Assembly: GCF_004135345.1 (NCBI RefSeq) | Contig: NZ_CP035495.1 | Location: 3,286,001 to 3,350,000 of the forward strand | Length of the DNA: 64,000 nt | Source: Xylanimonas allomyrinae | Lineage (GTDB): Bacteria > Actinomycetota > Actinomycetes > Actinomycetales > Cellulomonadaceae | Direction: 5' to 3' | Shown: positions 1-64,000 of the stretch, piece by piece | How the letters are laid out: each line of letters begins with the position of its first letter | How positions within the stretch are numbered: position 1 is the stretch's first letter | Notes under the pieces: generated by a model | The model's database searches: none | The model's input: only the letters and a program-made list of their open reading frames with translations | What the model was told of the DNA's origin: nothing | Program-made: the position numbers and the translations under genes

Positions 1-125
1 CGTGGCCCCGTCCATGCCATGACGGCCGTGAGCGGCACCGCGCGAGACGCCGCTTCGGCCAGGGCCCAGTCGAGGGCGACGTCCGCCTCGGGCGAACCGC
101 TCACACCGACCACGACACCGTGCAT
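1..125 (-). CDS. Universal stress protein family, N-terminal part (runs off the window)
   Basis: Only the first 41 residues are inside the window and the gene continues off the left edge. They begin MHGVVVGVSGSPEADVALDW and continue into an Ala/Glu-rich helix, which matches the first strand, Gly/Ser turn and helix of a UspA-type domain. Such proteins are cytoplasmic nucleotide-binding stress proteins. The ATG at 125 is chosen because its complement is preceded by AGGAGG (134-139), eight bases away. A TATGCT -10-like hexamer (complement of 176-181) and a perfect 18-base palindrome (150-167) lie in the leader. The fold assignment is fairly firm from this short stretch; the specific stress role is not known. 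Confidence 0.75.
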   Translation of the reverse strand, partial: MHGVVVGVSGSPEADVALDWALAEAASRAVPLTAVMAWTGP

Positions 126-238
126 CGCCAGGTCCTCCTGTCGTCGCTCGGCGCCCGCGCGGGCGCCCTGCGGGCAGCATAGGGGCGCGGCCCGCGCCGC
201 AGCAGGGGGAGGCGGCAGCGAGTCGCGCACAGTTCCGG

Positions 239-804
239 TCAGGCGCCGTCCGCCTGGTGCAGCAGGCTGCGCACGGGCCGCATGACGACGTCGACGGCGT
301 CGACGAGGTCCTGCGGCCCGGCGACGACGACGGCGCGCGCCCGGTGCGAGGCCAGGACGGCGGTGACCCGCGGGCGGTCACGCGCCAGCACGGGACGTCG
401 GCGCCGTCCATGGTGAAGGTGCCGGTCACGAGGGGCACCTCGCCGACCGCGGCGATGACGGCACGCATCGCGCTCTTGTAGTCGTCGTACTGGTCCGCGA
501 AGTCAGGCTGGTGCAGGTCGGCGTGCAGCGGTGCGGCGAGCGCCCCCGACGCCGCCGCGCGCACGACGTCGTCGGCGAGGTCGACGGGGCAGAGGCCGCG
601 CATTGTCTCGACCTCGACCGTCTCGCCCGCGAAGGAGCGGTAGACGCGCATGAACCGGGCCGACGTCGGGTCGGCGGGGCCGTCGTCGCCGGTGACGTTC
701 TCCTCCTCGAGGTCGAGCCCCCAGGTCAGCGGGTCGTCGATCTCCGCGACGACGCCCGGGAAGCGCGCGAAGCGTGCGACGAGTCGTTCCCACGACGTCT
801 CCAT
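239..804 (-). CDS. Hypothetical protein, apparent frameshift near 391-393
   Basis: I do not recognise this family. Reading from ATG 804 (GGAGGA just upstream, complement of 810-815) gives [20 protein letters not shown] and about 135 coherent, acidic residues up to a Met-Asp-Gly-Ala-Asp stretch. There the frame degenerates into Arg/Ser/Thr-rich noise. Adding one C to the CCC run (complement of 391-393) restores a coherent reading, [20 protein letters not shown] and onward, which ends at TGA 241-239 after a hydrophobic VVVAG strand. The repaired product is about 188 residues, soluble, with no signal peptide or membrane segment. It sits between a stress protein and clpC but is not in an operon with clpC. 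A sequencing deletion is more likely than a true pseudogene. Confidence 0.6.
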
Positions 805-933
805 GGCTTTCCTCCGTCCGGGGTGCTGCGTCGGACGACGCCCTGGACCGAGCGTGCAACGCGTACCGGCGGCTGTCCATCGGGCGCGCCGCGCGCTCGG
901 GCCGTCGTGCCGCGGCACGGCCCCAGGCCCGTG

Positions 934-951
934 ATCACGCCGCTGGCGAAC
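934..951 (+). promoter_or_regulatory. Candidate ClgR operator upstream of clpC
   Basis: The sequence ATCACGCCGCTGGCGAAC contains CGC-N5-GCG followed by AAC. It fits the actinobacterial ClgR consensus (WNNWCGC-YNANR-GCGWWS) with one mismatch in the spacer. ClgR activates clpC and clpP genes in Corynebacterium and Streptomyces. It lies 73-90 bases before the clpC start, where an activator site is expected. The assignment rests on motif match and position only. Confidence 0.5.
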
Positions 952-1023
952 AAAGGCAGAACTCGGGGGATCGGCTCGTTGGGAGCGAATAGAGTCGTTG
1001 CACGCCCGCGTGAGGAGCAGCCC

Positions 1024-3585
<2,562 letters not shown>

Positions 3586-3590
3586 AATCC

Positions 3591-3634
3591 GCCGACGGCC
3601 CTGCCTTTCCGCCAGGAGGGGCAGGGCCGTCGGC
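3591..3634. terminator. Hairpin terminator after clpC
   Basis: Perfect 15-bp inverted repeat (GCCGACGGCCCTGCC at 3591-3605, its complement at 3620-3634) with a 14-base loop, starting five bases after the clpC stop. There is no U-tract, as is usual for actinobacterial terminators. Confidence 0.8.
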
Positions 3635-3649
3635 ATAGGATCGCAAGCC

Positions 3650-5239
3650 GTGACGTCTCTTCCCCGGCTGGACCGCTCAGGCTCCGCGACGCGCCTGCTG
3701 GTCGACGACGAGCCCTTCGTCATCCGGGGAGGCGAGCTGGGGAACTCGAGCGCCGAGCGTGCCACCCTGGCCTCGGTGTGGCCGCGTCTGCGGGCGATGG
3801 GGCTCAACACCGTCGTCGCCCCGGTGACCTGGGAGGCGATCGAGCCGGCGGAGGGTGCGTTCGACTGGTCGAGCGTCGACGAGCTGCTCGAGGACGCCCG
3901 GGCACACGGGATGCGGCTCGTGGTGCTGTGGTTCGGTTCGTGGAAGAACTCGATGTCCTGCTATGCGCCCGGCTGGGTCAAGGCCGATGTGGCCCGATTC
4001 CCGCGAGCGCGCACGTCCCGCGGCGAGCCGTTGGAGATCCTCACACCGTTCGCGGACGCCAACCGCGACGCCGACGCGCGCGCCTTCGCGGCGCTCATGG
4101 CTCACCTGCGTGAGGTTGACCGTGGCCACACGGTGGTGATGGTCCAGGTCGAGAACGAGGTCGGGATGGTCCCGGAGGCCCGCGACCACAGCCCGCAGGC
4201 CGAGGAGGCCTTCACGGGCCCGGTTCCCGCGCTCCGTCGCCCCGCGCACCTCCACCGCGCGTCCGCCGGCCCCACCCGCGAGGCCGCCCCGGCCCGGGCC
4301 CGCCGCCGTCGCGGCGAGGGCACCTGGACGGAGGTGTTCGGCACGGGCCCCGAGGCCGAGGAGGTCTTCCAGGCGTGGGCCTTCGCACGGTACGTCGACG
4401 CCGTCGCCGCGGCGGGCAAGGCCGAGCTCGACCTGCCGATGTACACCAACGCCGCGTTGATCCGCCCGGGCGCGCGGCCCGGCCAGTACCCGAGCGCGGG
4501 GCCGCTGCCGCACCTCGCGGAGGTGTGGCGCGCCGGCGCCCCGGCGCTCGACTTCATCGCGCCCGACATCTACTTCCCGGACTTCGCGCACTGGGCCGAC
4601 GCGTACGCGGCCGCCGGCAACCCGCTGTTCGTGCCCGAGGCGCTGCGCAGCATCGACGCCGCCGCCAACGCGCTCTACGCGTTCGGCCGCCACGGGGCGC
4701 TCGGGTTCTCACCGTTCGGCGTCGAGTCCGTCGACGGTGACGCCGCCGCGATGCTCACCGGTGCCTACGACGTCGTCGCACAGCTCACGCCGCTCATCGC
4801 CGCGCACGCGGGCGACGGGTCGATGACGGGCCTGCTGCCGCCCGCCGACGACATGCGGTCCCCGCACCGGGTGCGGCTTGCCGACGTCGTGCTCGAAGCG
4901 ACCTACGAGCGGGTCCCGGCGCCGTCGCTCGCCGACGGCGTCATCAACGAGGCCGGTCAGGCGGCCGGGACGACCCGGCTGCCGGCTGCCGCGATCGTGA
5001 TCCGCACGGGCCGCGACGAGCTGGTCGTCGCGGGGATCGGCGTGACGCTCACCTTCCACGACACCGAGCCGGGCGGCGACGTCGTCGGCATCCTCACGTG
5101 CGAGGAGGGGCGCTACGACGGCGGCACGTGGCGGCGCGAGCGCCGGCTCAACGGTGACCAGACGCACCAGGGCAGGCACGTGCGGCTGGAGCCGGGCAGG
5201 TTCGCGGTGCAGAGGGTCAGGCTGTACCGCTACCGCTGA
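3650..5239 (+). CDS. GH35-like glycoside hydrolase (beta-galactosidase-type, DUF5597 class)
   Basis: A 529-residue cytoplasmic glycosidase with no signal peptide, expected to release terminal sugars, probably beta-galactosyl units, from imported oligosaccharides. The N-terminal (beta/alpha)8 barrel begins with a substrate strand FVIRGGELGNS, as in GH35/GH42 enzymes. The acid/base motif is VQVENEVG, with the catalytic Glu at about 170. The likely nucleophile is Glu about 330 in LFVPEAL. The last 170 residues form the beta-rich domain seen in GH35-like proteins with a DUF5597 tail. The start is taken as GTG 3650, with AGGA (3637-3640) upstream; an earlier in-frame start would run through the clpC terminator. 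A CUT1 importer follows 140 bases downstream on the same strand, which suggests a shared oligosaccharide substrate. The exact sugar cannot be read from sequence. Confidence 0.8.
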   Translation: MTSLPRLDRSGSATRLLVDDEPFVIRGGELGNSSAERATLASVWPRLRAMGLNTVVAPVTWEAIEPAEGAFDWSSVDELLEDARAHGMRLVVLWFGSWKNSMSCYAPGWVKADVARFPRARTSRGEPLEILTPFADANRDADARAFAALMAHLREVDRGHTVVMVQVENEVGMVPEARDHSPQAEEAFTGPVPALRRPAHLHRASAGPTREAAPARARRRRGEGTWTEVFGTGPEAEEVFQAWAFARYVDAVAAAGKAELDLPMYTNAALIRPGARPGQYPSAGPLPHLAEVWRAGAPALDFIAPDIYFPDFAHWADAYAAAGNPLFVPEALRSIDAAANALYAFGRHGALGFSPFGVESVDGDAAAMLTGAYDVVAQLTPLIAAHAGDGSMTGLLPPADDMRSPHRVRLADVVLEATYERVPAPSLADGVINEAGQAAGTTRLPAAAIVIRTGRDELVVAGIGVTLTFHDTEPGGDVVGILTCEEGRYDGGTWRRERRLNGDQTHQGRHVRLEPGRFAVQRVRLYRYR

Positions 5240-5304
5240 CGGCGGCCCGACGCCCGAGGCAGACCCTGCCCCCGTCGACGAAGCGCGTGGAACGCGCAGA
5301 ACGC

Positions 5305-5322
5305 GAACTTGTCCCAGAGTTC
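5305..5322. promoter_or_regulatory. Candidate operator before the CUT1 importer
   Basis: Inverted repeat GAACT-N8-AGTTC about 60 bases before the permease start, in the gap between the GH35-like gene and the transporter. No regulator gene is adjacent, so the partner is unknown. Confidence 0.25.
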
Positions 5323-5366
5323 ACCTGGACGTCGGCGTGAGGCCATGCCACGTCACGCGCCGTCCC

Positions 5367-5372
5367 TAACGT
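5367..5372 (+). promoter_or_regulatory. -10 element for a probably leaderless permease transcript
   Basis: TAACGT is placed exactly seven bases before ATG 5380, so the expected transcription start falls on or next to the start codon. No Shine-Dalgarno is visible. The identical arrangement occurs before proC (55488-55493). Confidence 0.5.
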
Positions 5373-5379
5373 GGCAGCC

Positions 5380-6360
5380 ATGTCACAAGGAACGGCGACC
5401 GCCGCGCTGCGCGTCACGGCCCCGTCCCGAGCGCGGGACCTGCGCGCCCAGCGCGTGGTGCGCCCGGACCGGTTCGCTCTGTGGCGCAGCCGGCGGCGAC
5501 GCAAGGACTTCGGGGCCTTCCTGCTGCTGGCCGGGCCGAACATCGCTCTGATCCTCGTGTTCTGCTGGCGGCCCGTCGTGCAGAACATTCAGTACTCGCT
5601 CCTCGACTGGACGCTCGGCAACGCGACCGCGAGGTTCGTGGGCTTGCGCAACTTCGTGGAGTTCTTCACGGGTGAGGGCACCCGCGTGCTGTGGACCACG
5701 CTGCTGTTCACCGTGTTCACGGTCGGTGGGTCGATGGTGCTCGGCCTGGCGGTCGCGCTCGCGCTCAACCGCCGCCTGGCCGGGACGACGTTCGCGCGCA
5801 GCGCGGTGTTCGCCCCGTTCGTGCTCTCGGGCGTGGGTGTCGGGCTGGTGTGGGTGTTCATCTTCGACCCGACCGTCGGCGTGCTGTCCAACGTCATGGG
5901 CAGGATCGGCGTGCAGATGCCGCAGTGGTTCCTGCAGCCGGGGCCGGCCCTGACGATGGTGTGCGCCGTCTTCATCTGGAAGAACCTCGGCTACTGCGCG
6001 GTGATCTACCTCGCCGGGCTGCAGTCGATCCCGGCGGACGTGATGGAGGCTGCTGCGCTCGACGGCGCGGGCCCGGCGCGCCGGTTCTGGCGGATGACCC
6101 TTCCGCTGCTGTCGCCGGTCACGTTCTTCCTGCTGATCACGACGGTCCTCAGCTCGCTGCAGTCGTTCGACCTCATCAGGATCATGACCCCGCTCAACCC
6201 CGGAACCACGACGCTGATGTACGACGTCTACCTCCAGGCGTTCGGCGGCTACAACCGCGGCGGCTACTCGGCCGCGCTCGCGACGGTCCTGTTCGCCATC
6301 CTCGCCGGGGTCACTCTGGCGCAGATGCGATTCCTGGAGAGGCGGGTGCACTACTCGTGA
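5380..6360 (+). CDS. CUT1 sugar ABC transporter permease (MalF/UgpA type)
   Basis: First membrane subunit of a binding-protein-dependent sugar importer. It has 326 residues with a basic N-terminal tail (residues 1-45) and six predicted membrane helices. The cytoplasmic EAA loop reads EAAALDGAGPARRFWRMTLP (about residues 220-242) and contacts the ATPase. The ATG at 5380 is preferred over GTG 5371 because of the TAACGT hexamer seven bases upstream. The next permease overlaps its stop by four bases (GTGA), so the two are translationally coupled. No ATPase gene is present; CUT1 systems in actinobacteria usually share a multi-sugar ATPase such as MsiK. The substrate is likely linked to the upstream GH35-like enzyme, but this is inference. 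Confidence 0.88.
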   Translation: MSQGTATAALRVTAPSRARDLRAQRVVRPDRFALWRSRRRRKDFGAFLLLAGPNIALILVFCWRPVVQNIQYSLLDWTLGNATARFVGLRNFVEFFTGEGTRVLWTTLLFTVFTVGGSMVLGLAVALALNRRLAGTTFARSAVFAPFVLSGVGVGLVWVFIFDPTVGVLSNVMGRIGVQMPQWFLQPGPALTMVCAVFIWKNLGYCAVIYLAGLQSIPADVMEAAALDGAGPARRFWRMTLPLLSPVTFFLLITTVLSSLQSFDLIRIMTPLNPGTTTLMYDVYLQAFGGYNRGGYSAALATVLFAILAGVTLAQMRFLERRVHYS

Positions 6361-7232
6361 CCGCAGTCCTCACGGCCGCCCAGCGGACCGGCTCGCGGGC
6401 GCGTGCGCGCCGCGCGCTGGCCGACCTGGCGGGCGGCTACCTGCCCCTGGTGGCCGCGACGCTCATCGTCGCGCTGCCCCTGGTGTGGATGGTCATCGGG
6501 TCGTTCAAGACACCCGGCGAGGTCGTCACGCAGCGACTGGTCCTGTTCCCTGCACATCCGTCGCTCGAGGCGTACACCCGGGCGTCGGACCAGATCGACT
6601 TCGCGCGGCTGTTCGCGAACTCGGCGATCGTCACCGTGGTCGGGGCGAGCATCAAGGTGGTCCTCGCGCTCACGACGGCGTACGCGCTCGTGTTCGTGCA
6701 GTTCCCGTGGAAGAAGCTGATCTTCCCGGTCATCCTCGTCGCGCTGATGGTGCCCGCGCAGGTCTCGCTCGTCCCCAACTACACGCTCATCGCGTCGCTC
6801 GGGGGAGTGAACACCTACTGGGGCATCATCCTGCCGGGCCTGGGCACGGCGTTCGGCACGTTCCTCCTGCGCCAGCAGTTCCTCGCGCTGCCGCGGGAGA
6901 TCGTCGAGGCCGCCGAGGTCGACGGCGCCGGGCACCTGTCGCGGCTGCTGCGCGTGATCGTGCCGATCTCGACGCCGACGATCGCGACGGTCGCGCTCGT
7001 GACGGTCGTCAACGAGTGGAACGACTACCTGTGGCCGCTCGTCGTGACGAGCTCGGCCCGCATGATGACGCTCCCGGTGGGCCTGACGCTGCTGCGCAAC
7101 AGCGAGGGCGACGTGAGCACGTACCCCGTTCTGATGGCCGGTGCCGTCGTCGTCATCGTGCCTGTCCTGATCCTGTTCGCCTTCCTCCAGCGGTACATCG
7201 TGGCCGGCCTGACCCAGGGCGCGGTGCGGTAG
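6357..7232 (+). CDS. CUT1 sugar ABC transporter permease (MalG/UgpE type)
   Basis: Second membrane subunit of the importer, 291 residues with six predicted helices. The EAA loop EAAEVDGAGHLSRLLRVIVP sits at about residues 182-202, followed by the MalG-type segment NEWNDYLWPLV. GTG 6357 is used as start because it overlaps the stop of the preceding permease in a GTGA junction, a common coupling arrangement. The long in-frame extension upstream is inside the first permease and not real. The solute-binding protein gene begins 41 bases downstream. Confidence 0.88.
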   Translation: MTAVLTAAQRTGSRARARRALADLAGGYLPLVAATLIVALPLVWMVIGSFKTPGEVVTQRLVLFPAHPSLEAYTRASDQIDFARLFANSAIVTVVGASIKVVLALTTAYALVFVQFPWKKLIFPVILVALMVPAQVSLVPNYTLIASLGGVNTYWGIILPGLGTAFGTFLLRQQFLALPREIVEAAEVDGAGHLSRLLRVIVPISTPTIATVALVTVVNEWNDYLWPLVVTSSARMMTLPVGLTLLRNSEGDVSTYPVLMAGAVVVIVPVLILFAFLQRYIVAGLTQGAVR

Positions 7233-7273
7233 CTCTTCCTCGTCCGGTGCTCGTTCCGAAAGGACCAATCTTC

Positions 7274-8641
7274 ATGAAGCGATCCCGTTTCTCTCTCGCG
7301 GCCGTCTCGGTGGCTGCCGCCGCGTCGCTCGCGCTCGCGGCGTGCTCCGGCCCGAGCGTGGCGGTGGACTCCGGTGCGTCGTCCGGCAGCTCGGCCGCGC
7401 CCGCGGGCGGCCCCGACTTCTCCGGCGTCACGCCCGCGAAGAAGATCACCTTCTGGTCCAGCAACCCGGGCAGCTCGGGGGACGTGACGCAGGAGATCAT
7501 CGACGCGTTCACGGCCAAGACCGGCATCGAGGTCGACCTGGTCCCGGCGGCGAGCTATGAGGAGGTCGCCCAGAAGTTCCAGGCCGCACAGGCAGGCGGC
7601 GGTCTGCCCGACGTGCTGACGCTCTCGGACGTGTGGTGGTTCCGGTACTACCTCAACGACCAGATCATCCCCCTGGGCAACGCGCTCAAGGCGGCCGACG
7701 TCGACACCGGCGACTACCTGCCGGTCTTCTACGGCGACTACACCTACGACGGCGAGCAGTGGGCCGTTCCGTTCGCCCGCTCGACGCCGCTGTTCTACTA
7801 CAACAAGGCGCAGTGGGCTGCGGCCGGCCTCCCCGACCGCGGGCCGAAGACCTGGCAGGAGTTCGCCGAGTGGGCGCCGAAGCTGGCCGCCGCCAACGGC
7901 GGCAAGCCGGCCTTCGAGTGGCCCGACATCGCCGGGTACGCGGGCTGGGTCGCCCAGGACCTCCTGTGGGGCTGGGGCGGTTCGTGGTCGGCCAAGGACT
8001 CGTTCGACATCACCGCCGACTCGGCGAAGTCGGTCGAGGCGCTGCAGTTCCTGCAGGACTCGATCTACCAGGGCAAGTGGGCTGCGCAGGCTGCCACGGA
8101 CGCGGGTGCCGACCTCGCCGCCGGGGGCACCTCGGCCACCATCGCCTCGTCCGGCTCGTTCGCGGGCATCCAGAAGACGCTGGACTCGGCGGGCAACCCG
8201 TTCGAGCTCGGTGCGGCGCCGCTGCCGGGCGGCCCTGCCGCGTCCGACGGAGTGAGCCCGACGGGCGGCACCGGCGTCGCGATCCCGAAGGGCGTCCCGG
8301 TCGAGAACCAGCTCGCGGCCGCCGAGTTCATCGCGTTCCTGACCAACCCGGAGAACACCGTGAAGTTCTCCGCTGCCACGGGCTACATCCCGGTCGACTC
8401 GTCGGCTGACACGGCGGCGCTGCGCGCCCAGAAGCCGATCATCGGCGTGGCCATCGACCAGGCGCAGCACACGCGCTCCCAGGACTGGGCGCGGGTCTTC
8501 CTGCCTGGTGGTGACCAGGCGATGAACGCCGCGATCCAGTCGATCGCGACGCAGAAGGTGCCGGTCAAGGACGCGATGGCGGACCTGCGGCACGAGCTCG
8601 AGCAGATCTACACCACGCAGGTCGAGCCGAACCTGAAGTAG
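7274..8641 (+). CDS. Extracellular sugar-binding lipoprotein of the CUT1 importer
   Basis: A 455-residue family 1 solute-binding protein that captures sugar outside the membrane and delivers it to the two permeases just upstream. The signal peptide ends in a lipobox LAAC with Cys at about residue 23, followed by a Ser/Gly/Ala linker. The mature protein has the usual class features: an early KITFWSSNPGSSGD strand and a Trp/Tyr-rich ligand region (WWFRYYLND). AAAGGA lies ten bases before ATG 7274. Order permease-permease-binding protein after a glycosidase gene suggests one uptake and hydrolysis unit. Confidence 0.9.
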   Translation: MKRSRFSLAAVSVAAAASLALAACSGPSVAVDSGASSGSSAAPAGGPDFSGVTPAKKITFWSSNPGSSGDVTQEIIDAFTAKTGIEVDLVPAASYEEVAQKFQAAQAGGGLPDVLTLSDVWWFRYYLNDQIIPLGNALKAADVDTGDYLPVFYGDYTYDGEQWAVPFARSTPLFYYNKAQWAAAGLPDRGPKTWQEFAEWAPKLAAANGGKPAFEWPDIAGYAGWVAQDLLWGWGGSWSAKDSFDITADSAKSVEALQFLQDSIYQGKWAAQAATDAGADLAAGGTSATIASSGSFAGIQKTLDSAGNPFELGAAPLPGGPAASDGVSPTGGTGVAIPKGVPVENQLAAAEFIAFLTNPENTVKFSAATGYIPVDSSADTAALRAQKPIIGVAIDQAQHTRSQDWARVFLPGGDQAMNAAIQSIATQKVPVKDAMADLRHELEQIYTTQVEPNLK

Positions 8642-8768
8642 CCGCGCTCGTTCCGGGGCTCGTCCGGCGATGCGCCGGGCGGGCCCAGGGTGCGGTGAGG
8701 GCGTGGCAGTCGGCGCGGTGGGGTGCCGACCTCACGCCGGCGCGGTCGGGCCGGTGCGACGGCGGCTG

Positions 8769-9437
8769 TCACACGAGGCTGAGCACCGCGTTCTCGAGCG
8801 CTGCGACGTCGTCCACCACCGCGAGTGCGCCTGCCGCCTCCAGCTCGCCCGGGTGCGCGTACCCCCAGCTCACGCCCAGGCAGCCGATGTCGTGCGCGCG
8901 TGCGCCGACGACGTCGTGCTCGCGGTCGCCGACCATGAGCACGCGGCCGAGGCCGGGCGCCGGGCCGTCGGCGGGCGTACGCCCGAGCGCGGCCAGCGCC
9001 TTCGCGATGACGTCGGCCTTGGTGGCCTGCTCGTCGAGAGGGGCGCCGAAGACGCCGTCGACCAGCGCGCTCAGCCCGAACCGCTCGGCGATGGGCACGG
9101 CGAAGACCTCGGGCTTCGAGGTCGCGACGGCGAGCTCGCAGCCCGCCGCGCGCAGGCGTGCGAGCTGCTCGGGGATGCCCGCGAACACGGCGTTGTCCCA
9201 CATGCCCGTGGCGCGGAACTCCGCGCGGTAGGCGCCGACCGCCTCGGCCAGCCGCTCGGGTGGCACGCCGTGGGCGGGCAGCGAGTCGGTGATGGGCGGG
9301 CCGACGAACGAGCGCAGCGTCGCGGCGTCGGGGACGGGCAGGCCGAGCGCGGTGAACGCGTGCGCGACCGAGGCGGTGATGCCGGGCGCGGAGTCCATGA
9401 GCGTGCCGTCGAGGTCGAGCAGGACGAGGGGAGCCAC
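8769..9437 (-). CDS. HAD-superfamily phosphatase, phosphoglycolate-phosphatase-like
   Basis: A 222-residue soluble HAD subfamily IA hydrolase. Motif I is DLDGTLMDS (residues 8-16, nucleophile Asp8), motif II is the VATSKP region near residue 107, and motif IV is GDREHDVVGA near residue 172. An alpha-helical cap lies between motifs I and II. These are the marks of Gph-type phosphoglycolate or similar sugar-phosphate phosphatases; the real substrate is unknown. The start is GTG 9437, with AGGGT upstream. It follows the SDR gene on the same strand but a strong hairpin separates them, so separate transcripts are likely. Confidence 0.8.
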   Translation of the reverse strand: MAPLVLLDLDGTLMDSAPGITASVAHAFTALGLPVPDAATLRSFVGPPITDSLPAHGVPPERLAEAVGAYRAEFRATGMWDNAVFAGIPEQLARLRAAGCELAVATSKPEVFAVPIAERFGLSALVDGVFGAPLDEQATKADVIAKALAALGRTPADGPAPGLGRVLMVGDREHDVVGARAHDIGCLGVSWGYAHPGELEAAGALAVVDDVAALENAVLSLV

Positions 9438-9461
9438 GCGAGCACCCTACGGTTCCTGCGC

Positions 9462-9507
9462 CCCGGCATGTCCGTGGGAGGCGCTCATCTCCCCCGGACA
9501 TGCCGGG
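9462..9507. terminator. Long hairpin between the SDR and HAD genes
   Basis: Arms CCCGGCATGTCCG (9462-9474) and CGGACATGCCGGG (9495-9507) are perfectly complementary and are followed inward, after a single mismatch, by GGGAG/CTCCC. It begins seven bases past the SDR stop on the minus strand, so it should terminate that gene. Confidence 0.75.
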
Positions 9508-9513
9508 AGTGAC

Positions 9514-10518
9514 TCACAGCGAGCGGGCGTGGGCGACCAGGCGGTCGAAGCCGGCGTCCTGGGCGGCGTCGACCCGCTGCGCCTGCGGGTGCGCGTCATA
9601 CCAGGCGACCTGTTCGTAGGCGGCCTGGTCGTAGGTGATCGTGGTGCCGAACTCGGGCACCAGCGCGCGCAGCTTGGTGCAGTCGAAGACCATCGAGTGC
9701 GCCTTGTCCCCCAGCAGCCCCGGGCCGTCGTCGGGCAGCACGCGCGCGATCGTCTCGCTCGCCACGTGCACGAGCTCGGGCTCGCGGACTCCGGCCGCCG
9801 CGGCAAGCCACGTGTAGACCTGGTTCCAGGTGGGCGCGTGCGTGCCCATGATCTGGAAGGTGTCGCCGACGGCGAGCGGGTTGCCGAGCAGGCCCACGAA
9901 CCCGACGGCGAAGTCCTCGGTGTGCGTCAGCGTCCACTGCGTGGTGCCGTCCCCGTGCACGACGACGGGTTTGCCCGCGCGCATGCGTGCGACGTCGGCC
10001 CAGCCGCCCGTGGTCGGGATGAGGGTGCGGTCGTAGGTGTGCGACGGGCGCACGATCGTCGCGGGGAAGCCGCCGTCGCGCACCGCGCGGACCAGCACGT
10101 CCTCCCCGGCGATCTTGTCGCGCGAGTACTGCCAGAACGGGTTGACCAGCGGCGTGGACTCGGTGACGGGAACCCGTGCCGGGGGCTTCTGGTAGGCCGA
10201 CGCGCTGGAGATGAACACGTACTGGCCGGTGCGCCCGGTGAAGCGTGCGACGTCGCGCGCCACGTGCTCGGGGGCGAAGGCGCGGAACTGTGCGACGATG
10301 TCGAACTCCCGGCCTGCGAGCGCGGCGTCGACGGCGTCGTGGTCGGTCGCGTCGGCCACGAGCGTCTCGACGTCGGCGGGCAGCGGGCGCTGGGAGGTGC
10401 GGCCGCGGTTGAGCACCGTGACGCGGTGCCCCTGCGTGACGGCGCGGGCGACGCTGGCGTGGCTGATGACGCCGCTGCCGCCGATGAACAGGATCGACTG
10501 AGGGTTCCGGGTGGTCAT
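9514..10518 (-). CDS. NAD-dependent epimerase/dehydratase family protein (extended SDR)
   Basis: A 334-residue soluble extended short-chain dehydrogenase/reductase. The N-terminal Rossmann motif is GGSGVIS (about residues 13-19), followed by the NRGR cofactor segment typical of the plant-chloroplast-like branch of this family. The catalytic YxxxK appears as YSRDK near residue 130, with an upstream ISSASAYQK Ser/Tyr region. Substrates are usually nucleotide- or phosphosugars; none can be assigned. ATG 10518 is preceded by GAGGATGAG. The gene is flanked by strong hairpins on both sides, so it is probably monocistronic. Confidence 0.8.
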   Translation of the reverse strand: MTTRNPQSILFIGGSGVISHASVARAVTQGHRVTVLNRGRTSQRPLPADVETLVADATDHDAVDAALAGREFDIVAQFRAFAPEHVARDVARFTGRTGQYVFISSASAYQKPPARVPVTESTPLVNPFWQYSRDKIAGEDVLVRAVRDGGFPATIVRPSHTYDRTLIPTTGGWADVARMRAGKPVVVHGDGTTQWTLTHTEDFAVGFVGLLGNPLAVGDTFQIMGTHAPTWNQVYTWLAAAAGVREPELVHVASETIARVLPDDGPGLLGDKAHSMVFDCTKLRALVPEFGTTITYDQAAYEQVAWYDAHPQAQRVDAAQDAGFDRLVAHARSL

Positions 10519-10592
10519 GCCTCATCCTCACCCGCGGCGGGTGCGCGCGCCGCGTGCCGGCCCTGCCGCGACACGGCCCCGTCCTGGACGCG

Positions 10593-10629
10593 CCGAGGGT
10601 CCCCGCGGCGGTGCCGCGGGGACCCTCGG
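10593..10629. terminator. Perfect 17-bp hairpin terminator
   Basis: CCGAGGGTCCCCGCGGC (10593-10609) and its exact complement (10613-10629) surround a 3-base loop. It begins 19 bases after the stop of the small membrane protein on the minus strand. Confidence 0.8.
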
Positions 10630-10647
10630 GTCAGGGGGTGGTGAGCG

Positions 10648-11115
10648 TCAGCTCTGCGAGAGCGGACGACGGCGGAACAGCAGGTAGGCCACGACGCCGA
10701 TGCTCAGCACGGACATCAGGGCGACACCGGCCACGAGGAACGGTGCGGCGCTGGGGCCGGCGTTGATCTGGGCGATCTCGACGTCCTCCGAGATCGGGGT
10801 GATCTCGGGGTCGACGTCGCCGCCCGGGGCGACGGTCGTGCCGTCGAGGACGTCGGCCGGCAGGTCGCCGGTGCCGGTGCCGGTGGCGTCGTCGTCGAGG
10901 GTCAGGGAGTCCTCGGCGAGAGGCTGGATGTAGGGCGAGCGTGCGCCGTCGGCCGCGATGGGCTCGACCTCGTTGCCGTACTCGTCGAGGAAGACGGGGG
11001 ACTGGCTTGCTGCCGTTGCCGACGGGGCCGTAGCGACCGCACCGACAACGGGTACGACCGCGACGAGGCCCGCGAGCACGGCGGCGCCGATGCGGGGATA
11101 GATGCGGTTCTTCAT
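10648..11115 (-). CDS. Small secreted, membrane-anchored protein of unknown function
   Basis: A 155-residue protein that I cannot place in a family. It starts MKNRIYPRIGAAVLAGLVAV, a clear signal peptide with likely cleavage near Ala-Thr-Ala-Ala. The ectodomain is acidic and rich in Asp, Thr, Gly and Pro. A single C-terminal helix (SAAPFLVAGVALMSVLSIGV) precedes RRRPLSQS, so the topology should be type I with a short basic tail. There is no LPxTG motif. ATG 11115 gives the best signal peptide; ATG 11136 would add seven residues, and no start has a strong Shine-Dalgarno. It lies alone between hairpins and a LacI gene. Confidence 0.6.
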   Translation of the reverse strand: MKNRIYPRIGAAVLAGLVAVVPVVGAVATAPSATAASQSPVFLDEYGNEVEPIAADGARSPYIQPLAEDSLTLDDDATGTGTGDLPADVLDGTTVAPGGDVDPEITPISEDVEIAQINAGPSAAPFLVAGVALMSVLSIGVVAYLLFRRRPLSQS

Positions 11116-11269
11116 GCCCACAAAGGTACGGGACATGAAGATTCGTTGACCTTTGCGATACCCTTGCTTTGGCGTCGATTGCGCCATCGTGGCGCTCTTC
11201 AGCAGGTCAGGCGATCGGCGCTTCCGCGCTCGCGCACTCCGGTGCTCGCTCGTGCGCGGCTGGTGCGGC

Positions 11270-12310
11270 TCACCTCGGGGGCGGCGCCGTGGACTCGCGC
11301 ACCACGAGCTCGGTCGCGAGGTTGATGCGGCGCGTCGGCGGGGTGCGGCCCTCCACGAGCTCCATGAGCATCGACGTCGCCAGCGCGCCCATCTCCGCGA
11401 GCGGCTGGCGCACCGTCGTCAACGCGGGGATCGCCCACTCCGCGAGCGAGAGGTCGTCGTACCCGACGACGGAGACGTCGTCGGGAACGACGAGTCCCAG
11501 CTCGTGCGCGGCGCGCAGCACGCCGAGCGCCTGCATGTCCGACCCGGCGAAGATCGCCGTCGGGCGCTCGGGGAGCGAGAGCAGCGTGCGGCCCTCGCGG
11601 TAGCCGGCCTCGACGTAGAAGTTGCCGACGCGCACGAGCGACTCGTCGACGGCCACGCCCGCCTCGGCGTGCGCGCTGCGGAACCCGTCGATGCGGGCGC
11701 GTGAGCACAGCATGTCGACCGGGCCCGAGATCGCGGCGATGCGGCGGTGCCCCAGGCCGAGCAGGTGGCGGGTCGCCGCGAGGCCACCGCTCCAGTTGTC
11801 GGAGCCGACCGTGGGGACGTCCTGGGGCGGTTCGCCGTCCGTGTCGATGACGACGATCGGGATCGACCGGCGCGTGAGCACGCGGTGCTGGGCGGGTGAC
11901 AGGCGCGAGGCGACCATGAGGACGCCGACCGGCGGGCGCAGCATCGTGGCGTCGAGCCAGGCGCGCGGCGGCCGGTGCTCCCCGCCGAGCTCCGAGAGGA
12001 TGACGCTCACGCGGTTCTCGGCCGCGGCGTCCTCGACACCGCGGATGATCTCCATCGACCACGACGAGCCGAGCCGGTGGAAGACGAGGTCGACCAGGCC
12101 CGTGCCCTCGGGCGGGCGGGCGGCCTTGCGCCGGCGGTACTGGTGCCGCTCGAGCGCGGCCTCGATCCGCGCACGTGTCGCCTCGGCGACGTCGGCGCGC
12201 CCGTTGAGCACCTTCGAGACCGTGGGCACGGAGACGCCGAGCTCCTGGGCGATCTGGGCGATCGTCGGCGTCTCCCTGCCGGGAGGCTGCGGTGTGGTGG
12301 GTGACGTCAT
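11270..12310 (-). CDS. LacI-family transcriptional regulator
   Basis: A 346-residue LacI/GalR repressor. The N-terminal helix-turn-helix reads TIAQIAQELGVSVPTVSKVL (about residues 16-35) with a hinge helix after it, and the rest is a periplasmic-binding-protein-like sugar sensor. ATG 12310 is preceded by GGAAGGGACG; the longer in-frame reading to 12526 is not coding-like. It is divergent from the LplB-type importer starting at 12580, and a consensus LacI-type operator lies between them (12422-12435). It therefore probably represses itself and the transporter until an oligosaccharide binds. The inducer is unknown. Confidence 0.9.
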   Translation of the reverse strand: MTSPTTPQPPGRETPTIAQIAQELGVSVPTVSKVLNGRADVAEATRARIEAALERHQYRRRKAARPPEGTGLVDLVFHRLGSSWSMEIIRGVEDAAAENRVSVILSELGGEHRPPRAWLDATMLRPPVGVLMVASRLSPAQHRVLTRRSIPIVVIDTDGEPPQDVPTVGSDNWSGGLAATRHLLGLGHRRIAAISGPVDMLCSRARIDGFRSAHAEAGVAVDESLVRVGNFYVEAGYREGRTLLSLPERPTAIFAGSDMQALGVLRAAHELGLVVPDDVSVVGYDDLSLAEWAIPALTTVRQPLAEMGALATSMLMELVEGRTPPTRRINLATELVVRESTAPPPR

Positions 12311-12339
12311 CGTCCCTTCCGGGTGCTGGCAGGCGGCTT

Positions 12340-12349
12340 CGCAAGTTTC
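12340..12349. promoter_or_regulatory. Repeated motif CGCAAGTTTC in the lacI leader
   Basis: CGCAAGTTTC here and CGCAACTTTCG at 12522-12532 differ by one base across the shared ten and flank the divergent promoter region. They may be auxiliary operators or binding sites of a second regulator. Confidence 0.3.
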
Positions 12350-12421
12350 TGCGTGCGACCCTACACCGCAGGTCGTCGCCGCGGGCGGCGATGGGTCTGA
12401 CCTGGGGTTTGAACACGTGAC

Positions 12422-12435
12422 TGAAATCGTTATCA
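12422..12435. promoter_or_regulatory. LacI-family operator (cre-like) in divergent promoter region
   Basis: TGAAATCGTTATCA fits the LacI/CcpA-type consensus TGWAANCGNTNWCA at every fixed position. It sits inside a larger dyad, GTGA (12417-12420) to TCAC (12433-12436). Its place between the lacI gene and the importer operon makes the adjacent regulator the likely binder. Confidence 0.6.
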
Positions 12436-12521
12436 CCCCGTGATCGCTGGCCGCGCTCCACCTGTTGACGGGGTACCAGCCAGTGCCTATCGTCCTGTTC
12501 GCAAGCAATCGGAAAAACGCT

Positions 12522-12532
12522 CGCAACTTTCG
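12522..12532. promoter_or_regulatory. Second copy of the CGCAAsTTTC motif
   Basis: CGCAACTTTCG lies 48 bases before the permease start, close to where its promoter should be, and matches the copy at 12340-12349. Confidence 0.3.
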
Positions 12533-12579
12533 AACTGTTCGGACGTGTCACGGGGTCGTGACCGAGGCTGGAGTGCAGA

Positions 12580-13596
12580 GTGGCGCATCAGGACAAGGTG
12601 GCAGAGCACGTGCCGCCTGCGGCAGGCGGGCCACGGCCCGCGGCTGCCGGTGGATGGGCGATCGACCACCGGGTGGAGCAGAAGCTCCACCACAAGGACT
12701 CGTGGGGCATCGCTCTGCGCCGGGACTGGCGGATCTACACGTTCGTGATCGTGCCGGTCCTCTTCCTGCTGGTTTTCCGGTACGTCCCGATGTTCGGCAA
12801 CATCATCGCGTTCCGGCGGTTCCGCCCCGGCGGCAGCCCGATCGGCGACGAGTGGGTCGGCTTCCAGTACTTCGACATGTTCATCCACAACCCGCAGTTC
12901 TGGTCGGTGTTCTGGAACACCGTGATCCTGGGCGGGCTGTGGCTGGTCATCGGGTTCCCGCTGCCGATCATCCTCGCGCTCATGCTCAACGAGCTGCGCT
13001 CGCGCAAGCTCAAGCGTGCGATCCAGACGATCTCCTACCTGCCGCACTTCCTGTCGATCGTGATCGTCGCGGGCATCGTGCTCCAGCTCGTCGCGGTCGA
13101 CGGGTCGGTCAACCAGTTGCTCGGGGTCTTCGGTATCGACCCGATCCCGTTCATGCAGCGCCCCGAGTTCTTCCGGGCGATCTACGTGATCTCCGAGGCA
13201 TGGCAGACCGTCGGCTGGGGGACGATCCTCTACCTCGCCGCGCTGACGACCATCGACGACCAGCTCTACGAGGCCGCGCGCATCGACGGGGCCAACCGGT
13301 GGAAGCAGACCTGGCACATCACGCTGCCGGGCATCCGCCCCACGATCGTCGTGCTCCTCATCCTCAACATCGGCACCTTCATGGCCGTCGGCTTCGAGAA
13401 GGTCCTGATCCTGCAGAACCCGCTCATCTACTCGACGGCCGACGTCCTGAACACCTACCTGTTCCGCGTCGGCATCCAGTCGGGGCAGTTCTCGTATGCC
13501 ACGGCGATCGGCTTGTTCGAGTCGGTGATCGGCCTCGTCCTCGTCCTCTCCGCGAACTTCACGTCGCGCAAGCTGGTTGGAGCCTCGCTGTGGTGA
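12580..13596 (+). CDS. Sugar ABC transporter permease, LplB type
   Basis: A 338-residue membrane subunit of a CUT1 importer. A hydrophilic N-terminal tail of about 55 residues precedes the first helix (YTFVIVPVLFLLVF), and six helices are predicted. The EAA-like loop is EAARIDGANRWKQTWHITLP near residue 230. The LplB branch usually serves oligosaccharides in Firmicutes and actinobacteria. GTG 12580 has GGAG seven bases upstream. The next permease overlaps the stop (GTGA). Together with the solute-binding protein and GH39 enzyme downstream, the operon probably imports xylo-oligosaccharides, an inference from context. Confidence 0.88.
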   Translation: MAHQDKVAEHVPPAAGGPRPAAAGGWAIDHRVEQKLHHKDSWGIALRRDWRIYTFVIVPVLFLLVFRYVPMFGNIIAFRRFRPGGSPIGDEWVGFQYFDMFIHNPQFWSVFWNTVILGGLWLVIGFPLPIILALMLNELRSRKLKRAIQTISYLPHFLSIVIVAGIVLQLVAVDGSVNQLLGVFGIDPIPFMQRPEFFRAIYVISEAWQTVGWGTILYLAALTTIDDQLYEAARIDGANRWKQTWHITLPGIRPTIVVLLILNIGTFMAVGFEKVLILQNPLIYSTADVLNTYLFRVGIQSGQFSYATAIGLFESVIGLVLVLSANFTSRKLVGASLW

Positions 13597-14522
13597 CCGA
13601 ACTCGACGCCACGCCGGACATCGTCGGCATCCGCACTTCCCTCACGCAGGTCAAGGACACCACGGGCACGCGCGTGTTCCGGGTCGTCAACGGGGTCATC
13701 CTGACGATCGTCTGCGCGGTGACGCTCTACCCGTTCGTCAACATCGTGGCGAAGGCGTTCTCGGCCGAGAGCTACATCGCGGCCGGCCAGGTCAACCTGT
13801 GGCCGCGCGGCTTCAACCTCACGACCTTCAAGGCGGTCATGGGCGACTCGATGTTCTGGACCAACTACCGGAACACGGTCGTCTACACGGTGGTCGGCAC
13901 CGCGATCGCGATGGTGCTCACCACGACGTTCGCCTACGCACTGAGCCGCAAGCACCTGCGCGGGCGGAACGCCTTCATCGGCATGGCCGTCTTCACGATG
14001 TTCTTCAGCGGCGGCCTGATCCCGAACTACATCCTCGTCGCGCAGTGGCTGAGCATGCGCAACACCATCTGGGCGATCGTGCTGCCTGGCGCGATCTCCG
14101 TCTTCAACCTGCTGGTGATGAAGTCGTTCTTCGACGGGTTCCCCGCAGAGCTCGAAGAGGCCGCAGCGCTCGACGGCATGTCGACGTACGGAATCTTCTT
14201 CCGCGTCGTGCTCCCGCTGTCCAAGGCGATCATCGCGACGATGATCCTGTTCTACGCCGTCACGCAGTGGAACTCCTGGTTCGGCGCATTCCTGTACCTC
14301 GACAAGAAGAACCTGTTCCCCGTGATGATGTACCTCCGCAACCTCATCGCGGCCGCATCCGGGGGCACCGAGGTGACGGGAAACATGGACGACGCCGTCC
14401 AGATCGGCGCGAACATCCAGTCGGTGACGATGCTGCTCACCGTCCTTCCCATCATCTGTGTCTACCCGTTCATCCAGAAGTACTTCGTCTCCGGCGTCAT
14501 GCTCGGCTCGGTCAAGGGCTGA
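13593..14522 (+). CDS. Sugar ABC transporter permease, YtcP type
   Basis: Second membrane subunit, 309 residues with six predicted helices. The sequence VTLYPFVNIVAKAFS near residue 40 and the EAA loop EEAAALDGMSTYGIFFRVVL near residue 190 are typical of the YtcP/LplC branch. GTG 13593 overlaps the preceding stop by four bases, giving translational coupling; the longer upstream frame lies inside the first permease. The binding protein follows after 62 bases. Confidence 0.88.
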   Translation: MTELDATPDIVGIRTSLTQVKDTTGTRVFRVVNGVILTIVCAVTLYPFVNIVAKAFSAESYIAAGQVNLWPRGFNLTTFKAVMGDSMFWTNYRNTVVYTVVGTAIAMVLTTTFAYALSRKHLRGRNAFIGMAVFTMFFSGGLIPNYILVAQWLSMRNTIWAIVLPGAISVFNLLVMKSFFDGFPAELEEAAALDGMSTYGIFFRVVLPLSKAIIATMILFYAVTQWNSWFGAFLYLDKKNLFPVMMYLRNLIAAASGGTEVTGNMDDAVQIGANIQSVTMLLTVLPIICVYPFIQKYFVSGVMLGSVKG

Positions 14523-14584
14523 CGGACGAAGCACCCGGGCGGAGTCGCCCACGTCGGACAACGACGTTCCATCGAAGGAGAATC

Positions 14585-16276
14585 ATGAGAAAGATCCGCA
14601 GGGGCTCGGCCGCTCTGGCGACGGTCGCCACGCTCGCCCTCGCCCTGACCGCCTGCTCGTCCAGCGACGAAGGCGACTCGCCGTCCGACGACGGGACCGA
14701 CGCCAGCGCCACCGGCGTCACCATCGACGACGCCCACTCGGTGGGCGCGATGGCGGACTTCAAGGCCGGGACGACGTTCAAGGCGACCGAGCCGGTCGAC
14801 TTCACGCTCATGTACCGCGACCACCCGAACTACCCGGTGAAGGACGACTGGTCGATCCTCAAGCACCTGAAGGACGACCACAACGTCAGCTTCACGCGCA
14901 CCGACGTACCGCTGGCCGACTGGGACAACAAGAAGTCGCTGCTCATCGGCTCGGGCGACTTCCCGGAGATCGTGCCGGTCAGCTACGCCGGCCAGGAGAC
15001 GCAGTTCGTCGCCTCGGGTGCGCTGCTGCCGGTCTCGGACTACTTCCAGTACATGCCGAACTTCGAGAAGAAGGCCAAGGACTGGGGCATCGAGGCCGAG
15101 ATCGACACCCACAAGCAGGAGAACGGCAAGGTCTACATCCTGCCCGGTATGCGTGAGGTCCCCGACGTCCAGTACTCGGTGCTCATCAACGAGGACATGT
15201 GGACGAAGGCCGGCATCACCGAGGACCCGGCGACGTGGGACGAGTTCGCCGAGGACCTGAAGAAGGTCAAGGAGGCGAACCCGGAGGTCAAGTACGCGTT
15301 CTCCGACCGCTGGAACCAGACGCCGTCGCCGCTCGGCGCGCTGCTCCAGATGATGGCGCCCAACTACAAGACCGAGGCGGGCTGGGACCAGGCCGCCATG
15401 ACGTTCGACCAGGACGCCAAGAAGTTCGTGGTCGCGGGCACGTCTGACAACTACAAGACGCTGGTGACCTACCTCGCCGGCCTCGTCTCCGACGGCTCGC
15501 TCGACCCGGAGATCACGCAGACCGACGACCAGGCGATCCAGAAGTTCATCACCGGTCAGTCCGCCACGATCTCGGGCAACACGCAGTACTCGACCGACAT
15601 CGGCGCCAAGCTCGCCGACGCGGGCAAGTCCGACCTCAAGATGCGCCTGCTCACGCTGCCGGCCGGCCCGAAGGGCGACAACCTGCGCGGTTCGCAGCTC
15701 ACCTCGGGCGTCATGATCTCGGCCAAGGCCAAGGACGACCCGCACTTCAAGGCGCTGCTGCAGTACGTCGACTGGCTGTACTTCAGCGACGAGGGCCTCG
15801 AGTTCGCTCAGTGGGGCGTCGAGGGTGAGACCTTCCAGAAGGCCGCCGACGGCACCCGCTCGCTCCTGCCCGGCATCGACTGGAACGGCATCAACCCCGA
15901 CGCCGGCGACAACCCGAAGATGCTGAACACGGACTTCGGCTTCTCGAACGGCGTGTTCATGCTGGCCAACGGTTCGACAAAGGACCTCGTCCAGTCGGTC
16001 ATGCCGCAGGCGACGAAGGACTGGGTCAACGAGGTGCTGGACCGCAAGACGCTGCTCCCGGTCAAGCCGTCGGCCAGCCTCAACGAGGCCGAGCTCGAGC
16101 AGGCCTCGCTGCTGGAGACGCAGGTCAAGGACGCGGTCAACACCGCGACCGCCGAGTTCATCACCGGCAAGAAGCCGCTGAGCGACTGGGACTCCTACGT
16201 CAAGGAGATCGACGGCCTGGGCGGTACCCAGCTCACCGAGCTCTACAACACCGGCTACCAGCGCGCGCAGGGCTGA
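14585..16276 (+). CDS. Extracellular oligosaccharide-binding lipoprotein (LplA/YtcQ type)
   Basis: A 563-residue solute-binding protein, longer than ordinary CUT1 binding proteins and typical of the LplA/YtcQ group. The signal peptide ends with lipobox LTAC (Cys near residue 24), followed by an acidic Ser/Asp/Gly linker. Many Trp and Tyr residues (for example DRWNQTPSPLGALLQMMAP) suit a carbohydrate cleft. AAGGAG lies six bases before ATG 14585. Large mature size suggests an extended oligosaccharide ligand. A strong hairpin follows before the GH39 gene. Confidence 0.9.
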   Translation: MRKIRRGSAALATVATLALALTACSSSDEGDSPSDDGTDASATGVTIDDAHSVGAMADFKAGTTFKATEPVDFTLMYRDHPNYPVKDDWSILKHLKDDHNVSFTRTDVPLADWDNKKSLLIGSGDFPEIVPVSYAGQETQFVASGALLPVSDYFQYMPNFEKKAKDWGIEAEIDTHKQENGKVYILPGMREVPDVQYSVLINEDMWTKAGITEDPATWDEFAEDLKKVKEANPEVKYAFSDRWNQTPSPLGALLQMMAPNYKTEAGWDQAAMTFDQDAKKFVVAGTSDNYKTLVTYLAGLVSDGSLDPEITQTDDQAIQKFITGQSATISGNTQYSTDIGAKLADAGKSDLKMRLLTLPAGPKGDNLRGSQLTSGVMISAKAKDDPHFKALLQYVDWLYFSDEGLEFAQWGVEGETFQKAADGTRSLLPGIDWNGINPDAGDNPKMLNTDFGFSNGVFMLANGSTKDLVQSVMPQATKDWVNEVLDRKTLLPVKPSASLNEAELEQASLLETQVKDAVNTATAEFITGKKPLSDWDSYVKEIDGLGGTQLTELYNTGYQRAQG

Positions 16277-16301
16277 CGCAGGCCACCACTCCTCGCGTCA
16301 T

Positions 16302-16350
16302 CTGACCGACCCCGCCGCTCGTCAGCCTCGCTGGCGGGCGGCGGGGTCGG
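16302..16350. terminator. Hairpin between binding protein and GH39 gene
   Basis: Perfect 15-bp stem, GACCGACCCCGCCGC (16302-16316) with its complement (16336-16350) and an inner CAGC/GCTG pair. It stands inside an apparent operon and may end most transcripts or set stoichiometry between transporter and enzyme. Confidence 0.75.
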
Positions 16351-16395
16351 TCAAGCCCACATCTCCCAGCCACGACACCGCACCGGAGCACCCAC

Positions 16396-17928
16396 GTGAA
16401 CACCGTCATCGTCCCTTCCCGGCCGATCGCCGCACTGCGCGACGCCTGGCGCCACTGCGTCGGGACGGGTGAGTTCGTGCTCGGCCTGCGGCGCGACTAC
16501 CTGGAGTCGCTGGCGCTGGTGCAGTCGCAGATCGGGTTCCGGCACATCCGCGGGCACGGGATCTTCCACGACTGGATGGGGATCCTGCGGCAGTACGACG
16601 CCGCCGGACACGTGGGGACGCGGTACTCGTGGACCTACCTGGACCAGATCGTGGATGCCTACCTGGAGGTGGGGATCAAGCCGTTCCTGGAGCTGGGGTT
16701 CATGCCGCAGGCGCTCGCCTCGGGCGATCAGACGGTGTTCTGGTGGCAGGGGAACGTGACCCCGCCGCGGGAGTATGCGCAGTGGAACGCCCTGGTGGCC
16801 GCGACGTTGCGGCACCTGATCGACCGGTACGGGCGCGCGGAGGTCCTGACCTGGCCCGTCGAGGTGTGGAACGAGCCTTCGCTCAAGGAGTTCTGGCAGG
16901 ACGCGTCCCAGGAGGAGTACTTCCGCCTGTACGACGAGACCTCGCGCACCGTCAAGGACGTCGACGCCGACCTCCAGGTGGGCGGACCGGCGACGTCACC
17001 GGAGGCCGACGACTGGTACGTGCCGTTCGCGGAGCACGTGGCCGCGTCGGGTGCGCCCGTCGACTTCTTCTCGTTCCACGCCTACACCACCGGCCCGGCC
17101 CAGCACGTGCCGTTCGGCGTCTACCAGACGCTGCGTCACCCCTCGACGCTGCTGGAGCAGTTCGCCCGCCCGCGCAGGCTTCTGGCCGGCACCGCGCTGG
17201 AGCACCTGCCGATGCACGTCACGGAGTTCAACACCTCCTACCGCCCCGACAACCCGGTGCACGACACGGCCTACAACGCGGCCTACCTGGCCCCGACCCT
17301 CGTGGGCGGCGGCGACCTGGTCGACTCCTTCTCCTACTGGACGTTCAGCGACATGTTCGAGGAGCAGGGCGTCCCGGTGTCGATCTTCCACGGCGGGTTC
17401 GGGCTGCTGACCCACCGGCAGATCAAGAAGCCCACCTTCCACCTGTACGCGTTCGCCGCCCGCCTGGGCTCCGACGTCCTGGCCCGCGGTGAGGACCATC
17501 TGGTCACACGTGACGACACGGGCCGGGTGAGCGTGCTGGCCTGGCAGCCCGTCGGCGGCACCGACGACCCGGCCGAGCCCGACCGCCATCACCTGCGGCT
17601 GTCGGTGCCGGTCCGCACGGCCGACGGCGGGACGCCGGTCACGGCCTACGCCCATCGCTCGCGGGTCAACGACGACGACGGCAACGCGTTCACCGCCTGG
17701 CAGCAGATGGGCCGCCCGGCCTCGCCGACCTCTCGCCAGCTCGACATGCTCTACGAAGCGGCCGAGCCTGCCGTCACGCATCGGGCCCTGGAGGTCGACC
17801 CCGCGACCGGCCGCGCCGACCTCGACCTCCACCTTGCGCGCCACGAGGTCACGCTCGTCGAGATCGACCCGGTCAGCGACGAGACGCCGGCCTGGCTCGA
17901 CGACCTGCGCATCCTGGGCCGTCCCTGA
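16396..17928 (+). CDS. GH39 beta-xylosidase-type glycoside hydrolase
   Basis: A 510-residue cytoplasmic enzyme expected to release xylose from the non-reducing end of xylo-oligosaccharides. The (beta/alpha)8 barrel carries the acid/base motif WNEPSLKEFW (Glu160) and the nucleophile in HVTEFNTSY (Glu277). These numbers coincide with those reported for Thermoanaerobacterium saccharolyticum XynB, which supports the family call and the chosen start. A beta-sandwich accessory domain fills the last 150 residues. No signal peptide is present. GTG 16396 has GGAG upstream. Position between the oligosaccharide importer and a LacI gene fits xylo-oligosaccharide use. Activity on other substrates known for GH39 cannot be excluded. 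Confidence 0.88.
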   Translation: MNTVIVPSRPIAALRDAWRHCVGTGEFVLGLRRDYLESLALVQSQIGFRHIRGHGIFHDWMGILRQYDAAGHVGTRYSWTYLDQIVDAYLEVGIKPFLELGFMPQALASGDQTVFWWQGNVTPPREYAQWNALVAATLRHLIDRYGRAEVLTWPVEVWNEPSLKEFWQDASQEEYFRLYDETSRTVKDVDADLQVGGPATSPEADDWYVPFAEHVAASGAPVDFFSFHAYTTGPAQHVPFGVYQTLRHPSTLLEQFARPRRLLAGTALEHLPMHVTEFNTSYRPDNPVHDTAYNAAYLAPTLVGGGDLVDSFSYWTFSDMFEEQGVPVSIFHGGFGLLTHRQIKKPTFHLYAFAARLGSDVLARGEDHLVTRDDTGRVSVLAWQPVGGTDDPAEPDRHHLRLSVPVRTADGGTPVTAYAHRSRVNDDDGNAFTAWQQMGRPASPTSRQLDMLYEAAEPAVTHRALEVDPATGRADLDLHLARHEVTLVEIDPVSDETPAWLDDLRILGRP

Positions 17929-17999
17929 CCGGTCGGACCCGCCGGGCCACCCTGGCGGCACCGCTCCGGCCAGGATGTGATCGCCTCGCGGCACGCCGG

Positions 18000-18024
18000 G
18001 GCCGATTTGTGCACATTTTCGGCC
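18000..18024. promoter_or_regulatory. Candidate operator upstream of the second lacI gene
   Basis: Core palindrome TGTGCACA (18008-18015) inside imperfect outer arms GGCCGA (18000-18005) and TCGGCC (18019-18024). It lies about 110 bases before the LacI start and may be an autoregulatory site; it does not fit the common LacI consensus. Confidence 0.3.
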
Positions 18025-18133
18025 AGGTGAGGCACCATCTCGGTGCCCCGTGCTGTGATCCGGCCAGCGGGGCCTGATCGCGCCAGGGCGGTGGGGTACC
18101 GTCTGGGGACCATTTGGAGAAGGAGTTTTTACC

Positions 18134-19120
18134 TTGGTCACCGTTCGCGACGTCGCGCGGGAGGCGGGGGTCTCGATCTCGACGGTCTCTCGCGCACTCT
18201 CCGTGCCAGACAAGGTCGCCGTCGAGACCCGAGAACGCGTCGTCTCTGTCGCCGCCGCGCTCGGGTACCAGCCCAACCGTGCCGCAGCCGGCCTGCGCGC
18301 CGGGCGCACGGGCACCGTCGGGCTCCTGGTGCCCGACCTCGCCAACCCCTACTTCGCCGCGGTCGCCAAGGGAGTCACCGCGGGGGCCCGCGAGCACGCG
18401 CTCGGCGTGTTCGTCGTCGACTCGGAGGAGAAACCCGAGGTCGAGGCCGAGCTGTTGCGCAGCCTCGCGCACCAGACCGACGGCGTCATCCTGGCCTCGC
18501 CGCGCGCGCTGGACGCCGACCTGCCGGCGGCCGGGGGCAAGCCGCTCGTCGTCGTGAACCAGGGTGGCCCGCTTGCCGTCGGCACGGACAACGCGGGCGG
18601 GGTGGCGCTCGCGCTGGAGCACCTGCGCTCGCTCGGGCACCAGCGCATCGCGTACGTCGGCGGGCCTGCGGCGTCCTGGTCGGACGCGCAGCGCCGTGCG
18701 GCGCTGCACGCGGCGGGCGGCGCAGGCGTCGAGGTGGTCATGCTGGGGCCGTTCCCGCCCACGGTCGACGGCGGGGCCGGCGCGGCCGACGACGTCGTCG
18801 CGTCCGAGGCCACGGCCGCGATCACGTTCAACGACGTCGTCGCCGTCGGGCTGGTGCGTGCCGTGCGCGAGCGCGGGCTGCGGGTGCCCGAGGACCTGTC
18901 CGTCGTCGGGTTCGACGACACGTTCCTGGCCGCGTTGGTCACGCCCGCGCTGACCAGCGTGGGCGCGGATCTGCGCGAGGTCGGGCGGCGAGCCATCGGT
19001 CTGCTCGTGGGGCGCATCGGCGCCCGGGCGGGCTCAGGGGCCGCCACGCGGGTGCTGCTGCCCGCGACGCTCGCGGTGCGCGAGTCGACGACGACGCCAC
19101 GCACCGCACGCGAGGACTGA
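18134..19120 (+). CDS. LacI-family transcriptional regulator
   Basis: A 328-residue LacI/GalR repressor with helix-turn-helix TVRDVAREAGVSISTVSRAL at residues 3-22 and a sugar-sensing domain behind it. The start is a rare TTG at 18134, chosen because GAGAAGGAG sits nine bases upstream and because the helix-turn-helix then falls at its usual position. It lies downstream of the GH39 gene on the same strand and convergent with the GH8 gene. It is likely to control the xylan-related genes around it, but no consensus operator was found upstream of GH39 or GH8. A strong terminator follows. Confidence 0.88.
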   Translation: MVTVRDVAREAGVSISTVSRALSVPDKVAVETRERVVSVAAALGYQPNRAAAGLRAGRTGTVGLLVPDLANPYFAAVAKGVTAGAREHALGVFVVDSEEKPEVEAELLRSLAHQTDGVILASPRALDADLPAAGGKPLVVVNQGGPLAVGTDNAGGVALALEHLRSLGHQRIAYVGGPAASWSDAQRRAALHAAGGAGVEVVMLGPFPPTVDGGAGAADDVVASEATAAITFNDVVAVGLVRAVRERGLRVPEDLSVVGFDDTFLAALVTPALTSVGADLREVGRRAIGLLVGRIGARAGSGAATRVLLPATLAVRESTTTPRTARED

Positions 19121-19157
19121 CCGGCCCGCACCGGCGTCGCCCGCGCGACGCGCCGAC

Positions 19158-19201
19158 GACACGGGCCGGTGGCTGGAGACTCCCAGCCACCGGCCCGTGT
19201 C
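19158..19201. terminator. Bidirectional 19-bp hairpin terminator
   Basis: ACACGGGCCGGTGGCTGG (19159-19176) pairs perfectly with 19183-19200, plus one flanking G-C pair, around a 6-base loop. It sits between the convergent lacI and GH8 genes. Confidence 0.85.
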
Positions 19202-19218
19202 AGGGCCTACCGGTCCCT

Positions 19219-19270
19219 GTCACTCCACGGTGTCACTCCACCGCGTCACTGCACCGTGTCACTGCACCGT
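19219..19270. repeat. Four 13-bp tandem repeats over the GH8 stop codon
   Basis: Units GTCACTCCACGGT, GTCACTCCACCGC, GTCACTGCACCGT and GTCACTGCACCGT are contiguous. On the minus strand each carries TGA, and because 13 is not a multiple of three the array puts stops in all three frames. The GH8 stop (19261-19259) is the first of them. Confidence 0.8.
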
Positions 19271-22033
19271 GCGACGCCGGCGGTGCCGGACCATCAGACC
19301 TCCCGCCCCGGCGAGGGCGATCGCGAGGAGCGACGCGACCGCGAGCGCGGTTCCGTCGACTCCGGTGATCGGCAGGGTCCCCGCGGCGGGTGTGGGGGTG
19401 GCCGCGGCCGGTGCTGCGACGATCTGGAGCTCGGCCGCACCGAGGTGCACCCCGGCGGCGTCGAGGACGACGATGCTGTGCGTGCCCAGGGCGGTGTCCG
19501 CGGGGATCGTCGCCTCGATGGTGCCGTCGGCCCTGACCGCTCCGGTCACCAGGTGGCGTGGCGTCGAGTGCAGCCAGACCTGCACGGTCTCGCCGGCCCA
19601 GTCGGTGCCGACCGTGACGGGGATGGTCTGCCCGGGCGTCGCGGTCTGCGGCACCGAGACGGTCGCCGTGCGCGCGGGCGGCGTCGTGGGCTCCACCACG
19701 GGCGGCGTGACGGGCTCCTCGGCGGGGCCCCACGCCTGGAAATGACCGCTCGTGTGGAGCAGCGCCATGAAGTTGAGCAGGCCGTCGTAGTAGCGCCACC
19801 GGCCGGTCGCCGGTTCGAGGTTCCACAGCTCCTCGACGAACTTCCACGCCCGCGAGTCCGTCGCGGCGAGCGACGCGACGCCGTTGGAGGCGACGAGGCC
19901 CGGCGAGTGGTCGGTCGACAGCGCCTTGCCCACGAGGGCGTACTGGTTGGCGTAGGTGTCGAGGCCCTTGCGCTCGAAGAACGACTGGATGCGGTTGGAG
20001 AGCGCCTGCTCGGCGTCGTCCTTGGCCCACCAGGCGTTGTCGACCGACCAGTTGACCGCGGTGCGCCACGCGTCGAACCGGAAGTCGGCGTGGTTGCCGG
20101 AGTCCTTGGGCGTCCCGTCGAAGTTGGCGTAGTCGGGGGCGAGGCCCGTGCTCGGGTGCGTCGACTCCCCGAAGAACTGCCGGCTGCGGGCCGCGGCGTC
20201 GAGCCAGAACTGCCTGTCGGCGGCCGTGTTCCCGTTCCAGCCCTTCGCCCAGCGGCCCCACAGTTCGTAGAACGCGGGGACGTGGTACGACGGGTCGGAG
20301 TAGGTCGCGGCGTTGCCCTCGGGGACGAACACGACCATCTGGTGGTCACGGTCGAACATGTTGGTGATGCCGTCCACGACACCGCCGTTCATGTCCTCCT
20401 TGTGCAGCATCGTGTCGAGGATGGCGTTGGCCTGGGCCTCGTAGTCGTAGATGCCGGTGCCGTTGCCCCAGCGGTGGGCGGCGAAGAACAGCGCGGTCGC
20501 GAAGTACTCCTCGCCGTCGGACGCCGGGTTGGGGTCGGCGCACTGGCCGTCGGTCATGGCCTGCCAGCAGAAGTAGCCCTGGCGCGGGCCGGACTGGTGC
20601 TGCATGTACGTCGTCGCCCAGTTCCACAGGGCGTCGAACTCGTGCTGCTTGCCCATCTGGACGGCGATCATCATGCCGTAGCTCATGCCCTCGGAGCGCA
20701 CGTCCTCGTTGCCGGCGTCGAGGATGTAGGCGAGGTCGCCGTCGGCGTCGGTGCCCGCGGGGTAGTAGAGCCGCTTGTCGTCGTCGGTGCTGGTGAAGTA
20801 CGTCTCCCAGTAGTGGTCGAGCTTGGCCTGGACGTCGGCGTCGGTCAGCGCTGGGTCCCACTCGGTGAACAGGTTCCGGTAGACGCCGGTCTGCGCCGCG
20901 CCGGTCGTGGCCGGCACGGGGCCGGGCCGTTCGAGCGGGACGAACGGGACGTCGGGGTCCTCCGTGACGGGGGCCTCCGGCGCCGCGACCGCGATGCGGA
21001 CGTCGTCGACGAGGAAGTCGGAGGTGTTGCCGCCCGTGGCGGTGTAGCGCGTCTCGAAGTACAGGAGGGACGAGTCGGCGGCCGGCATCGTGAACTGTGC
21101 CGAGACCTGGTTCCACTCGGTGTTCGTCACGTTGGAGAACTGCCCGAGCGTGACGAACGTGGTGGACGCGCCGGTGACCCGCTGGTGGGTGAGCCACACC
21201 GAGTCGACGGGCGCGCCGTCGGGGAAGCGGACCCAGGCGGTGACCGTGTACGTCGCGCCGGGCACGAGCAGCCCGGTGGTGTCGTGGCCGATGCCCGACC
21301 CCTGGCTGGTGCGGCCGGTGACGAGCGCCGCGTGCGCGCCGCCGTGGGCGTCGGTGCCGGTCTGCTCGACGACGTGGTCACCGGCGCTGCCCATGCGGGG
21401 AACCCAGCCGTCGAGACCGTCCTCGAACCCGGAGTCGAGCACCACGGTGCCGGGCGTGGGCAGCGGCCCTGTCGGCGTGCTGGGCTGGCCTGCGGTCACC
21501 AGGACGTCGTCGACCAGGAACGAGGGCTTGACCGAGCCGTCCCAGGGGCCGGCCTCGATCGAGAACTTGGTGGTCGCGGCGGCGCCGGGCCCGGGCAGCG
21601 TGTACGTCCCGCTGATCTCGGTCCACGCGCCGGTGCCGACGTCGGCCGCTCCCACGGGCGTGTACGAGCCGTCGTCGAGGGTGAAGCGGGCCACCGATCC
21701 AGGGGCTTCGTCGACCAGCCTCACACGGGCCGACAAGGTGTACTCGACCCCGGCGGAGAAGATCCCGGCCGGGGACTGGACGGTGTCCCAGGTCTGGGCC
21801 CGCCCGCTGACCTGGAGCGCCTTGCCGGCGTCGGCATCCACGAAGGTCAGGGTCGGGCTGCCGCTCTGCGACAGGACGCCGAGCGTGCCGTCGTCGAAGG
21901 TCTCCGACAGCACGACGTCCGAGGGGGTGGGGCCGGCGCCGTCTGCGGCGGCGGCCAGGCCGGCGGGGCTGAGCCCGGCGAGGGCTGCGACGAGCCCTCC
22001 GACGCCCACGGCCTTGAGTGCGCGCGATCTCAT
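19259..22033 (-). CDS. Sortase-anchored multidomain GH8 glycoside hydrolase with two CBM4/9-like modules
   Basis: A 924-residue cell-wall enzyme. Order: signal peptide (1 to about 30); two carbohydrate-binding modules of CBM4_9 type (about 40-180 and 195-360), each ending in FLVDDV; a GH8 (alpha/alpha)6 domain (about 385-700); an Ig-like domain; and the sorting signal LPITG (887-891), hydrophobic helix and RRRR tail. The GH8 signature is SEGMSYGMM, with acid Glu448. GH8 includes xylanases, reducing-end xylose-releasing exo-oligoxylanases, cellulases and chitosanases; the neighbouring xylan genes favour a xylanase-type activity. ATG 22033 has AAGGGAG upstream. The C-terminal anchor predicts covalent attachment to peptidoglycan, so hydrolysis occurs at the cell surface next to the importers. 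Only a remnant of a sortase gene is nearby (24032-24165). Confidence 0.9.
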
Positions 22034-22218
22034 TGACTGCTCCCTTGCACCGTCATCGAGGTGAGCGCCCAGGGGGACCCGATGCGGGATTAGGGCGATC
22101 GATTGAACAATAGGTCGGTGCGGCAGGGCGCGGCAGGGACGGGGGAGTCGTCTCGTGACACGGATTCCGCGGTCAGAATGGCGGAACCGTGCGGCAAACG
22201 GCCCGTACTGACGGGGCG
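22034..22218. other. GH8 upstream region
   Basis: No gene is visible. On the minus strand this is the GH8 promoter region; CGATCGATTG near 22100-22110 is a self-complementary AT-rich patch in an otherwise GC-rich gap. I could not place -35 and -10 hexamers with confidence. Confidence 0.4.
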
Positions 22219-22391
22219 CGGTGATCGATCTGACACCGCGCGGGCGCAGTGCTGGAGACGTTCAGACTCGCGCGAGCCGGTGCCCGGCGCCGCGGTGCGC
22301 GCGCTCGATCAGCGTGGCGTACCCCGCGAGCATGCGCACGTGGCTGAAGCGGGGGCGCACGCGGGTCGGCGTGGGGCCCAGGTCGTCGCGG
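22219..22391. repeat. 173-bp direct repeat, left copy (truncated glycosyltransferase 3' end)
   Basis: This stretch matches 24342-24514 with three mismatches seen by eye over 173 bases, in direct orientation. The right copy contains the last 43 codons of the GT4 gene and 43 bases after its stop. The left copy keeps the same C-terminal codons and stop on the minus strand but has no gene body attached. It marks the left border of a 1.95-kb islet. Confidence 0.9.
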
Positions 22392-22667
22392 GCGCGAGAA
22401 CGGGCCGAGCGCGAGGCCGCCGCGTCTGAGCGCGACGCGACGCCGACCGGCGGCTACGCTCTGCCGCATCCGTACAGCGACGGGTCGCGAGAGTCTGTCA
22501 GTCGTCAGGCTGCGCGACCAGTGGCCCAGCGCAGCCGCCCCACCCCGAGCGCGCGCCGGTTGACGAAGAAGTCGACGCCGGTCGGACAGCGAAAGCAAGC
22601 GCCAGAGCGTGGGCACCGTCCCCGCGCATAGAAGGTGCGAGACGCACGCTCACGGGAGGGGAAGGAC
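22392..22667. other. Islet segment without a supported gene
   Basis: No convincing coding frame. A Cys-containing minus-strand reading overlaps the start of the next gene but has no ribosome site of its own and no recognisable domain. Confidence 0.4.
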
Positions 22668-23536
22668 ATGGTCATCGACCAGCCGAGGAGGCCACGAGGC
22701 ACGCCGACTGGCGGGCAGTGGGACCGCGGGGCGAGCGGGGGCGCTGCCGCCGAGTTGGACGGCGGAGGCGACGCGAGGGCTCGTGAGATCGACCAGTACA
22801 ACGCCCGGGCGGGCGGGTCGTTCGTCATCCCGCCGGTGCCGCGCGACGCGGAGCAGCACTACAACTACTTCTTCACCCATGCGCGAGTGCCGGACGACGT
22901 GGTGCTCACCGTCGCCTCGGCGTTCGCGAGGAGACGGGAGGCGGAGATCGACGCGGCGTACCGCGAGGCGTACGACGCCCACAACGGCGACCGGCGAACC
23001 GACCCGGCCCGGACGGCGATGGGTCGGCGCAAGGAGCACGCGCGCACCTGCCCCTACGACAGCGCCGAGGACTGCGGTCTTGCAGCCGCGCAGGCGAACG
23101 AAGACGCCTCCCCCGGAGCATCGCCCCGGCCGACTGGCGAGAGATCATCCTTGCCGAGCGGTGCGCAGAGTCGGCGAACCGACTCAGCGAGGAGGAGCAC
23201 GCTCGCTTGCTGGAGTTCCCGGTCATGACCGTTCAGGACGGCCAGTCCACCATCAGAGAGTTGGTCGAGCGGTACCGGGTGCTGGACCTCGTCGGCTACG
23301 ACGGCCTGCTTCCCCGGAACACCGAAGAGAGTGACGAGTTCATCAAGGAGGCGGTGCGCGAGACGGTCGCCGAGGCGACCGACCGGATCGTCGCCGCACT
23401 CGGAGGGGTCGTCTCCGCGCAGGAAGGCGCCGCACGAGACGCGCAGCGGTGGCGGGCCAAGGACGAACGCCGTCGCCAGTTCTACATCGACCAGCAGAAC
23501 GCCGGGCGCTTCTTCGCGAAGCCTCACCCGGACTGA
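22668..23536 (+). CDS. Hypothetical mobile-region protein with GTPTGGQW N-terminus; apparent frameshift near 23110-23114
   Basis: I do not know its function. ATG 22668 follows GGGAGGGGAAGGA and the protein begins MVIDQPRRPRGTPTGGQWDR. A Gly-Thr-Pro-x-Gly-Gly-Gln-aromatic motif at the N-terminus is common in small proteins from actinobacterial plasmids, phages and islands. The frame holds to about residue 148, then turns into Ser/Arg/Pro noise at a CCCCC run (23110-23114). One added C joins it to a coherent reading starting SIAPADWREIILAERCAESA and ending FAKPHPD at 23536. The repaired protein has about 289 residues, helical and charged, without membrane segments. The alternative of two separate genes is less likely because the second frame lacks a start before ADWREII. 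Confidence 0.6.
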
Positions 23537-23560
23537 GACACGACACAAGGAGGACCCGCC

Positions 23561-24025
23561 ATGCGCCGCGCCCTGCTCACCATTCCGCTGCTCGCCGCCG
23601 CTCTCGTCGCCGGATGCGGCGGCGCGACCGGGCCGTCCGACGACCCCATCGAGACCGTCAAGAGGCTCCACGCTGCCTACCTCGACGACGACCCCGAAGC
23701 CGCGTGCGTGCTCTTCGCGTCTCGCAGCGACGACGGCAAGGTTGTCGAACCGCTCACGGCTGCCGACGACGAACACAACTGGAACGTCTGCATCAAGAAC
23801 GTCACCCGGCAGCACAAGGTGCTGAGCGAGGAAGGGATCACGGAACTCCTCGTCAACCCGGACGAACTCACGCGCAAGACCGAGTCGTATGTCCTCCTCG
23901 GCTGTGATCCGAGGGTCGAAGGCGTCATCGACTGCCGCACCATCGGCCTCGTCAAGCATGACGGGAAGTGGTACGTCGCCTCCAACTCGTCGCGCTTCGC
24001 GTACTACGGCGACTACGGCGACTGA
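23561..24025 (+). CDS. Small lipoprotein of unknown function
   Basis: A 154-residue lipoprotein. The signal peptide MRRALLTIPLLAAALVAGCG has a lipobox VAGC with Cys at residue 19. The mature part has an early amphipathic helix (DDPIETVKRLHAAYLDDD) followed by beta-strands, three further Cys and a HDGKWYVASN strand. This layout is reminiscent of the NTF2-like or DUF4878-type lipoproteins, but I cannot assign a family. ATG 23561 has AAGGAGGA upstream. It is the last intact gene in the islet and 24 bases after the preceding hypothetical gene, so the two may be cotranscribed. Confidence 0.75.
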   Translation: MRRALLTIPLLAAALVAGCGGATGPSDDPIETVKRLHAAYLDDDPEAACVLFASRSDDGKVVEPLTAADDEHNWNVCIKNVTRQHKVLSEEGITELLVNPDELTRKTESYVLLGCDPRVEGVIDCRTIGLVKHDGKWYVASNSSRFAYYGDYGD

Positions 24026-24031
24026 GCGCCC

Positions 24032-24165
24032 TCAACCCACCTGGGGCGGAACCCCGGCCGAACGCTCGACCCAGCCGACAAGCACCGCGTGCGCGATGGC
24101 GCGACGGTCGTTGCCCCACGGGGAGAACCCGCGCGTCGTGCAGGTGTAGAGCGTCAGCAGACGAC
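24032..24165 (-). pseudogene. Sortase C-terminal remnant
   Basis: The minus strand encodes LLTLYTCTTRGFSPWGNDRR followed by AIAHAVLVG and a stop at 24032. TLYTC with a downstream Arg and a final hydrophobic strand is the catalytic Cys strand and Arg strand of a sortase. Upstream of LLTL the sequence is Arg/Pro/Ala-rich and no longer sortase-like, and no start exists, so only about 40 C-terminal residues survive. It lies just inside the right border of the islet. Assignment rests on the motif and its spacing. Confidence 0.6.
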
Positions 24166-24341
24166 GCGCATGCGGCCGCGGCAGTGCCGACGAGCGCCTC
24201 GCGCAGGGCGCCCTCTGAACGCCCGTTGGCGGCGGCATCGATGGGTTCCGGCCTCTACCACCAAGCGCGCGGCATCTGCGGCCGCGGGACGGCGCCGTCG
24301 TCGAGCGGGTCGTGTGCGCGGGTCAGTGGGCGCGGTGGCCC
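24166..24341. other. Islet segment with no gene
   Basis: No supported coding frame, RNA or repeat between the sortase remnant and the right direct repeat. Confidence 0.4.
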
Positions 24342-24514
24342 CGGTGATCGATCTGACACCGCGCGGGAGCAGTGCTGGAGACGTTCAGACTCGCGCGAGC
24401 CGGTGCCCGGCGCCGCGGTGCGCGCGCTCGATCAGCGTGGCGTACCCCGCGAGCATGCGCACGTGGCTGAAGCGGGGGCGCACGCGGGTCAGCGCGGGGC
24501 CCAGGTCGTCGCGG
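24342..24514. repeat. 173-bp direct repeat, right copy (glycosyltransferase 3' end)
   Basis: Partner of 22219-22391. It overlaps the last 43 codons and stop of the intact GT4 gene plus 43 bases beyond, and marks the right border of the islet. Confidence 0.9.
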
Positions 24515-25599
24515 CGGGCGGCGGCCTGGATCCAGGTCTCGGCGATCTCCGCGGGGTCGAACCCGGTCACGAACCCGATGCCCTCGACGATGCGCGCCGA
24601 GTCGCCGACGGGCGTGGTCACCGGGATCGCGCCGCACATGGCCCCCTCGATGAGGCACAGCGGCGCCGCCTCGCCGAACACTGACGTCAGTGCGACGACG
24701 TCGGCCGTCGCGAAGACGAGCTCCATGTCACCGCGCACGCCGAGCGCATGCACGCGGGTGAGCAGGTCGGGGCGGTCGCCGAACGCGAGGTCGAGCTCCG
24801 CGACGAGGTCCGGGTTGGCTTCCGACATCCCGGCGCCGCACATCAGGACGTGGCCGGCCGGCTCGCGCTCCAGGAAGTGCCGCGCGGAGGCCACGAACAG
24901 TCCGGGGTTCTTCATGGTGTCGAAGCGCGCGGCGAAGACGACGACGGTCGCCTCGGGCCCGATGCCCTCGGCGCCTCGGAGCGCGAGCCGCCGCGCACAC
25001 GAGACGGGGCGGAAGCGCGCGAGGTTGATGCCGTTGGGCACCACGCGCAGCAGCGACGCGGGCACGCCGGCGTCGCGGTAGGCGTCGCGGGCGGACTCGG
25101 CACAGCAGACGACGGCAGCCAGGCGGCCGGTGCGGGCGGCGACGAGCAGGTCGTCGAGCGCGGTGCCCTGGTGCTCGGGGTCCGAGCGGTGCAGGCACGC
25201 GACGACGGGCCGCTCGACGCCGTCGAGCTGGTTGACCAGGCGCAGCGGCTGCTCCTTGAGCGACATCACGACGTCGGCGCGGCGCACCGCGGCTGCCGCT
25301 CGGGCCAGCTCGACGTCGGTGAACCGGCGAGGGTCGAGGCCGTCGTCGGTCGATCGGCCCAGGGTGGTGACGGGAACGCCTGCGGCGCGCAGGAGCTGGT
25401 AGCGGTGGTCGTCGGTCATGCGCTGCACGGTGGCCTCGCGGCGCACCTGCGCGTGGATGCTCAGCGCGGCGTGGCGCTGGCGGCCGGCCGCGTGCAGCCC
25501 GGCGACCACCGTGGTGTGAAGCTGGCGGGCGCCGCCCGCGAAGAAGCCCTCGTAGAGCGAGAGCACGCGCAGGTCGCGTGGGGACGGGCTCAGGGTCAC
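24385..25599 (-). CDS. GT4-family glycosyltransferase
   Basis: A 404-residue GT-B-fold glycosyltransferase, probably cytoplasmic. The N-terminal acceptor half starts with LRVLSLYEGFFAGGARQLHT, with the Gly-Gly turn of GT4 enzymes. The hinge has VPNGIN near residue 195, followed by FAARFDTMKNPG, the usual start of the nucleotide-sugar half. The ExxxxxxxE-type motif is EAAPLCLIEGAMCG. The start is GTG 25599, preceded by GAGGAGG. Donor and acceptor cannot be told. Its last 43 codons are duplicated at 22219-22391, so its 3' end took part in a recombination or integration event. The gene copy here is intact. Confidence 0.85.
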   Translation of the reverse strand: MTLSPSPRDLRVLSLYEGFFAGGARQLHTTVVAGLHAAGRQRHAALSIHAQVRREATVQRMTDDHRYQLLRAAGVPVTTLGRSTDDGLDPRRFTDVELARAAAAVRRADVVMSLKEQPLRLVNQLDGVERPVVACLHRSDPEHQGTALDDLLVAARTGRLAAVVCCAESARDAYRDAGVPASLLRVVPNGINLARFRPVSCARRLALRGAEGIGPEATVVVFAARFDTMKNPGLFVASARHFLEREPAGHVLMCGAGMSEANPDLVAELDLAFGDRPDLLTRVHALGVRGDMELVFATADVVALTSVFGEAAPLCLIEGAMCGAIPVTTPVGDSARIVEGIGFVTGFDPAEIAETWIQAAARRDDLGPALTRVRPRFSHVRMLAGYATLIERAHRGAGHRLARV

Positions 25600-25665
25600 A
25601 GGACCACCTCCTCGCGCCAGCGTGAGCGGCGCGGGTGAGGCAGGCGTGTCGTCCGAGTTAACTTC

Positions 25666-26337
25666 CTATGACTTTTCAGGGGATGGCTTGGCGGAACCTT
25701 GACCGGCGAGCGTGCGGATCGCGCGTTCGGCCTCGGCGGGGGTCGCTGCGCGGCACCCGAGCGCGAGCCAGCCGTCGATCAGGCGCGGCTCTGCGCGCAG
25801 GAGGGCCCAGCCGCGCCGCAGGAGCGTCGGGAGAGGCTTGCGCGCCTCGGCGACGTCGCGCAGCAACCGGAACCAGAACGTCACCCAGGCGGCGCGCCGC
25901 AGGCAGATCGCGTCCGCCAGGATGCCCTCGGCGCGGCAGGCGGCCACGAGCTGCGCGGCGAAGATGCCCTCCGCGATCACGACGGCGCAGCCCGCCGTGT
26001 CCACGAGCGTGCTCCCGGTGCGGGCGTTGCTCGGGATGTCGTAGACGGGGATGTGGGCGCGGCCCGTGGTGGCGAGCGTGCGCAGCGCGTCGAGGGCACC
26101 GGCGGCGTCCCACGTGCGGGGGTCGTCCCAGTCGACGACGCCGAACCGGCGGGGCAGGTCGGGGTGGTCGCCGTTGTGGTAGAAGTCGTCGAGCGTGACC
26201 ACGGGCAGGCCCAGGCGCCGGGTGAGGGCCGTCTTGCCCGACCCGGAGGCCCCCGTCAGGAGCACCACGCGAACGAGGGGGCGGCGGGCGCCGTCGGGCA
26301 CGTCGAAGAGCGCGTCGGACTCGCGTGCGGTCGTCAC
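25666..26337 (-). CDS. Uridine-kinase-like P-loop kinase
   Basis: A 223-residue cytoplasmic P-loop protein. Walker A is GASGSGKT near residue 29, followed by LPVVTLDDFYHNGDHPDLPR, which matches the uridine kinase/phosphoribulokinase pattern of a metal-binding Asp-Asp and Tyr-His. VVIAEGIFA near residue 122 is the usual Glu-Gly motif. The C-terminal third is Arg/Leu/Ala-rich and not typical of classical Udk, so the substrate may not be uridine. GTG 26337 gives the expected N-terminus; its ribosome site is weak. It is divergent from the GntR gene by 183 bases. Confidence 0.75.
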   Translation of the reverse strand: MTTARESDALFDVPDGARRPLVRVVLLTGASGSGKTALTRRLGLPVVTLDDFYHNGDHPDLPRRFGVVDWDDPRTWDAAGALDALRTLATTGRAHIPVYDIPSNARTGSTLVDTAGCAVVIAEGIFAAQLVAACRAEGILADAICLRRAAWVTFWFRLLRDVAEARKPLPTLLRRGWALLRAEPRLIDGWLALGCRAATPAEAERAIRTLAGQGSAKPSPEKS

Positions 26338-26489
26338 GGTGGACCATTGTCCGGCACCCGGGCCGCGCCGACCGCTCGTGTGTCCCCCGTGTACGCCCCA
26401 CGCGTCCCCTGCGCGTCCCCTGCGCGTCCCGGCGTGGCGGGCTACCCAAATCGCGGCGTCCGATGCTCACGTCACGTCGTGTTCTCGCC

Positions 26490-26504
26490 TGTGGTCCGTC
26501 CACA
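26490..26504. promoter_or_regulatory. Probable GntR autoregulatory operator
   Basis: TGTGG-N5-CCACA is a perfect dyad ending five bases before the TAGACT -10 hexamer of the GntR gene. It resembles FadR-type sites and its position would block polymerase. Confidence 0.5.
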
Positions 26505-26508
26505 GCCC

Positions 26509-26514
26509 TAGACT
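26509..26514 (+). promoter_or_regulatory. -10 element of a probably leaderless GntR transcript
   Basis: TAGACT ends six bases before ATG 26521, which places the transcription start at the start codon. Confidence 0.45.
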
Positions 26515-26520
26515 GAGGGG

Positions 26521-27219
26521 ATGCGTACCCACGAGAGAGTTCTGGCCCAGATCGAGGAGAACCTCCGCACGGGCGCGTGGGCCCTCGGCGAACGGCTGCC
26601 GGGTGAGCGCGCTCTGGCGGAGCAGATGGGGGTGTCGCGGCCGTCCGTCCGGGAGGCCGTGCGTGTGCTGGAGGCGATGGGGATCGTCCGCACCGCCGTC
26701 GGCTCCGGACCCGAGGCAGGGGCGACCGTCGTCGACCGCCCCGCTGCGGGACTCGGCGCCGCCGTACGCCTGCACATCGCCTCGGGCACGCTGCCCGTGC
26801 GTGACGTCGTCGCCACGCGTGCCGCCCTGGAGACGTGGGCCGTCGGCCAGGCGGCCGCCCGGTTCGAGCCCGAGACCGACCTGACCGAGGCACACCAGCT
26901 CCTCAAGGAGATGGACGAGCCCGAGGTCTCAGCGGCCCAGTTCGTGCACCTCGACCAGCAGTTCCACCTGGGGCTCGTGCAGCTCGGCGGCAACCAGCTC
27001 GTCGAGGCGATCCTCACCGGGATGCGGTCCGTCGTCGGCAGCTACGTCACCGCCGGGGCCGAGCGTCTGCCGTCCTGGGCGACCACCGCCGTCCGGCTGT
27101 GCTCCGAGCACCGTGCCATCCTCGACGCCGTCGAGCGCGGTGAGGCGCAGGCGGCCGAGAAGCTCGCCCACGACCACATCTGGGGCTTCTACGAGGAGAC
27201 CGGCCTGGCCTCCGAGTAG
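26521..27219 (+). CDS. GntR/FadR-family transcriptional regulator
   Basis: A 232-residue regulator. The winged helix has LPGERALAEQMGVSRPSVRE (about residues 24-43) and the C-terminal FCD domain is all helical with the metal-binding pattern of Asp and His residues (FVHLDQQFH, SEHRAILDA, HDHIWGF). FadR-type regulators respond to small carboxylates or sugar acids. ATG 26521 directly follows GAGGGG and a -10 hexamer, so the message is probably leaderless. A dyad operator overlaps the promoter. The LLM/FAD fusion gene follows after 54 bases on the same strand and is the likely main target. Confidence 0.9.
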   Translation: MRTHERVLAQIEENLRTGAWALGERLPGERALAEQMGVSRPSVREAVRVLEAMGIVRTAVGSGPEAGATVVDRPAAGLGAAVRLHIASGTLPVRDVVATRAALETWAVGQAAARFEPETDLTEAHQLLKEMDEPEVSAAQFVHLDQQFHLGLVQLGGNQLVEAILTGMRSVVGSYVTAGAERLPSWATTAVRLCSEHRAILDAVERGEAQAAEKLAHDHIWGFYEETGLASE

Positions 27220-27240
27220 TTCCGGAGCAACCCTCCGGAA
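27220..27240. promoter_or_regulatory. Inverted repeat between GntR gene and oxidoreductase fusion
   Basis: TTCCGGAG-N5-CTCCGGAA is perfect over eight bases per arm and starts one base after the GntR stop. It could be a short terminator or an operator for the next gene, whose start is 33 bases away. Confidence 0.5.
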
Positions 27241-27273
27241 CAAACGGTTCCACCACACCGGTTGACGCCGGGT

Positions 27274-29520
27274 ATGACGGACTACGGCCACGACCTGGCC
27301 TTCGGCAGCTTCATCACCCCGTCGAACACCGATCCGCAGGCGCCCGTGCGCCTGGCGCGCCTCAGCGAGGACGTCGGACTCGACCTCGTCTCGTTCCAGG
27401 ACCACCCGTACCAGCCCGCGTTCCTCGACACGTGGACGCTGCTGAGCTGGGTCGCCGCCGCGACCGAGCGCGTCACGGTCGCGGGCAACGTGCTCAACCT
27501 GCCGCTGCGCCCGCCGGCCGTGCTGGCCCGCGCCGCCGCGTCGCTCGACCTGCTCAGCGGCGGCCGCGTCGCGCTCGGCATCGGCGCCGGCGGGTTCTGG
27601 GACGCGATCGAGGCCATGGGAGCCCGGCGGCTGACGCCAGGCGAGTCGGTCGACGCGCTGAGCGAGGCGATCGACGTCATCCACGGCATCTGGGACGCGA
27701 GCGAGCGGCGCGCGCTGCGCGTCGACGGCCACCACCACCACGTCGTCGGCGCCAAGCGCGGTCCCGCGCCCGCGCACGACATCCCCCTGTGGGTCGGCGC
27801 CTACAAACCGCGCATGCTGCGGCTGCTCGCGCGCAAGGCCGACGGCTGGCTGCCGTCGGCGCCCTACCTCAAGGACGGCGACCTGGCCCGCGGCAACGCC
27901 GTGATCGACGAGGCGGCACTCGCCGCCGGACGCGACCCGGCCGAGATCCGCCGCCTGCTCAACCTCGGCGCCCCGCCCGCGACCACCAGCGAGTGGGTCG
28001 ACCAGCTCGTGCGCCTCGCGCTCGACGACGGCGTCGGCACGTTCATCGTCATGGGCGACGACCCCGACACGATCCGTCGCCTCGGCCAGGAGGTCGCACC
28101 CGCGGTGCGCGAGGCCGTCGCGGCCGAGCGCGCGTCCCGCGGCACGGCCCCCGCCGCGACCCGGCGCGGTGCCGCCGCCATCGCACTGCGCCGCGAGGGC
28201 ATCGCGTACGACGACGTGCCCCGGTCGTTACAGGACCGCGCGGTCGAGCCCGGCGACCGCGCCTACGCGAGCCTGCGGCACAACTACCTGCGCTCGGGCG
28301 CGCCCGGCATCGTGCTGCGCCCGCGCGACGCCGAGCAGGTCGCCGAGGCGCTCGGGTTCGCGCGCGCCCAGGCAGGGGTGCCGCTCGGGGTCCGGTCGGG
28401 AGGCCACGGCATCAGCGGCCGCTCGACCAACGACGGCGGCGTCGTCGTCGACCTGGGGGCGCTCGACGCGATCGAGGTGCTCGACGAACGCACGCGACGC
28501 GTGCGCGTGGGCGCCGGCGCCACCTGGGGGGCCGTCGCCGCGGCCCTGGCCCCGCACGGCTGGGCGATCACGTCGGGCGACTACGGCGGCGTCGGCGTCG
28601 GGGGCCTCGCGACCACCGCCGGCATCGGCCTGCTGGGCCGCTCACAGGGCCTGACGATCGACCACGTGGTCGCGGCCGACGTCGTCACCGCCGACGGGCG
28701 GATCGTGCGCGCGTCCGCCGACGAGAACCCCGAGCTGTTCTGGGGGCTGCGCGGCGCCGGGGCGAACCTCGGCGTCGTCACGTCGTTCGACCTGACGGCC
28801 GGCGCGCTCGGCGACGTCGTGTACTCCCAGATGACGCTCGACGCCACCGACACCGCGGGCCTGCTGGAACGGTGGGGCGCGACCGTCGAAGCCGCGCCGC
28901 GCGAGCTCACGTCGTTCCTCATCCTGTCCCCGCCGCGGCGCGGGCAGTCACCGGTCGCACAGCTCATGACGGTGTGGGCGGGCGCGGACACCGACGCGGC
29001 CGTCGCACAGCTCGAGGCGCTCGCCGACGCCGGCCCCCTGCTGCAGCACCAGGCGTACCTGCTGCCGTACAGCGGCGTGGTCCAGCCCGTCGAGCGGCAC
29101 CACGCGGGCGGCGGAGACCCAGCGGTGCGCTCGACGCTCGTCACCCACCTCGACGACGCCGTGGCGCGCGCGTTCGAGAAGGTCGCGTGGTCGGGCGACG
29201 CGTACTTCCTCCAGGTGCGCGCCACCGGCGGGGCCGCGCACGACGTCGCCCCCGACGCCACCGCGTACGCCCACCGGCACCAGAACTTCCTACTCACCGC
29301 CATGTCAGGGTCGCACGAGCGGCTCGACCCCCTGTGGGACGCCCAGCTCGGGCCGTACGCCGACGGGCTGTACCTGTCGTTCGACACCGACACCCGCCCC
29401 GAACGCCTCGCCGACGCGTTCCCCGGGCGCACGCTCGACCGGCTCCGGGCGCTCAAGCGGGACTGGGACCCCGCCAACGTGTTCCGCAGCAACTTCCCGA
29501 TCCCGCCCGCCGAGGCGTGA
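27274..29520 (+). CDS. Two-domain oxidoreductase: LLM flavin monooxygenase fused to FAD-linked oxidase
   Basis: A 748-residue fusion. Residues 1 to about 285 are a luciferase-like (LLM class) flavin-dependent oxidoreductase: HDLAFGSFITPSN, then VTVAGNVLNLPLRPPAVLAR and LGIGAGGFWD. Residues from about 345 are a vanillyl-alcohol-oxidase/berberine-bridge type FAD enzyme: GVRSGGHGISGRSTNDGG carries the His that usually binds FAD covalently. The position of the second covalent Cys reads DYGGVGVGG, without Cys. The C-terminal DWDPANVFRSNF is the BBE signature. No signal peptide. ATG 27274 is preferred over TTG 27262. The GntR gene upstream and the aldo-keto reductase, PfkB and ThuA-like genes downstream suggest oxidation and use of a sugar-derived compound. 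Substrate unknown. Confidence 0.85.
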   Translation: MTDYGHDLAFGSFITPSNTDPQAPVRLARLSEDVGLDLVSFQDHPYQPAFLDTWTLLSWVAAATERVTVAGNVLNLPLRPPAVLARAAASLDLLSGGRVALGIGAGGFWDAIEAMGARRLTPGESVDALSEAIDVIHGIWDASERRALRVDGHHHHVVGAKRGPAPAHDIPLWVGAYKPRMLRLLARKADGWLPSAPYLKDGDLARGNAVIDEAALAAGRDPAEIRRLLNLGAPPATTSEWVDQLVRLALDDGVGTFIVMGDDPDTIRRLGQEVAPAVREAVAAERASRGTAPAATRRGAAAIALRREGIAYDDVPRSLQDRAVEPGDRAYASLRHNYLRSGAPGIVLRPRDAEQVAEALGFARAQAGVPLGVRSGGHGISGRSTNDGGVVVDLGALDAIEVLDERTRRVRVGAGATWGAVAAALAPHGWAITSGDYGGVGVGGLATTAGIGLLGRSQGLTIDHVVAADVVTADGRIVRASADENPELFWGLRGAGANLGVVTSFDLTAGALGDVVYSQMTLDATDTAGLLERWGATVEAAPRELTSFLILSPPRRGQSPVAQLMTVWAGADTDAAVAQLEALADAGPLLQHQAYLLPYSGVVQPVERHHAGGGDPAVRSTLVTHLDDAVARAFEKVAWSGDAYFLQVRATGGAAHDVAPDATAYAHRHQNFLLTAMSGSHERLDPLWDAQLGPYADGLYLSFDTDTRPERLADAFPGRTLDRLRALKRDWDPANVFRSNFPIPPAEA

Positions 29521-29613
29521 CCGCGCGGGGACGTGACCGCGCCGGGCCGCGCCGCACGTGACGCGCGGCGCCGCCCGGGGTGCCGCTTGGCCGTCAGCGG
29601 GCAGGATGGGCAC

Positions 29614-30675
29614 ATGCCCACCGCACCCCGGTACCTCGCTGACGAGGCGCGCTACGAATCCATGACCTACCGCCGCACCGGCCGCTCGGGGATCGACCTG
29701 CCCGCGCTGTCGCTCGGCCTGTGGCACAACTTCGGCGACACCACGCCGTTCGCCACCCAGCGCGACGTCGCCCGCCGCGCGTTCGACCTCGGCATCACGC
29801 ACTTCGACCTGGCCAACAACTACGGCCCGCCCTACGGGTCGGCCGAGGAGAACTTCGGGCGCATCCTCGCCAAGGACCTGCACCCCTACCGCGACGAGAT
29901 CGTCATCTCGACCAAGGCCGGCTACGACATGCTGCCCGGCCCCTACGGCGACCACGGCTCCCGCAAGTACCTGCTCGGCTCGCTCGACGCCTCGCTGGAC
30001 CGCATGGGCCTCGACCACGTCGACATCTTCTACCACCACCGCCCCGACCCCTCGACCCCGCTCGAGGAGACGATGGGGGCGCTCGCGGCTGCCGTCCACG
30101 CGGGCAAGGCGCAGTACGTCGGCGTCTCGAACTACTCCGCTGCCCGCACGCGTGAGGCCGCCGCCCTCCTCGACGACCTGGGCGCGCCGCTGCTCATCCA
30201 CCAGCCCAGCTACTCGATGTTCAACCGGCACGTGGAGCAGGCGACGGTCGTCGACCCGTACGACGGTCAGCAGGCCGAGCCGCTGCTCGACGTCGTCGAG
30301 GACCTCGGCGTCGGGGCGATCGTCTTCTCGCCGCTGCAGCAGGGACTGCTCACCGGGCGCTACCTCGCGGGTGCGGCACCCGCAGGATCGCGTGCCGCCC
30401 GGCCCGACTCGCCGTTCCTCTCGGCGTCCAACCTGTCCGAGACCTACCTGGAGCGGGCGCGCGCCCTCGACGCCGTCGCGCAGGGTCGCGGCCAGACGCT
30501 CGCCCAGCTCGCCGTGTCCTGGGTGCTGCGCGACCCGCGCGTGACGTCGGCCCTCGTGGGTGCGTCGAGCGTGGCGCAGCTCGAGGACACGGTCGGGGCG
30601 CTCGCGGCCGCGCCGCTCACCGCCGAGGAGATCGCGGCGATCGAGCCGTACGCCGTCGACGGCACGGGCCGCTGA
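29614..30675 (+). CDS. Aldo/keto reductase, YghZ (L-glyceraldehyde-3-phosphate reductase) type
   Basis: A 353-residue NADPH-dependent aldo/keto reductase of the AKR14-like branch. The sequence MTYRRTGRSGIDLPALSLGL opens the barrel. The catalytic tetrad is visible: Asp and Tyr in FDLANNYGPPYG, Lys in ISTKAGYDM and His in FYHHRPD. GVSNYSA and the C-terminal LVGASSVAQLEDTV bind cofactor. YghZ-type enzymes reduce L-glyceraldehyde-3-phosphate and methylglyoxal. ATG 29614 has AGGA upstream and follows the oxidoreductase fusion by 93 bases on the same strand. Confidence 0.88.
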   Translation: MPTAPRYLADEARYESMTYRRTGRSGIDLPALSLGLWHNFGDTTPFATQRDVARRAFDLGITHFDLANNYGPPYGSAEENFGRILAKDLHPYRDEIVISTKAGYDMLPGPYGDHGSRKYLLGSLDASLDRMGLDHVDIFYHHRPDPSTPLEETMGALAAAVHAGKAQYVGVSNYSAARTREAAALLDDLGAPLLIHQPSYSMFNRHVEQATVVDPYDGQQAEPLLDVVEDLGVGAIVFSPLQQGLLTGRYLAGAAPAGSRAARPDSPFLSASNLSETYLERARALDAVAQGRGQTLAQLAVSWVLRDPRVTSALVGASSVAQLEDTVGALAAAPLTAEEIAAIEPYAVDGTGR

Positions 30676-30701
30676 GCGCGGTCCCGAAAGGGGGACAGGA
30701 C

Positions 30702-31574
30702 GTGGCGGAGACCGGTGCGGTGTCCTGGTTCGGCGGGCTGACCACGCTCGACGTCGTCCACCGCGCCGTCGCGCCCGCGCGCAACGAGAAGGTGACCGCG
30801 ACGCGCCAGGACGTCACGGCGGGCGGTCCCGCCGCGAACGCCGCGGTGACCGCTGCCGCGCTCGGCGTGCGGGCCGTGCTGGTCAGCGCGCTCGGCGCCG
30901 GGCCCGTCGCCGCCGCGGCGCGCGCCGACCTGGAGGCGCACGACGTCGCGATCCTCGATGTCGCCGACGCCGGGTTCCCGCTCGCGGTGTCCGCGGTGCT
31001 CGTCGACGACGCGACCGGTGAGCGGTCGGTCGTCTCGCCCGACGGCGCGCTCGCGGCCGCCCCGGCCCCCGCGCCGGGCGCGCTCGACGCCCTGCCGCAC
31101 CCCGACGTCGTGCTGCTCGACGGGCACCACCCGGCGATCGCGCGGGCGCTGCTCGCGTGGGTCGCGACGGCGTCACCGCGACCGCGCGTGGTGCTCGACG
31201 CCGGGCGGTGGCGGCCCGTGTTCGCCGACCTGCTGCCCGTGGCCGACGTCGCCGCGCTGAGCGACGACTTCCGGGTGCCCGGCCACGCCGACGCCGCGGC
31301 GGGGGCGCTCGCGCTCGGTGCGCGCGCCGTCGTCGTCACGCACGGGGCCGACCCGGTCGAGTGGCACACCGCGGCCGGTGACTCCGGGGCCGTCGTGGCG
31401 CCGCGCGTCGAGGCGCGCGACACGCTCGGCGCCGGCGATGCGTTCCACGGTGCGCTCGCCGCCGCGCTCGCGCAGGGCGACGCGCTGCCGGCCGCCGTCG
31501 AGCGCGCGGTACGGATCGCGAGCGCGCGCGTCGCCGTCGTCGGGCCGCGCGCCTGGCTCGAGGACGTGCGGTGA
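30702..31574 (+). CDS. PfkB-family carbohydrate kinase
   Basis: A 290-residue ribokinase-like sugar kinase. The N-terminal strand WFGGLTTLDVV is followed by TAGGPAANAAVTAAALG, the substrate-binding Gly-Gly signature. The C-terminal motif DTLGAGDAFHGA holds the catalytic Asp and anion hole. Length is normal. GTG 30702 is preceded by AAAGGGGGACAGGA and starts 26 bases after the aldo/keto reductase stop, so the two are probably in one operon with the ThuA-like gene. The sugar is not known. Confidence 0.85.
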   Translation: MAETGAVSWFGGLTTLDVVHRAVAPARNEKVTATRQDVTAGGPAANAAVTAAALGVRAVLVSALGAGPVAAAARADLEAHDVAILDVADAGFPLAVSAVLVDDATGERSVVSPDGALAAAPAPAPGALDALPHPDVVLLDGHHPAIARALLAWVATASPRPRVVLDAGRWRPVFADLLPVADVAALSDDFRVPGHADAAAGALALGARAVVVTHGADPVEWHTAAGDSGAVVAPRVEARDTLGAGDAFHGALAAALAQGDALPAAVERAVRIASARVAVVGPRAWLEDVR

Positions 31575-31614
31575 GGCCGCGCGAGGCGGGCAGCGCCCAG
31601 GCCGGGGCCGGGCG

Positions 31615-32280
31615 ATGACGGACCGTGCGCGGATCCTCGTGCTTGCCGGGCGCGGCCGCCACGAGGACCCCTGGCACGACCACGCCGCGACCTCGCACCG
31701 GCTCGCGCTCGTGCTCGCGGCGCTCGGCGAGGTCGAGGTCCGCTCGACGTTCCGCGACGCGCTCGACGACGTCGCCGGCGTGGACCTGCTGGTGCTCAAC
31801 GTGGGGGCGCCGACGCCTGGGCATCCCGACGACGCCCCGGCCTGGACGCCCTTCCACGAACGGCTCGACGCGTGGGCGCGCGCGGACGGGCGGATCCTCG
31901 CCGTCCACCAGACGGCCCTCGCGTTCCCTGACGCGCCGGGCTTCGGGGAGGTGCTCGGCGGGCGCTGGGTCGAGGGTGTCACGGGCCACCCGCCCATCGG
32001 GGGCATGCGGCTGACGGTCGCGGGCGGCACGCACCCCATCACCGCGGGTCTCGGCGCGGTCGAGGCCTACGACGAGCGGTACTGCCGCCTCCGGGTCGCG
32101 CCGTCGTCGCAGGTTCTGGGCTGGGTGCACGACGACGACGAGCCGCACCCGGCCCTGTGGGTCAGCACGGCGCACGGCGGGCGGACCGTCTACAGCGCGC
32201 TGGGTCACGACGCGCGCTCGTACGACTCGGCGGGCCACCAGGAGCTGCTGCTGCGCGCGGCGCGGTGGCTGCTGCGCTGA
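31615..32280 (+). CDS. ThuA-like protein (trehalose-utilisation family)
   Basis: A 221-residue ThuA-like, class I glutamine-amidotransferase-fold protein. ILVLAGRGRHEDPWHDHAAT at the N-terminus, VLNVGAPTPG in the middle and GRTVYSALGHDARSYD near the end fit the family, whose members are tied to disaccharide and keto-sugar metabolism in bacteria. ATG 31615 lies 40 bases after the PfkB gene. The product is soluble. A large palindrome follows the stop. Biochemical role of ThuA proteins is poorly defined. Confidence 0.8.
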   Translation: MTDRARILVLAGRGRHEDPWHDHAATSHRLALVLAALGEVEVRSTFRDALDDVAGVDLLVLNVGAPTPGHPDDAPAWTPFHERLDAWARADGRILAVHQTALAFPDAPGFGEVLGGRWVEGVTGHPPIGGMRLTVAGGTHPITAGLGAVEAYDERYCRLRVAPSSQVLGWVHDDDEPHPALWVSTAHGGRTVYSALGHDARSYDSAGHQELLLRAARWLLR

Positions 32281-32291
32281 ACGGACACTGT

Positions 32292-32367
32292 GCGGTCAGG
32301 TAGGCAGTCTGTCGTCTACTCGTGCACCCGGGCGCACGAGTAGACGACAGACTGCCTACCTGACCGC
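32292..32367. repeat. Perfect 34-bp inverted repeat with 8-base loop
   Basis: Positions 32292-32325 and 32334-32367 are exact reverse complements. The arms begin GCGGTCAGGTAGGCAGTCTG and are clearly less GC-rich than the surrounding genes. It lies between the convergent ThuA-like and TrmL genes and would end both transcripts, but it is twice as long as any other hairpin in the window and resembles REP-like or miniature-element palindromes. Confidence 0.9.
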
Positions 32368-32399
32368 CGGTCCGGGCCAGGGGAGGGCGCGCCGAGAGT

Positions 32400-32906
32400 T
32401 CAGGACCCCGGAAAGCCGAGCTGCCGCCACGCCTCGTACGTCGCGATCGACGCCGCGTTGGTCAGGTTGAGCGAGCGGCGCCCCGGCAGCATGGGCAGCA
32501 CCACGCGCTGGGTGATGCGCGGGTGCGCGAGCACCTCGTCGGGCAGCCCGGTGGGCTCGGGGCCGAAGAGCAGCACGTCGCCTCGCTGGTAGGCGACGTC
32601 GGTGTACGACGTCGCCGCCCCTACCTCGAACGCGAAAACGCGCGCGCCCGGCAGGGCGTCCATCGCGGCCTGGAAGCCCGGGTGCACGTCCAGCACGGCG
32701 AGGTCGTGGTAGTCGAGCCCGGCCCGGCGCAACTTGGACTCCTCGAGGTCGAAGCCGAGCGGCTCGACCAGGTGCAGCCGGGCGCCCGTGACGGCGGCGA
32801 GCCGGATCGCGGACCCGGTGTTCCCGGCGATGCGCGGCTCGAAGTAGACGAGGTGCGCGAACGGGGCGGCCGGCGCGGCGGGGGCGGAGGCGTGCGGGTT
32901 GCTCAT
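32400..32906 (-). CDS. trmL: tRNA (cytidine/uridine-2'-O-) methyltransferase, TrmL type
   Basis: A 168-residue SPOUT-family enzyme that methylates the wobble nucleotide 34 of certain leucine tRNAs. The family motifs are present: FEPRIAGNTGSAIRLAA near residues 25-41, LLFGPEPTGLP near residue 113 and SLNLTNAASI near residue 145, which together form the deep trefoil knot binding SAM. The N-terminus has a short Ala/Pro tail. ATG 32906 overlaps the stop of the DUF808 gene by four bases (ATGA), so they are translationally coupled. Confidence 0.88.
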   Translation of the reverse strand: MSNPHASAPAAPAAPFAHLVYFEPRIAGNTGSAIRLAAVTGARLHLVEPLGFDLEESKLRRAGLDYHDLAVLDVHPGFQAAMDALPGARVFAFEVGAATSYTDVAYQRGDVLLFGPEPTGLPDEVLAHPRITQRVVLPMLPGRRSLNLTNAASIATYEAWRQLGFPGS

Positions 32907-33889
32907 GCGTGTGCGGGCTCGTCGTCGTGCGAGGCGTGCTTGCGGCCGAACGGCAGGAGGTGCACGACGGCGAGCACCGCGGCCCCGACGGCCAGCCCCA
33001 CGACGGCCGAGCACAGCGTCTCGAACAGCCAGCCGAGCGCCCCGCCCACCCCGGCGACGCCGTCGGCGATGGCGTGCTCGACGTGCCGCACGGCGTCGAA
33101 CGGCGCCGTCCAGCCGAGCTCGTGGACGCCGTTGAGCAGGATGTGCCCACCGACCCACAGCATCGCGACCGTGCCGACGGTCGCGATGACGCCCAGCACC
33201 TTGGGCATGCCCACCACCAGTGCGCGGCCCAGGGCCTGCACGCCCGGCGACCGCCGTCGCGACAGCGCCAGGCCGATGTCGTCCATCTTCACGATGAGGC
33301 CGACGACGCCGTAGACGCCCACGGTGATCACGAGCGCGACGACGACGAGGATGATCAGCCGGTCCCAGAACGTCTCGTGGGCGACCTCGTTGAGCGAGAT
33401 GACCATGATCTCGGCCGACAGGATGAGGTCGGTGCGCACGGCCCCGGAGATCAGCGTCTTCTCGGCGCTCGCGCCCTGGACGGCGACGGGTGCCGCCGAG
33501 CTCACGGCGCCGGGCTCGTGCGCGGCGTCGTGCCCGCGCACGCGCTCCCAGATCTTCTCGGCACCCTCGTACGACAGGTAGAGGCCGCCCAGCATGAGGA
33601 TCGGCGCGAGCGCCCAGGGCGCGACCCAGGACAGCAGCAGCGCGACCGGCAGGATGATGAGCAGCTTGTTGCGGATCGAGCCGAGCGCGATCTTCTTGAC
33701 GATCGGCAGCTCGCGGTCGGGCGTGACGCCCGTGACGAACTGCGGCGTCACCGCGGTGTCGTCGATGACGACGCCGGCGGCCTTGGCGGTCGCCTTGCCG
33801 GCGGCCGCGCTGACGTCGTCCAGAGAGGCCGCGGCGGCCTTCGCGATCGCCGCGACGTCGTCGAGCAGGCCGAGCAGGCCGGCGCTCAT
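32903..33889 (-). CDS. DUF808 (YedI-like) inner-membrane protein
   Basis: A 328-residue integral membrane protein of the DUF808/YedI family, function unknown. It starts MSAGLLGLLDDVAAIAKAAA and has the family's conserved GVVIDDTAVTPQFVTGV segment, then KLLIILPVALLLSW and several further helices near residues 170-215, 240-265 and 290-315. The C-terminus is His/Asp-rich. It is coupled to trmL by a four-base overlap. ATG 33889 gives the conserved N-terminus. Confidence 0.88.
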   Translation of the reverse strand: MSAGLLGLLDDVAAIAKAAAASLDDVSAAAGKATAKAAGVVIDDTAVTPQFVTGVTPDRELPIVKKIALGSIRNKLLIILPVALLLSWVAPWALAPILMLGGLYLSYEGAEKIWERVRGHDAAHEPGAVSSAAPVAVQGASAEKTLISGAVRTDLILSAEIMVISLNEVAHETFWDRLIILVVVALVITVGVYGVVGLIVKMDDIGLALSRRRSPGVQALGRALVVGMPKVLGVIATVGTVAMLWVGGHILLNGVHELGWTAPFDAVRHVEHAIADGVAGVGGALGWLFETLCSAVVGLAVGAAVLAVVHLLPFGRKHASHDDEPAHA

Positions 33890-33935
33890 CGGGTGGCCCC
33901 CGTCGTGGGTGGGGTGCCGAGGTCGTTCACCATGG

Positions 33936-33975
33936 CCGGAAGCCTACGGGAGCGAGCGCTCCCGCAGGCTTCCGG
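33936..33975. terminator. Hairpin between pckG and the DUF808 gene
   Basis: CCGGAAGCCT-a-CGGGAGCG (33936-33954) pairs with 33957-33975 with a single mismatch and a 2-base loop. It lies downstream of pckG and upstream of the DUF808 start on the minus strand. Confidence 0.7.
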
Positions 33976-34012
33976 TGTTCAGGCCGTCTGCCCCGTTGCG
34001 AGACGACCGCCG

Positions 34013-34039
34013 CCGGTTCCGGGGGCCCCCGGGAACCGG
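34013..34039. terminator. Short hairpin directly after pckG
   Basis: CCGGTTCC (34013-34020) and GGAACCGG (34032-34039) flank a self-complementary G5C5 core, five bases past the pckG stop. With the hairpin at 33936 it makes a tandem terminator. Confidence 0.6.
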
Positions 34040-34043
34040 GCGC

Positions 34044-35912
34044 TCAGCCGGCCGCGCGTGCGAGCCGCTCCCGCAGGTCGGCGAGCTGGTCGCGCAGGCG
34101 CTGGGGCACGCGGTCGCCGAACGTGTCGAAGAACTGCTCGGTGAGGTCGGCCTCCGTGCGCCACGCCTCGGTGGGCACGTCGAACAGGGCCTGCAGGTCG
34201 TCCGCGCTCACGTCGAGGCCCTCGGTGTCGAGGGCTCCCGGCGCGGGCAGCAGGCCCACCGCGGACCGCACCGCCCCCGTGTCGGTGCGCACGGCACGCG
34301 CACGGTCGAGCTGCTGCACGATCCACTCGATGACGCGCGAGTTCTCGCCGAACCCGGGCCACAGGAACCGGCCGTCGGCGCCCTTGCGGAACCAGTTGAC
34401 CTGGAAGATGGCGGGGCGATTCTCGGCCTCGAGCCCGTCGCCCACCTCGAGCCAGTGCGCCCAGTGGTCGGCCATGGTGTAGCCGCAGAACGGCATCATG
34501 GCGAACGGGTCGCGGCGCAGCTCGCCGACCGTGCCCTCGGCGGCGGCGGTGCGCTCCGAGCTGATCGTGGCACCCAGGAACACGCCGTGGTCCCAGCCGC
34601 TGGCCTGCACGACGAGCGGCACGTTGGTGGCCCGGCGCCCGCCGAAGACGATCGCGTCGACGGGGACGCCCGCAGGGTCCTCCCAGTCGGGGGCGATGCT
34701 CGGGCACTGGGCGGCCGCGACGGTGAACCGCGAGTTGGGGTGTGCGGCCGGGCGGCCCGCCGCGCCGTCGGCCGGCGTCCAGTCCTGGCCGGTCCAGTCG
34801 ATCAGGTGCGCGGGCGCCTCGGGCGTCAGGCCCTCCCACCACACGTCGCCGTCGTCGGTCAGCGCGACGTTGGTGAAGATGACGTCGTGGCCCAGCGTCG
34901 CGATCGCCGTCGGGTTGGTGTCGACGCCGGTGCCGGGGGCGACGCCGAAGAACCCGGCCTCGGGGTTGATGGCGCGCAGCCGGCCGTCGGGCCCGGGGCG
35001 CATCCACACGATGTCGTCGCCGAGCGTCTCGACCTTCCAGTCGGGGATCGTCGGGCGCAGCATCGCGAGGTTGGTCTTGCCGCACGCGCTCGGGAACGCG
35101 GCCGCGAGGTGGTAGGTGCGCTGCTGCGGCGAGGTGATCTTGATGAGCAGCATGTGCTCGGCGAGCCAGCCCTCGTCGCGGGCCATGACCGAGGCGATGC
35201 GCAGCGCGAAGCACTTCTTGCCGAGCAGGGCGTTGCCGCCGTAGCCCGACCCGTACGACCAGATCTCGCGCGACTCGGGGAAGTGGACGATGTACTTGTC
35301 GTCGTTGCACGGCCACGGCACGTCCTGCTCGGCCGGGGCGAGCGGCGCGCCCACGCTGTGGACGGCCGGCACCCACTGCTGCCCGCCGCTGATGAGGTCG
35401 AGCACGTCGCGCGAGACGCGCGTCATGAGGTGCATGGAGACGACGACGTAGGGCGAGTCGGTGATCTCGACGCCCACCTGCGAGATGGGGCCGCCGACGG
35501 GGCCCATCGAGAACGGCACCACGTACATCGTGCGGCCGCGCATCGAGCCGGCGAAGACGTCACGCAGCTCGCTGCCCATCGCCGCGGGGGAGCGCCAGTT
35601 GTTGGTCGGGCCGGCGTCCTCCTCGCGCTCCGAGCAGATGAACGTGCGCGACTCGACGCGTGCGACGTCGGCGGGGTTCGAGCGGGCGAGGTAGGACCGG
35701 GGTCGCTTGGCCTCGTCGAGCTTGATGAGCGTGCCGGACTCGACCATGCCGTCCAGGAGTCGCTGCTTCTCTTCGTCGGAACCGTCGCACCAGACGATGG
35801 CGTCCGGGCGGGTGAGCGCGGCGACCTCCGCGACCCACGCCTCGACAGACCCGCCCTCGGGTGTGACGACGGCGGTGGCGTGGGTGGTGGACGTGGCGAT
35901 GCTGGTCGGCAT
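34044..35912 (-). CDS. pckG: Phosphoenolpyruvate carboxykinase (GTP)
   Basis: A 622-residue cytoplasmic enzyme that converts oxaloacetate and GTP to PEP and CO2, the entry to gluconeogenesis. The length is normal. [13 protein letters not shown] holds the kinase-1a P-loop and the reactive Cys. [14 protein letters not shown], the [11 protein letters not shown] segment and [11 protein letters not shown] are conserved GTP-PEPCK regions. ATG 35912 has GAAGGAGG eight bases upstream; upstream in-frame Met at 35960 lacks a ribosome site. It is divergent from a RamB/ScfR-like regulator, and a palindromic site lies in the shared promoter region, which suggests control by acetate or related metabolism. 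Confidence 0.96.
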
Positions 35913-35985
35913 GGTGCCTCCTTCTTTCTGACCTGGCACCCTCGACGATTCCGCAATCAAGGGGGTCTTTGCTAGCCCCTACGCT

Positions 35986-36007
35986 GTCAAGATCGAAACA
36001 TCTTGAC
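35986..36007. promoter_or_regulatory. Palindromic operator in the pckG / RamB-like divergent region
   Basis: GTCAAGAT-N6-ATCTTGAC is a perfect dyad. Its right arm ends one base before the TACAGT hexamer of the regulator, so binding would block that promoter. Autoregulation is the simplest reading; effect on pckG, 74 bases away, is possible. Confidence 0.6.
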
Positions 36008-36008
36008 G

Positions 36009-36014
36009 TACAGT
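36009..36014 (+). promoter_or_regulatory. -10 element of a probably leaderless regulator transcript
   Basis: TACAGT ends six bases before GTG 36021, with GTCAAG (35986-35991) 17 bases upstream as a possible -35. Confidence 0.45.
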
Positions 36015-36020
36015 GAAAGA

Positions 36021-37502
36021 GTGCCTGCTGACGCCGCCTCTCCCGACCTCCTCACGCTCGGCCGCCGCGTGCGCCACCTGCGCACACGCCGCGGGCTGAC
36101 GCTCGATGCGCTCGGCGCCGCCGTCGGGTGCGGCCCGTCACTTCTGTCGCTCATCGAGAACGGGCGGCGCGAACCCCGCCTGTCACTCCTGCGCGCCCTG
36201 GCCGACGCCCTCGGCGCCGACGTCGGCGACCTGCTCGCGCCCGAGGCCCCCGACCGGCGCTCGGCGCTCGAGATCGCGCTCGAGCGCGCCCAGCGCGGGC
36301 CCCTGTTCGACGCCCTCGGCCTGCCCGTCGTCAAGCCCTCGCAACGGCTGCCCATGCCGGTGCTCGAACAGCTCGTGGGCCTGCACACCGAGCTCACGCG
36401 TCGTGAGGAGGCGGCCATCGCCACCCCCGAGGAGGCCCGCCGCGCCAACACCGAGCTACGGCTCGAACGCCAGAAGCGCGACAACTACTTCCCCGAGATC
36501 GAGGTGGTCGCCGAGCAGATGATCACCCAGGCCGGTTACTCGGGCGTCGGCGCGGTGACCCACCGCACGGTCGCCCGCCTGGCCGGGACCCTCGGCTTCG
36601 AGATCCTGTACGTCCAGGACCTGCCGCGCTCGGCGCGCACGGTCACCGACCTGAAGAACGGCCGCATCTACCTGCCGCAGGCCTCGACCCCCGGAGGTCA
36701 CGGGCTGCGCTCGCTCGCGCTGCAAGCCGTCGCGCACCGCGTGCTCGGCCACGAACGGCCCCGCACGTACGGCGAGTTCCTGCGCCAGCGCGTCGAGATC
36801 ACCTACTTCGCCGCCGCCTGCCTCATGCCGCGCACCGCCGCCGTCGACTTCCTCCAGGCGCGCAAGCGTGAGAAGGACCTCGCCGTCGAGGACTTCCGCG
36901 ACGCCTTCGGCGTCACGCACGAGGCCGCCGCGATGCGCCTGACCAACCTCGCCACCGCGCACCTCGGCATGCCGCTGCACTTCCTGCGCGTGGGCGACGA
37001 CGGCGTCCTGTTCCGCGGCTACTCCAACGACGGCATGCCGTTCCCGCAGGACGTCTCGGGAGCCATCGAGGGCCAGCTCGTGTGCCGCAAGTGGGCCGCG
37101 CGCGCCGCGTTCGAGCGCCGCGACCGCGCCACCGAGTACTACCAGTACACGGACACGCCCGCAGGCACGTTCTGGGGCTCGGTGCAGATGGGCTCGGCCA
37201 GCGCGGACACCCCCGGGTTCGGCGTCGGCGCGTTCTCCATCACCGTGGGCGTTCCCTACGCGCACGCCAAGTGGTTCCGCGGACGCGACACACGCCTGCG
37301 CCGCGTGTCCACCTGCCCGGACCCCACCTGCTGCCAGCGCCCGCCCGCCGCGCTCGCCGACCGCTGGGCCGCGAACGCCTGGCCCAGCGCGCGCATCCAC
37401 CAGCAGGTGCTCGCCGCGCTGCCGCGCGGCGCGTTCCCCGGCGTCGAGGACGCCGACCTGTACGCGTTCCTGGACCGGCACGCCCCCCAGGGCGAGGGGT
37501 GA
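36021..37502 (+). CDS. XRE-type short-chain fatty acid regulator, RamB/ScfR-like
   Basis: A 493-residue regulator. Residues about 10-65 form a Cro/C1-type helix-turn-helix (LTLDALGAAVGCGPSLLSLI). The middle has an IrrE-like DUF955 region (AVAHRVLGHERPRTYGEFLR) and the end has the ScfR domain with Cys-rich CPDPTCCQRPPA. In Corynebacterium RamB this architecture represses acetate-metabolism genes. GTG 36021 is chosen for the -10 hexamer six bases upstream; TTG 36003 is inside the operator. It is divergent from pckG, which fits control at the PEP/acetate node. The PPTase gene overlaps its end by four bases. Confidence 0.85.
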   Translation: MPADAASPDLLTLGRRVRHLRTRRGLTLDALGAAVGCGPSLLSLIENGRREPRLSLLRALADALGADVGDLLAPEAPDRRSALEIALERAQRGPLFDALGLPVVKPSQRLPMPVLEQLVGLHTELTRREEAAIATPEEARRANTELRLERQKRDNYFPEIEVVAEQMITQAGYSGVGAVTHRTVARLAGTLGFEILYVQDLPRSARTVTDLKNGRIYLPQASTPGGHGLRSLALQAVAHRVLGHERPRTYGEFLRQRVEITYFAAACLMPRTAAVDFLQARKREKDLAVEDFRDAFGVTHEAAAMRLTNLATAHLGMPLHFLRVGDDGVLFRGYSNDGMPFPQDVSGAIEGQLVCRKWAARAAFERRDRATEYYQYTDTPAGTFWGSVQMGSASADTPGFGVGAFSITVGVPYAHAKWFRGRDTRLRRVSTCPDPTCCQRPPAALADRWAANAWPSARIHQQVLAALPRGAFPGVEDADLYAFLDRHAPQGEG

Positions 37503-38101
37503 ACGGGCCTGTCCTGCGCGTCGCCACCGCCCACGGCGACGGCGGTGCCGCCAGCCGCGATGCGCTCCGCTCGCGGCTCCTGGCCGACGTCCTGCGGCAG
37601 GTCGGCGTCGACGCGCCCGTCACCCTCGTGCGGCGGTGCCGGGTGTGCGGCTCGCACGCGCACGGCAAGCCGGAGGTCGCGGCGGCGCTCGCCGTGGGCG
37701 TGCACGTCAGCCTCGCGCACACGTCCGCGCGGACCGCCGTCGTGGCAGCCACCGGACCGGTGGGGGTCGACATCGAGGACGTCGACGCCGTCGCGGCGCA
37801 CCCGGTCGCGGGAGTCCTGCTCTCGCCCGCCGAGCACGAGGCCGGGCATCCCCTCGACGCCGAGTCGCTGACCCGCACCTGGGTGCGCAAGGAGGCGCTG
37901 CTCAAGGCGACCGGGTACGGCCTGCACGTGCCGCCGTCGGCCGTCACGCTGAGCCTGCCCGGGGCGGGTGAGCCGCGGCTGCTGGGCTGGGCGGGGCCGG
38001 GTGCCGCGCCCGTCCCGGTCGCGTGGGACGAGGGACGCTGCACCCGGGCCGGGCTGCCGACGGCGCTGACGGCCGTCGTCGTGCTCGCCGGGGCGCCGTA
38101 G
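37499..38101 (+). CDS. 4'-phosphopantetheinyl transferase (Sfp type)
   Basis: A 200-residue enzyme that moves phosphopantetheine from CoA to a Ser of carrier proteins. The metal-binding motif VGVDIEDVD lies near residues 86-94 and WVRKEALLKATGYG near 126-139, both diagnostic of Sfp-like PPTases. CRVCGSHAHGKP near residue 50 is the usual substrate segment. GTG 37499 overlaps the preceding regulator's stop by four bases, so translation is coupled. It faces, on the opposite strand, the M1 peptidase and the Pls/PosA-like synthetase, whose carrier domain (Ser about 536) is the obvious client. Confidence 0.88.
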   Translation: MNGPVLRVATAHGDGGAASRDALRSRLLADVLRQVGVDAPVTLVRRCRVCGSHAHGKPEVAAALAVGVHVSLAHTSARTAVVAATGPVGVDIEDVDAVAAHPVAGVLLSPAEHEAGHPLDAESLTRTWVRKEALLKATGYGLHVPPSAVTLSLPGAGEPRLLGWAGPGAAPVPVAWDEGRCTRAGLPTALTAVVVLAGAP

Positions 38102-38141
38102 CCCGGGGCCGGCGCAGGCCACCCGCCGAAGCGCCGGGCCG

Positions 38142-39482
38142 TCAGAGGGCGACGGCCGGCCCGGCCAGCGCCGGCAGCGGCGCCGCGTCGAGCCACCCCG
38201 TCAGCGTCGCCTCGGCCGCCTGACCGCAGCGTTCCGCGACCAGCGCCCGGAAGTCCGACGTCGCCACGGTCGCCCACCGGAACCGCCGCGTCCACTCGCG
38301 CAGCAGGTCGAAGAACGCGTCGTCGCCCACGTGCAGCCGCAGCGCGTGCAGGGTCAGGGCCCCGCGCTTGTAGACCCGGTCGTCGAACATGAGCGCGGGG
38401 GTCGGGTCGGCGAGGACGAGGTCCTGGGGCAGGGCCGCCAGCCGGGCGTGGTGCTCGCGCGCGAGCGCGTCCGCCGTCGGGCCGCCCGACGCCTGCGACC
38501 ACAGCCACTCGGCGTAGCACGCGAACCCCTCGTGGAGCCAGATGTCGCGCCAGGTCGCCGCGGTCACGGAGTTGCCGAACCACTGGTGGGCGAGCTCGTG
38601 GGCGACGAGCCGGTCCTCGGGGCGCGTCCCGTCGAGGTGGTTCGCGCCGAACACGGCCGCCCCGTGGGCCTCGAGGGGTATCTCGAGGTCGTCGGCCGTG
38701 ACCACCACGGTGTAGGAGCCGAAGGGGTAGGGGCCGAACAGCTCCTCGAACACGCCGACGAGCTCGTCGTGCCGGTCGAGGTCGTGCGCGACCGCCGCGG
38801 CCTGCGCGGCCGGCCGGGCGACCTGCATCCGCGGCGTCGTGCGCTCGCCCAGCGGGACGACGTCGTAGCGGCCGATCTGCACCGTGGCCAGGTAGGTGGA
38901 CAGCGGCTCGGTGCGTTCGAACACCCAGGTGCGCGTCCCGGCGCGGCGCGTCACCTTCGCGACGGGAGCGTTGGCGACCACGGTGTACGGGGCGTCGGTG
39001 GTCACGGTCAGGTCGAGCGTCGCCTTGTAGCCCGGGTGGTCGTTGCAGGGGAACCAGGTGGGCGCGCCGTCGGGCTGCCCGGCGACGAGCACACCCGCGC
39101 GCAGCTCTTCCCAGCCGGTCTCGCCCCACGGGCCGCGCGCCGGCTTCGGGTTGCCCGCGTAGGCGACGGTCAGCGTCGTCGTCGCGCCCGCGGCGAGCGG
39201 GCGCGGCAGGCGCACCCGCAGGGAGCGGGGCTTGCGCGTGAACTTGGCCGGCTTGCCGCCCACCTCGACGCGCGTGACGCGCAGGCCGATCAGGTCGAGC
39301 CGCACCTCCTCGACCGGGTGCAGCGCGCGCACCGTCAGGCGCGCGGTGCCCTCGAGGCGGTTGGGCTCGACGCGGTAGCGCAGGTCGAGGGCGTAGTGGT
39401 CGACCACGTGCTCGCACGTGCCATGGGTGGGCACGTAGCGGTCCGGGGCCGTGGTGCGACGGTGCGGCATGGCCGGTGACAC
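38142..39482 (-). CDS. M1-family metallo-aminopeptidase
   Basis: A 446-residue zinc peptidase, shorter than PepN because it lacks the large C-terminal helical domain. Zinc motif HELAHQWFGN (His295, His299) and Glu318 in WLHEGFA are complete. The usual GxMEN exopeptidase motif is replaced by PLEAHG, a variant seen in several actinobacterial M1 enzymes. No signal peptide is apparent. GTG 39482 is chosen because it overlaps the stop of the NRPS gene (TAGTG) with GGAG upstream; ATG 39470 is the alternative. Coupling to the Pls/PosA-like gene is notable because epsilon-poly-lysine-degrading enzymes of Streptomyces are reported as M1-type aminopeptidases. Confidence 0.85.
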   Translation of the reverse strand: MSPAMPHRRTTAPDRYVPTHGTCEHVVDHYALDLRYRVEPNRLEGTARLTVRALHPVEEVRLDLIGLRVTRVEVGGKPAKFTRKPRSLRVRLPRPLAAGATTTLTVAYAGNPKPARGPWGETGWEELRAGVLVAGQPDGAPTWFPCNDHPGYKATLDLTVTTDAPYTVVANAPVAKVTRRAGTRTWVFERTEPLSTYLATVQIGRYDVVPLGERTTPRMQVARPAAQAAAVAHDLDRHDELVGVFEELFGPYPFGSYTVVVTADDLEIPLEAHGAAVFGANHLDGTRPEDRLVAHELAHQWFGNSVTAATWRDIWLHEGFACYAEWLWSQASGGPTADALAREHHARLAALPQDLVLADPTPALMFDDRVYKRGALTLHALRLHVGDDAFFDLLREWTRRFRWATVATSDFRALVAERCGQAAEATLTGWLDAAPLPALAGPAVAL

Positions 39483-42400
39483 TACCGCTCCGCGCGGTCG
39501 TCGCCGAGGGTCCACGGCACCACGGGATTGCCCTGCCAGCGCGACCCGCCGGGCAGCATCTCGCCGCGCATCACGAGCGACGCCGGCCCGGCCACCGTCC
39601 CGCGGCCGAGCCGCGCCGCGGGCAGCACCACGGAGTGCGGCCCGACGGTGCCGCCGTCCTCGACCGTCACCTCGTCGAGGCTCATGACGCGGTCGTGGAA
39701 CAGGTGCGTCTGGAGCACCGTGCCGCGCCCGACGGCGGTGCCGTCACCCAGCGTGACCAGGTCGCCCTCGGGCAGCCAGTACGTCTCGCACCACACGCCC
39801 CGGCCGATGTGCGCGCCCATGCTGCGCAGCCACGCCGCGAGCAGCGGCGTGCCCAGCACATGGTTGGCGAACCACGGCGCGGCCACGACCTCGGTGAACG
39901 TGTCGGCCAGCTCGTTGCGCCACACGAACCCGCTCCACAGCGGGTGCTCCGTCGCCCGGAACCTGCCGACCAGCAGCCACTTGACACCCGTGGTGACCGC
40001 GGCCGCGAGCAGCCCCGCGACGAGGAGCGCACCGCCCGTGGCGAGCGCGGCGACCGCCCAGCCCGCGGCGCGAGCGGCCTCGAGCAGCACGACGACGACG
40101 CCGGTGCCCAGCGCGGCGGCCACGACGACGGCCGTCAGGCGCAGCACCTCGACGGTGCCGCGGGCCCACAGCAGCCGCGCCGGCGGGTCGTACGTCAGGC
40201 CCTCGTCGTCGGGCCCGGCGGCCGAGCGGGGCAGCATCACGGGCGGGCTGCCGATCCACGACGATCCCTTCTTCGCCTTGTGCGGCGCGGCCGACAGCAC
40301 CGCGACGAGCCCGTTCTTGGGCACCGAGCGGCCCGGCGCGGTGATGCCCGAGTTGCCGAGGAACGCGCGCCTGCCCACCTTCGCGCGCTCGACGCGCATC
40401 CACCCGCCGCCCAGCTCGTACGGGGCCACCATGGTGTCGTCGGCGAGGAACGCGCCGTCGGAGGCCTCCATCATCTTCGGGATGCCGACCACCGTGGACG
40501 CCTCGACGTGGCGGCCCATCCGCGCGCCCAGGAGCCGCAGCCACCCGGGGGTGAACACGCTGGAGTACAGGGGGAACAGGGCGGTGCGGGCCGCGTCCAT
40601 GACGCGTTCGGTGCACCACGCCTGCCATCCGACGCGGCTGCGCACCGGGTGGAACCCCGCGTGCATCCCCAGGCTCAGCAGCCGCACGAGCACGAGCGTG
40701 CCGAGCGCGTACGCGGCGAACGCGGCGAGCGTCGCCGCCGGGAGCCACGCGAACGCCGACCTGAGCACGGCCGCGGGCGTCGCGTCGTCGTCGGCGCCGG
40801 ACAGCAGCACCAGCACGCCGACGCCCACCGCGGCCAGCGGGTGCAGCGCCAGGGCGGCCCCGCTGACCTGATACGCGGCCGCCCAGCGCCGCGCCCGGGG
40901 CGGGCGCCGCTCGGGCCACGGGTGCTTGACGTGGCTGCGCCGCCGTGTGGCCGGCGACCCCTCCCAGTACTCGTCGGTGCCCGTCGCCCCGACGACGGCG
41001 GAGCCCGCCGCGACGTCGGTGCCACGCCCCACGCGAGCGCCCGGCAGCAGCACGCTGCGCGCCCCCACCATGGCGTCCGGGCCGACGACGATGCGTCCCA
41101 CGTGCAGCACGTCGCCCTCGAGCCAGTGCCCGGCGAGGTCCACCTCGGGCTCGATCGCGGCGCGGTCGCCCACCGTCAGCAGGCCCGTGACGGGCGGCAG
41201 CGTGTGCAGGTCGACACCGCGGCCCACCGTCGCGCCCAGCGCGCGGGCGTACAGGCCCACCAGCGGTGCGGCGGCGATGGTCAGCCCGCCCAGCGCCTCG
41301 ACGACCTGCTCGGCGAGCCACAGCCGCCGGTGCACCGAGCCGCCGCGCGGGTGGTCGCCCGGGGTGACGCCGCGCAACAGCAGCCGGGCGGTACCCGCGG
41401 CGAGCGCGAGGCGGCCGGGCGCGCTGACGAACGCCAGCCACGCGAGCGCCAGCCACGGCCAGGGCGCCGTGGGCAGCGAGCCGAGCAGCCGGGTCAGGCC
41501 CGGACCCAGGCCGCCGTCGCCGGGCAGCAGCGTCAGCAGCGTCACGACGAGGGCCGCCCACGTCGCCCAGCGCAGCCCGGCGACCAGCCGCAGCACCACC
41601 ACCATGAGCACCTGGAACGCCTGCGTCGCGGCCGGGGTGGGCGCCCCGACGGGCGGTGCCTCGGCAGGCGCGGGCGTGCCGTACGCGGACTCCAGGTGCG
41701 CGGCCAGGTCCTCGACCGTCGGGTGGGCGTACAGGTCGGCGACGGTTGCCGCCGGGTAGCGCTCGCGCACGGCCGAGACGACCTGCGCCGCGGTGAGGCT
41801 GCCGCCGCCCAGGTCGAAGAAGTCGTCGTCGGCGGCCTGCGGGGCGACGCCCAGCACGCGCGTCCACAGCCCCGCCACCCAGGCGACGGTGCCCTCGCCG
41901 AGACCGGGCGCGGCGTCGTCGTCGGTGCCGGGCAGCGGCCACGGCAGCGCGTCCCGGTCGACCTTGCCGCTCGTGCGCGTCGGGATCTCCTCGACCACCC
42001 CGAGCAGCGGCACCAGCGCGGCGGGCAGCACGTCGCGCAGGTGCGTGGTGAGGGCGGTCGTGTCGAACGCGGCCGGGTCGGCCGGCACGACGTAGCCGAC
42101 GATGATCTGGTTGCCGGCCGCGGTCCGCCGCACGGCCGCGGCGGCGGCGCTCACGTGCGGGTCGGCGAGCAGCGCCGCGTCGACCTCGCCCAGCTCGATG
42201 CGGCGCCCCCGAGCTTGACCTGGTCGTCGGCACGCCCCACGAACCGCAGGCCCGCGGCCTCGTTGACCACGAGGTCGCCCGAGCGGTACGCCCGCTCCCA
42301 CCCGAGCGCGGGCAGCGGGGCGTACTTCTCGGCGTCCTTCGCCGCGTCGAGGTAGCGCGCCAGCCCGGCACCGCCGATGACGAGCTCGCCCGTGGCGCCC

Positions 42401-43404
42401 TCCGCGACCGGCTCGCCCGCCTCGTCGACGACGACGAGGTCCCACCCGTCGAGCGGCAGCCCGATCCGCACGGGGCCGACGCCGTCGAGCAGCGCCGCGC
42501 ACGCGACGACCGTCGCCTCGGTGGGACCGTACGTGTTCCACACCTCGCGGCCCGGGGCCACGAGCCGCGCCGCCAGCTCGGGCGGCACGGCCTCGCCGCC
42601 GAAGATCAGCAACCGCACGCCCGCCAGGTCCGCCGCCGGGAGCAGGCCCGCCAGGGTCGGCACCGTCGAGATCGCGGTGATGCCCTGCGCGGCGACCCAC
42701 GGCCCCAGGTCGAGGCCCGTGCGGACCAGTGCGCGGTCGGCCGGCACCAGGCACGCGCCGTACCGCCACGCCAGCCACATCTCCTCACAGCTCGCGTCGA
42801 ACGCGACGGACAGACCCGCCATGACGCGATCGCCCGGACTCAGGGGGGCGTCCTGGAGGAACAGGCGAGCCTCGGCGTCGACGAACGCGGCCGCGTTGCG
42901 GTGCGTGACCGCGACGCCCTTCGGGACCCCGGTCGAACCCGAGGTGAAGATGATCCAGGCGTCGTCGTCCAGGGTCGGGGCCGCAGCGGCACCCCCCGGG
43001 GCGTCCTGCCAGGCCGGGCCGGGCGTGATCTCGCCGTCGTCCCCGACGACGGCGACCACCGCCGCCTCGCCGAACACCAGGTCCGCACGCTCCGCCGGGT
43101 CGTCCCGGTCGACCGGGACGTACGCCGCGCCCGCGCGCAGCACCGCCAGGATCGACAGGTACAGGTCCGCTCGTCCCGACGTCGCCCGCACCCCGACCCG
43201 GTCGCCGCGCCGCACCCCCGCCGTCGCGAGCGCCTCCGCGCGACGCTCGACCTCGGCGCCGACCTGCGCGTACGTCCACACCCGGGAGCCGTCGTCGATC
43301 GCCGCGGCGCCGGGATGCGCGGCCGTCGTGGCGGCGAGGACGTCCACCAGCGTGCGGGGCTCCGGCGCGCGGTCGCCCGCGAGCAGGGCAGGAGGCACGG
43401 TCAC
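39482..43404 (-). CDS. Pls/PosA-family single-module NRPS (A-T-membrane-hexapeptide domains), apparent frameshift near 42206-42210
   Basis: About 1307 residues after repair, close to the 1319 of epsilon-poly-L-lysine synthetase. Order: adenylation domain (1 to about 500) with IFTSGSTGVPKG, FDASCEEMWLAWRYGA, NTYGPTEATV and YRSGDLV; carrier domain FFDLGGGSLTAAQ (Ser about 536); then six or more membrane helices interleaved with three left-handed beta-helix (hexapeptide) blocks that stand in for condensation domains. FDASCEEMWLAW is typical of the Pls/PosA group. The frame breaks within motif A8 at a five-G run (complement of 42206-42210): one added G restores QVKLGGRRIELGEVDAALLA. There is no thioesterase. 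The predicted product is an isopeptide-linked amino-acid homopolymer made at the membrane; the amino acid is unknown. Start GTG 43404. Confidence 0.85.
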
Positions 43405-43500
43405 GCGGAGGGTCCTCTCGTCGCCGGGGAGAGCGGCACGCCGCCGTCGGTCAGGATACGGGCGACCCGGGCACGGCGCGCCTGCGGCGCTGCCGCCGTC

Positions 43501-44796
43501 TCAGCGCCGAGGCAGACCCCGCTCGTCCATGCGCCCCAGCAGCACCGGCAGCACGCCGCCGACCCGCAGCCCGTCGTGCTCGTGCTCGTTGGTGACCCAC
43601 GCCCGCGTGCATCCCACCCGGGCCGCCGTGTCGAGCGACAGCCCCGCGTCCACGTACAGGTCGTCGAAGTACACGGCCGCCTCGACGGGCACCTCGTTGG
43701 CCGCCAGCCGCTCGACGTCGTACAGGTCGTCCCAGCCGTCGCGCGCGGCGAGCGCGTCGGCCGCCGCACGCAAGCCCCGCAGCTCGGCCTGCTCGACCAT
43801 GTGCGGGTAGATCATCTCGCCCGTGAACAGCAGCGGGTCGGCCCCCGGCGCGAACGCCGGGTCCGCGTCGCGCACCTGGGCGGCGGCCCACGCCGTCGGC
43901 CCCGTGTGCGACTGCGCGTAGATCGACTCGTGCACGACGGCGTACAGCGGGTTGGCGCGGAACGACGTCGCCGCCTCGACCTGCGCGAGGAACGTGCCCG
44001 TGAGCTCGCCGTCGGTGTCGAACGCCTCGTCGAGGATCCAGTGCAGGGCGTCGACGCCCTGCTTCATCCCCAGGCCCATGCCGAGCGCCTGCACGCGCGG
44101 CACCGTCAGCGGGTCGCCGCACGGCAGCACGACGCCGCCCGCCGCGACCCGGTCGACGACGCGCCGCACCACCGCGACGTCGGCCGGGAACCGCTCCCGG
44201 AACACGGCGTTGCGGGCGGCGACGCGCGGCTGCGTCCGCTCGTACACCTCGCGGGCGCTCGCGGTCAGGCCGGGCAACCCTCCGGTCACGTAGCAGGCGT
44301 CGAGCGCCTCGGGGGCGAGCGACAGGTACGTCAACGTGATGAACCCGCCGTACGACTGCCCGAGGGTCGACCAGCGCCGGCCGCCGTAGAGCGTGCGCCG
44401 CACGTGCTCGGCGTCCCGCACGATGGAGTCGGCCCGGAAGTGGGCCAGGTGCTCTGCCTGCGCGGCACCGTCCCCGACGGCGGCCAGGCGCCGCGCCGAG
44501 ACGGGCGTCGAGCGCCCGGTGCCCCGCTGGTCGAGCAGCACGACGCGGAACCGTTCGAGCGCCGCGCCGAGCCACCCGTCCGCCGGACCGGCGGGCCGTG
44601 GCCCCTTGCCGCCGGGCCCGCCCTGGAGGAACAGCAGGAGGGGCAGGTCCTCCGAGCGCCGGTGCGCGGCCACGACCTCGCGCACGAACACCGTGAGGGT
44701 CTCGCCGCCGGGCGACGACCAGTCGAGGGGAACGGTCGCGGCCCGGTCGGTGACGTGGATCCCCGGGATCGTGTAGGTCGTGGGCAGCGCAGCCAT
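43501..44796 (-). CDS. Alpha/beta hydrolase, prolyl aminopeptidase-like (S33)
   Basis: A 431-residue alpha/beta hydrolase of the proline iminopeptidase type. LLLFLQGGPGGKGPRP forms the oxyanion hole, the nucleophile elbow is GQSYGG (Ser near residue 143), and DQRGTGRSTP is the conserved loop of S33 peptidases. NEHEHDGLR near the end probably supplies the catalytic His. The length matches the larger S33 aminopeptidases. ATG 44796 has AGGG eight bases upstream. It precedes the Pls/PosA-like gene on the same strand with a 96-base gap, so a peptidase role toward its product is possible but speculative. Confidence 0.82.
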   Translation of the reverse strand: MAALPTTYTIPGIHVTDRAATVPLDWSSPGGETLTVFVREVVAAHRRSEDLPLLLFLQGGPGGKGPRPAGPADGWLGAALERFRVVLLDQRGTGRSTPVSARRLAAVGDGAAQAEHLAHFRADSIVRDAEHVRRTLYGGRRWSTLGQSYGGFITLTYLSLAPEALDACYVTGGLPGLTASAREVYERTQPRVAARNAVFRERFPADVAVVRRVVDRVAAGGVVLPCGDPLTVPRVQALGMGLGMKQGVDALHWILDEAFDTDGELTGTFLAQVEAATSFRANPLYAVVHESIYAQSHTGPTAWAAAQVRDADPAFAPGADPLLFTGEMIYPHMVEQAELRGLRAAADALAARDGWDDLYDVERLAANEVPVEAAVYFDDLYVDAGLSLDTAARVGCTRAWVTNEHEHDGLRVGGVLPVLLGRMDERGLPRR

Positions 44797-44842
44797 GTCG
44801 TCGACCCTACGCGGCAGGGAGAGCGAGACGGCGCGGCACGGC

Positions 44843-44888
44843 GCACACGACGGCGGACGCCCGGCCGGGCGACCGCCGTCGCGTGTGC
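44843..44888. terminator. Hairpin after glpK
   Basis: GCACACGACGGCGG (44843-44856) pairs with 44873-44888, with a two-base bulge, around a CCCGGCCGGG inner palindrome. It lies eight bases past the glpK stop on the minus strand. Confidence 0.7.
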
Positions 44889-44895
44889 CGGCTGT

Positions 44896-46408
44896 TTACT
44901 GTGTGTCGGCGTCGACCCAGTCGAAGGTCTTGGTGACGGCTTTCTTCCATTGCCGGTAGAGGCGTTCGCGTTCGCTGGTGTCCATGGACGGTTCCCAGCG
45001 GCGGTCCTCGGCCCAGTTGGCGGTCACGTCCGACTCCCCGGACCAGAACCCGACCGCGATCCCGGCGGCGTAGGCCGCGCCGAGCGCGGTGGTCTCGGCG
45101 ACCTGGGGGCGTACGACGTCCACACCGAGCTGGTCGGCCTGGAACTGCATGAGCAGCTCGTTGGCGACCATGCCGCCGTCGACCTTGAGCTCGGTCAGCT
45201 CGACCCCGGAATCGGCGCGCATGGCCTCCAGCACCTCACGGGTCTGGAAGGCGACCGACTCCAGCGCGGCACGCGCGATGTGGTTGCGGTTGACGTACCG
45301 GGTCAGGCCCACCAGGGCGCCACGCGCGTCGGGACGCCAGTACGGGGCGAACAGCCCCGAGAACGCGGGCACGAAGTACGCGCCACCGTTGTCCTCGACC
45401 TTGCGGGCCATCCACTCCACGTCCGGGGCGTCGGAGAACAGGCCCAGGTTGTCGCGCAGCCACTGGATGAGCGACCCGGTCACCGCGATCGACCCCTCCA
45501 ACGCGTACCGGGGAGCCTGCTCACCGATCTTGTAGCAGACCGTGGTCAGCAGCCCGTTGCGCGAGGGGACCTTCTCGGTGCCCGTGTTGAGGAGCATGAA
45601 GTTGCCCGTGCCGTAGGTGTTCTTCGCCGTGCCGGCCTCGAAGCACGCCTGCCCGAACGTCGCAGCCTGCTGGTCGCCCAGGATGCCCGCGATCGGCACC
45701 CCCGGCAGCAGCCCGCCCGCCCGGCCCAGCCCGTACACCTCGGACGAGGAGCGGATCTGCGGCAGCATCGACAACGGGATGCCCATGTCCGCCGCGATGT
45801 CCTCACGCCACGACAAGGTGTCCAGGTCCATCAGCATGGTCCGCGACGCGTTCGTGACGTCCGTGACGTGCACCCCCCGTCAGGGCCACCGGTCATGTTC
45901 CACAACACCCACGCATCGGTGTTGCCGAACAACAGGTCACCACGCTCGGCCGCCTCCCGGGCACCGGCCACGTTGTCCAAGATCCACTTGACCTTCGGCC
46001 CGGAGAAATACGTCGCCAACGGCAACCCGACGATCGACTTGTACCGGTCAGGCCCCGCCTGCCCCCCAGCTCCTCCACGATCGGCTGGGTACGCGTGTCC
46101 TGCCACACGATCGCGTTATAGACCGGCTTACCCGTGCGCCTGTCCCACACCACCGTCGTCTCACGCTGGTTCGTGATCCCGACCGCCGCGATATCCGTGA
46201 ACGTCACGTTCGCGCGCGTCAACGCAAGACCCACCGCCTCACGCACGTTGTTCCAGATCTGCTCCGGACTGTGCTCGACCCACCCCGCACGCGGAAAGAT
46301 CTGGTCATGCTCGAGCTGACCCACCGACACGACCCGACCACCATGGTCGAAAATCATCGCCCGCGAGCTCGTCGTGCCCTGATCAATAGCAAGAACAAAG
46401 TCAGGCAT
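44896..46408 (-). CDS. glpK: Glycerol kinase with two apparent frameshifts
   Basis: An FGGY kinase that phosphorylates glycerol to glycerol-3-phosphate. The N-terminus [20 protein letters not shown] is classical. The frame breaks at a six-base run (complement of 46062-46067) and again at another (45873-45878). Adding one G to each gives [18 protein letters not shown] and [18 protein letters not shown], both standard GlpK sequence, for about 504 residues in total. Later conserved parts include [28 protein letters not shown] and [20 protein letters not shown]. Both lesions remove one base from a seven-G run, so sequencing error is much more likely than gene loss. It is the last gene of glpD-glpF-glpK, 44 bases after glpF. 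Confidence 0.93.
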
Positions 46409-46452
46409 GGTGCTGTGACTCCTTCACGTCGTCGTGCTGTCGGATGGTGTGG

Positions 46453-47193
46453 TCAGACGCCGACCCCGGTTCGCACGAGGCACCCCGCCGCGACGGCGCC
46501 GACGATCGGCCCGACGACGGGAACCCAGGCGTACGACCAGTCGGAGGACCCCTTGCCCGGGATGGGAAGCAGGAAGTGCGCGACACGTGGTGCCAGGTCG
46601 CGGGCGGGGTTGATGGCGTAGCCGGTCGGCCCGCCGAGGGACGCACCGATGCCGACGACGACGAGCGCGACGCCGAGCGGCCCGATCTGCGTGGGCGTGC
46701 CGCCGTTGACGAGCACCCAGTACACGAGCACGAACGTCGCGATCGCCTCGGTGACGAGGTTCCACGTGTACGAGCGGATCGCGGGACCGGTCGAGAACAC
46801 GGCGAGCTTGACGCCCGGGTCGGCGTCCTGGTCGAAGTGCTTCTTGTAGGCGAGCCAGGCGACGACGGCGCCGACGAAGCCTCCGGCGAACTGCCCGGCG
46901 AAGTACACCAGGGCGTGCCCGAACGTGCCGTCGATCAGCCCGAGATCGTTCTCGAAGAACGGCTTGTCGGCCACCCACAGGCCGATCGTCACCGCGGGGT
47001 TGAGGTGCGCGCCCGAGGCGTGCGCGGCATACACGCCGGCGAACACCGCAAGGCCCCACCCGAAGTTGATGAGAAGCCAGTTGGGGCCGAAGCCCTTGTT
47101 CTTCGGCAGGATGACGTTGGCCACCACGCCGGCGCCGAGCAGGATCAGCGTCGCGGTGCCGATGAACTCCGACCAGAATGCGTCGACAAGCAT
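46453..47193 (-). CDS. glpF: Glycerol uptake facilitator (aquaglyceroporin)
   Basis: A 246-residue MIP channel that lets glycerol diffuse into the cell. Six helices and the two half-helix loops are visible, with NPAV in SGAHLNPAVTIGL (near residue 65) and NPARD in GYAINPARDLAPR (near residue 198). Asp after the second NPA motif marks the glycerol-conducting branch. ATG 47193 lies 15 bases after the glpD stop. It stands between glpD and glpK on the same strand, giving a complete glycerol operon. Confidence 0.95.
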   Translation of the reverse strand: MLVDAFWSEFIGTATLILLGAGVVANVILPKNKGFGPNWLLINFGWGLAVFAGVYAAHASGAHLNPAVTIGLWVADKPFFENDLGLIDGTFGHALVYFAGQFAGGFVGAVVAWLAYKKHFDQDADPGVKLAVFSTGPAIRSYTWNLVTEAIATFVLVYWVLVNGGTPTQIGPLGVALVVVGIGASLGGPTGYAINPARDLAPRVAHFLLPIPGKGSSDWSYAWVPVVGPIVGAVAAGCLVRTGVGV

Positions 47194-47208
47194 CGTCGTT
47201 CCCTTCTG

Positions 47209-48954
47209 TCAGCTTTCGAGCGGCACCATCTCGGCGACGTCCGCGGCGCGCAGGCGCGCGGCCTGGGCGGAGGCGTCGTCGGGCTCGGTGGCCGCGGCGT
47301 CATAGGCCTGGACGCGCTCGCGGTACGCGGCGGTCTCGGCCTGCTTCGTGGCGTCGTCCCATCCCAGCAGGGGTGCGACGACGTCGGCGATCTCCGGCAG
47401 CGCGGCCAGGCCGGCGTCGGGGACCTCGTAGACGAGGCGCGTGCGGTGCAGGAGCACGTCCTCCAGGTGCAGGGCGCCCTCATGGGTGACGCCGTAGTGG
47501 ACCTCGGCCCGAAGGTAGGCGGGTGCGTGAGCGAGCGGGCGGGCGAGCGACGGGTCGGCCTCGCACAGCTCGACGAGCTCGGCGACGTCGGACCCGTACC
47601 GGTGCAGCAGGTGGTCCACCAGGGGCGGCGTCCACCCGTACCGCTTGGCCCAGGAGCGTGCCTGCCGTTGCACGGCCTGCAACCCGACCGCGCCCTGCAA
47701 CGGGATCTTGTGCGTGATCGACGGCAGGGCCGCCGCACGCTGCCCGATGGCGTGGTCGACGGCGTCCTTGGCCATCACGCGGTAGGTGGTGAGCTTGCCG
47801 CCCGCGATGACGCTCAGCCCGGGGTTGGGCGAGGCGACGGTGTGCTCGCGGCTGACCTTCGCCGACGACGTGCCCTCCTTGGTGCCGGGTTGCAGCAGGG
47901 GGCGCAGGCCCGCGTAGGTGCCGATGACGTCCTCGCGCGTGAGCGGGTGGGCGAGCACCGCGTTGGCGTGCTCCAGCACGTAGTCGATGTCCGCCGACGA
48001 CGCGACGGGGTCGCGCAGGTCCTCGTGCCACGGGGTGTCCGTGGTGCCGATGACCCAGTACCGCGACCACGGGATGATGAACAGCACCGACTTCTCGGTC
48101 TGGAGGATCAACCCGACCTTGCCGCGGATGCGTTCGCGCGGCACCACCAGGTGGATGCCCTTCGAGGCGAGCACGCGCAGCCCGCCCTCGCTGCCGGCGA
48201 GCGCCTCGGTCTGCTCGGTCCACACACCCGTGGCGTTGACGACGGCTCGCGCCCGCACCGTGATGCGCCGGCCGGACTCCAGGTCGACGACGACGGCGCC
48301 GTTGACGGCACCCGTCGCCGACTGGGTGAGCTCGACGACCTGCGTGCGCGAGGCCGCGTGCGCCCCGTACCCGGCCGCGGTGCGCACGAGGGTGTTGACC
48401 AGGCGGGCGTCGTCGACCGACGCGTCCCAGTACTGGACGGCGCCGATCGCGGCGTCGTGCGCGAGGTCGGGGAACTTGCGGGCCATCTGGGAGCGCGTCA
48501 GGTGCCGGTGGATCGGCATGGCGCGCTTGCCGGGGGCGATGCTCGCGAGCGTGTCGTACAGCGCGATGCCCGCCCCGACGTACGCGCGCTCCCAGACGCG
48601 GTGCTCGAGCGGGTACAGGAACGGCACGGGCCGCACCAGGTGCGGCGCGAGGTCGCGCAGCAGCAGGTCGCGTTCCGTGAGCGCCTCGTGCACCAGGTGG
48701 AAGTCGAGCATCTGCAGGTAGCGCAGGCCACCGTGCACCAGCTTGGAGCTGCGGCTCGACGTGCCTGACGCCCAGTCCTGCGCCTCGACGATCGCCGTCG
48801 ACAGGCCGCGCGTCACGGCGTCGAGCGCGATGCCGGCGCCGGTGATCCCGCCTCCGACCACGAGGATGTCGAGCTCGCCGCTGGGCGTGGTCGAGGACTC
48901 GAGTGCGGCAAGGGCCTGCTCCCGAGACTCGACGGTGAGCCGGGTGGTCGCCAT
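47209..48954 (-). CDS. glpD: Aerobic glycerol-3-phosphate dehydrogenase
   Basis: A 581-residue membrane-associated FAD enzyme that oxidises glycerol-3-phosphate to dihydroxyacetone phosphate and passes electrons to quinone. The FAD Rossmann motif is ILVVGGGITGAGIALDAVTR (about residues 29-48), followed by SGTSSRSSKLVHGGLRYL, the GlpD signature. GTTDTPWHEDL and GGKLTTYRVMAKDA are conserved further on. ATG 48954 has GGAAGGAG six bases upstream. It is the first gene of the glycerol operon; a dyad at 48973-48991 lies over its probable promoter. Confidence 0.96.
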   Translation of the reverse strand: MATTRLTVESREQALAALESSTTPSGELDILVVGGGITGAGIALDAVTRGLSTAIVEAQDWASGTSSRSSKLVHGGLRYLQMLDFHLVHEALTERDLLLRDLAPHLVRPVPFLYPLEHRVWERAYVGAGIALYDTLASIAPGKRAMPIHRHLTRSQMARKFPDLAHDAAIGAVQYWDASVDDARLVNTLVRTAAGYGAHAASRTQVVELTQSATGAVNGAVVVDLESGRRITVRARAVVNATGVWTEQTEALAGSEGGLRVLASKGIHLVVPRERIRGKVGLILQTEKSVLFIIPWSRYWVIGTTDTPWHEDLRDPVASSADIDYVLEHANAVLAHPLTREDVIGTYAGLRPLLQPGTKEGTSSAKVSREHTVASPNPGLSVIAGGKLTTYRVMAKDAVDHAIGQRAAALPSITHKIPLQGAVGLQAVQRQARSWAKRYGWTPPLVDHLLHRYGSDVAELVELCEADPSLARPLAHAPAYLRAEVHYGVTHEGALHLEDVLLHRTRLVYEVPDAGLAALPEIADVVAPLLGWDDATKQAETAAYRERVQAYDAAATEPDDASAQAARLRAADVAEMVPLES

Positions 48955-48972
48955 CGATGGCTCCTTCCGAAA

Positions 48973-48991
48973 GTGACGTGGCTAACGTCAC
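48973..48991. promoter_or_regulatory. Candidate operator in the glpD / argA divergent region
   Basis: GTGACGT-N5-ACGTCAC is a perfect dyad 19-37 bases before glpD. A partial copy, AAGTGACGCCGTGAC, lies at 49035-49049 next to the acetyltransferase start. The binding protein is unknown. Confidence 0.45.
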
Positions 48992-49046
48992 ACTGGCTGG
49001 CGCGAGACGCAAGTGGATGGGCCACGGGCGCACGTAAAGTGACGCC

Positions 49047-49544
49047 GTGACTCCTGTGATCCGGCCCGCACTGCCCGCTGACGTCCGCGCCGTGCGGGCC
49101 CTCGTGGAGCCGTACGCGGAGCGACGCATCCTCCTGGCCAAGGAGCTCGTCGGGTATTTCGAGGCGGTTCAGGAGTTCCTGGTCGCCGAGGTCGACGGCG
49201 TCGTCGTCGGCTGCGGGGCGCTGCACGTCATGTGGGACGACCTCGCCGAGGTGCGCACCCTGGCCGTCGCACCCGAGCACCTCGGGACGGGGGTGGGGCA
49301 CCGGCTGCTGGCCGCCCTGGTGGACCGGGCGCGCGCGTTCGCGCTGCGGCGCGTGTTCTGCCTGACCTTCGAGGTGGACTTCTTCGGCCGTCAGGGCTTC
49401 GAGCCGATCGAGGGCACACCCGTGACCCCCGAGGTGTACGCCGAGCTGCTGCGCTCGCACGACGACGGCGTCGCGGAGTTCCTCGACCTGGCCCGGGTCA
49501 AGCCGAACACGCTCGGCAACACCCGCATGCTGCTGAGCCTCTGA
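49047..49544 (+). CDS. argA: Amino-acid N-acetyltransferase (ArgA-type GNAT)
   Basis: A 165-residue GNAT enzyme of the actinobacterial N-acetylglutamate synthase type, first step of arginine biosynthesis. It begins VIRPALPADVRAVRALVEPY and has the marked sequence RILLAKELVGYFEAVQEFLV, then GCGALHVMWDDLAEVRTLAV, which matches the short ArgA of mycobacteria. The acetyl-CoA motif is LGTGVGHRLL. GTG 49047 overlaps the second copy of a repeated dyad. It is divergent from glpD by 92 bases. A generic acetyltransferase is the alternative, but the GCGALHV segment is quite specific. Confidence 0.82.
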   Translation: MTPVIRPALPADVRAVRALVEPYAERRILLAKELVGYFEAVQEFLVAEVDGVVVGCGALHVMWDDLAEVRTLAVAPEHLGTGVGHRLLAALVDRARAFALRRVFCLTFEVDFFGRQGFEPIEGTPVTPEVYAELLRSHDDGVAEFLDLARVKPNTLGNTRMLLSL

Positions 49545-49550
49545 CCGTCC

Positions 49551-49590
49551 GACGCCGGCCGACGCCGGCCGACGTCGGCCGACGTCGGCC
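49551..49590. repeat. Four 10-bp tandem repeats between argA and mutY
   Basis: GACGCCGGCC twice, then GACGTCGGCC twice. The units are partly self-complementary (GGCCGACGTCGGCC), so the array can fold and may end both convergent transcripts. Confidence 0.75.
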
Positions 49591-49609
49591 ACGGCGCGCG
49601 GCTGGGGCG

Positions 49610-50845
49610 TCAGTCCGCGGGGAGGCGGTAGGCGCGTGCGGGTGTCTGCTCGACGAGACCGTCCTCGATCAGCCCGGCGAGACAGCGGGTGACCTGGGCC
49701 CGATCCGGCCGTGACTCGGGGGCCGCGCCGGCCGAGCGGGTGCCCGCGCCGACCGCCGTGCTGATTGCCGCGCCGATCGCCGCATCGATCGCCGCATCGA
49801 TGACCGACCGTGGCACCGGCCCGGGCGCGCCCCGCAGCACGGCCATGATGCGGCCCCGGCACTGCCGGTCGGTCCCGTGCCATGCCTGTGCGCGACGGCG
49901 GTGCGCGTGCTCGTCGCCGGGGTGGCCGGCGGCGCGCCAGGCGCACAGGTCGCCGACGGGGCACTCGCCGCAGCGCGGCGAGCGGGCCGTGCACACCAGC
50001 GCGCCGAGCTCCATCGACGCGGCCGCCCACGCGACGGCGGTGGCGTCGTCGTCGGGCACGAGGGCGGTCGCGGTCTGCCGCTCGGCGGCGGTCGGCGTGG
50101 GGGCGGGCAGCGCGACGCCGCCGACGGCGCGAGCGAGGACGCGGCGCACGTTGGTGTCGACGACGAGGGCGCGGCGCCCGAACGCGAACGCGGCCACCGC
50201 GGCCGCGGTGTACTCGCCGACGCCGGGCAGCGCACGCAGCGCGGCCTCGTCCGCGGGCACGGTGCCACCGTGCCGTTCGACGACGACGCGCGCGCACTCG
50301 TGCAGACGCAGCGCGCGGCGCGGGTAGCCGAGCCGGTCCCACGCGCGCAGCACGTCGGCCGTCGGCGCGGCGGCCAGCGCCGCGGGTGTCGGCCAGCGGC
50401 CGAGCCACGCCCGCCACACCGGCTCGACCCGCGCGACGGGCGTCTGCTGAAGCATCACCTCGCTCACGAGCACGCCCCACGGGGTCCGGCTGGGGGCGCG
50501 CCAGGGCAGGTCGCGGCGGGCGGCCGCGAACCAGGCGACCGTGCGGCCGATCAGCGGGTCGGGGGCGGGGCCGGGCGGCGTGGCGGGGTTCGCCTGCGGG
50601 GCGGGGCTGGCCGACGCGCCGGGGTCTGCTTGCGGGGCGGTGGCGCGCGGGGGGCCGGAATCGCCCTGTGGGGCGGGGACGCCCTGAGCGGCGGACTCGC
50701 CCTGCTTCGCGGACTTGGGCTGCGCGTCGTGCTTCCGCGAGATCGGTGTGGGCGCCGTGGGTGCCGGCGCGGCGGAGGTCGGAGGCACCCGGACACCGTA
50801 GTCGGGCGTCGCGCGGCAGGTCGCCGTGTCGTGTCGGCGCGGCAT
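49610..50845 (-). CDS. mutY: A/G-specific adenine glycosylase
   Basis: Base-excision repair enzyme that removes adenine opposite 8-oxoguanine. Catalytic Glu is in VLVSEVMLQQTPVARV, the helix-hairpin-helix is LPGVGEYTAAA and the catalytic Asp is in VVDTNVRRV. The [4Fe-4S] loop is complete: CTARSPRCGECPVGDLC. At the C-terminus, instead of a full NUDIX-like domain, there is a shorter segment with a repetitive AAIDAAIGAAIS tract. The first 100 residues are a Pro/Ala/Gln-rich extension that is unusual for MutY; the true start may be later than ATG 50845, and no strong ribosome site resolves it. Divergent from a membrane protein gene. Confidence 0.9.
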   Translation of the reverse strand: MPRRHDTATCRATPDYGVRVPPTSAAPAPTAPTPISRKHDAQPKSAKQGESAAQGVPAPQGDSGPPRATAPQADPGASASPAPQANPATPPGPAPDPLIGRTVAWFAAARRDLPWRAPSRTPWGVLVSEVMLQQTPVARVEPVWRAWLGRWPTPAALAAAPTADVLRAWDRLGYPRRALRLHECARVVVERHGGTVPADEAALRALPGVGEYTAAAVAAFAFGRRALVVDTNVRRVLARAVGGVALPAPTPTAAERQTATALVPDDDATAVAWAAASMELGALVCTARSPRCGECPVGDLCAWRAAGHPGDEHAHRRRAQAWHGTDRQCRGRIMAVLRGAPGPVPRSVIDAAIDAAIGAAISTAVGAGTRSAGAAPESRPDRAQVTRCLAGLIEDGLVEQTPARAYRLPAD

Positions 50846-50902
50846 CTGCGGCCTGCGGCGGCGTCGTCGTACCGTGATCGGTACCGACCGACCGGAGGCT
50901 CC

Positions 50903-52093
50903 GTGGCGCCCGCTGACCGCGACCGTGACCGCGCCCCGCGCGGCGATGACCCACGCCGGCAGCAGCCGCGCGGTGCCGGGGCGCCGCGCTCGTCCGCGAG
51001 CCGCGCGCCGGCGTCCGGGCGGCCCGCAGCGGGTCAGGGTGCGGCAGGCAGGAGTGCGGCGAGCAAGAGCGCGGCAGGCAAGACTGCGGCAGGCAAGACT
51101 GCGGCTGGCAAGAGCGCCGGCGGGAGGCCTGCAGGGAAGGGCGGCGGCGCCGCGGCCCGGCAGCAGCCGCCGGGACGCAAGCCCGCCGGCAGGCAGCAGG
51201 CGGGCACGCCCCGCCCGGCCGCGTCCGGGTCACGCGACCGGCGCGTCGCCTCGGCGAACCGTCTCCAGGCGCCCGGCGTGGCACGGACGACGTCGCGCGC
51301 CGCTCCCGCGCGGCCGGGTTCGCCGCGGCGGTTTCCCGTGCTGCCCCTCGTCGTCGTGGCGCTGCTGGTGGGCGCCGGGTCGGTCCTCGGGTACGGCATC
51401 GGGCGCGGGGTGTCGTGGGTGCGTGACGTGTGGCCCGACCCGGTGCCGCCGCTCGCGGCGCAGAAGGTCGCGCCGCCGGACCCGGCCGAGGTCGGCGGGC
51501 CGAGCGAGGCCTGCCCCGCGTCGAGCCTCGAACTGACGGCTGTGCCCGGCGCGACGAGCCTGCTGCCCGGTCAGGGCACGGCGTTCGACGTGACGATCAC
51601 CAACGTGGGCCGCCACCCGTGCCTGGTCGACGGCGGCGACTCCTCGCGCATGGTCCTGATCACCGACGCCGACGGCGCGACGGTGTGGAACAGCGCCCAG
51701 TGCTCCTCGGGCTCGATCGACCTGTTGCTCGGTCCCGGCGACGTCCACCAGCGCTCGCTGCGCTGGCTGGGCCGGGCCTCGGCCGAGGGCGACTGCTCGT
51801 CGGCGCAGCCTGTCGTCGGGCCGGGGACGTACACGGCCCGCGTCGTGATGCCCAACGTGCCGGGTGCGGAGGGCGCCCCCGTGACGCTCACGGTCATGGA
51901 ACCGCCGCCGTCGCCGGAGGCCACACCGGATCCGTCGGCCACGCCGCAGGAAGGCACCGAGGGCGGTACCGAGGGCGGCACTGAGGGCGGCACCGAGGGC
52001 GGCACCGAGGACGCGACGGGCGGCGAGGCCACGCCGGGCACCGACCAGACGGCACCGCCGGAGGCCGAGCCTGCGGGGCAGGCGACGGACTGA
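50903..52093 (+). CDS. Single-pass membrane protein with low-complexity tails and an extracellular beta domain
   Basis: A 396-residue protein, family uncertain. GTG 50903 has GGAGG six bases upstream. Residues 1 to about 145 are a basic Ala/Gly/Lys/Arg-rich cytoplasmic tail with AAGKTAAGKTAAGKSAGGRP repeats, similar in style to histone-like tails. One membrane helix follows (FPVLPLVVVALLVGAGSVLG). The extracellular part (about 185-335) looks like a DUF4232-type beta-sandwich, with LLPGQGTAFDVTITNVGRHP and four Cys that may pair. The C-terminus is Pro/Glu/Gly-rich with Gly-Gly-Thr-Glu repeats. Function unknown. Confidence 0.7.
   Translation: MAPADRDRDRAPRGDDPRRQQPRGAGAPRSSASRAPASGRPAAGQGAAGRSAASKSAAGKTAAGKTAAGKSAGGRPAGKGGGAAARQQPPGRKPAGRQQAGTPRPAASGSRDRRVASANRLQAPGVARTTSRAAPARPGSPRRFPVLPLVVVALLVGAGSVLGYGIGRGVSWVRDVWPDPVPPLAAQKVAPPDPAEVGGPSEACPASSLELTAVPGATSLLPGQGTAFDVTITNVGRHPCLVDGGDSSRMVLITDADGATVWNSAQCSSGSIDLLLGPGDVHQRSLRWLGRASAEGDCSSAQPVVGPGTYTARVVMPNVPGAEGAPVTLTVMEPPPSPEATPDPSATPQEGTEGGTEGGTEGGTEGGTEDATGGEATPGTDQTAPPEAEPAGQATD
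51953..52012 (+). repeat. Five 12-bp in-frame tandem repeats encoding GlyThrGluGly
   Basis: Units GGCACCGAGGGC, GGTACCGAGGGC, GGCACTGAGGGC, GGCACCGAGGGC and GGCACCGAGGAC run head to tail in the C-terminal tail of the membrane protein. The 12-base period keeps frame, so copy number can vary without breaking the gene. Confidence 0.85.
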
Positions 52094-52154
52094 GCGCCGC
52101 CAGGAGGGGTGCCCGGACACGCACAGGACGCGACCCGTGTCAGGCGGGCAGCCC

Positions 52155-53240
52155 TCAGACGTACCGTTCGAGGATGCTCGACTCGGCGAGCCGTGACAGC
52201 CCCTCGCGTACGGCGCGGGCGCGCTGCTCGCCCACGCCGTCGACGGCCATGAGGTCGTCGACCGATGCGGCGAGCAGCTTCTGCAGGCCGCCGAAGTGCG
52301 CGACGAGGCGGTCGATGATCGCGCTGGGCAGGCGCGGCACCTTGGACAGCAGGCGGTAGCCGTGCGGTGCGACGGCTGCGTCGAGCGCGATGCCGCCGCC
52401 GGGCAGCTCCAGCACGCGCCCGATCTGCCCGAGGTCCAGCAGCTGGCTGGAGTCGAGGCCGGCGAGCGCCGACTGGACGTCGGAGAACGACCGGTCGATC
52501 CGTTCGAGCTCGACGTAGTCGCGCACCACGAACTCGCGGTCGGAGCCGATCCCGCCGATGAGCTCGTCGAGCTGGAGGGCGAGCAGGCGGCCGTCGACAC
52601 CGAGCTCGATGACGTACCCGGCGATCTCCTCGGAGATGCGGCGCACCATCTCCAGGCGCTGCACCACGGAGCACACGTCGCGCACGGTGACGAGGTCTTC
52701 GATCTCCAGTGCGGACAGCGTGCCCGAGACCTCGTCGAGGCGGGCGCGGTAGCGCTCGAGCGTCGCGAGCGCTTGGTTGGCGCGGCCCATGATGGTGTCG
52801 GAGCCTTCGAGGACGTGGCGTGCGTCGCCGACGTAGAGGGCGACGATCCGCATCGACTGGCTGACGGAGATCACGGGGAACCCGCTCTGCTTCGCGACGC
52901 GCTCGGCGGTGCGGTGCCGGGTGCCGGACTCGCTGGTTTCGATCGTCGGGTCGGGCAGCAGCTGCACGGCCGCGCGCCTGATGCGGGTCGCGTCACGGTC
53001 GAGCACCACGGCGCCGTCCATCTTCGACAGCTCGCGCAGGCGGGTGGCGGAGAAGGCGACGTCGAGCACGAACCCGCCCGAGCACATCTCCTCGACCGTC
53101 TTGTCGAGGCCGAGGACGATGAGCGCGCCGGTGCGCCCGCGCAGGATTCGTTCGAGTCCGTCGCGCAGCTCGGTGCCGGGCGCGACGGCCGCGAGGGTCT
53201 CCTTGAGCAGTTCGTCCTGGTGGGCAGGTGTGGAAGCCAC
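52155..53240 (-). CDS. disA: DNA integrity scanning protein / diadenylate cyclase DisA
   Basis: A 361-residue octameric enzyme that makes c-di-AMP from two ATP while scanning DNA. The catalytic DGA (75-77) and RHR (108-110) motifs are in the same positions as in Bacillus subtilis DisA. A helical spine follows, and the C-terminus has helix-hairpin-helix repeats ([20 protein letters not shown]) for branched DNA. GTG 53240 is the start; TAGGAT on the minus strand seven bases upstream suggests a leaderless message or serves as a weak AGGA site. radA lies 46 bases upstream on the same strand, a conserved pairing with DNA repair. Confidence 0.96.
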
Positions 53241-53286
53241 GTTGTCGATCCTAGGGGTTGGGCGCTCGACGGCCAGGTGATTCGTC

Positions 53287-54723
53287 TCAGCGGGCCGCTC
53301 GACCGGGCGCGACGGCGTCGACCGCGTGGGCGACGTGAGCCGCCTCGATGAGCTCCAGTCCCGCGGCGGAGCGTGCCGACGTGCCGGCGCGCGTCCCCGG
53401 AGGCACCACGGCCCGCACGAACCCGAGGCGTGCCGCCTCGCTCAGCCGGCGGTCGATCCCGGCCACGGGACGCACGTCCCCGGCCAGGCCCACCTCGCCG
53501 AACGCGACGGTCCCCGGCGGGAGGGCGTCGCCGGTGCGGGCCGAGACGATGGCGAGGGCCGCAGCCAGGTCCGCGGCGGGCTCCCCGGCGCGCGCGCCGC
53601 CGACCGTCGAGAGGTAGACGTCCTGGTCGGCGAGGCGCAGCGACGCGTGCCGGTGCAGCACCGCGAGGATCTGGGCGAGACGTGAGGAGTCCATGCCGTT
53701 GGTGGTGCGGCGCGGGTTGGGCAGCGCCGAGGGTGCCACGAGCGACTGGATCTCGATCGCGAGGGGGCGCCGCCCCTCGAGGGTCACGGTGACGCACGAT
53801 CCGGGCACGCCCGCCCCGAGGTGGGAAAGGAACAGCCCGCTGGGGTCGGCGAGCCCGGTGATCCCGGTCTCGGTGAGCTCGAAGCAGCCCACCTCGTCCG
53901 TCGGCCCGAACCGGTTCTTGACGGCGCGCACCATCCGCAGGCGCGAGTGCCGGTCGCCCTCGAACTGGCAGACGACGTCGACGAGGTGCTCGAGCGTGCG
54001 CGGGCCGGCGACGCTGCCGTCCTTGGTCACGTGGCCGACGAGCAGCACCGGCACGCGCCGCTCCTTGGCGACGGCGATGAGCGCCGCCGCGACCTCGCGC
54101 ACCTGCGACACACCGCCCGCGACGCCGTCGACCTCGGCCGAGGCGATCGTCTGGACGGAGTCCACGACCAGGAGCTCCGGCGTCGTCGCCTCGACGTGCC
54201 CGAGCACCGTCCCCAGGTCGGTCTCGGCGGCGAGCAGCAGCGACGGCGCGAGCGCGCCCACGCGCTCGGCCCGCAGGCGCACCTGCCCGGCGGACTCCTC
54301 GCCCGTCACGTAGAGCACCGTGCGACCGCCGCGTCCGTCGAGGCCGTGCGCGTACTGCGAGGCGACCTCGAGCAGGAGCGTCGACTTGCCGACGCCGGGC
54401 TCCCCGGCCATGAGGACCACGGCCCCCGGCACCAGCCCGCCGCCCAGCACCCGGTCGAGCTCGTCGACGCCCGTGGGCGTCGCGCGCGCCGACTCGACGT
54501 CGATCTGCGCGATCGGCAGCGCCGCCGAGCGCACCGGCGTCACGGCCACGGTGCGCGGCCCCGCGGCGGCGGGCCCGTCCTCGGCGACCGTGCCCCACGC
54601 CTGGCACTCGCCGCAGCGGCCCACCCACTTGGCCGTCGCCCAGCCGCACTCGGCGCATCGGTAGGCGGGCCGGGCGGTCTTGGCCGCCCCGGAGCGGGGG
54701 CGGGCCGACGTCGATGAGGTCAC
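53287..54723 (-). CDS. radA: DNA repair protein RadA
   Basis: A 478-residue DnaB-like helicase that helps process recombination intermediates. The N-terminal zinc finger has Cys23, Cys26, Cys37 and Cys40 ([20 protein letters not shown]). Walker A is GEPGVGKST (107-115). The RadA-specific KNRFG motif is in [15 protein letters not shown] near residue 265. The C-terminal Lon-like domain contains [16 protein letters not shown] 54723 is the start. It is upstream of disA on the same strand and both are likely cotranscribed. Confidence 0.96.
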
Positions 54724-54813
54724 GCGGGCACGCTATGCGCCACCACCGACACGCCTCCCAGCCGGACGCCCGGAGCGTGCGTAGGCTGCGGGCTGTCGAC
54801 CCTGGAGGCCCGC

Positions 54814-55467
54814 ATGACCGACGACAGGACGCCGCGCCCCGTGGCGCGTCCGCAGACGCGTGCTCGATCCCACCCCTCGGCCGCGGTGCTGCGTCGTCGT
54901 CGCATCGTGGCCGTGTCCGGGGCGGGTGCCGTGGTGCTCGCCGTCGCGCTCGTGACGGCGTTCTGGTGGCCGGGGTTCGCCGTTCCCGACCCGCTGCCGA
55001 CGCCGACGCAGACGGTCACCGCCCCCGTGCCGACCCCGACCGTCTCGCCTGCCGCGCGCGGCGGCGAGCAGACCGCGCTCACCAAGGCGCTGCCCGACAC
55101 CGTGCTCGCGTTCGCGCAGCAGGGGATCGAGAACCTCCCCGCGTGGCAGGCCGACAACGGGGCCGTCGAGTCGTGGACGGTCACCTACGCCGACGGCGCG
55201 GAGGCGGACGCGGCGAGCGTCGTCCTCCAGGTCGGCCAGTGGGCCGACGCCGACGCCGCCACGTCGTTCCACGCGGCCCAGGTGAAGGCCGCCGGCGCCA
55301 CGATCAAGGACGGCGACGTCGAGGTCGGCGGCGAGGTCGCCGGCACGTACGCGCTGGTGCTCACCGACGACGGGGCCGCGCTCTGGTGGCGCAACGGCAC
55401 CGTGGTGCTGCGTGCGCTGGGCACCCAGGAAGACGTCGAGGCCTTCTACTCGGCGTTCCCGCTCTGA
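54814..55467 (+). CDS. Hypothetical single-pass exported protein
   Basis: A 217-residue protein of unknown function. A 35-residue basic tail (RPQTRARSHPSAAVLRRRR) precedes one membrane helix (IVAVSGAGAVVLAVALVTAF), then a Pro/Thr-rich linker and an extracellular domain of about 135 residues with alternating strands (VESWTVTYADG, YALVLTDDGAALWWRNGTVV). ATG 54814 has GGAGG upstream. It is divergent from radA and just before proC on the same strand, but the proC promoter hexamer lies between them. Confidence 0.75.
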   Translation: MTDDRTPRPVARPQTRARSHPSAAVLRRRRIVAVSGAGAVVLAVALVTAFWWPGFAVPDPLPTPTQTVTAPVPTPTVSPAARGGEQTALTKALPDTVLAFAQQGIENLPAWQADNGAVESWTVTYADGAEADAASVVLQVGQWADADAATSFHAAQVKAAGATIKDGDVEVGGEVAGTYALVLTDDGAALWWRNGTVVLRALGTQEDVEAFYSAFPL

Positions 55468-55487
55468 GACGGCGGCGTGAACCCACG

Positions 55488-55493
55488 TAACGT
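55488..55493 (+). promoter_or_regulatory. -10 element of a probably leaderless proC transcript
   Basis: TAACGT lies seven bases before GTG 55501, the same arrangement as at 5367-5372. This decides GTG 55501 over GTG 55477. Confidence 0.5.
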
Positions 55494-55500
55494 TGCGCCC

Positions 55501-56366
55501 GTGAGCATCGACGACGTCCGCCTGGCCCTGCTGGGCACCGGGAACATGGGAGAGGCCGTGCTGGCCGGTGCGCTGCGCGCCGGCGTCGCGCCCGGCAACG
55601 TCACGGCGACGGTCCGCCGCCCCGAGCGCGCAGACGAGATCGCCCGGAGGTACGGCGTCCGCACGACGGCGGACAACGTCGAGGCGGTGCGTGACGCCGA
55701 CGTCGTGGTCGTCGCGGTCAAGCCCAAGGACGTCGAGGCCATGCTCGGCGAGGTGGGGGACGCGCTGCCGCGTCACGCCGTCGTCGTGAGCGTCGCCGCG
55801 GGTCTCTCCACGGCGTTCTTCGAGGACCGCCTGCCCGGGCGCCCGCCCGTGGTGCGGGTCATGCCCAACACGCCTGCCGCGATCGGCGCGGGCACGTCGG
55901 CGCTCAGCGCCGGGGCGCACGCGTCGGCGGCCGACGTCGACCTGGTGCTGGCCGTCCTGGCCGGAACGGGCGACGTCGTCGTGGTTCCCGAGGTGTCCCA
56001 GGCGGCGGCGGGGCGCTCGCGGGCTCGGGCCCGGCGTACGTGTTCTACGTGCTCGACGCGCTGGCCGAGGCCGGCGTCGCCGTGGGGCTCTCGCGCGACC
56101 TGTCGACGCGCCTGGCCGTGCAGACGGTGCTCGGCTCGGCGCGCCTCGTCGCGGAGACGGGCGAGCACCCTGCGCTGGCGCGCGAGCGCGTGACCTCGCC
56201 GGGCGGGACGACGGTCGAGGGCCTGCGCCGGCTCGATGCGGCAGGCGTCCGAGCGGCTTTCGTCGACGCGGTCGAGGCGGCCCGCGACCGGACCCTGGAG
56301 ATCGCCGCCGGCCTGGAGGGCCACAGCCGGGGTGCGGGGGCGGACGCGCAGGGCTCCGAGGACTGA
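55501..56366 (+). CDS. proC: Pyrroline-5-carboxylate reductase with an apparent frameshift near 56010-56013
   Basis: Last step of proline synthesis, NAD(P)H-dependent. The Rossmann motif LALLGTGNMGEAVLAGALRA is near the N-terminus and MPNTPAAIGAGTSAL is the conserved ProC segment. At a GGGG run (56010-56013) the frame degenerates. One added G gives SQAAAGALAGSGPAYVFYVL, the expected substrate-binding stretch, and reading continues through VTSPGGTTVEGLRRL to the stop at 56366. The repaired protein has about 288 residues, slightly longer than usual at the C-terminus. A sequencing deletion is the best explanation. A LacI gene starts one base after its stop. Confidence 0.92.
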
Positions 56367-56367
56367 C

Positions 56368-57408
56368 ATGACCGCACGGCGCGCTCCGGCGATGTCCGAC
56401 GTCGCGGCCCGCGCCGGGGTCTCGCACCAGACCGTCTCCCGGGTGCTCAACGACCACCCGAGCGTGCGGCCGGCGACGCGCGACCGTGTGCTGGCCGCGA
56501 TCCAGGAGCTCGGGTACCGCCGCAACAGCGCCGCGCGCGCTCTCGTCACGGCGCGGTCGGCGACCGTGGGCGTGCTGACGAACGGCAGCGCGCACTTCGG
56601 CCCCGCGAGCACGGTGCTGGCGGTCGAGGCGGCGCTGCGGCGTGAGGGGTACTTCATCTCGACCAGCTCGCTGTCGGGCACCGACGCGGCGGCCGCCGCG
56701 GACGCGCTCGAACGGCTCGTGGACCAGGGTGTGGAGGGTGTGGTGGCGGTGGCGCCGCTCGCCGAGGTCGCGCTCGCCATCGGCGAGCACGCCCCGCCGT
56801 GCCCTGTCGTCGTGGTGGCCGCCCGCCGGGATGTCCCCGACACGGTGCGCGAGCAGTACGTGTGTGTGGACCAGTACCGGGGGGCGCGGCTCGCGACGGA
56901 GCACCTGCTCGGCCTGGGTCACCGTCATGTGGTGCATCTGGCGGGGCCGGCGCGCTGGTTCGACGCGGCGGAGCGCACGGCGTCGTTCCTCGCGACGGCG
57001 CAGGCGTGGGGCGTGCAGGCCGACGTCGTCGAGACGCGCGGCTGGTCGGCGCGGCGCGGGTATGAGCTGGGGCAGGCTCTCGCGCCACGGGTGCGCCGCG
57101 CAGGTGGGCCGACGGGCTTCTTCGCGTCCAACGACCTGATGGCGATGGGGTTGATGCGGGCCTTCTGGGAACACGGCCTGCGGGTGCCCGAGGACGTCTC
57201 GGTGGTGGGGTTCGACGACATCGAGGGCAGCGCCTTCCTGGTGCCTGCGCTGACCACGGTGCGCCAGCCGTTCGAGGCCGTGGGGCGCGCCGCGGTGCGG
57301 GCGCTGCTGGACGCCTGGGAGACCCCGGACGACCCGGACCGACCGTCCATGGCGGCCGTCATCGCCCCCGAGCTGGTGGTCCGGGGGAGCACGGCCGGTC
57401 AGCGGTAG
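56368..57408 (+). CDS. LacI-family regulator, probable arabinose-operon repressor
   Basis: A 346-residue LacI/GalR regulator with helix-turn-helix MSDVAARAGVSHQTVSRVLN at residues 9-28 and a sugar-binding domain (SVVGFDDIEGSAFLVPALTT near residue 285). ATG 56368 follows the proC stop by one base, so it may be cotranscribed with proC. araB begins 66 bases downstream, and a perfect LacI-type palindrome (57452-57469) lies between them. The most likely role is repression of araBDA until L-arabinose or a derivative binds. It is not related to the GntR-type AraR of Bacillus in its DNA-binding domain. Confidence 0.88.
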   Translation: MTARRAPAMSDVAARAGVSHQTVSRVLNDHPSVRPATRDRVLAAIQELGYRRNSAARALVTARSATVGVLTNGSAHFGPASTVLAVEAALRREGYFISTSSLSGTDAAAAADALERLVDQGVEGVVAVAPLAEVALAIGEHAPPCPVVVVAARRDVPDTVREQYVCVDQYRGARLATEHLLGLGHRHVVHLAGPARWFDAAERTASFLATAQAWGVQADVVETRGWSARRGYELGQALAPRVRRAGGPTGFFASNDLMAMGLMRAFWEHGLRVPEDVSVVGFDDIEGSAFLVPALTTVRQPFEAVGRAAVRALLDAWETPDDPDRPSMAAVIAPELVVRGSTAGQR

Positions 57409-57451
57409 GAGCGGCGTCCGCCAGGATTGCCGGAACGTGCGGCACGGCGCG

Positions 57452-57469
57452 AATGTTAGCGCTAACATT
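57452..57469. promoter_or_regulatory. Perfect LacI-type operator over the araB promoter
   Basis: AATGTTAGCGCTAACATT is an 18-base perfect palindrome centred on the GCGC typical of this family. It contains TAACAT (57463-57468), a good -10 hexamer that ends six bases before ATG 57475, so a bound repressor would cover the promoter of a leaderless araB message. Confidence 0.8.
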
Positions 57470-57474
57470 GAACG

Positions 57475-59121
57475 ATGGACAGGGATCGACACGATGACGT
57501 GACCTCCGCCCGCGACGCCGTCGTCGCCGGCCGGACGACGCTGGGGATCGAGCTGGGCTCGACGAACATCAAGGCCTGCCTCGTGGGGCCGGACTCGCGC
57601 ACGATCGCGGTCGGGTCGTTCACCTGGGAGAACCAGTTCGTCGACCGGGTGTGGACGTACTCGCTCGACGCGGTGCACGAGGGCCTGCGGGGCGCGTTCG
57701 CGGCGCTCGCGGCGGACGTGCGCGAACGCTACGGCGTGCCGCTGACGGCGGTGGGCGGCCTCGGGGTGTCGGCCATGATGCACGGGTATCTCGCGTTCGA
57801 CGCCGCGGGCGACCTGCTGGTGCCGTTCCGCACGTGGCGCAACACCTCGACGGGGCAGGCCGCGGCCGAGCTCACGCGGGCGCTGGAGTTCAACGTGCCG
57901 TTGCGCTGGTCGGTGGCACACCTGTACCAGGCGATGCTCGACGAGGAGCCGCACGTGCCGCAGGTCGCGTTCCTGACGACGCTGGCGGGGTACGTGCACT
58001 GGCGGCTCACGGGCGAGCGGGTGCTGGGCGTGGGCGACGCGTCGGGCATGTTCCCGGTCGACGCGTCCACGGGCGACTACGACGAGGCGAGGCTGGCGGC
58101 GTTCGACGCCCTGGCCGCCGCTCGCGGCACGGCCGCTCCGGCGCGGGCATCGCTGCGGGCGCCCCTGCGTGCGCTGCTGCCCTCGGTGCTGCCCGCAGGT
58201 GCGGCTGCCGGACGCCTGACACCCGAGGGCGCGGCGCTGCTCGACCCGACGGGGACCTTTGCCGCAGGTGTCCCGCTGTGCCCGCCCGAGGGCGATGCGG
58301 GCACGGGCATGGTGGCGACCAACGCGGTCGCCCCGCGCACGGGGAACGTCTCGGCGGGCACGAGCATCTTCGCGATGGTGGTGCTGGAGAAGGCCCTGGC
58401 GGCCGTGCACCCGGAGATCGACGTCGTGACCACGCCGTCGGGCGACCCCGTCGCGATGGTGCACTGCAACAACGGGGCCAGCGAGCTGGGCGCGTGGGCG
58501 CAGGTCTTCGAGCAGTTCGCGCGGGCGCTGGGCGTGGAGGCCGGCCAGGGTGCGGTGTTCGCCGCCCTGCTGGGGGCCGCGCTGGACGGTGATCCCGACG
58601 GCGGTGGGCTGCTCGCGTACAACTACCTGTCGGGCGAGACCATCACCGGCCTGGACGAGGGTCGCCCGCTGCTGGTCCGCACGCCCGGGTCGCGGCTGAC
58701 GCTGGCCAACTTCGCCCGGACGCAGGTGTGCAGCGTGTTCGCGACGCTCGCGCTCGGCATGCGCACGCTGGCCGCCGAGGGCGTCGCCGTGGACGCCCTG
58801 CTCGCGCACGGCGGGCTGTTCCGCACGCCCGGCGTGGCTCAGCGGCTGCTGGCCGCTGCGGTCGACGCGCCCGTGGCGGTCGCCGCGACCGCGGGCGAGG
58901 GCGGCGCGTGGGGCGTCGCGGTGCTGGCCGCGTACACCGCAGCGGTCGCCGACGGCGAGGAGCGCGCGCTGGCGGCCTGGCTCGACGAGCACGTGTTCGC
59001 CGACGCGCTGACCGTCGTCGCCCGGCCCGAGGCCGCCGACGTCGCGGGCATGGGCGCCTACCTCGAGCGCTACACCGCGGGGCTCTCCATCGAGCATGCC
59101 GCCGTCGCTGCCATCCACTGA
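57475..59121 (+). CDS. araB: FGGY-family L-ribulokinase
   Basis: A 548-residue FGGY kinase expected to phosphorylate L-ribulose. The N-terminal phosphate motif is TLGIELGSTNIKACLVG near residues 22-38, and GNVSAGTSIFAMVVLEKAL and AHGGLFRTPGVAQRLLAAA are the adenosine-side motifs. It belongs to the longer actinobacterial kinase branch found in araBDA operons rather than the E. coli-like AraB, so the substrate is assigned from context: araD and araA follow. ATG 57475 has no Shine-Dalgarno, consistent with a leaderless message from the TAACAT hexamer. araD begins 73 bases after the stop. Confidence 0.87.
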   Translation: MDRDRHDDVTSARDAVVAGRTTLGIELGSTNIKACLVGPDSRTIAVGSFTWENQFVDRVWTYSLDAVHEGLRGAFAALAADVRERYGVPLTAVGGLGVSAMMHGYLAFDAAGDLLVPFRTWRNTSTGQAAAELTRALEFNVPLRWSVAHLYQAMLDEEPHVPQVAFLTTLAGYVHWRLTGERVLGVGDASGMFPVDASTGDYDEARLAAFDALAAARGTAAPARASLRAPLRALLPSVLPAGAAAGRLTPEGAALLDPTGTFAAGVPLCPPEGDAGTGMVATNAVAPRTGNVSAGTSIFAMVVLEKALAAVHPEIDVVTTPSGDPVAMVHCNNGASELGAWAQVFEQFARALGVEAGQGAVFAALLGAALDGDPDGGGLLAYNYLSGETITGLDEGRPLLVRTPGSRLTLANFARTQVCSVFATLALGMRTLAAEGVAVDALLAHGGLFRTPGVAQRLLAAAVDAPVAVAATAGEGGAWGVAVLAAYTAAVADGEERALAAWLDEHVFADALTVVARPEAADVAGMGAYLERYTAGLSIEHAAVAAIH

Positions 59122-59194
59122 CCGGGCCGCCGGGCCGCCCGCCCGGTCCCACCCGAGCCACCCGAGCCACCATGAACGAGCCAGGAGCCTGCCC

Positions 59195-59895
59195 GTGACC
59201 GAGACCACCTCGCCCACCCCGCCCGTCGCGGTCCCAGCCGCGTTGCGCGCCGACGTGGACGCCGCCAAGGAGCGCGTCGCCGCGCTGCACGCCGAGCTGC
59301 CCCGTTGGGAACTGGTCGTCTGGACGGCCGGCAACGTGTCCGAGCGCGTGGGCGACTTCTTCGTCATCAAGCCGTCGGGGTGTCCTACGACGACCTCGAC
59401 GCCGACGCCATGGTCGTGTGCGACCTGGACGGCACCCTGGTGGAGGGCACGCGCTCGCCGTCGTCGGACACCGCCGCGCACGCCTACGTGTACCGGCACA
59501 TGCCGCACGTGGGCGGCGTCGTGCACACGCACTCCACCTACGCGGCCGCCTGGGCCGCGCGCGGCGAGGAGATCCCGTGCGTGCTGACCATGATGGCCGA
59601 CGAGTTCGGCGGGCCGGTCCCCGTGGGGCCGTTCGCGATCATCGGTGACGACTCGATCGGGCGCGGCATCGTCGAGACGCTCGACGGGCACCGCAGCCCG
59701 GCCGTGCTCATGCGCAACCACGGTCCGTTCACCATCGGCAAGGACGCCAAGGCAGCCGTCAAGGCCGCCGTCCTGCTCGAGGAGGTCGCCCGCACGGTCG
59801 CGATCGCGCGGCAGGGCGGCGACCTGGTCCCCGTCGCTCAGGACGCCATCGACTCGCTGTACCACCGCTACCAGAACGTCTACGGCCAGCACTGA
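59195..59895 (+). CDS. araD: L-ribulose-5-phosphate 4-epimerase with an apparent frameshift near 59377-59380
   Basis: A class II aldolase-fold zinc enzyme that converts L-ribulose-5-phosphate to D-xylulose-5-phosphate. GTG 59195 has AGGAG upstream. The reading [15 protein letters not shown], then DFFVIKPSG, breaks at GGGG (59377-59380). One added G gives [20 protein letters not shown] and continues to the stop at 59895. The zinc ligands are in [10 protein letters not shown], and [10 protein letters not shown] and the C-terminal [11 protein letters not shown] are typical. The repaired product has about 233 residues, normal for AraD. It is the middle gene of araBDA. Confidence 0.92.
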
Positions 59896-59920
59896 GGCCG
59901 GCATCGAAGGAGAAACGACC

Positions 59921-61432
59921 GTGAGCAAGCCCTACGCCGACCGCGAGGTCTGGTTCTTCACCGGCTCGCAGGACCTCTACGGAGCCCAGACCCTCCAGCA
60001 GGTCGCCGAGCAGTCGCAGGAGGTCGCGCGCGCTCTCGACGCTGCGGCCGACGTGCCCGCGACGATCGTGTGGAAGCCCGTCCTGAAGGACTCGGCTTCG
60101 ATCCGCCGCGCCATGCTGGACGCGAACGCCGACGACAAGGTGCTCGGCGTCATCACGTGGATGCACACGTTCAGCCCGGCCAAGATGTGGATCGCGGGCC
60201 TCGACGCACTGCGCAAGCCGCTGCTGCACCTGCACACACAGGCCAACGTCGAGCTGCCGTGGGACAGCATCGACTTCGACTTCATGAACCTCAACCAGGC
60301 CGCGCACGGCGACCGCGAGTACGCGTACCTGGCGTCGCGGCTCGGCGTCGCTCGCACCACCGTCGTCGGCCACGCGTCGAACCCGGCCGTGCAGCGCCGC
60401 GTGGGCACCTGGATCCGCGGGGCCGCGGGCTGGGCGGCGACGCACGAGCTCACGCTCGTCCGCTTCGGGGACAACATGCGCAACGTCGCCGTCACCGAGG
60501 GCGACAAGACCGAGGCCGAGCTGCGCTTCGGTGTGAGCGTTAACACCTGGAGTGTCAACGACCTCGTCGCGGCCGTCGAGGCCGTCTCCGACGCCGACGT
60601 CGACACCCTGGTCGCCGAGTACGAAGACCTGTACGACGTCGTCCCCGAACTGCGCAAGGACGGCGAGCGGCACGAGTCGCTGCGGTACGCCGCCCGCCAG
60701 GAGCTCGCGCTGCTCGCCTTCCTCGACGCTGCCGGGGCGAAGGCGTTCACCACCAACTTCGAGGACCTGGGCGACCTGCGCCAGCTCCCCGGCCTGGCCG
60801 TGCAGCGGCTCATGGCGAAGGGCTACGGGTTCGGCGCCGAGGGAGACTGGAAGACTGCCGTGCTGGTCAGGGCAGCCAAGGTCATGGGGGAGGGGCTGCC
60901 CGGCGGTGCCTCGCTCATGGAGGACTACACCTACGACCTGACCCCCGGCGACGAGGTGATCCTCGGGGCGCACATGCTCGAGGTCTGCCCCTCGCTGACG
61001 ACGTCGAAGCCCCGGGTCGAGATCCACCCGCTCGGCATCGGCGGCAAGGAGGACCCGGTCCGCATGGTGTTCGACGCCGATGCGGCCGCGGGCGCCGTCG
61101 TCGTCTCCCTGGCGGACATGCGCGACAGGTTCCGCCTCACGGCCAACGTCATCGACGTCGTGCCGCCGACGGCGCCGCTGCCGCACCTGCCCGTGGCGCG
61201 CGCCGTGTGGAAGCCGCGACCGTCCTTCGAGGTCTCGGCCGAGGCATGGCTCACCGCGGGCGGGGCGCACCACACGGTGCTCTCGACGGCGGCGGGCGTC
61301 GAGGCGTTCGAGGTGTTCGCGCAGCTCGCACGCACCGAGCTGCTGGTGATCGACGACTCGACGACGCGACGCGGGTTCGCCGACCAGGTGCGCTGGAACG
61401 CGGCGTACCACCGGCTCGCCCAGGGGTTGTAG
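59921..61432 (+). CDS. araA: L-arabinose isomerase
   Basis: A 503-residue enzyme that converts L-arabinose to L-ribulose. It begins [20 protein letters not shown], the family's N-terminal signature, and has [28 protein letters not shown] and [18 protein letters not shown] (catalytic Glu and metal ligands). The length is standard. GTG 59921 is preceded by GAAGGAG nine bases upstream and begins 25 bases after araD, so araBDA is one operon. A hairpin terminator follows at 61463-61505. Confidence 0.96.
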
Positions 61433-61462
61433 CCCGGCATCCTCACCACGACCCCACCTGGG

Positions 61463-61505
61463 ACGACGGCAGGGTCCGGCCGATGTGGCCGGGCCGTGCC
61501 GTCGT
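61463..61505. terminator. Hairpin terminator after araA
   Basis: Outer stem ACGACGGCA (61463-61471) / TGCCGTCGT (61497-61505) and inner stem CCGGCC / GGCCGG (61476-61481, 61487-61492), 30 bases after the araA stop. Confidence 0.75.
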
Positions 61506-61687
61506 GCGCGGCCTTCCACCCGAGTTGCGCCAGGCGTCTTGTCGTCTGGCCCTGACCGTCGTGTCGCCGGGTCACGGGCAGCGTGTCAGTCAATCGTTGT
61601 TGAGACGTGGCTCCAACAGGCGTCAGCAGACGCGACAGGCGTGATGATGGCCAGGCGGTCGAGGCCATGGGCTGTTCGTCGCCAAGC

Positions 61688-61714
61688 TGGCCATCGTGGC
61701 CATCGTGGCCATCG
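61688..61714 (+). repeat. Three 9-bp tandem repeats TGGCCATCG
   Basis: Exact copies at 61688-61696, 61697-61705 and 61706-61714, at the front of a decayed permease fragment. Confidence 0.7.
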
Positions 61715-61715
61715 T

Positions 61716-61862
61716 GGTTCGCCTGGCAGCGCTCTCCGGCGTGAAGGTCAAGAAGGTCAACTTCTTGATCTTCGTCACCATGGGTCTGCTCGCCGGCATC
61801 GCCGGCGCTGTGTACTCCTCGCGCTCGAACGGTGCCCAGCCACCGGCCGGCCTCAATGCCCG
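61716..61862 (+). pseudogene. Remnant of a sugar ABC transporter permease (MmsB/GguB/RbsC type)
   Basis: The plus strand reads ALSGVKVKKVNFLIFVTMGL and continues LAGIAGAVYSSRSNGAQPPAG. This matches the cytoplasmic loop and following helix of CUT2 pentose/xylose permeases, where Gly-x-x-Val-x-x-x-Asn/Thr-Phe is followed by LLAxxAG and then SRxNxAxPxxG. No start, ribosome site or remaining helices are present, so only about 45 residues survive. It lies after araA, and a CUT2 pentose importer would be a natural partner of araBDA; this looks like the last trace of one. Confidence 0.55.
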
Positions 61863-62145
61863 GCGTCTGGCCGGCGTGGCCGTCGTCGTGCATGGTGTGG
61901 TGCGCTGGAGCGGTCGTGGCTTCCTCCGTGGAGCGTTGTAGGAACCAGTAACGAGGGTGCGTCGTTGACGTCGCCCGCGGCCGCCGCGGCGAGTCCCGTC
62001 GATGCAGGTCAGCGAGCCAGGCTCGGGAACGCTGCGAGAGGGGGACTGTGGGAACCGACAAGATCCGAGACCCGTCGCGCCGTCGGGGATGCCATGCCGC
62101 CAAACAAGGTATTTCGTGACGAAACGCATGATCACGACTATCAGC
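61863..62145. other. Gene-free stretch between permease remnant and toxin-antitoxin pair
   Basis: No supported coding frame. The last 100 bases are noticeably richer in A and T than the flanks, which fits an acquired segment. Confidence 0.4.
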
Positions 62146-62186
62146 GTTGCATCCTGTGTTGCGCTATGCGTTGCATCCGGTGTCGC
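62146..62186. promoter_or_regulatory. Two 17-bp direct repeats upstream of the antitoxin gene
   Basis: GTTGCATCCTGTGTTGC (62146-62162) and GTTGCATCCGGTGTCGC (62170-62186) differ at two positions and are spaced 24 bases apart. They end 20 bases before the antitoxin start, next to a TACACC hexamer (62195-62200). Ribbon-helix-helix antitoxins commonly repress their own operon through such repeated sites. Confidence 0.6.
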
Positions 62187-62206
62187 ATTGGTGGTACACC
62201 TGCGGC

Positions 62207-62443
62207 ATGAGCCAGATCGTGGTGAGAACCGACCCCGAGACCGAGCGTGCGCTGGAGCACCTGGTGGAGCTGACCGGACGCGGCCGCTCCGAAGCGGTGC
62301 GCGAGGCGATCCGTGCCGCTGAGCGCGAGGCAGTGCTCGCGCGGGTCGAACGGCAGGCCGAGGCGATCCGCAACGACCCGGCCGACCGTGCCGAGATGCT
62401 CGCCATCCTCGCGGACATGGAGTCGGCCGACGATGCGTGGTGA
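62207..62443 (+). CDS. Ribbon-helix-helix antitoxin
   Basis: A 78-residue protein with the pattern of a ribbon-helix-helix DNA-binding antitoxin: MSQIVVRTDPETERALEHLV forms the beta-strand and first helix and GRSEAVREAIRAAEREAV the second. The acidic C-terminus (DMESADDAW) would neutralise the toxin. It overlaps the MazF-like gene by 11 bases. ATG 62207 has no Shine-Dalgarno, but TACACC ends six bases upstream, so the message may be leaderless. Two direct repeats upstream are probable binding sites. Confidence 0.82.
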   Translation: MSQIVVRTDPETERALEHLVELTGRGRSEAVREAIRAAEREAVLARVERQAEAIRNDPADRAEMLAILADMESADDAW

Positions 62444-62747
62444 CATCTACCGACTGCGCACCCGCGACACCGAAGGCCACGGGCAGCGCGGGCCGCGCTA
62501 CGCCGTGGTCGTCCAGTCCGACCGGCTGCACCTGTCCACCCTGCTCATAGCGCCCACGTCGACGAGCGCCATGCCGGGCGACATGCGCCCGCGGATCAAC
62601 ATGAACGGCACCGCGACGTACGTCCTCGTCGAGCAGACCAGAGCCGTCAACCCGGAGACCCGCCTGGGTGACTTCGCCGGCCGACTGGATGCGGACGAGC
62701 TCGCGGCCCTCGACGACGCCCTGCGGATCGTGCTCGGTCTGTACTGA
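62433..62747 (+). CDS. MazF/PemK-family toxin
   Basis: A 104-residue endoribonuclease-type toxin. MRGDIYRLR matches the conserved RGDIxxx start, GPRYAVVVQSDRL the core strand with the catalytic Arg region, STLLIAPTSTSA the next strands, and YVLVEQTRAVNPETRL the conserved Glu-Gln-Thr-Arg segment. These toxins cut mRNA at specific short sites; the site here is unknown. It overlaps the antitoxin gene by 11 bases, which couples their translation. Confidence 0.85.
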   Translation: MRGDIYRLRTRDTEGHGQRGPRYAVVVQSDRLHLSTLLIAPTSTSAMPGDMRPRINMNGTATYVLVEQTRAVNPETRLGDFAGRLDADELAALDDALRIVLGLY

Positions 62748-62776
62748 CACCCGCCGAGCGCCGACCGAAGCCCCGC

Positions 62777-63080
62777 TCATGCGGCACTTCCGAGCAGCTC
62801 GGCTGGCGCACCGCAGTCCGTCGCGCCCGCTCGGTCGATGAGCGTGCCCGCCGACCTCGGCAACAGCATCAGGTCAGCGGGCAGCGAGACGTCGTCCGAG
62901 AACACGGCGTACTCGACGGCGAGTCGGGCCCGGTTCGCGCTGTTCGGGATCTCGTAGGCCACCACCCGGCGGTCTGGGTACAGGTCGCGCACCGCCGGCT
63001 CGTTGTCGTAGGTGAGCATCCAGCGCGCCGGCGTGGCGTTGAGGACGTCGGCGAGCCGCTGGTGATCGGCCGGGGTCATG
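62777..63080 (-). pseudogene. DNA adenine methyltransferase C-terminal remnant
   Basis: The minus strand gives PYAHGMTPADHQRLADVLNA, then ARWMLTYDNEPAVRDLY and AYEIPNSANRARL before the stop at 62777. This is the end of a D12-class (Dam-like) methyltransferase: the helix after the DPPY motif with Asp-His-xx-Leu-Ala, the LxSYD/LTYD strand, and the Tyr-x-Ile-x-x-Ser strand. The SAM-binding FxGxG and the DPPY motif, about two thirds of the protein, are absent. The N-terminal residues before PYAHG do not fit. It is next to the toxin-antitoxin pair in a decayed patch. Confidence 0.65.
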
Positions 63081-63213
63081 CCGTGCGCGTACGGCCGCCA
63101 TGCGCGCCTTGCCTCCGGGGTAACGCAGCGGAGACAGGTACCGGCGCCGGCCGGACGCGTCGCTTCCCGCGGGGAGAGCGGAGCCGTGCCCGCGGCGTTG
63201 TTAGATGTGGGGT

Positions 63214-63894
63214 ATGGGCCCACGGGCAGAGGCGGCGAGGCGGGGGCGGCGACCTGCGGGCCAGGAGACGCGCAGCCAGATCCTCGCTGCGGCGCGTGAG
63301 GAGTTCACCGCGCAGGGGTACGACGGCGCCTCCGTGCGTGGTGTCGCGCGCCGTGCCGGCGTCGACCCGGGCACCGTGCGCCACTGGTTCGGGGACAAGG
63401 CTCACCTGTTTGCCGCCACCATCGGTCTGTCCGGCGTCGATCCGGGCGCGGTCGCGCGGGCCGCCGTCGAGGGCCCGCTCGGCAGTGTCGGTGAGCGGAT
63501 CGTGCGCCACGTCCTGGACGTCTGGGATGCCGACGACGGCGGTGCCGGCATCCGCATCGCGCTGCCTGTCGCGCTGAGCGACCCCGAACGGCGGGCGCTG
63601 CTGCCGCAGTTCCTCGGCGCGGAGGTGCTCGGCCCGATCGCCGCGCGACTCGACCCGGCCAGTGCGCGTCTGCGGGCTTCGCTTGCGGCGACGCAGATGG
63701 TGGGCGTGCTGCTGGCGCGTTACGTCGTCGGGCTCGAGCCCATCGCGTCGCTGCCTGCCAGGGAGGTCGCCGCACTTGTCGGGCCGACGCTCCAGCACTA
63801 TCTCGTCGGCGAGCTCGATCTGCCCGGTGGGGGCCAGGGCTCGGGCGTTGCGCTGGGGGAGTCCGCGACGCACAATTCCTCGCATGGTGAATAA
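63214..63894 (+). CDS. TetR-family transcriptional regulator
   Basis: A 226-residue regulator. The helix-turn-helix region is RSQILAAAREEFTAQGYDGA followed by SVRGVARRAGVDPGTVRHWF (about residues 20-60). The C-terminal ligand domain ends with the segment typical of TetR_C_17-like proteins in actinobacteria (ASLAATQMVGVLLARYVVGL). ATG 63214 is preferred to ATG 63205 because TTAGAT (63201-63206) ends seven bases upstream; the message may be leaderless. It overlaps the following ABC ATPase gene by 11 bases, so it probably controls an exporter. Confidence 0.88.
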   Translation: MGPRAEAARRGRRPAGQETRSQILAAAREEFTAQGYDGASVRGVARRAGVDPGTVRHWFGDKAHLFAATIGLSGVDPGAVARAAVEGPLGSVGERIVRHVLDVWDADDGGAGIRIALPVALSDPERRALLPQFLGAEVLGPIAARLDPASARLRASLAATQMVGVLLARYVVGLEPIASLPAREVAALVGPTLQHYLVGELDLPGGGQGSGVALGESATHNSSHGE

Positions 63895-64000
63895 ACCGCC
63901 GGGCGACGCCGTCGCGCCCGCCGTGCGCGTCCGCGGGCTGACCGTGGTCCGCGGCGGCATCACGATCCTCGAAGGTCTCGACCTCGACGTCCCCGCCGGG
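63884..64000 (+). CDS. ABC transporter ATP-binding protein, N-terminal part (runs off the window)
   Basis: Only 39 residues are inside the window: a short hydrophilic lead, then VRVRGLTVVRGGITILEGLD and LDVPAG at the edge. This is the A-loop strand and the strand before Walker A of an ABC ATPase. ATG 63884 overlaps the TetR stop by 11 bases. Together they suggest a TetR-controlled drug-efflux ABC system; the permease would lie beyond the window. Confidence 0.75.
   Translation, partial: MVNKPPGDAVAPAVRVRGLTVVRGGITILEGLDLDVPAG

Follow-up and report, generated by a model that had tools for sequence, protein, structure and literature searches.

The locus described here lies in a window of 64,000 nucleotides, the term used below for the whole stretch of DNA that was analysed. 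It comprises two convergent genes, one for a LacI-type regulator and one for a GT4 glycosyltransferase, with a block of accessory DNA between them. Within this block, a pair of near-identical direct repeats, the right one of which overlaps the 3′ end of the GT4 gene, encloses an islet that carries three predicted coding regions. The features are, from left to right:

18134 to 19120, plus strand: LacI-type regulator gene, an open reading frame that forms the left flank common to relatives
19121 to 24384, no strand: accessory block from lacI to GT4, 5264 bases, absent or different in relatives
19259 to 22033, minus strand: GH8 glycoside hydrolase gene with carbohydrate-binding domains and a C-terminal LPXTG-like anchor, named from Pfam
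22219 to 22391, minus strand: left repeat copy, an orphan GT4 3′ end (130 bases) with 43 downstream bases
22392 to 24341, no strand: islet between the repeats, about 2 kb, to which the relatives' loci that were compared show no match beyond about 50 bases
22635 to 23536, plus strand: GTPTGGQW-type hypothetical gene, broken into frames 22635-23228 and 23207-23536
23561 to 24025, plus strand: predicted lipoprotein of 154 amino acids, signal peptide and Cys recognised by eye
24032 to 24238, minus strand: C-terminal remnant of a class E sortase (NF033747.1, below cut-off)
24342 to 24514, minus strand: right repeat copy, the 3′ end of the intact GT4 gene with 43 downstream bases
24385 to 25599, minus strand: intact GT4 glycosyltransferase gene, the right flank common to relatives

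The GT4 gene exceeds the cut-offs of the Pfam models Glyco_trans_1_4 and Glyco_transf_4. The GH8 gene matches Glyco_hydro_8 (E 1.3e-23) and CBM_4_9 (E 2e-35), and the anchor models for its C-terminus stay below cut-off. The name LacI for the gene at 18134..19120 is our own reading of the sequence.

The two copies of the repeat, which are offset by 2123, are identical at 170 of 173 positions (98.3%); the three mismatches are located at 22245 (C/A, left/right), 22368 (G/A) and 22372 (T/C). The right copy consists of the final 130 bases of the GT4 gene followed by the 43 bases downstream of it, and the left copy is a GT4 3′ end without the rest of the gene, the truncation falling at an arbitrary codon inside GT4. 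The first-pass annotation had described 173-bp repeats with three mismatches, the right one being the end of an intact GT4 gene plus 43 bases and the left one an orphan 3′ end, and the open reading frames and the alignment bear this description out. Exact direct repeats in the window reach 122 bases, as against 16-20 bases in 30 first-order Markov resamplings, and the 173-base pair is the top repeat in a self-comparison of the window, in which the runner-up reaches 93 bases at 86%. The pair is therefore beyond chance. This 93-base direct repeat occupies 1078-1170 and 1303-1395, away from the locus.

That the pair is an assembly artefact is scarcely credible, since the copies differ at three positions, the unique sequences flanking them differ, and the assembly comprises 2 contigs at 99.99% completeness. 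The alignment with one relative (L083) passes position 22391 by 33 bases (71.8% over 156 bases); this extension was taken as a chance similarity in GC-rich DNA because the genome's own GT4 match ends there. As to structure, the downstream region of the right copy folded no better than shuffled sequences (z 0.44) and that of the left copy slightly better (z -1.43, with 14 of 200 shuffles equally good). The terminator scan reported no terminator-like site in the repeated stretch, nor did Rfam give a match there.

The GC content of the DNA at 23000-24249 is 0.66-0.69, versus 0.73-0.76 over GT4. According to the first-pass annotation the islet holds a GTPTGGQW-type hypothetical gene, a lipoprotein and a sortase remnant. 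All three are present, but the first is broken and the third is only a short tail. In the GTPTGGQW-type gene third-position GC switches phase at about 23080-23140, and the frame break may reflect either a pseudogene or a sequencing error; Pfam, NCBIfam and PHROG gave no match above threshold for this gene. The frame of the predicted lipoprotein has a third-position GC of 0.86. What is left of the sortase is a tail some 40 residues long, which aligns with positions 178-210 of the 211 of the NCBIfam model NF033747.1 (E 8e-4, 19.3 bits versus a cut-off of 160); two other places in the genome resemble this tail, at 44% and 49% identity. Several sub-threshold names came up for the islet proteins, namely PHROG 23262 and 8887 (E 0.1 and 0.27) and 8801 (E 0.09), PADLOC LmuB (E 0.015) and several Pfam models (E 0.046-0.34); no weight was given to any of them.

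The first-pass annotation proposed to look for the same repeat and cargo elsewhere. The predicted lipoprotein had no match in the 10 other genomes of the genus, in viral contigs or in plasmids, and none of the 274 pattern stretches found for it in genome contigs was confirmed. The first frame of the GTPTGGQW-type gene gave two weak N-terminal matches in the 220 other genomes of the family (residues 9-49 and 9-54, E 4.9e-4 and 9.3e-4) and no match in phages, plasmids or viral contigs, and the second frame had no match in the 395 other genomes of the order, in viral contigs or in plasmids. DNA matches of 40-47 bases within this second frame (L002, L021) were dropped, being unsupported at the protein level. 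As DNA, the islet with its repeats had no match in plasmid or phage collections. A full-length relative of the cargo was not found in the collections searched, which may lack records very near the window's own genome and in which single-protein queries reach close relatives only. Two of the DNA scans are not exhaustive for weak matches, one having scored 40 of 509 first-look candidates and the other 5 per genome; no further copy of the repeat elsewhere in the genome was among the 40. Literature searches for the string GTPTGGQ and on elements in protein-coding genes found no paper, which does not show absence in print.

The geometry of the locus, with an intact gene on one side, an orphan 3′ end on the other and a repeat that ends 43 bases past the stop codon, is that of an integrative element. 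One such element, e14 in icd, restores the 3′ end of a protein-coding gene, and as at that locus an intact gene and an orphan 3′ end form the direct repeats. The islet could accordingly be the remnant of a small element that had the GT4 3′ end as its target and supplied a replacement for it, the integrase having been lost or acting in trans, and at both borders we do find the 3′ end of the would-be target gene (170/173). Tyrosine recombinases are also encoded elsewhere in the genome (PF00589, 14 places). None of these 14 places lies in the window, however, the nearest being about 130 kb from its edge, and PF07508 has one place in the genome, far from the window. No Pfam recombinase domain was detected in the islet frames scanned, which included 10 further stop-to-stop frames. 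The earlier remark that no integrase is visible is thus upheld for the window by both PF00589 and PF07508, and no integrase gene was found inside the islet. There is no tRNA, and of 73 inverted repeats none of the 25 longest has arms that frame the islet. Unlike with e14, neither an integrase nor an excision function is apparent in the islet and no second example is seen at the site; its cargo has no match in the phage and plasmid collections.

Relatives provide a further comparison, as an element with this target would be expected to have inserted independently at the same gene end. A GT4 orthologue at E<=1e-100 is present in 50 of the 220 other genomes of the family, and all 50 loci were compared (11 fetched loci plus a further 39). 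A duplicated GT4 end was found in none of the 50 in the downstream DNA fetched, which extends over at least 6 kb in 44 of them and over 0.4-4.8 kb in the other six. Downstream of GT4, 22 of the 50 relatives show short matches that do not exceed 64 bases; several are inverted, and none is a copy of the GT4 end. In addition, an element that travels would probably bear an end copy diverged by more than the 1.7% observed here. As the window contains no integrase, no tRNA is present and none of the 50 relatives has a duplicated GT4 end in the downstream DNA fetched, the data do not support a site-specific integrative element or the scar of one, and we regard the remnant described above as improbable. 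We give very little credence to a variant in which the islet would be an integrase-free minimal element of about 2.1 kb that attaches at the GT4 3′ end, carries the lipoprotein and the GTPTGGQW-type protein as its cargo, and is moved in trans by a recombinase encoded elsewhere in the genome.

The same set of loci shows how the DNA between the two flanking genes varies. The lacI gene of the window is found downstream of GT4 in four of the 50 relatives (G002, G008, G010 and G027), to which it is 75-81% identical at the DNA level up to about its stop codon. The lacI and GT4 genes, 5264 bases apart in the window, are separated by 23 bases in G008 and by 9 in G010, both of them congeners, and by some 9.9 kb in G002 and some 5.2 kb in G027. 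With blastn, the block of the window had no match in the lacI-GT4 intervals of G002 and G027. Judged by eye, the interval of G002 presumably holds genes for a GntR-type regulator, for transporters and for sugar metabolism, and that of G027 what we take to be a mannonate-dehydratase-like gene and a phosphatase-like gene. In 33 of the 50 relatives, a different LacI-type gene and an oxidoreductase gene are located downstream of GT4. The same flanks are hence found with different contents in G008, G010, G002, G027 and the window; because these fixed flanks hold between 9 bases and 9.9 kb of differing content, the DNA downstream of GT4 is a gene-turnover spot.

Relatives, compared as one genome per species, differ from the window by the whole 5.26-kb block and not by the islet alone. 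The entire lacI-GT4 interval is accessory, and the GH8 gene belongs to it as much as the islet does. Of the first-pass proposal that DNA has been inserted at the GT4 3′ end, the insertion is supported, on the larger scale of 5264 bases and with the GH8 gene included, and the integrative element or scar is not. In three loci from two genera (L039, L043 and L054, from G002, G013 and G234), a regulator and transporter genes are shared right after GT4, the regulator of G002 also adjoining GT4 in L043 and L054. This sharing suggests that the neighbourhood was exchanged together with GT4.

The GH8 gene is rare: at E<=1e-100, one of the 395 other genomes of the order has it, and the GH8 locus of that one genome yields the same alignment to the window as that of Demequina oxidasica does (L093, L104). 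Relatives of the gene were found at 8 loci, in Streptomyces, Micromonospora, Demequina and four betaproteobacteria; none of these loci has islet DNA in common with the window. Among 14 relatives, 12 matched the GH8 protein, and in 11 of these the match is confined to query residues 3-376, which precede the GH8 catalytic domain. G019 alone matched the catalytic part, and did so elsewhere in its genome. No relative examined carries the GH8 gene of the window at the lacI-GT4 locus, so that the empty site for which the first-pass annotation proposed to look, with the GT4 3′ end continuing directly into the GH8 upstream region, was seen in none of them.

The mismatches between the repeat copies bear on which of them is the original. 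Two of the three are in coding sequence and alter adjacent residues, Ala-Leu in the right copy and Thr-Pro in the left. Of the 50 GT4 orthologues in the family, 49 have Ala and one has Pro at the first position, where Thr is never found; at the second, 28 have Leu, 20 Arg, one Met and one Gly, and Pro is never found. The left copy is thus the decayed one, with both coding differences derived, because its Thr and its Pro occur in none of the 50 orthologues at those positions. The third mismatch sits past the stop codon and no polarity can be assigned to it. As for age, the GT4 gene of G002, the closest relative found, differs by about 14-15%, versus 1.7% between the copies. This difference in divergence argues that both copies come from one species and that the event would be younger than the split from G002, with the reservation that gene conversion could have raised the identity between the copies.

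Copies that are 98.3% identical and of one species, a left copy in decay and a cargo with no match in the plasmid, phage and viral collections searched are also what would be seen if nothing had been imported at all. In that case the GT4 3′ end would have been copied leftward, by template switching or by unequal exchange within one chromosome, at a time when the islet already lay beside GT4. A simple tandem event, however, would have doubled the islet too, so that the present order requires an extra deletion or a template jump, and the spot is clearly a site of import. We consider such a local duplication, the alternative named by the first-pass annotation, possible but rather unlikely.

The spot is variable in relatives, the copies appear to be of one species, the left one is derived, the GT4 gene is cut at an arbitrary point and the cargo is partly broken. 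For these reasons we favour, with a probability of roughly 0.55, the view that ordinary gene turnover between the convergent lacI and GT4 genes left the islet as a scar, DNA of the same species having been joined via the GT4 3′ end. Two alleles of the spot from one species would have met, one with the GH8 gene and the other with the islet downstream of GT4, both carrying the 3′ end of GT4 together with the 43 bases that follow. On one side, the incoming DNA would have joined by homologous recombination in this common stretch; on the other, an illegitimate joint would have been made at 22391/22392. The event may have taken either of two forms. In one, a fragment with the GT4 end and the islet would have been closed into a circle by ligation of its ends and have entered by a single crossover. 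In the other, a linear fragment with the GH8 gene and the GT4 end would have recombined on one side only. Either form would yield an intact GT4 gene, the islet and an orphan GT4 end, and neither would need a dedicated recombinase. The presumed parental alleles, GT4 and its 43 bases followed directly by the islet or by the GH8 gene, were present in no genome examined.

Both reactions have precedents. A passage of PMC3240628 describes circularisation by ligation followed by a single crossing-over, as well as one-sided, homology-facilitated illegitimate recombination, the latter reportedly very rare in E. coli. The proposed scar resembles the events in that passage in having one homologous side and one arbitrary joint, and in that, after a single crossover, the insert is flanked by direct repeats of the homologous stretch. 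Those were laboratory events in E. coli and competent bacteria, whereas the event proposed here would be deduced from one product. According to a section of PMC5635113, 27% of horizontal-transfer hotspots are without integrases and transposases. The spot between lacI and GT4 is like the hotspots without mobility genes in that section, with fixed flanks, variable content, no integrase at the spot and turnover among relatives. It is unlike them in that each species is represented by one genome and that lacI is downstream of GT4 in just 4 of the 50 GT4-bearing relatives. The feature would thus be an ordinary recombination scar at a variable spot and of local interest only. It would nevertheless constitute a clean and recent case in which gene swapping at a spot between convergent genes has left behind a duplicated gene end with the look of an attachment site. 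A direct repeat that ends in the 3′ end of a gene is, by itself, not evidence of an integrative element.

Two smaller features were observed at the left end of the block. Just past lacI (19158-19201) lies an inverted repeat with perfect 19-base arms and a 6-base loop, likely a terminator; the terminator scan, which required a run of T, did not report it. A 13-base unit with the consensus TGTCACTCCACCG is repeated 4.2 times at the block's left border (19218-19271), in a stretch that spans the 3′ end of the GH8 gene.
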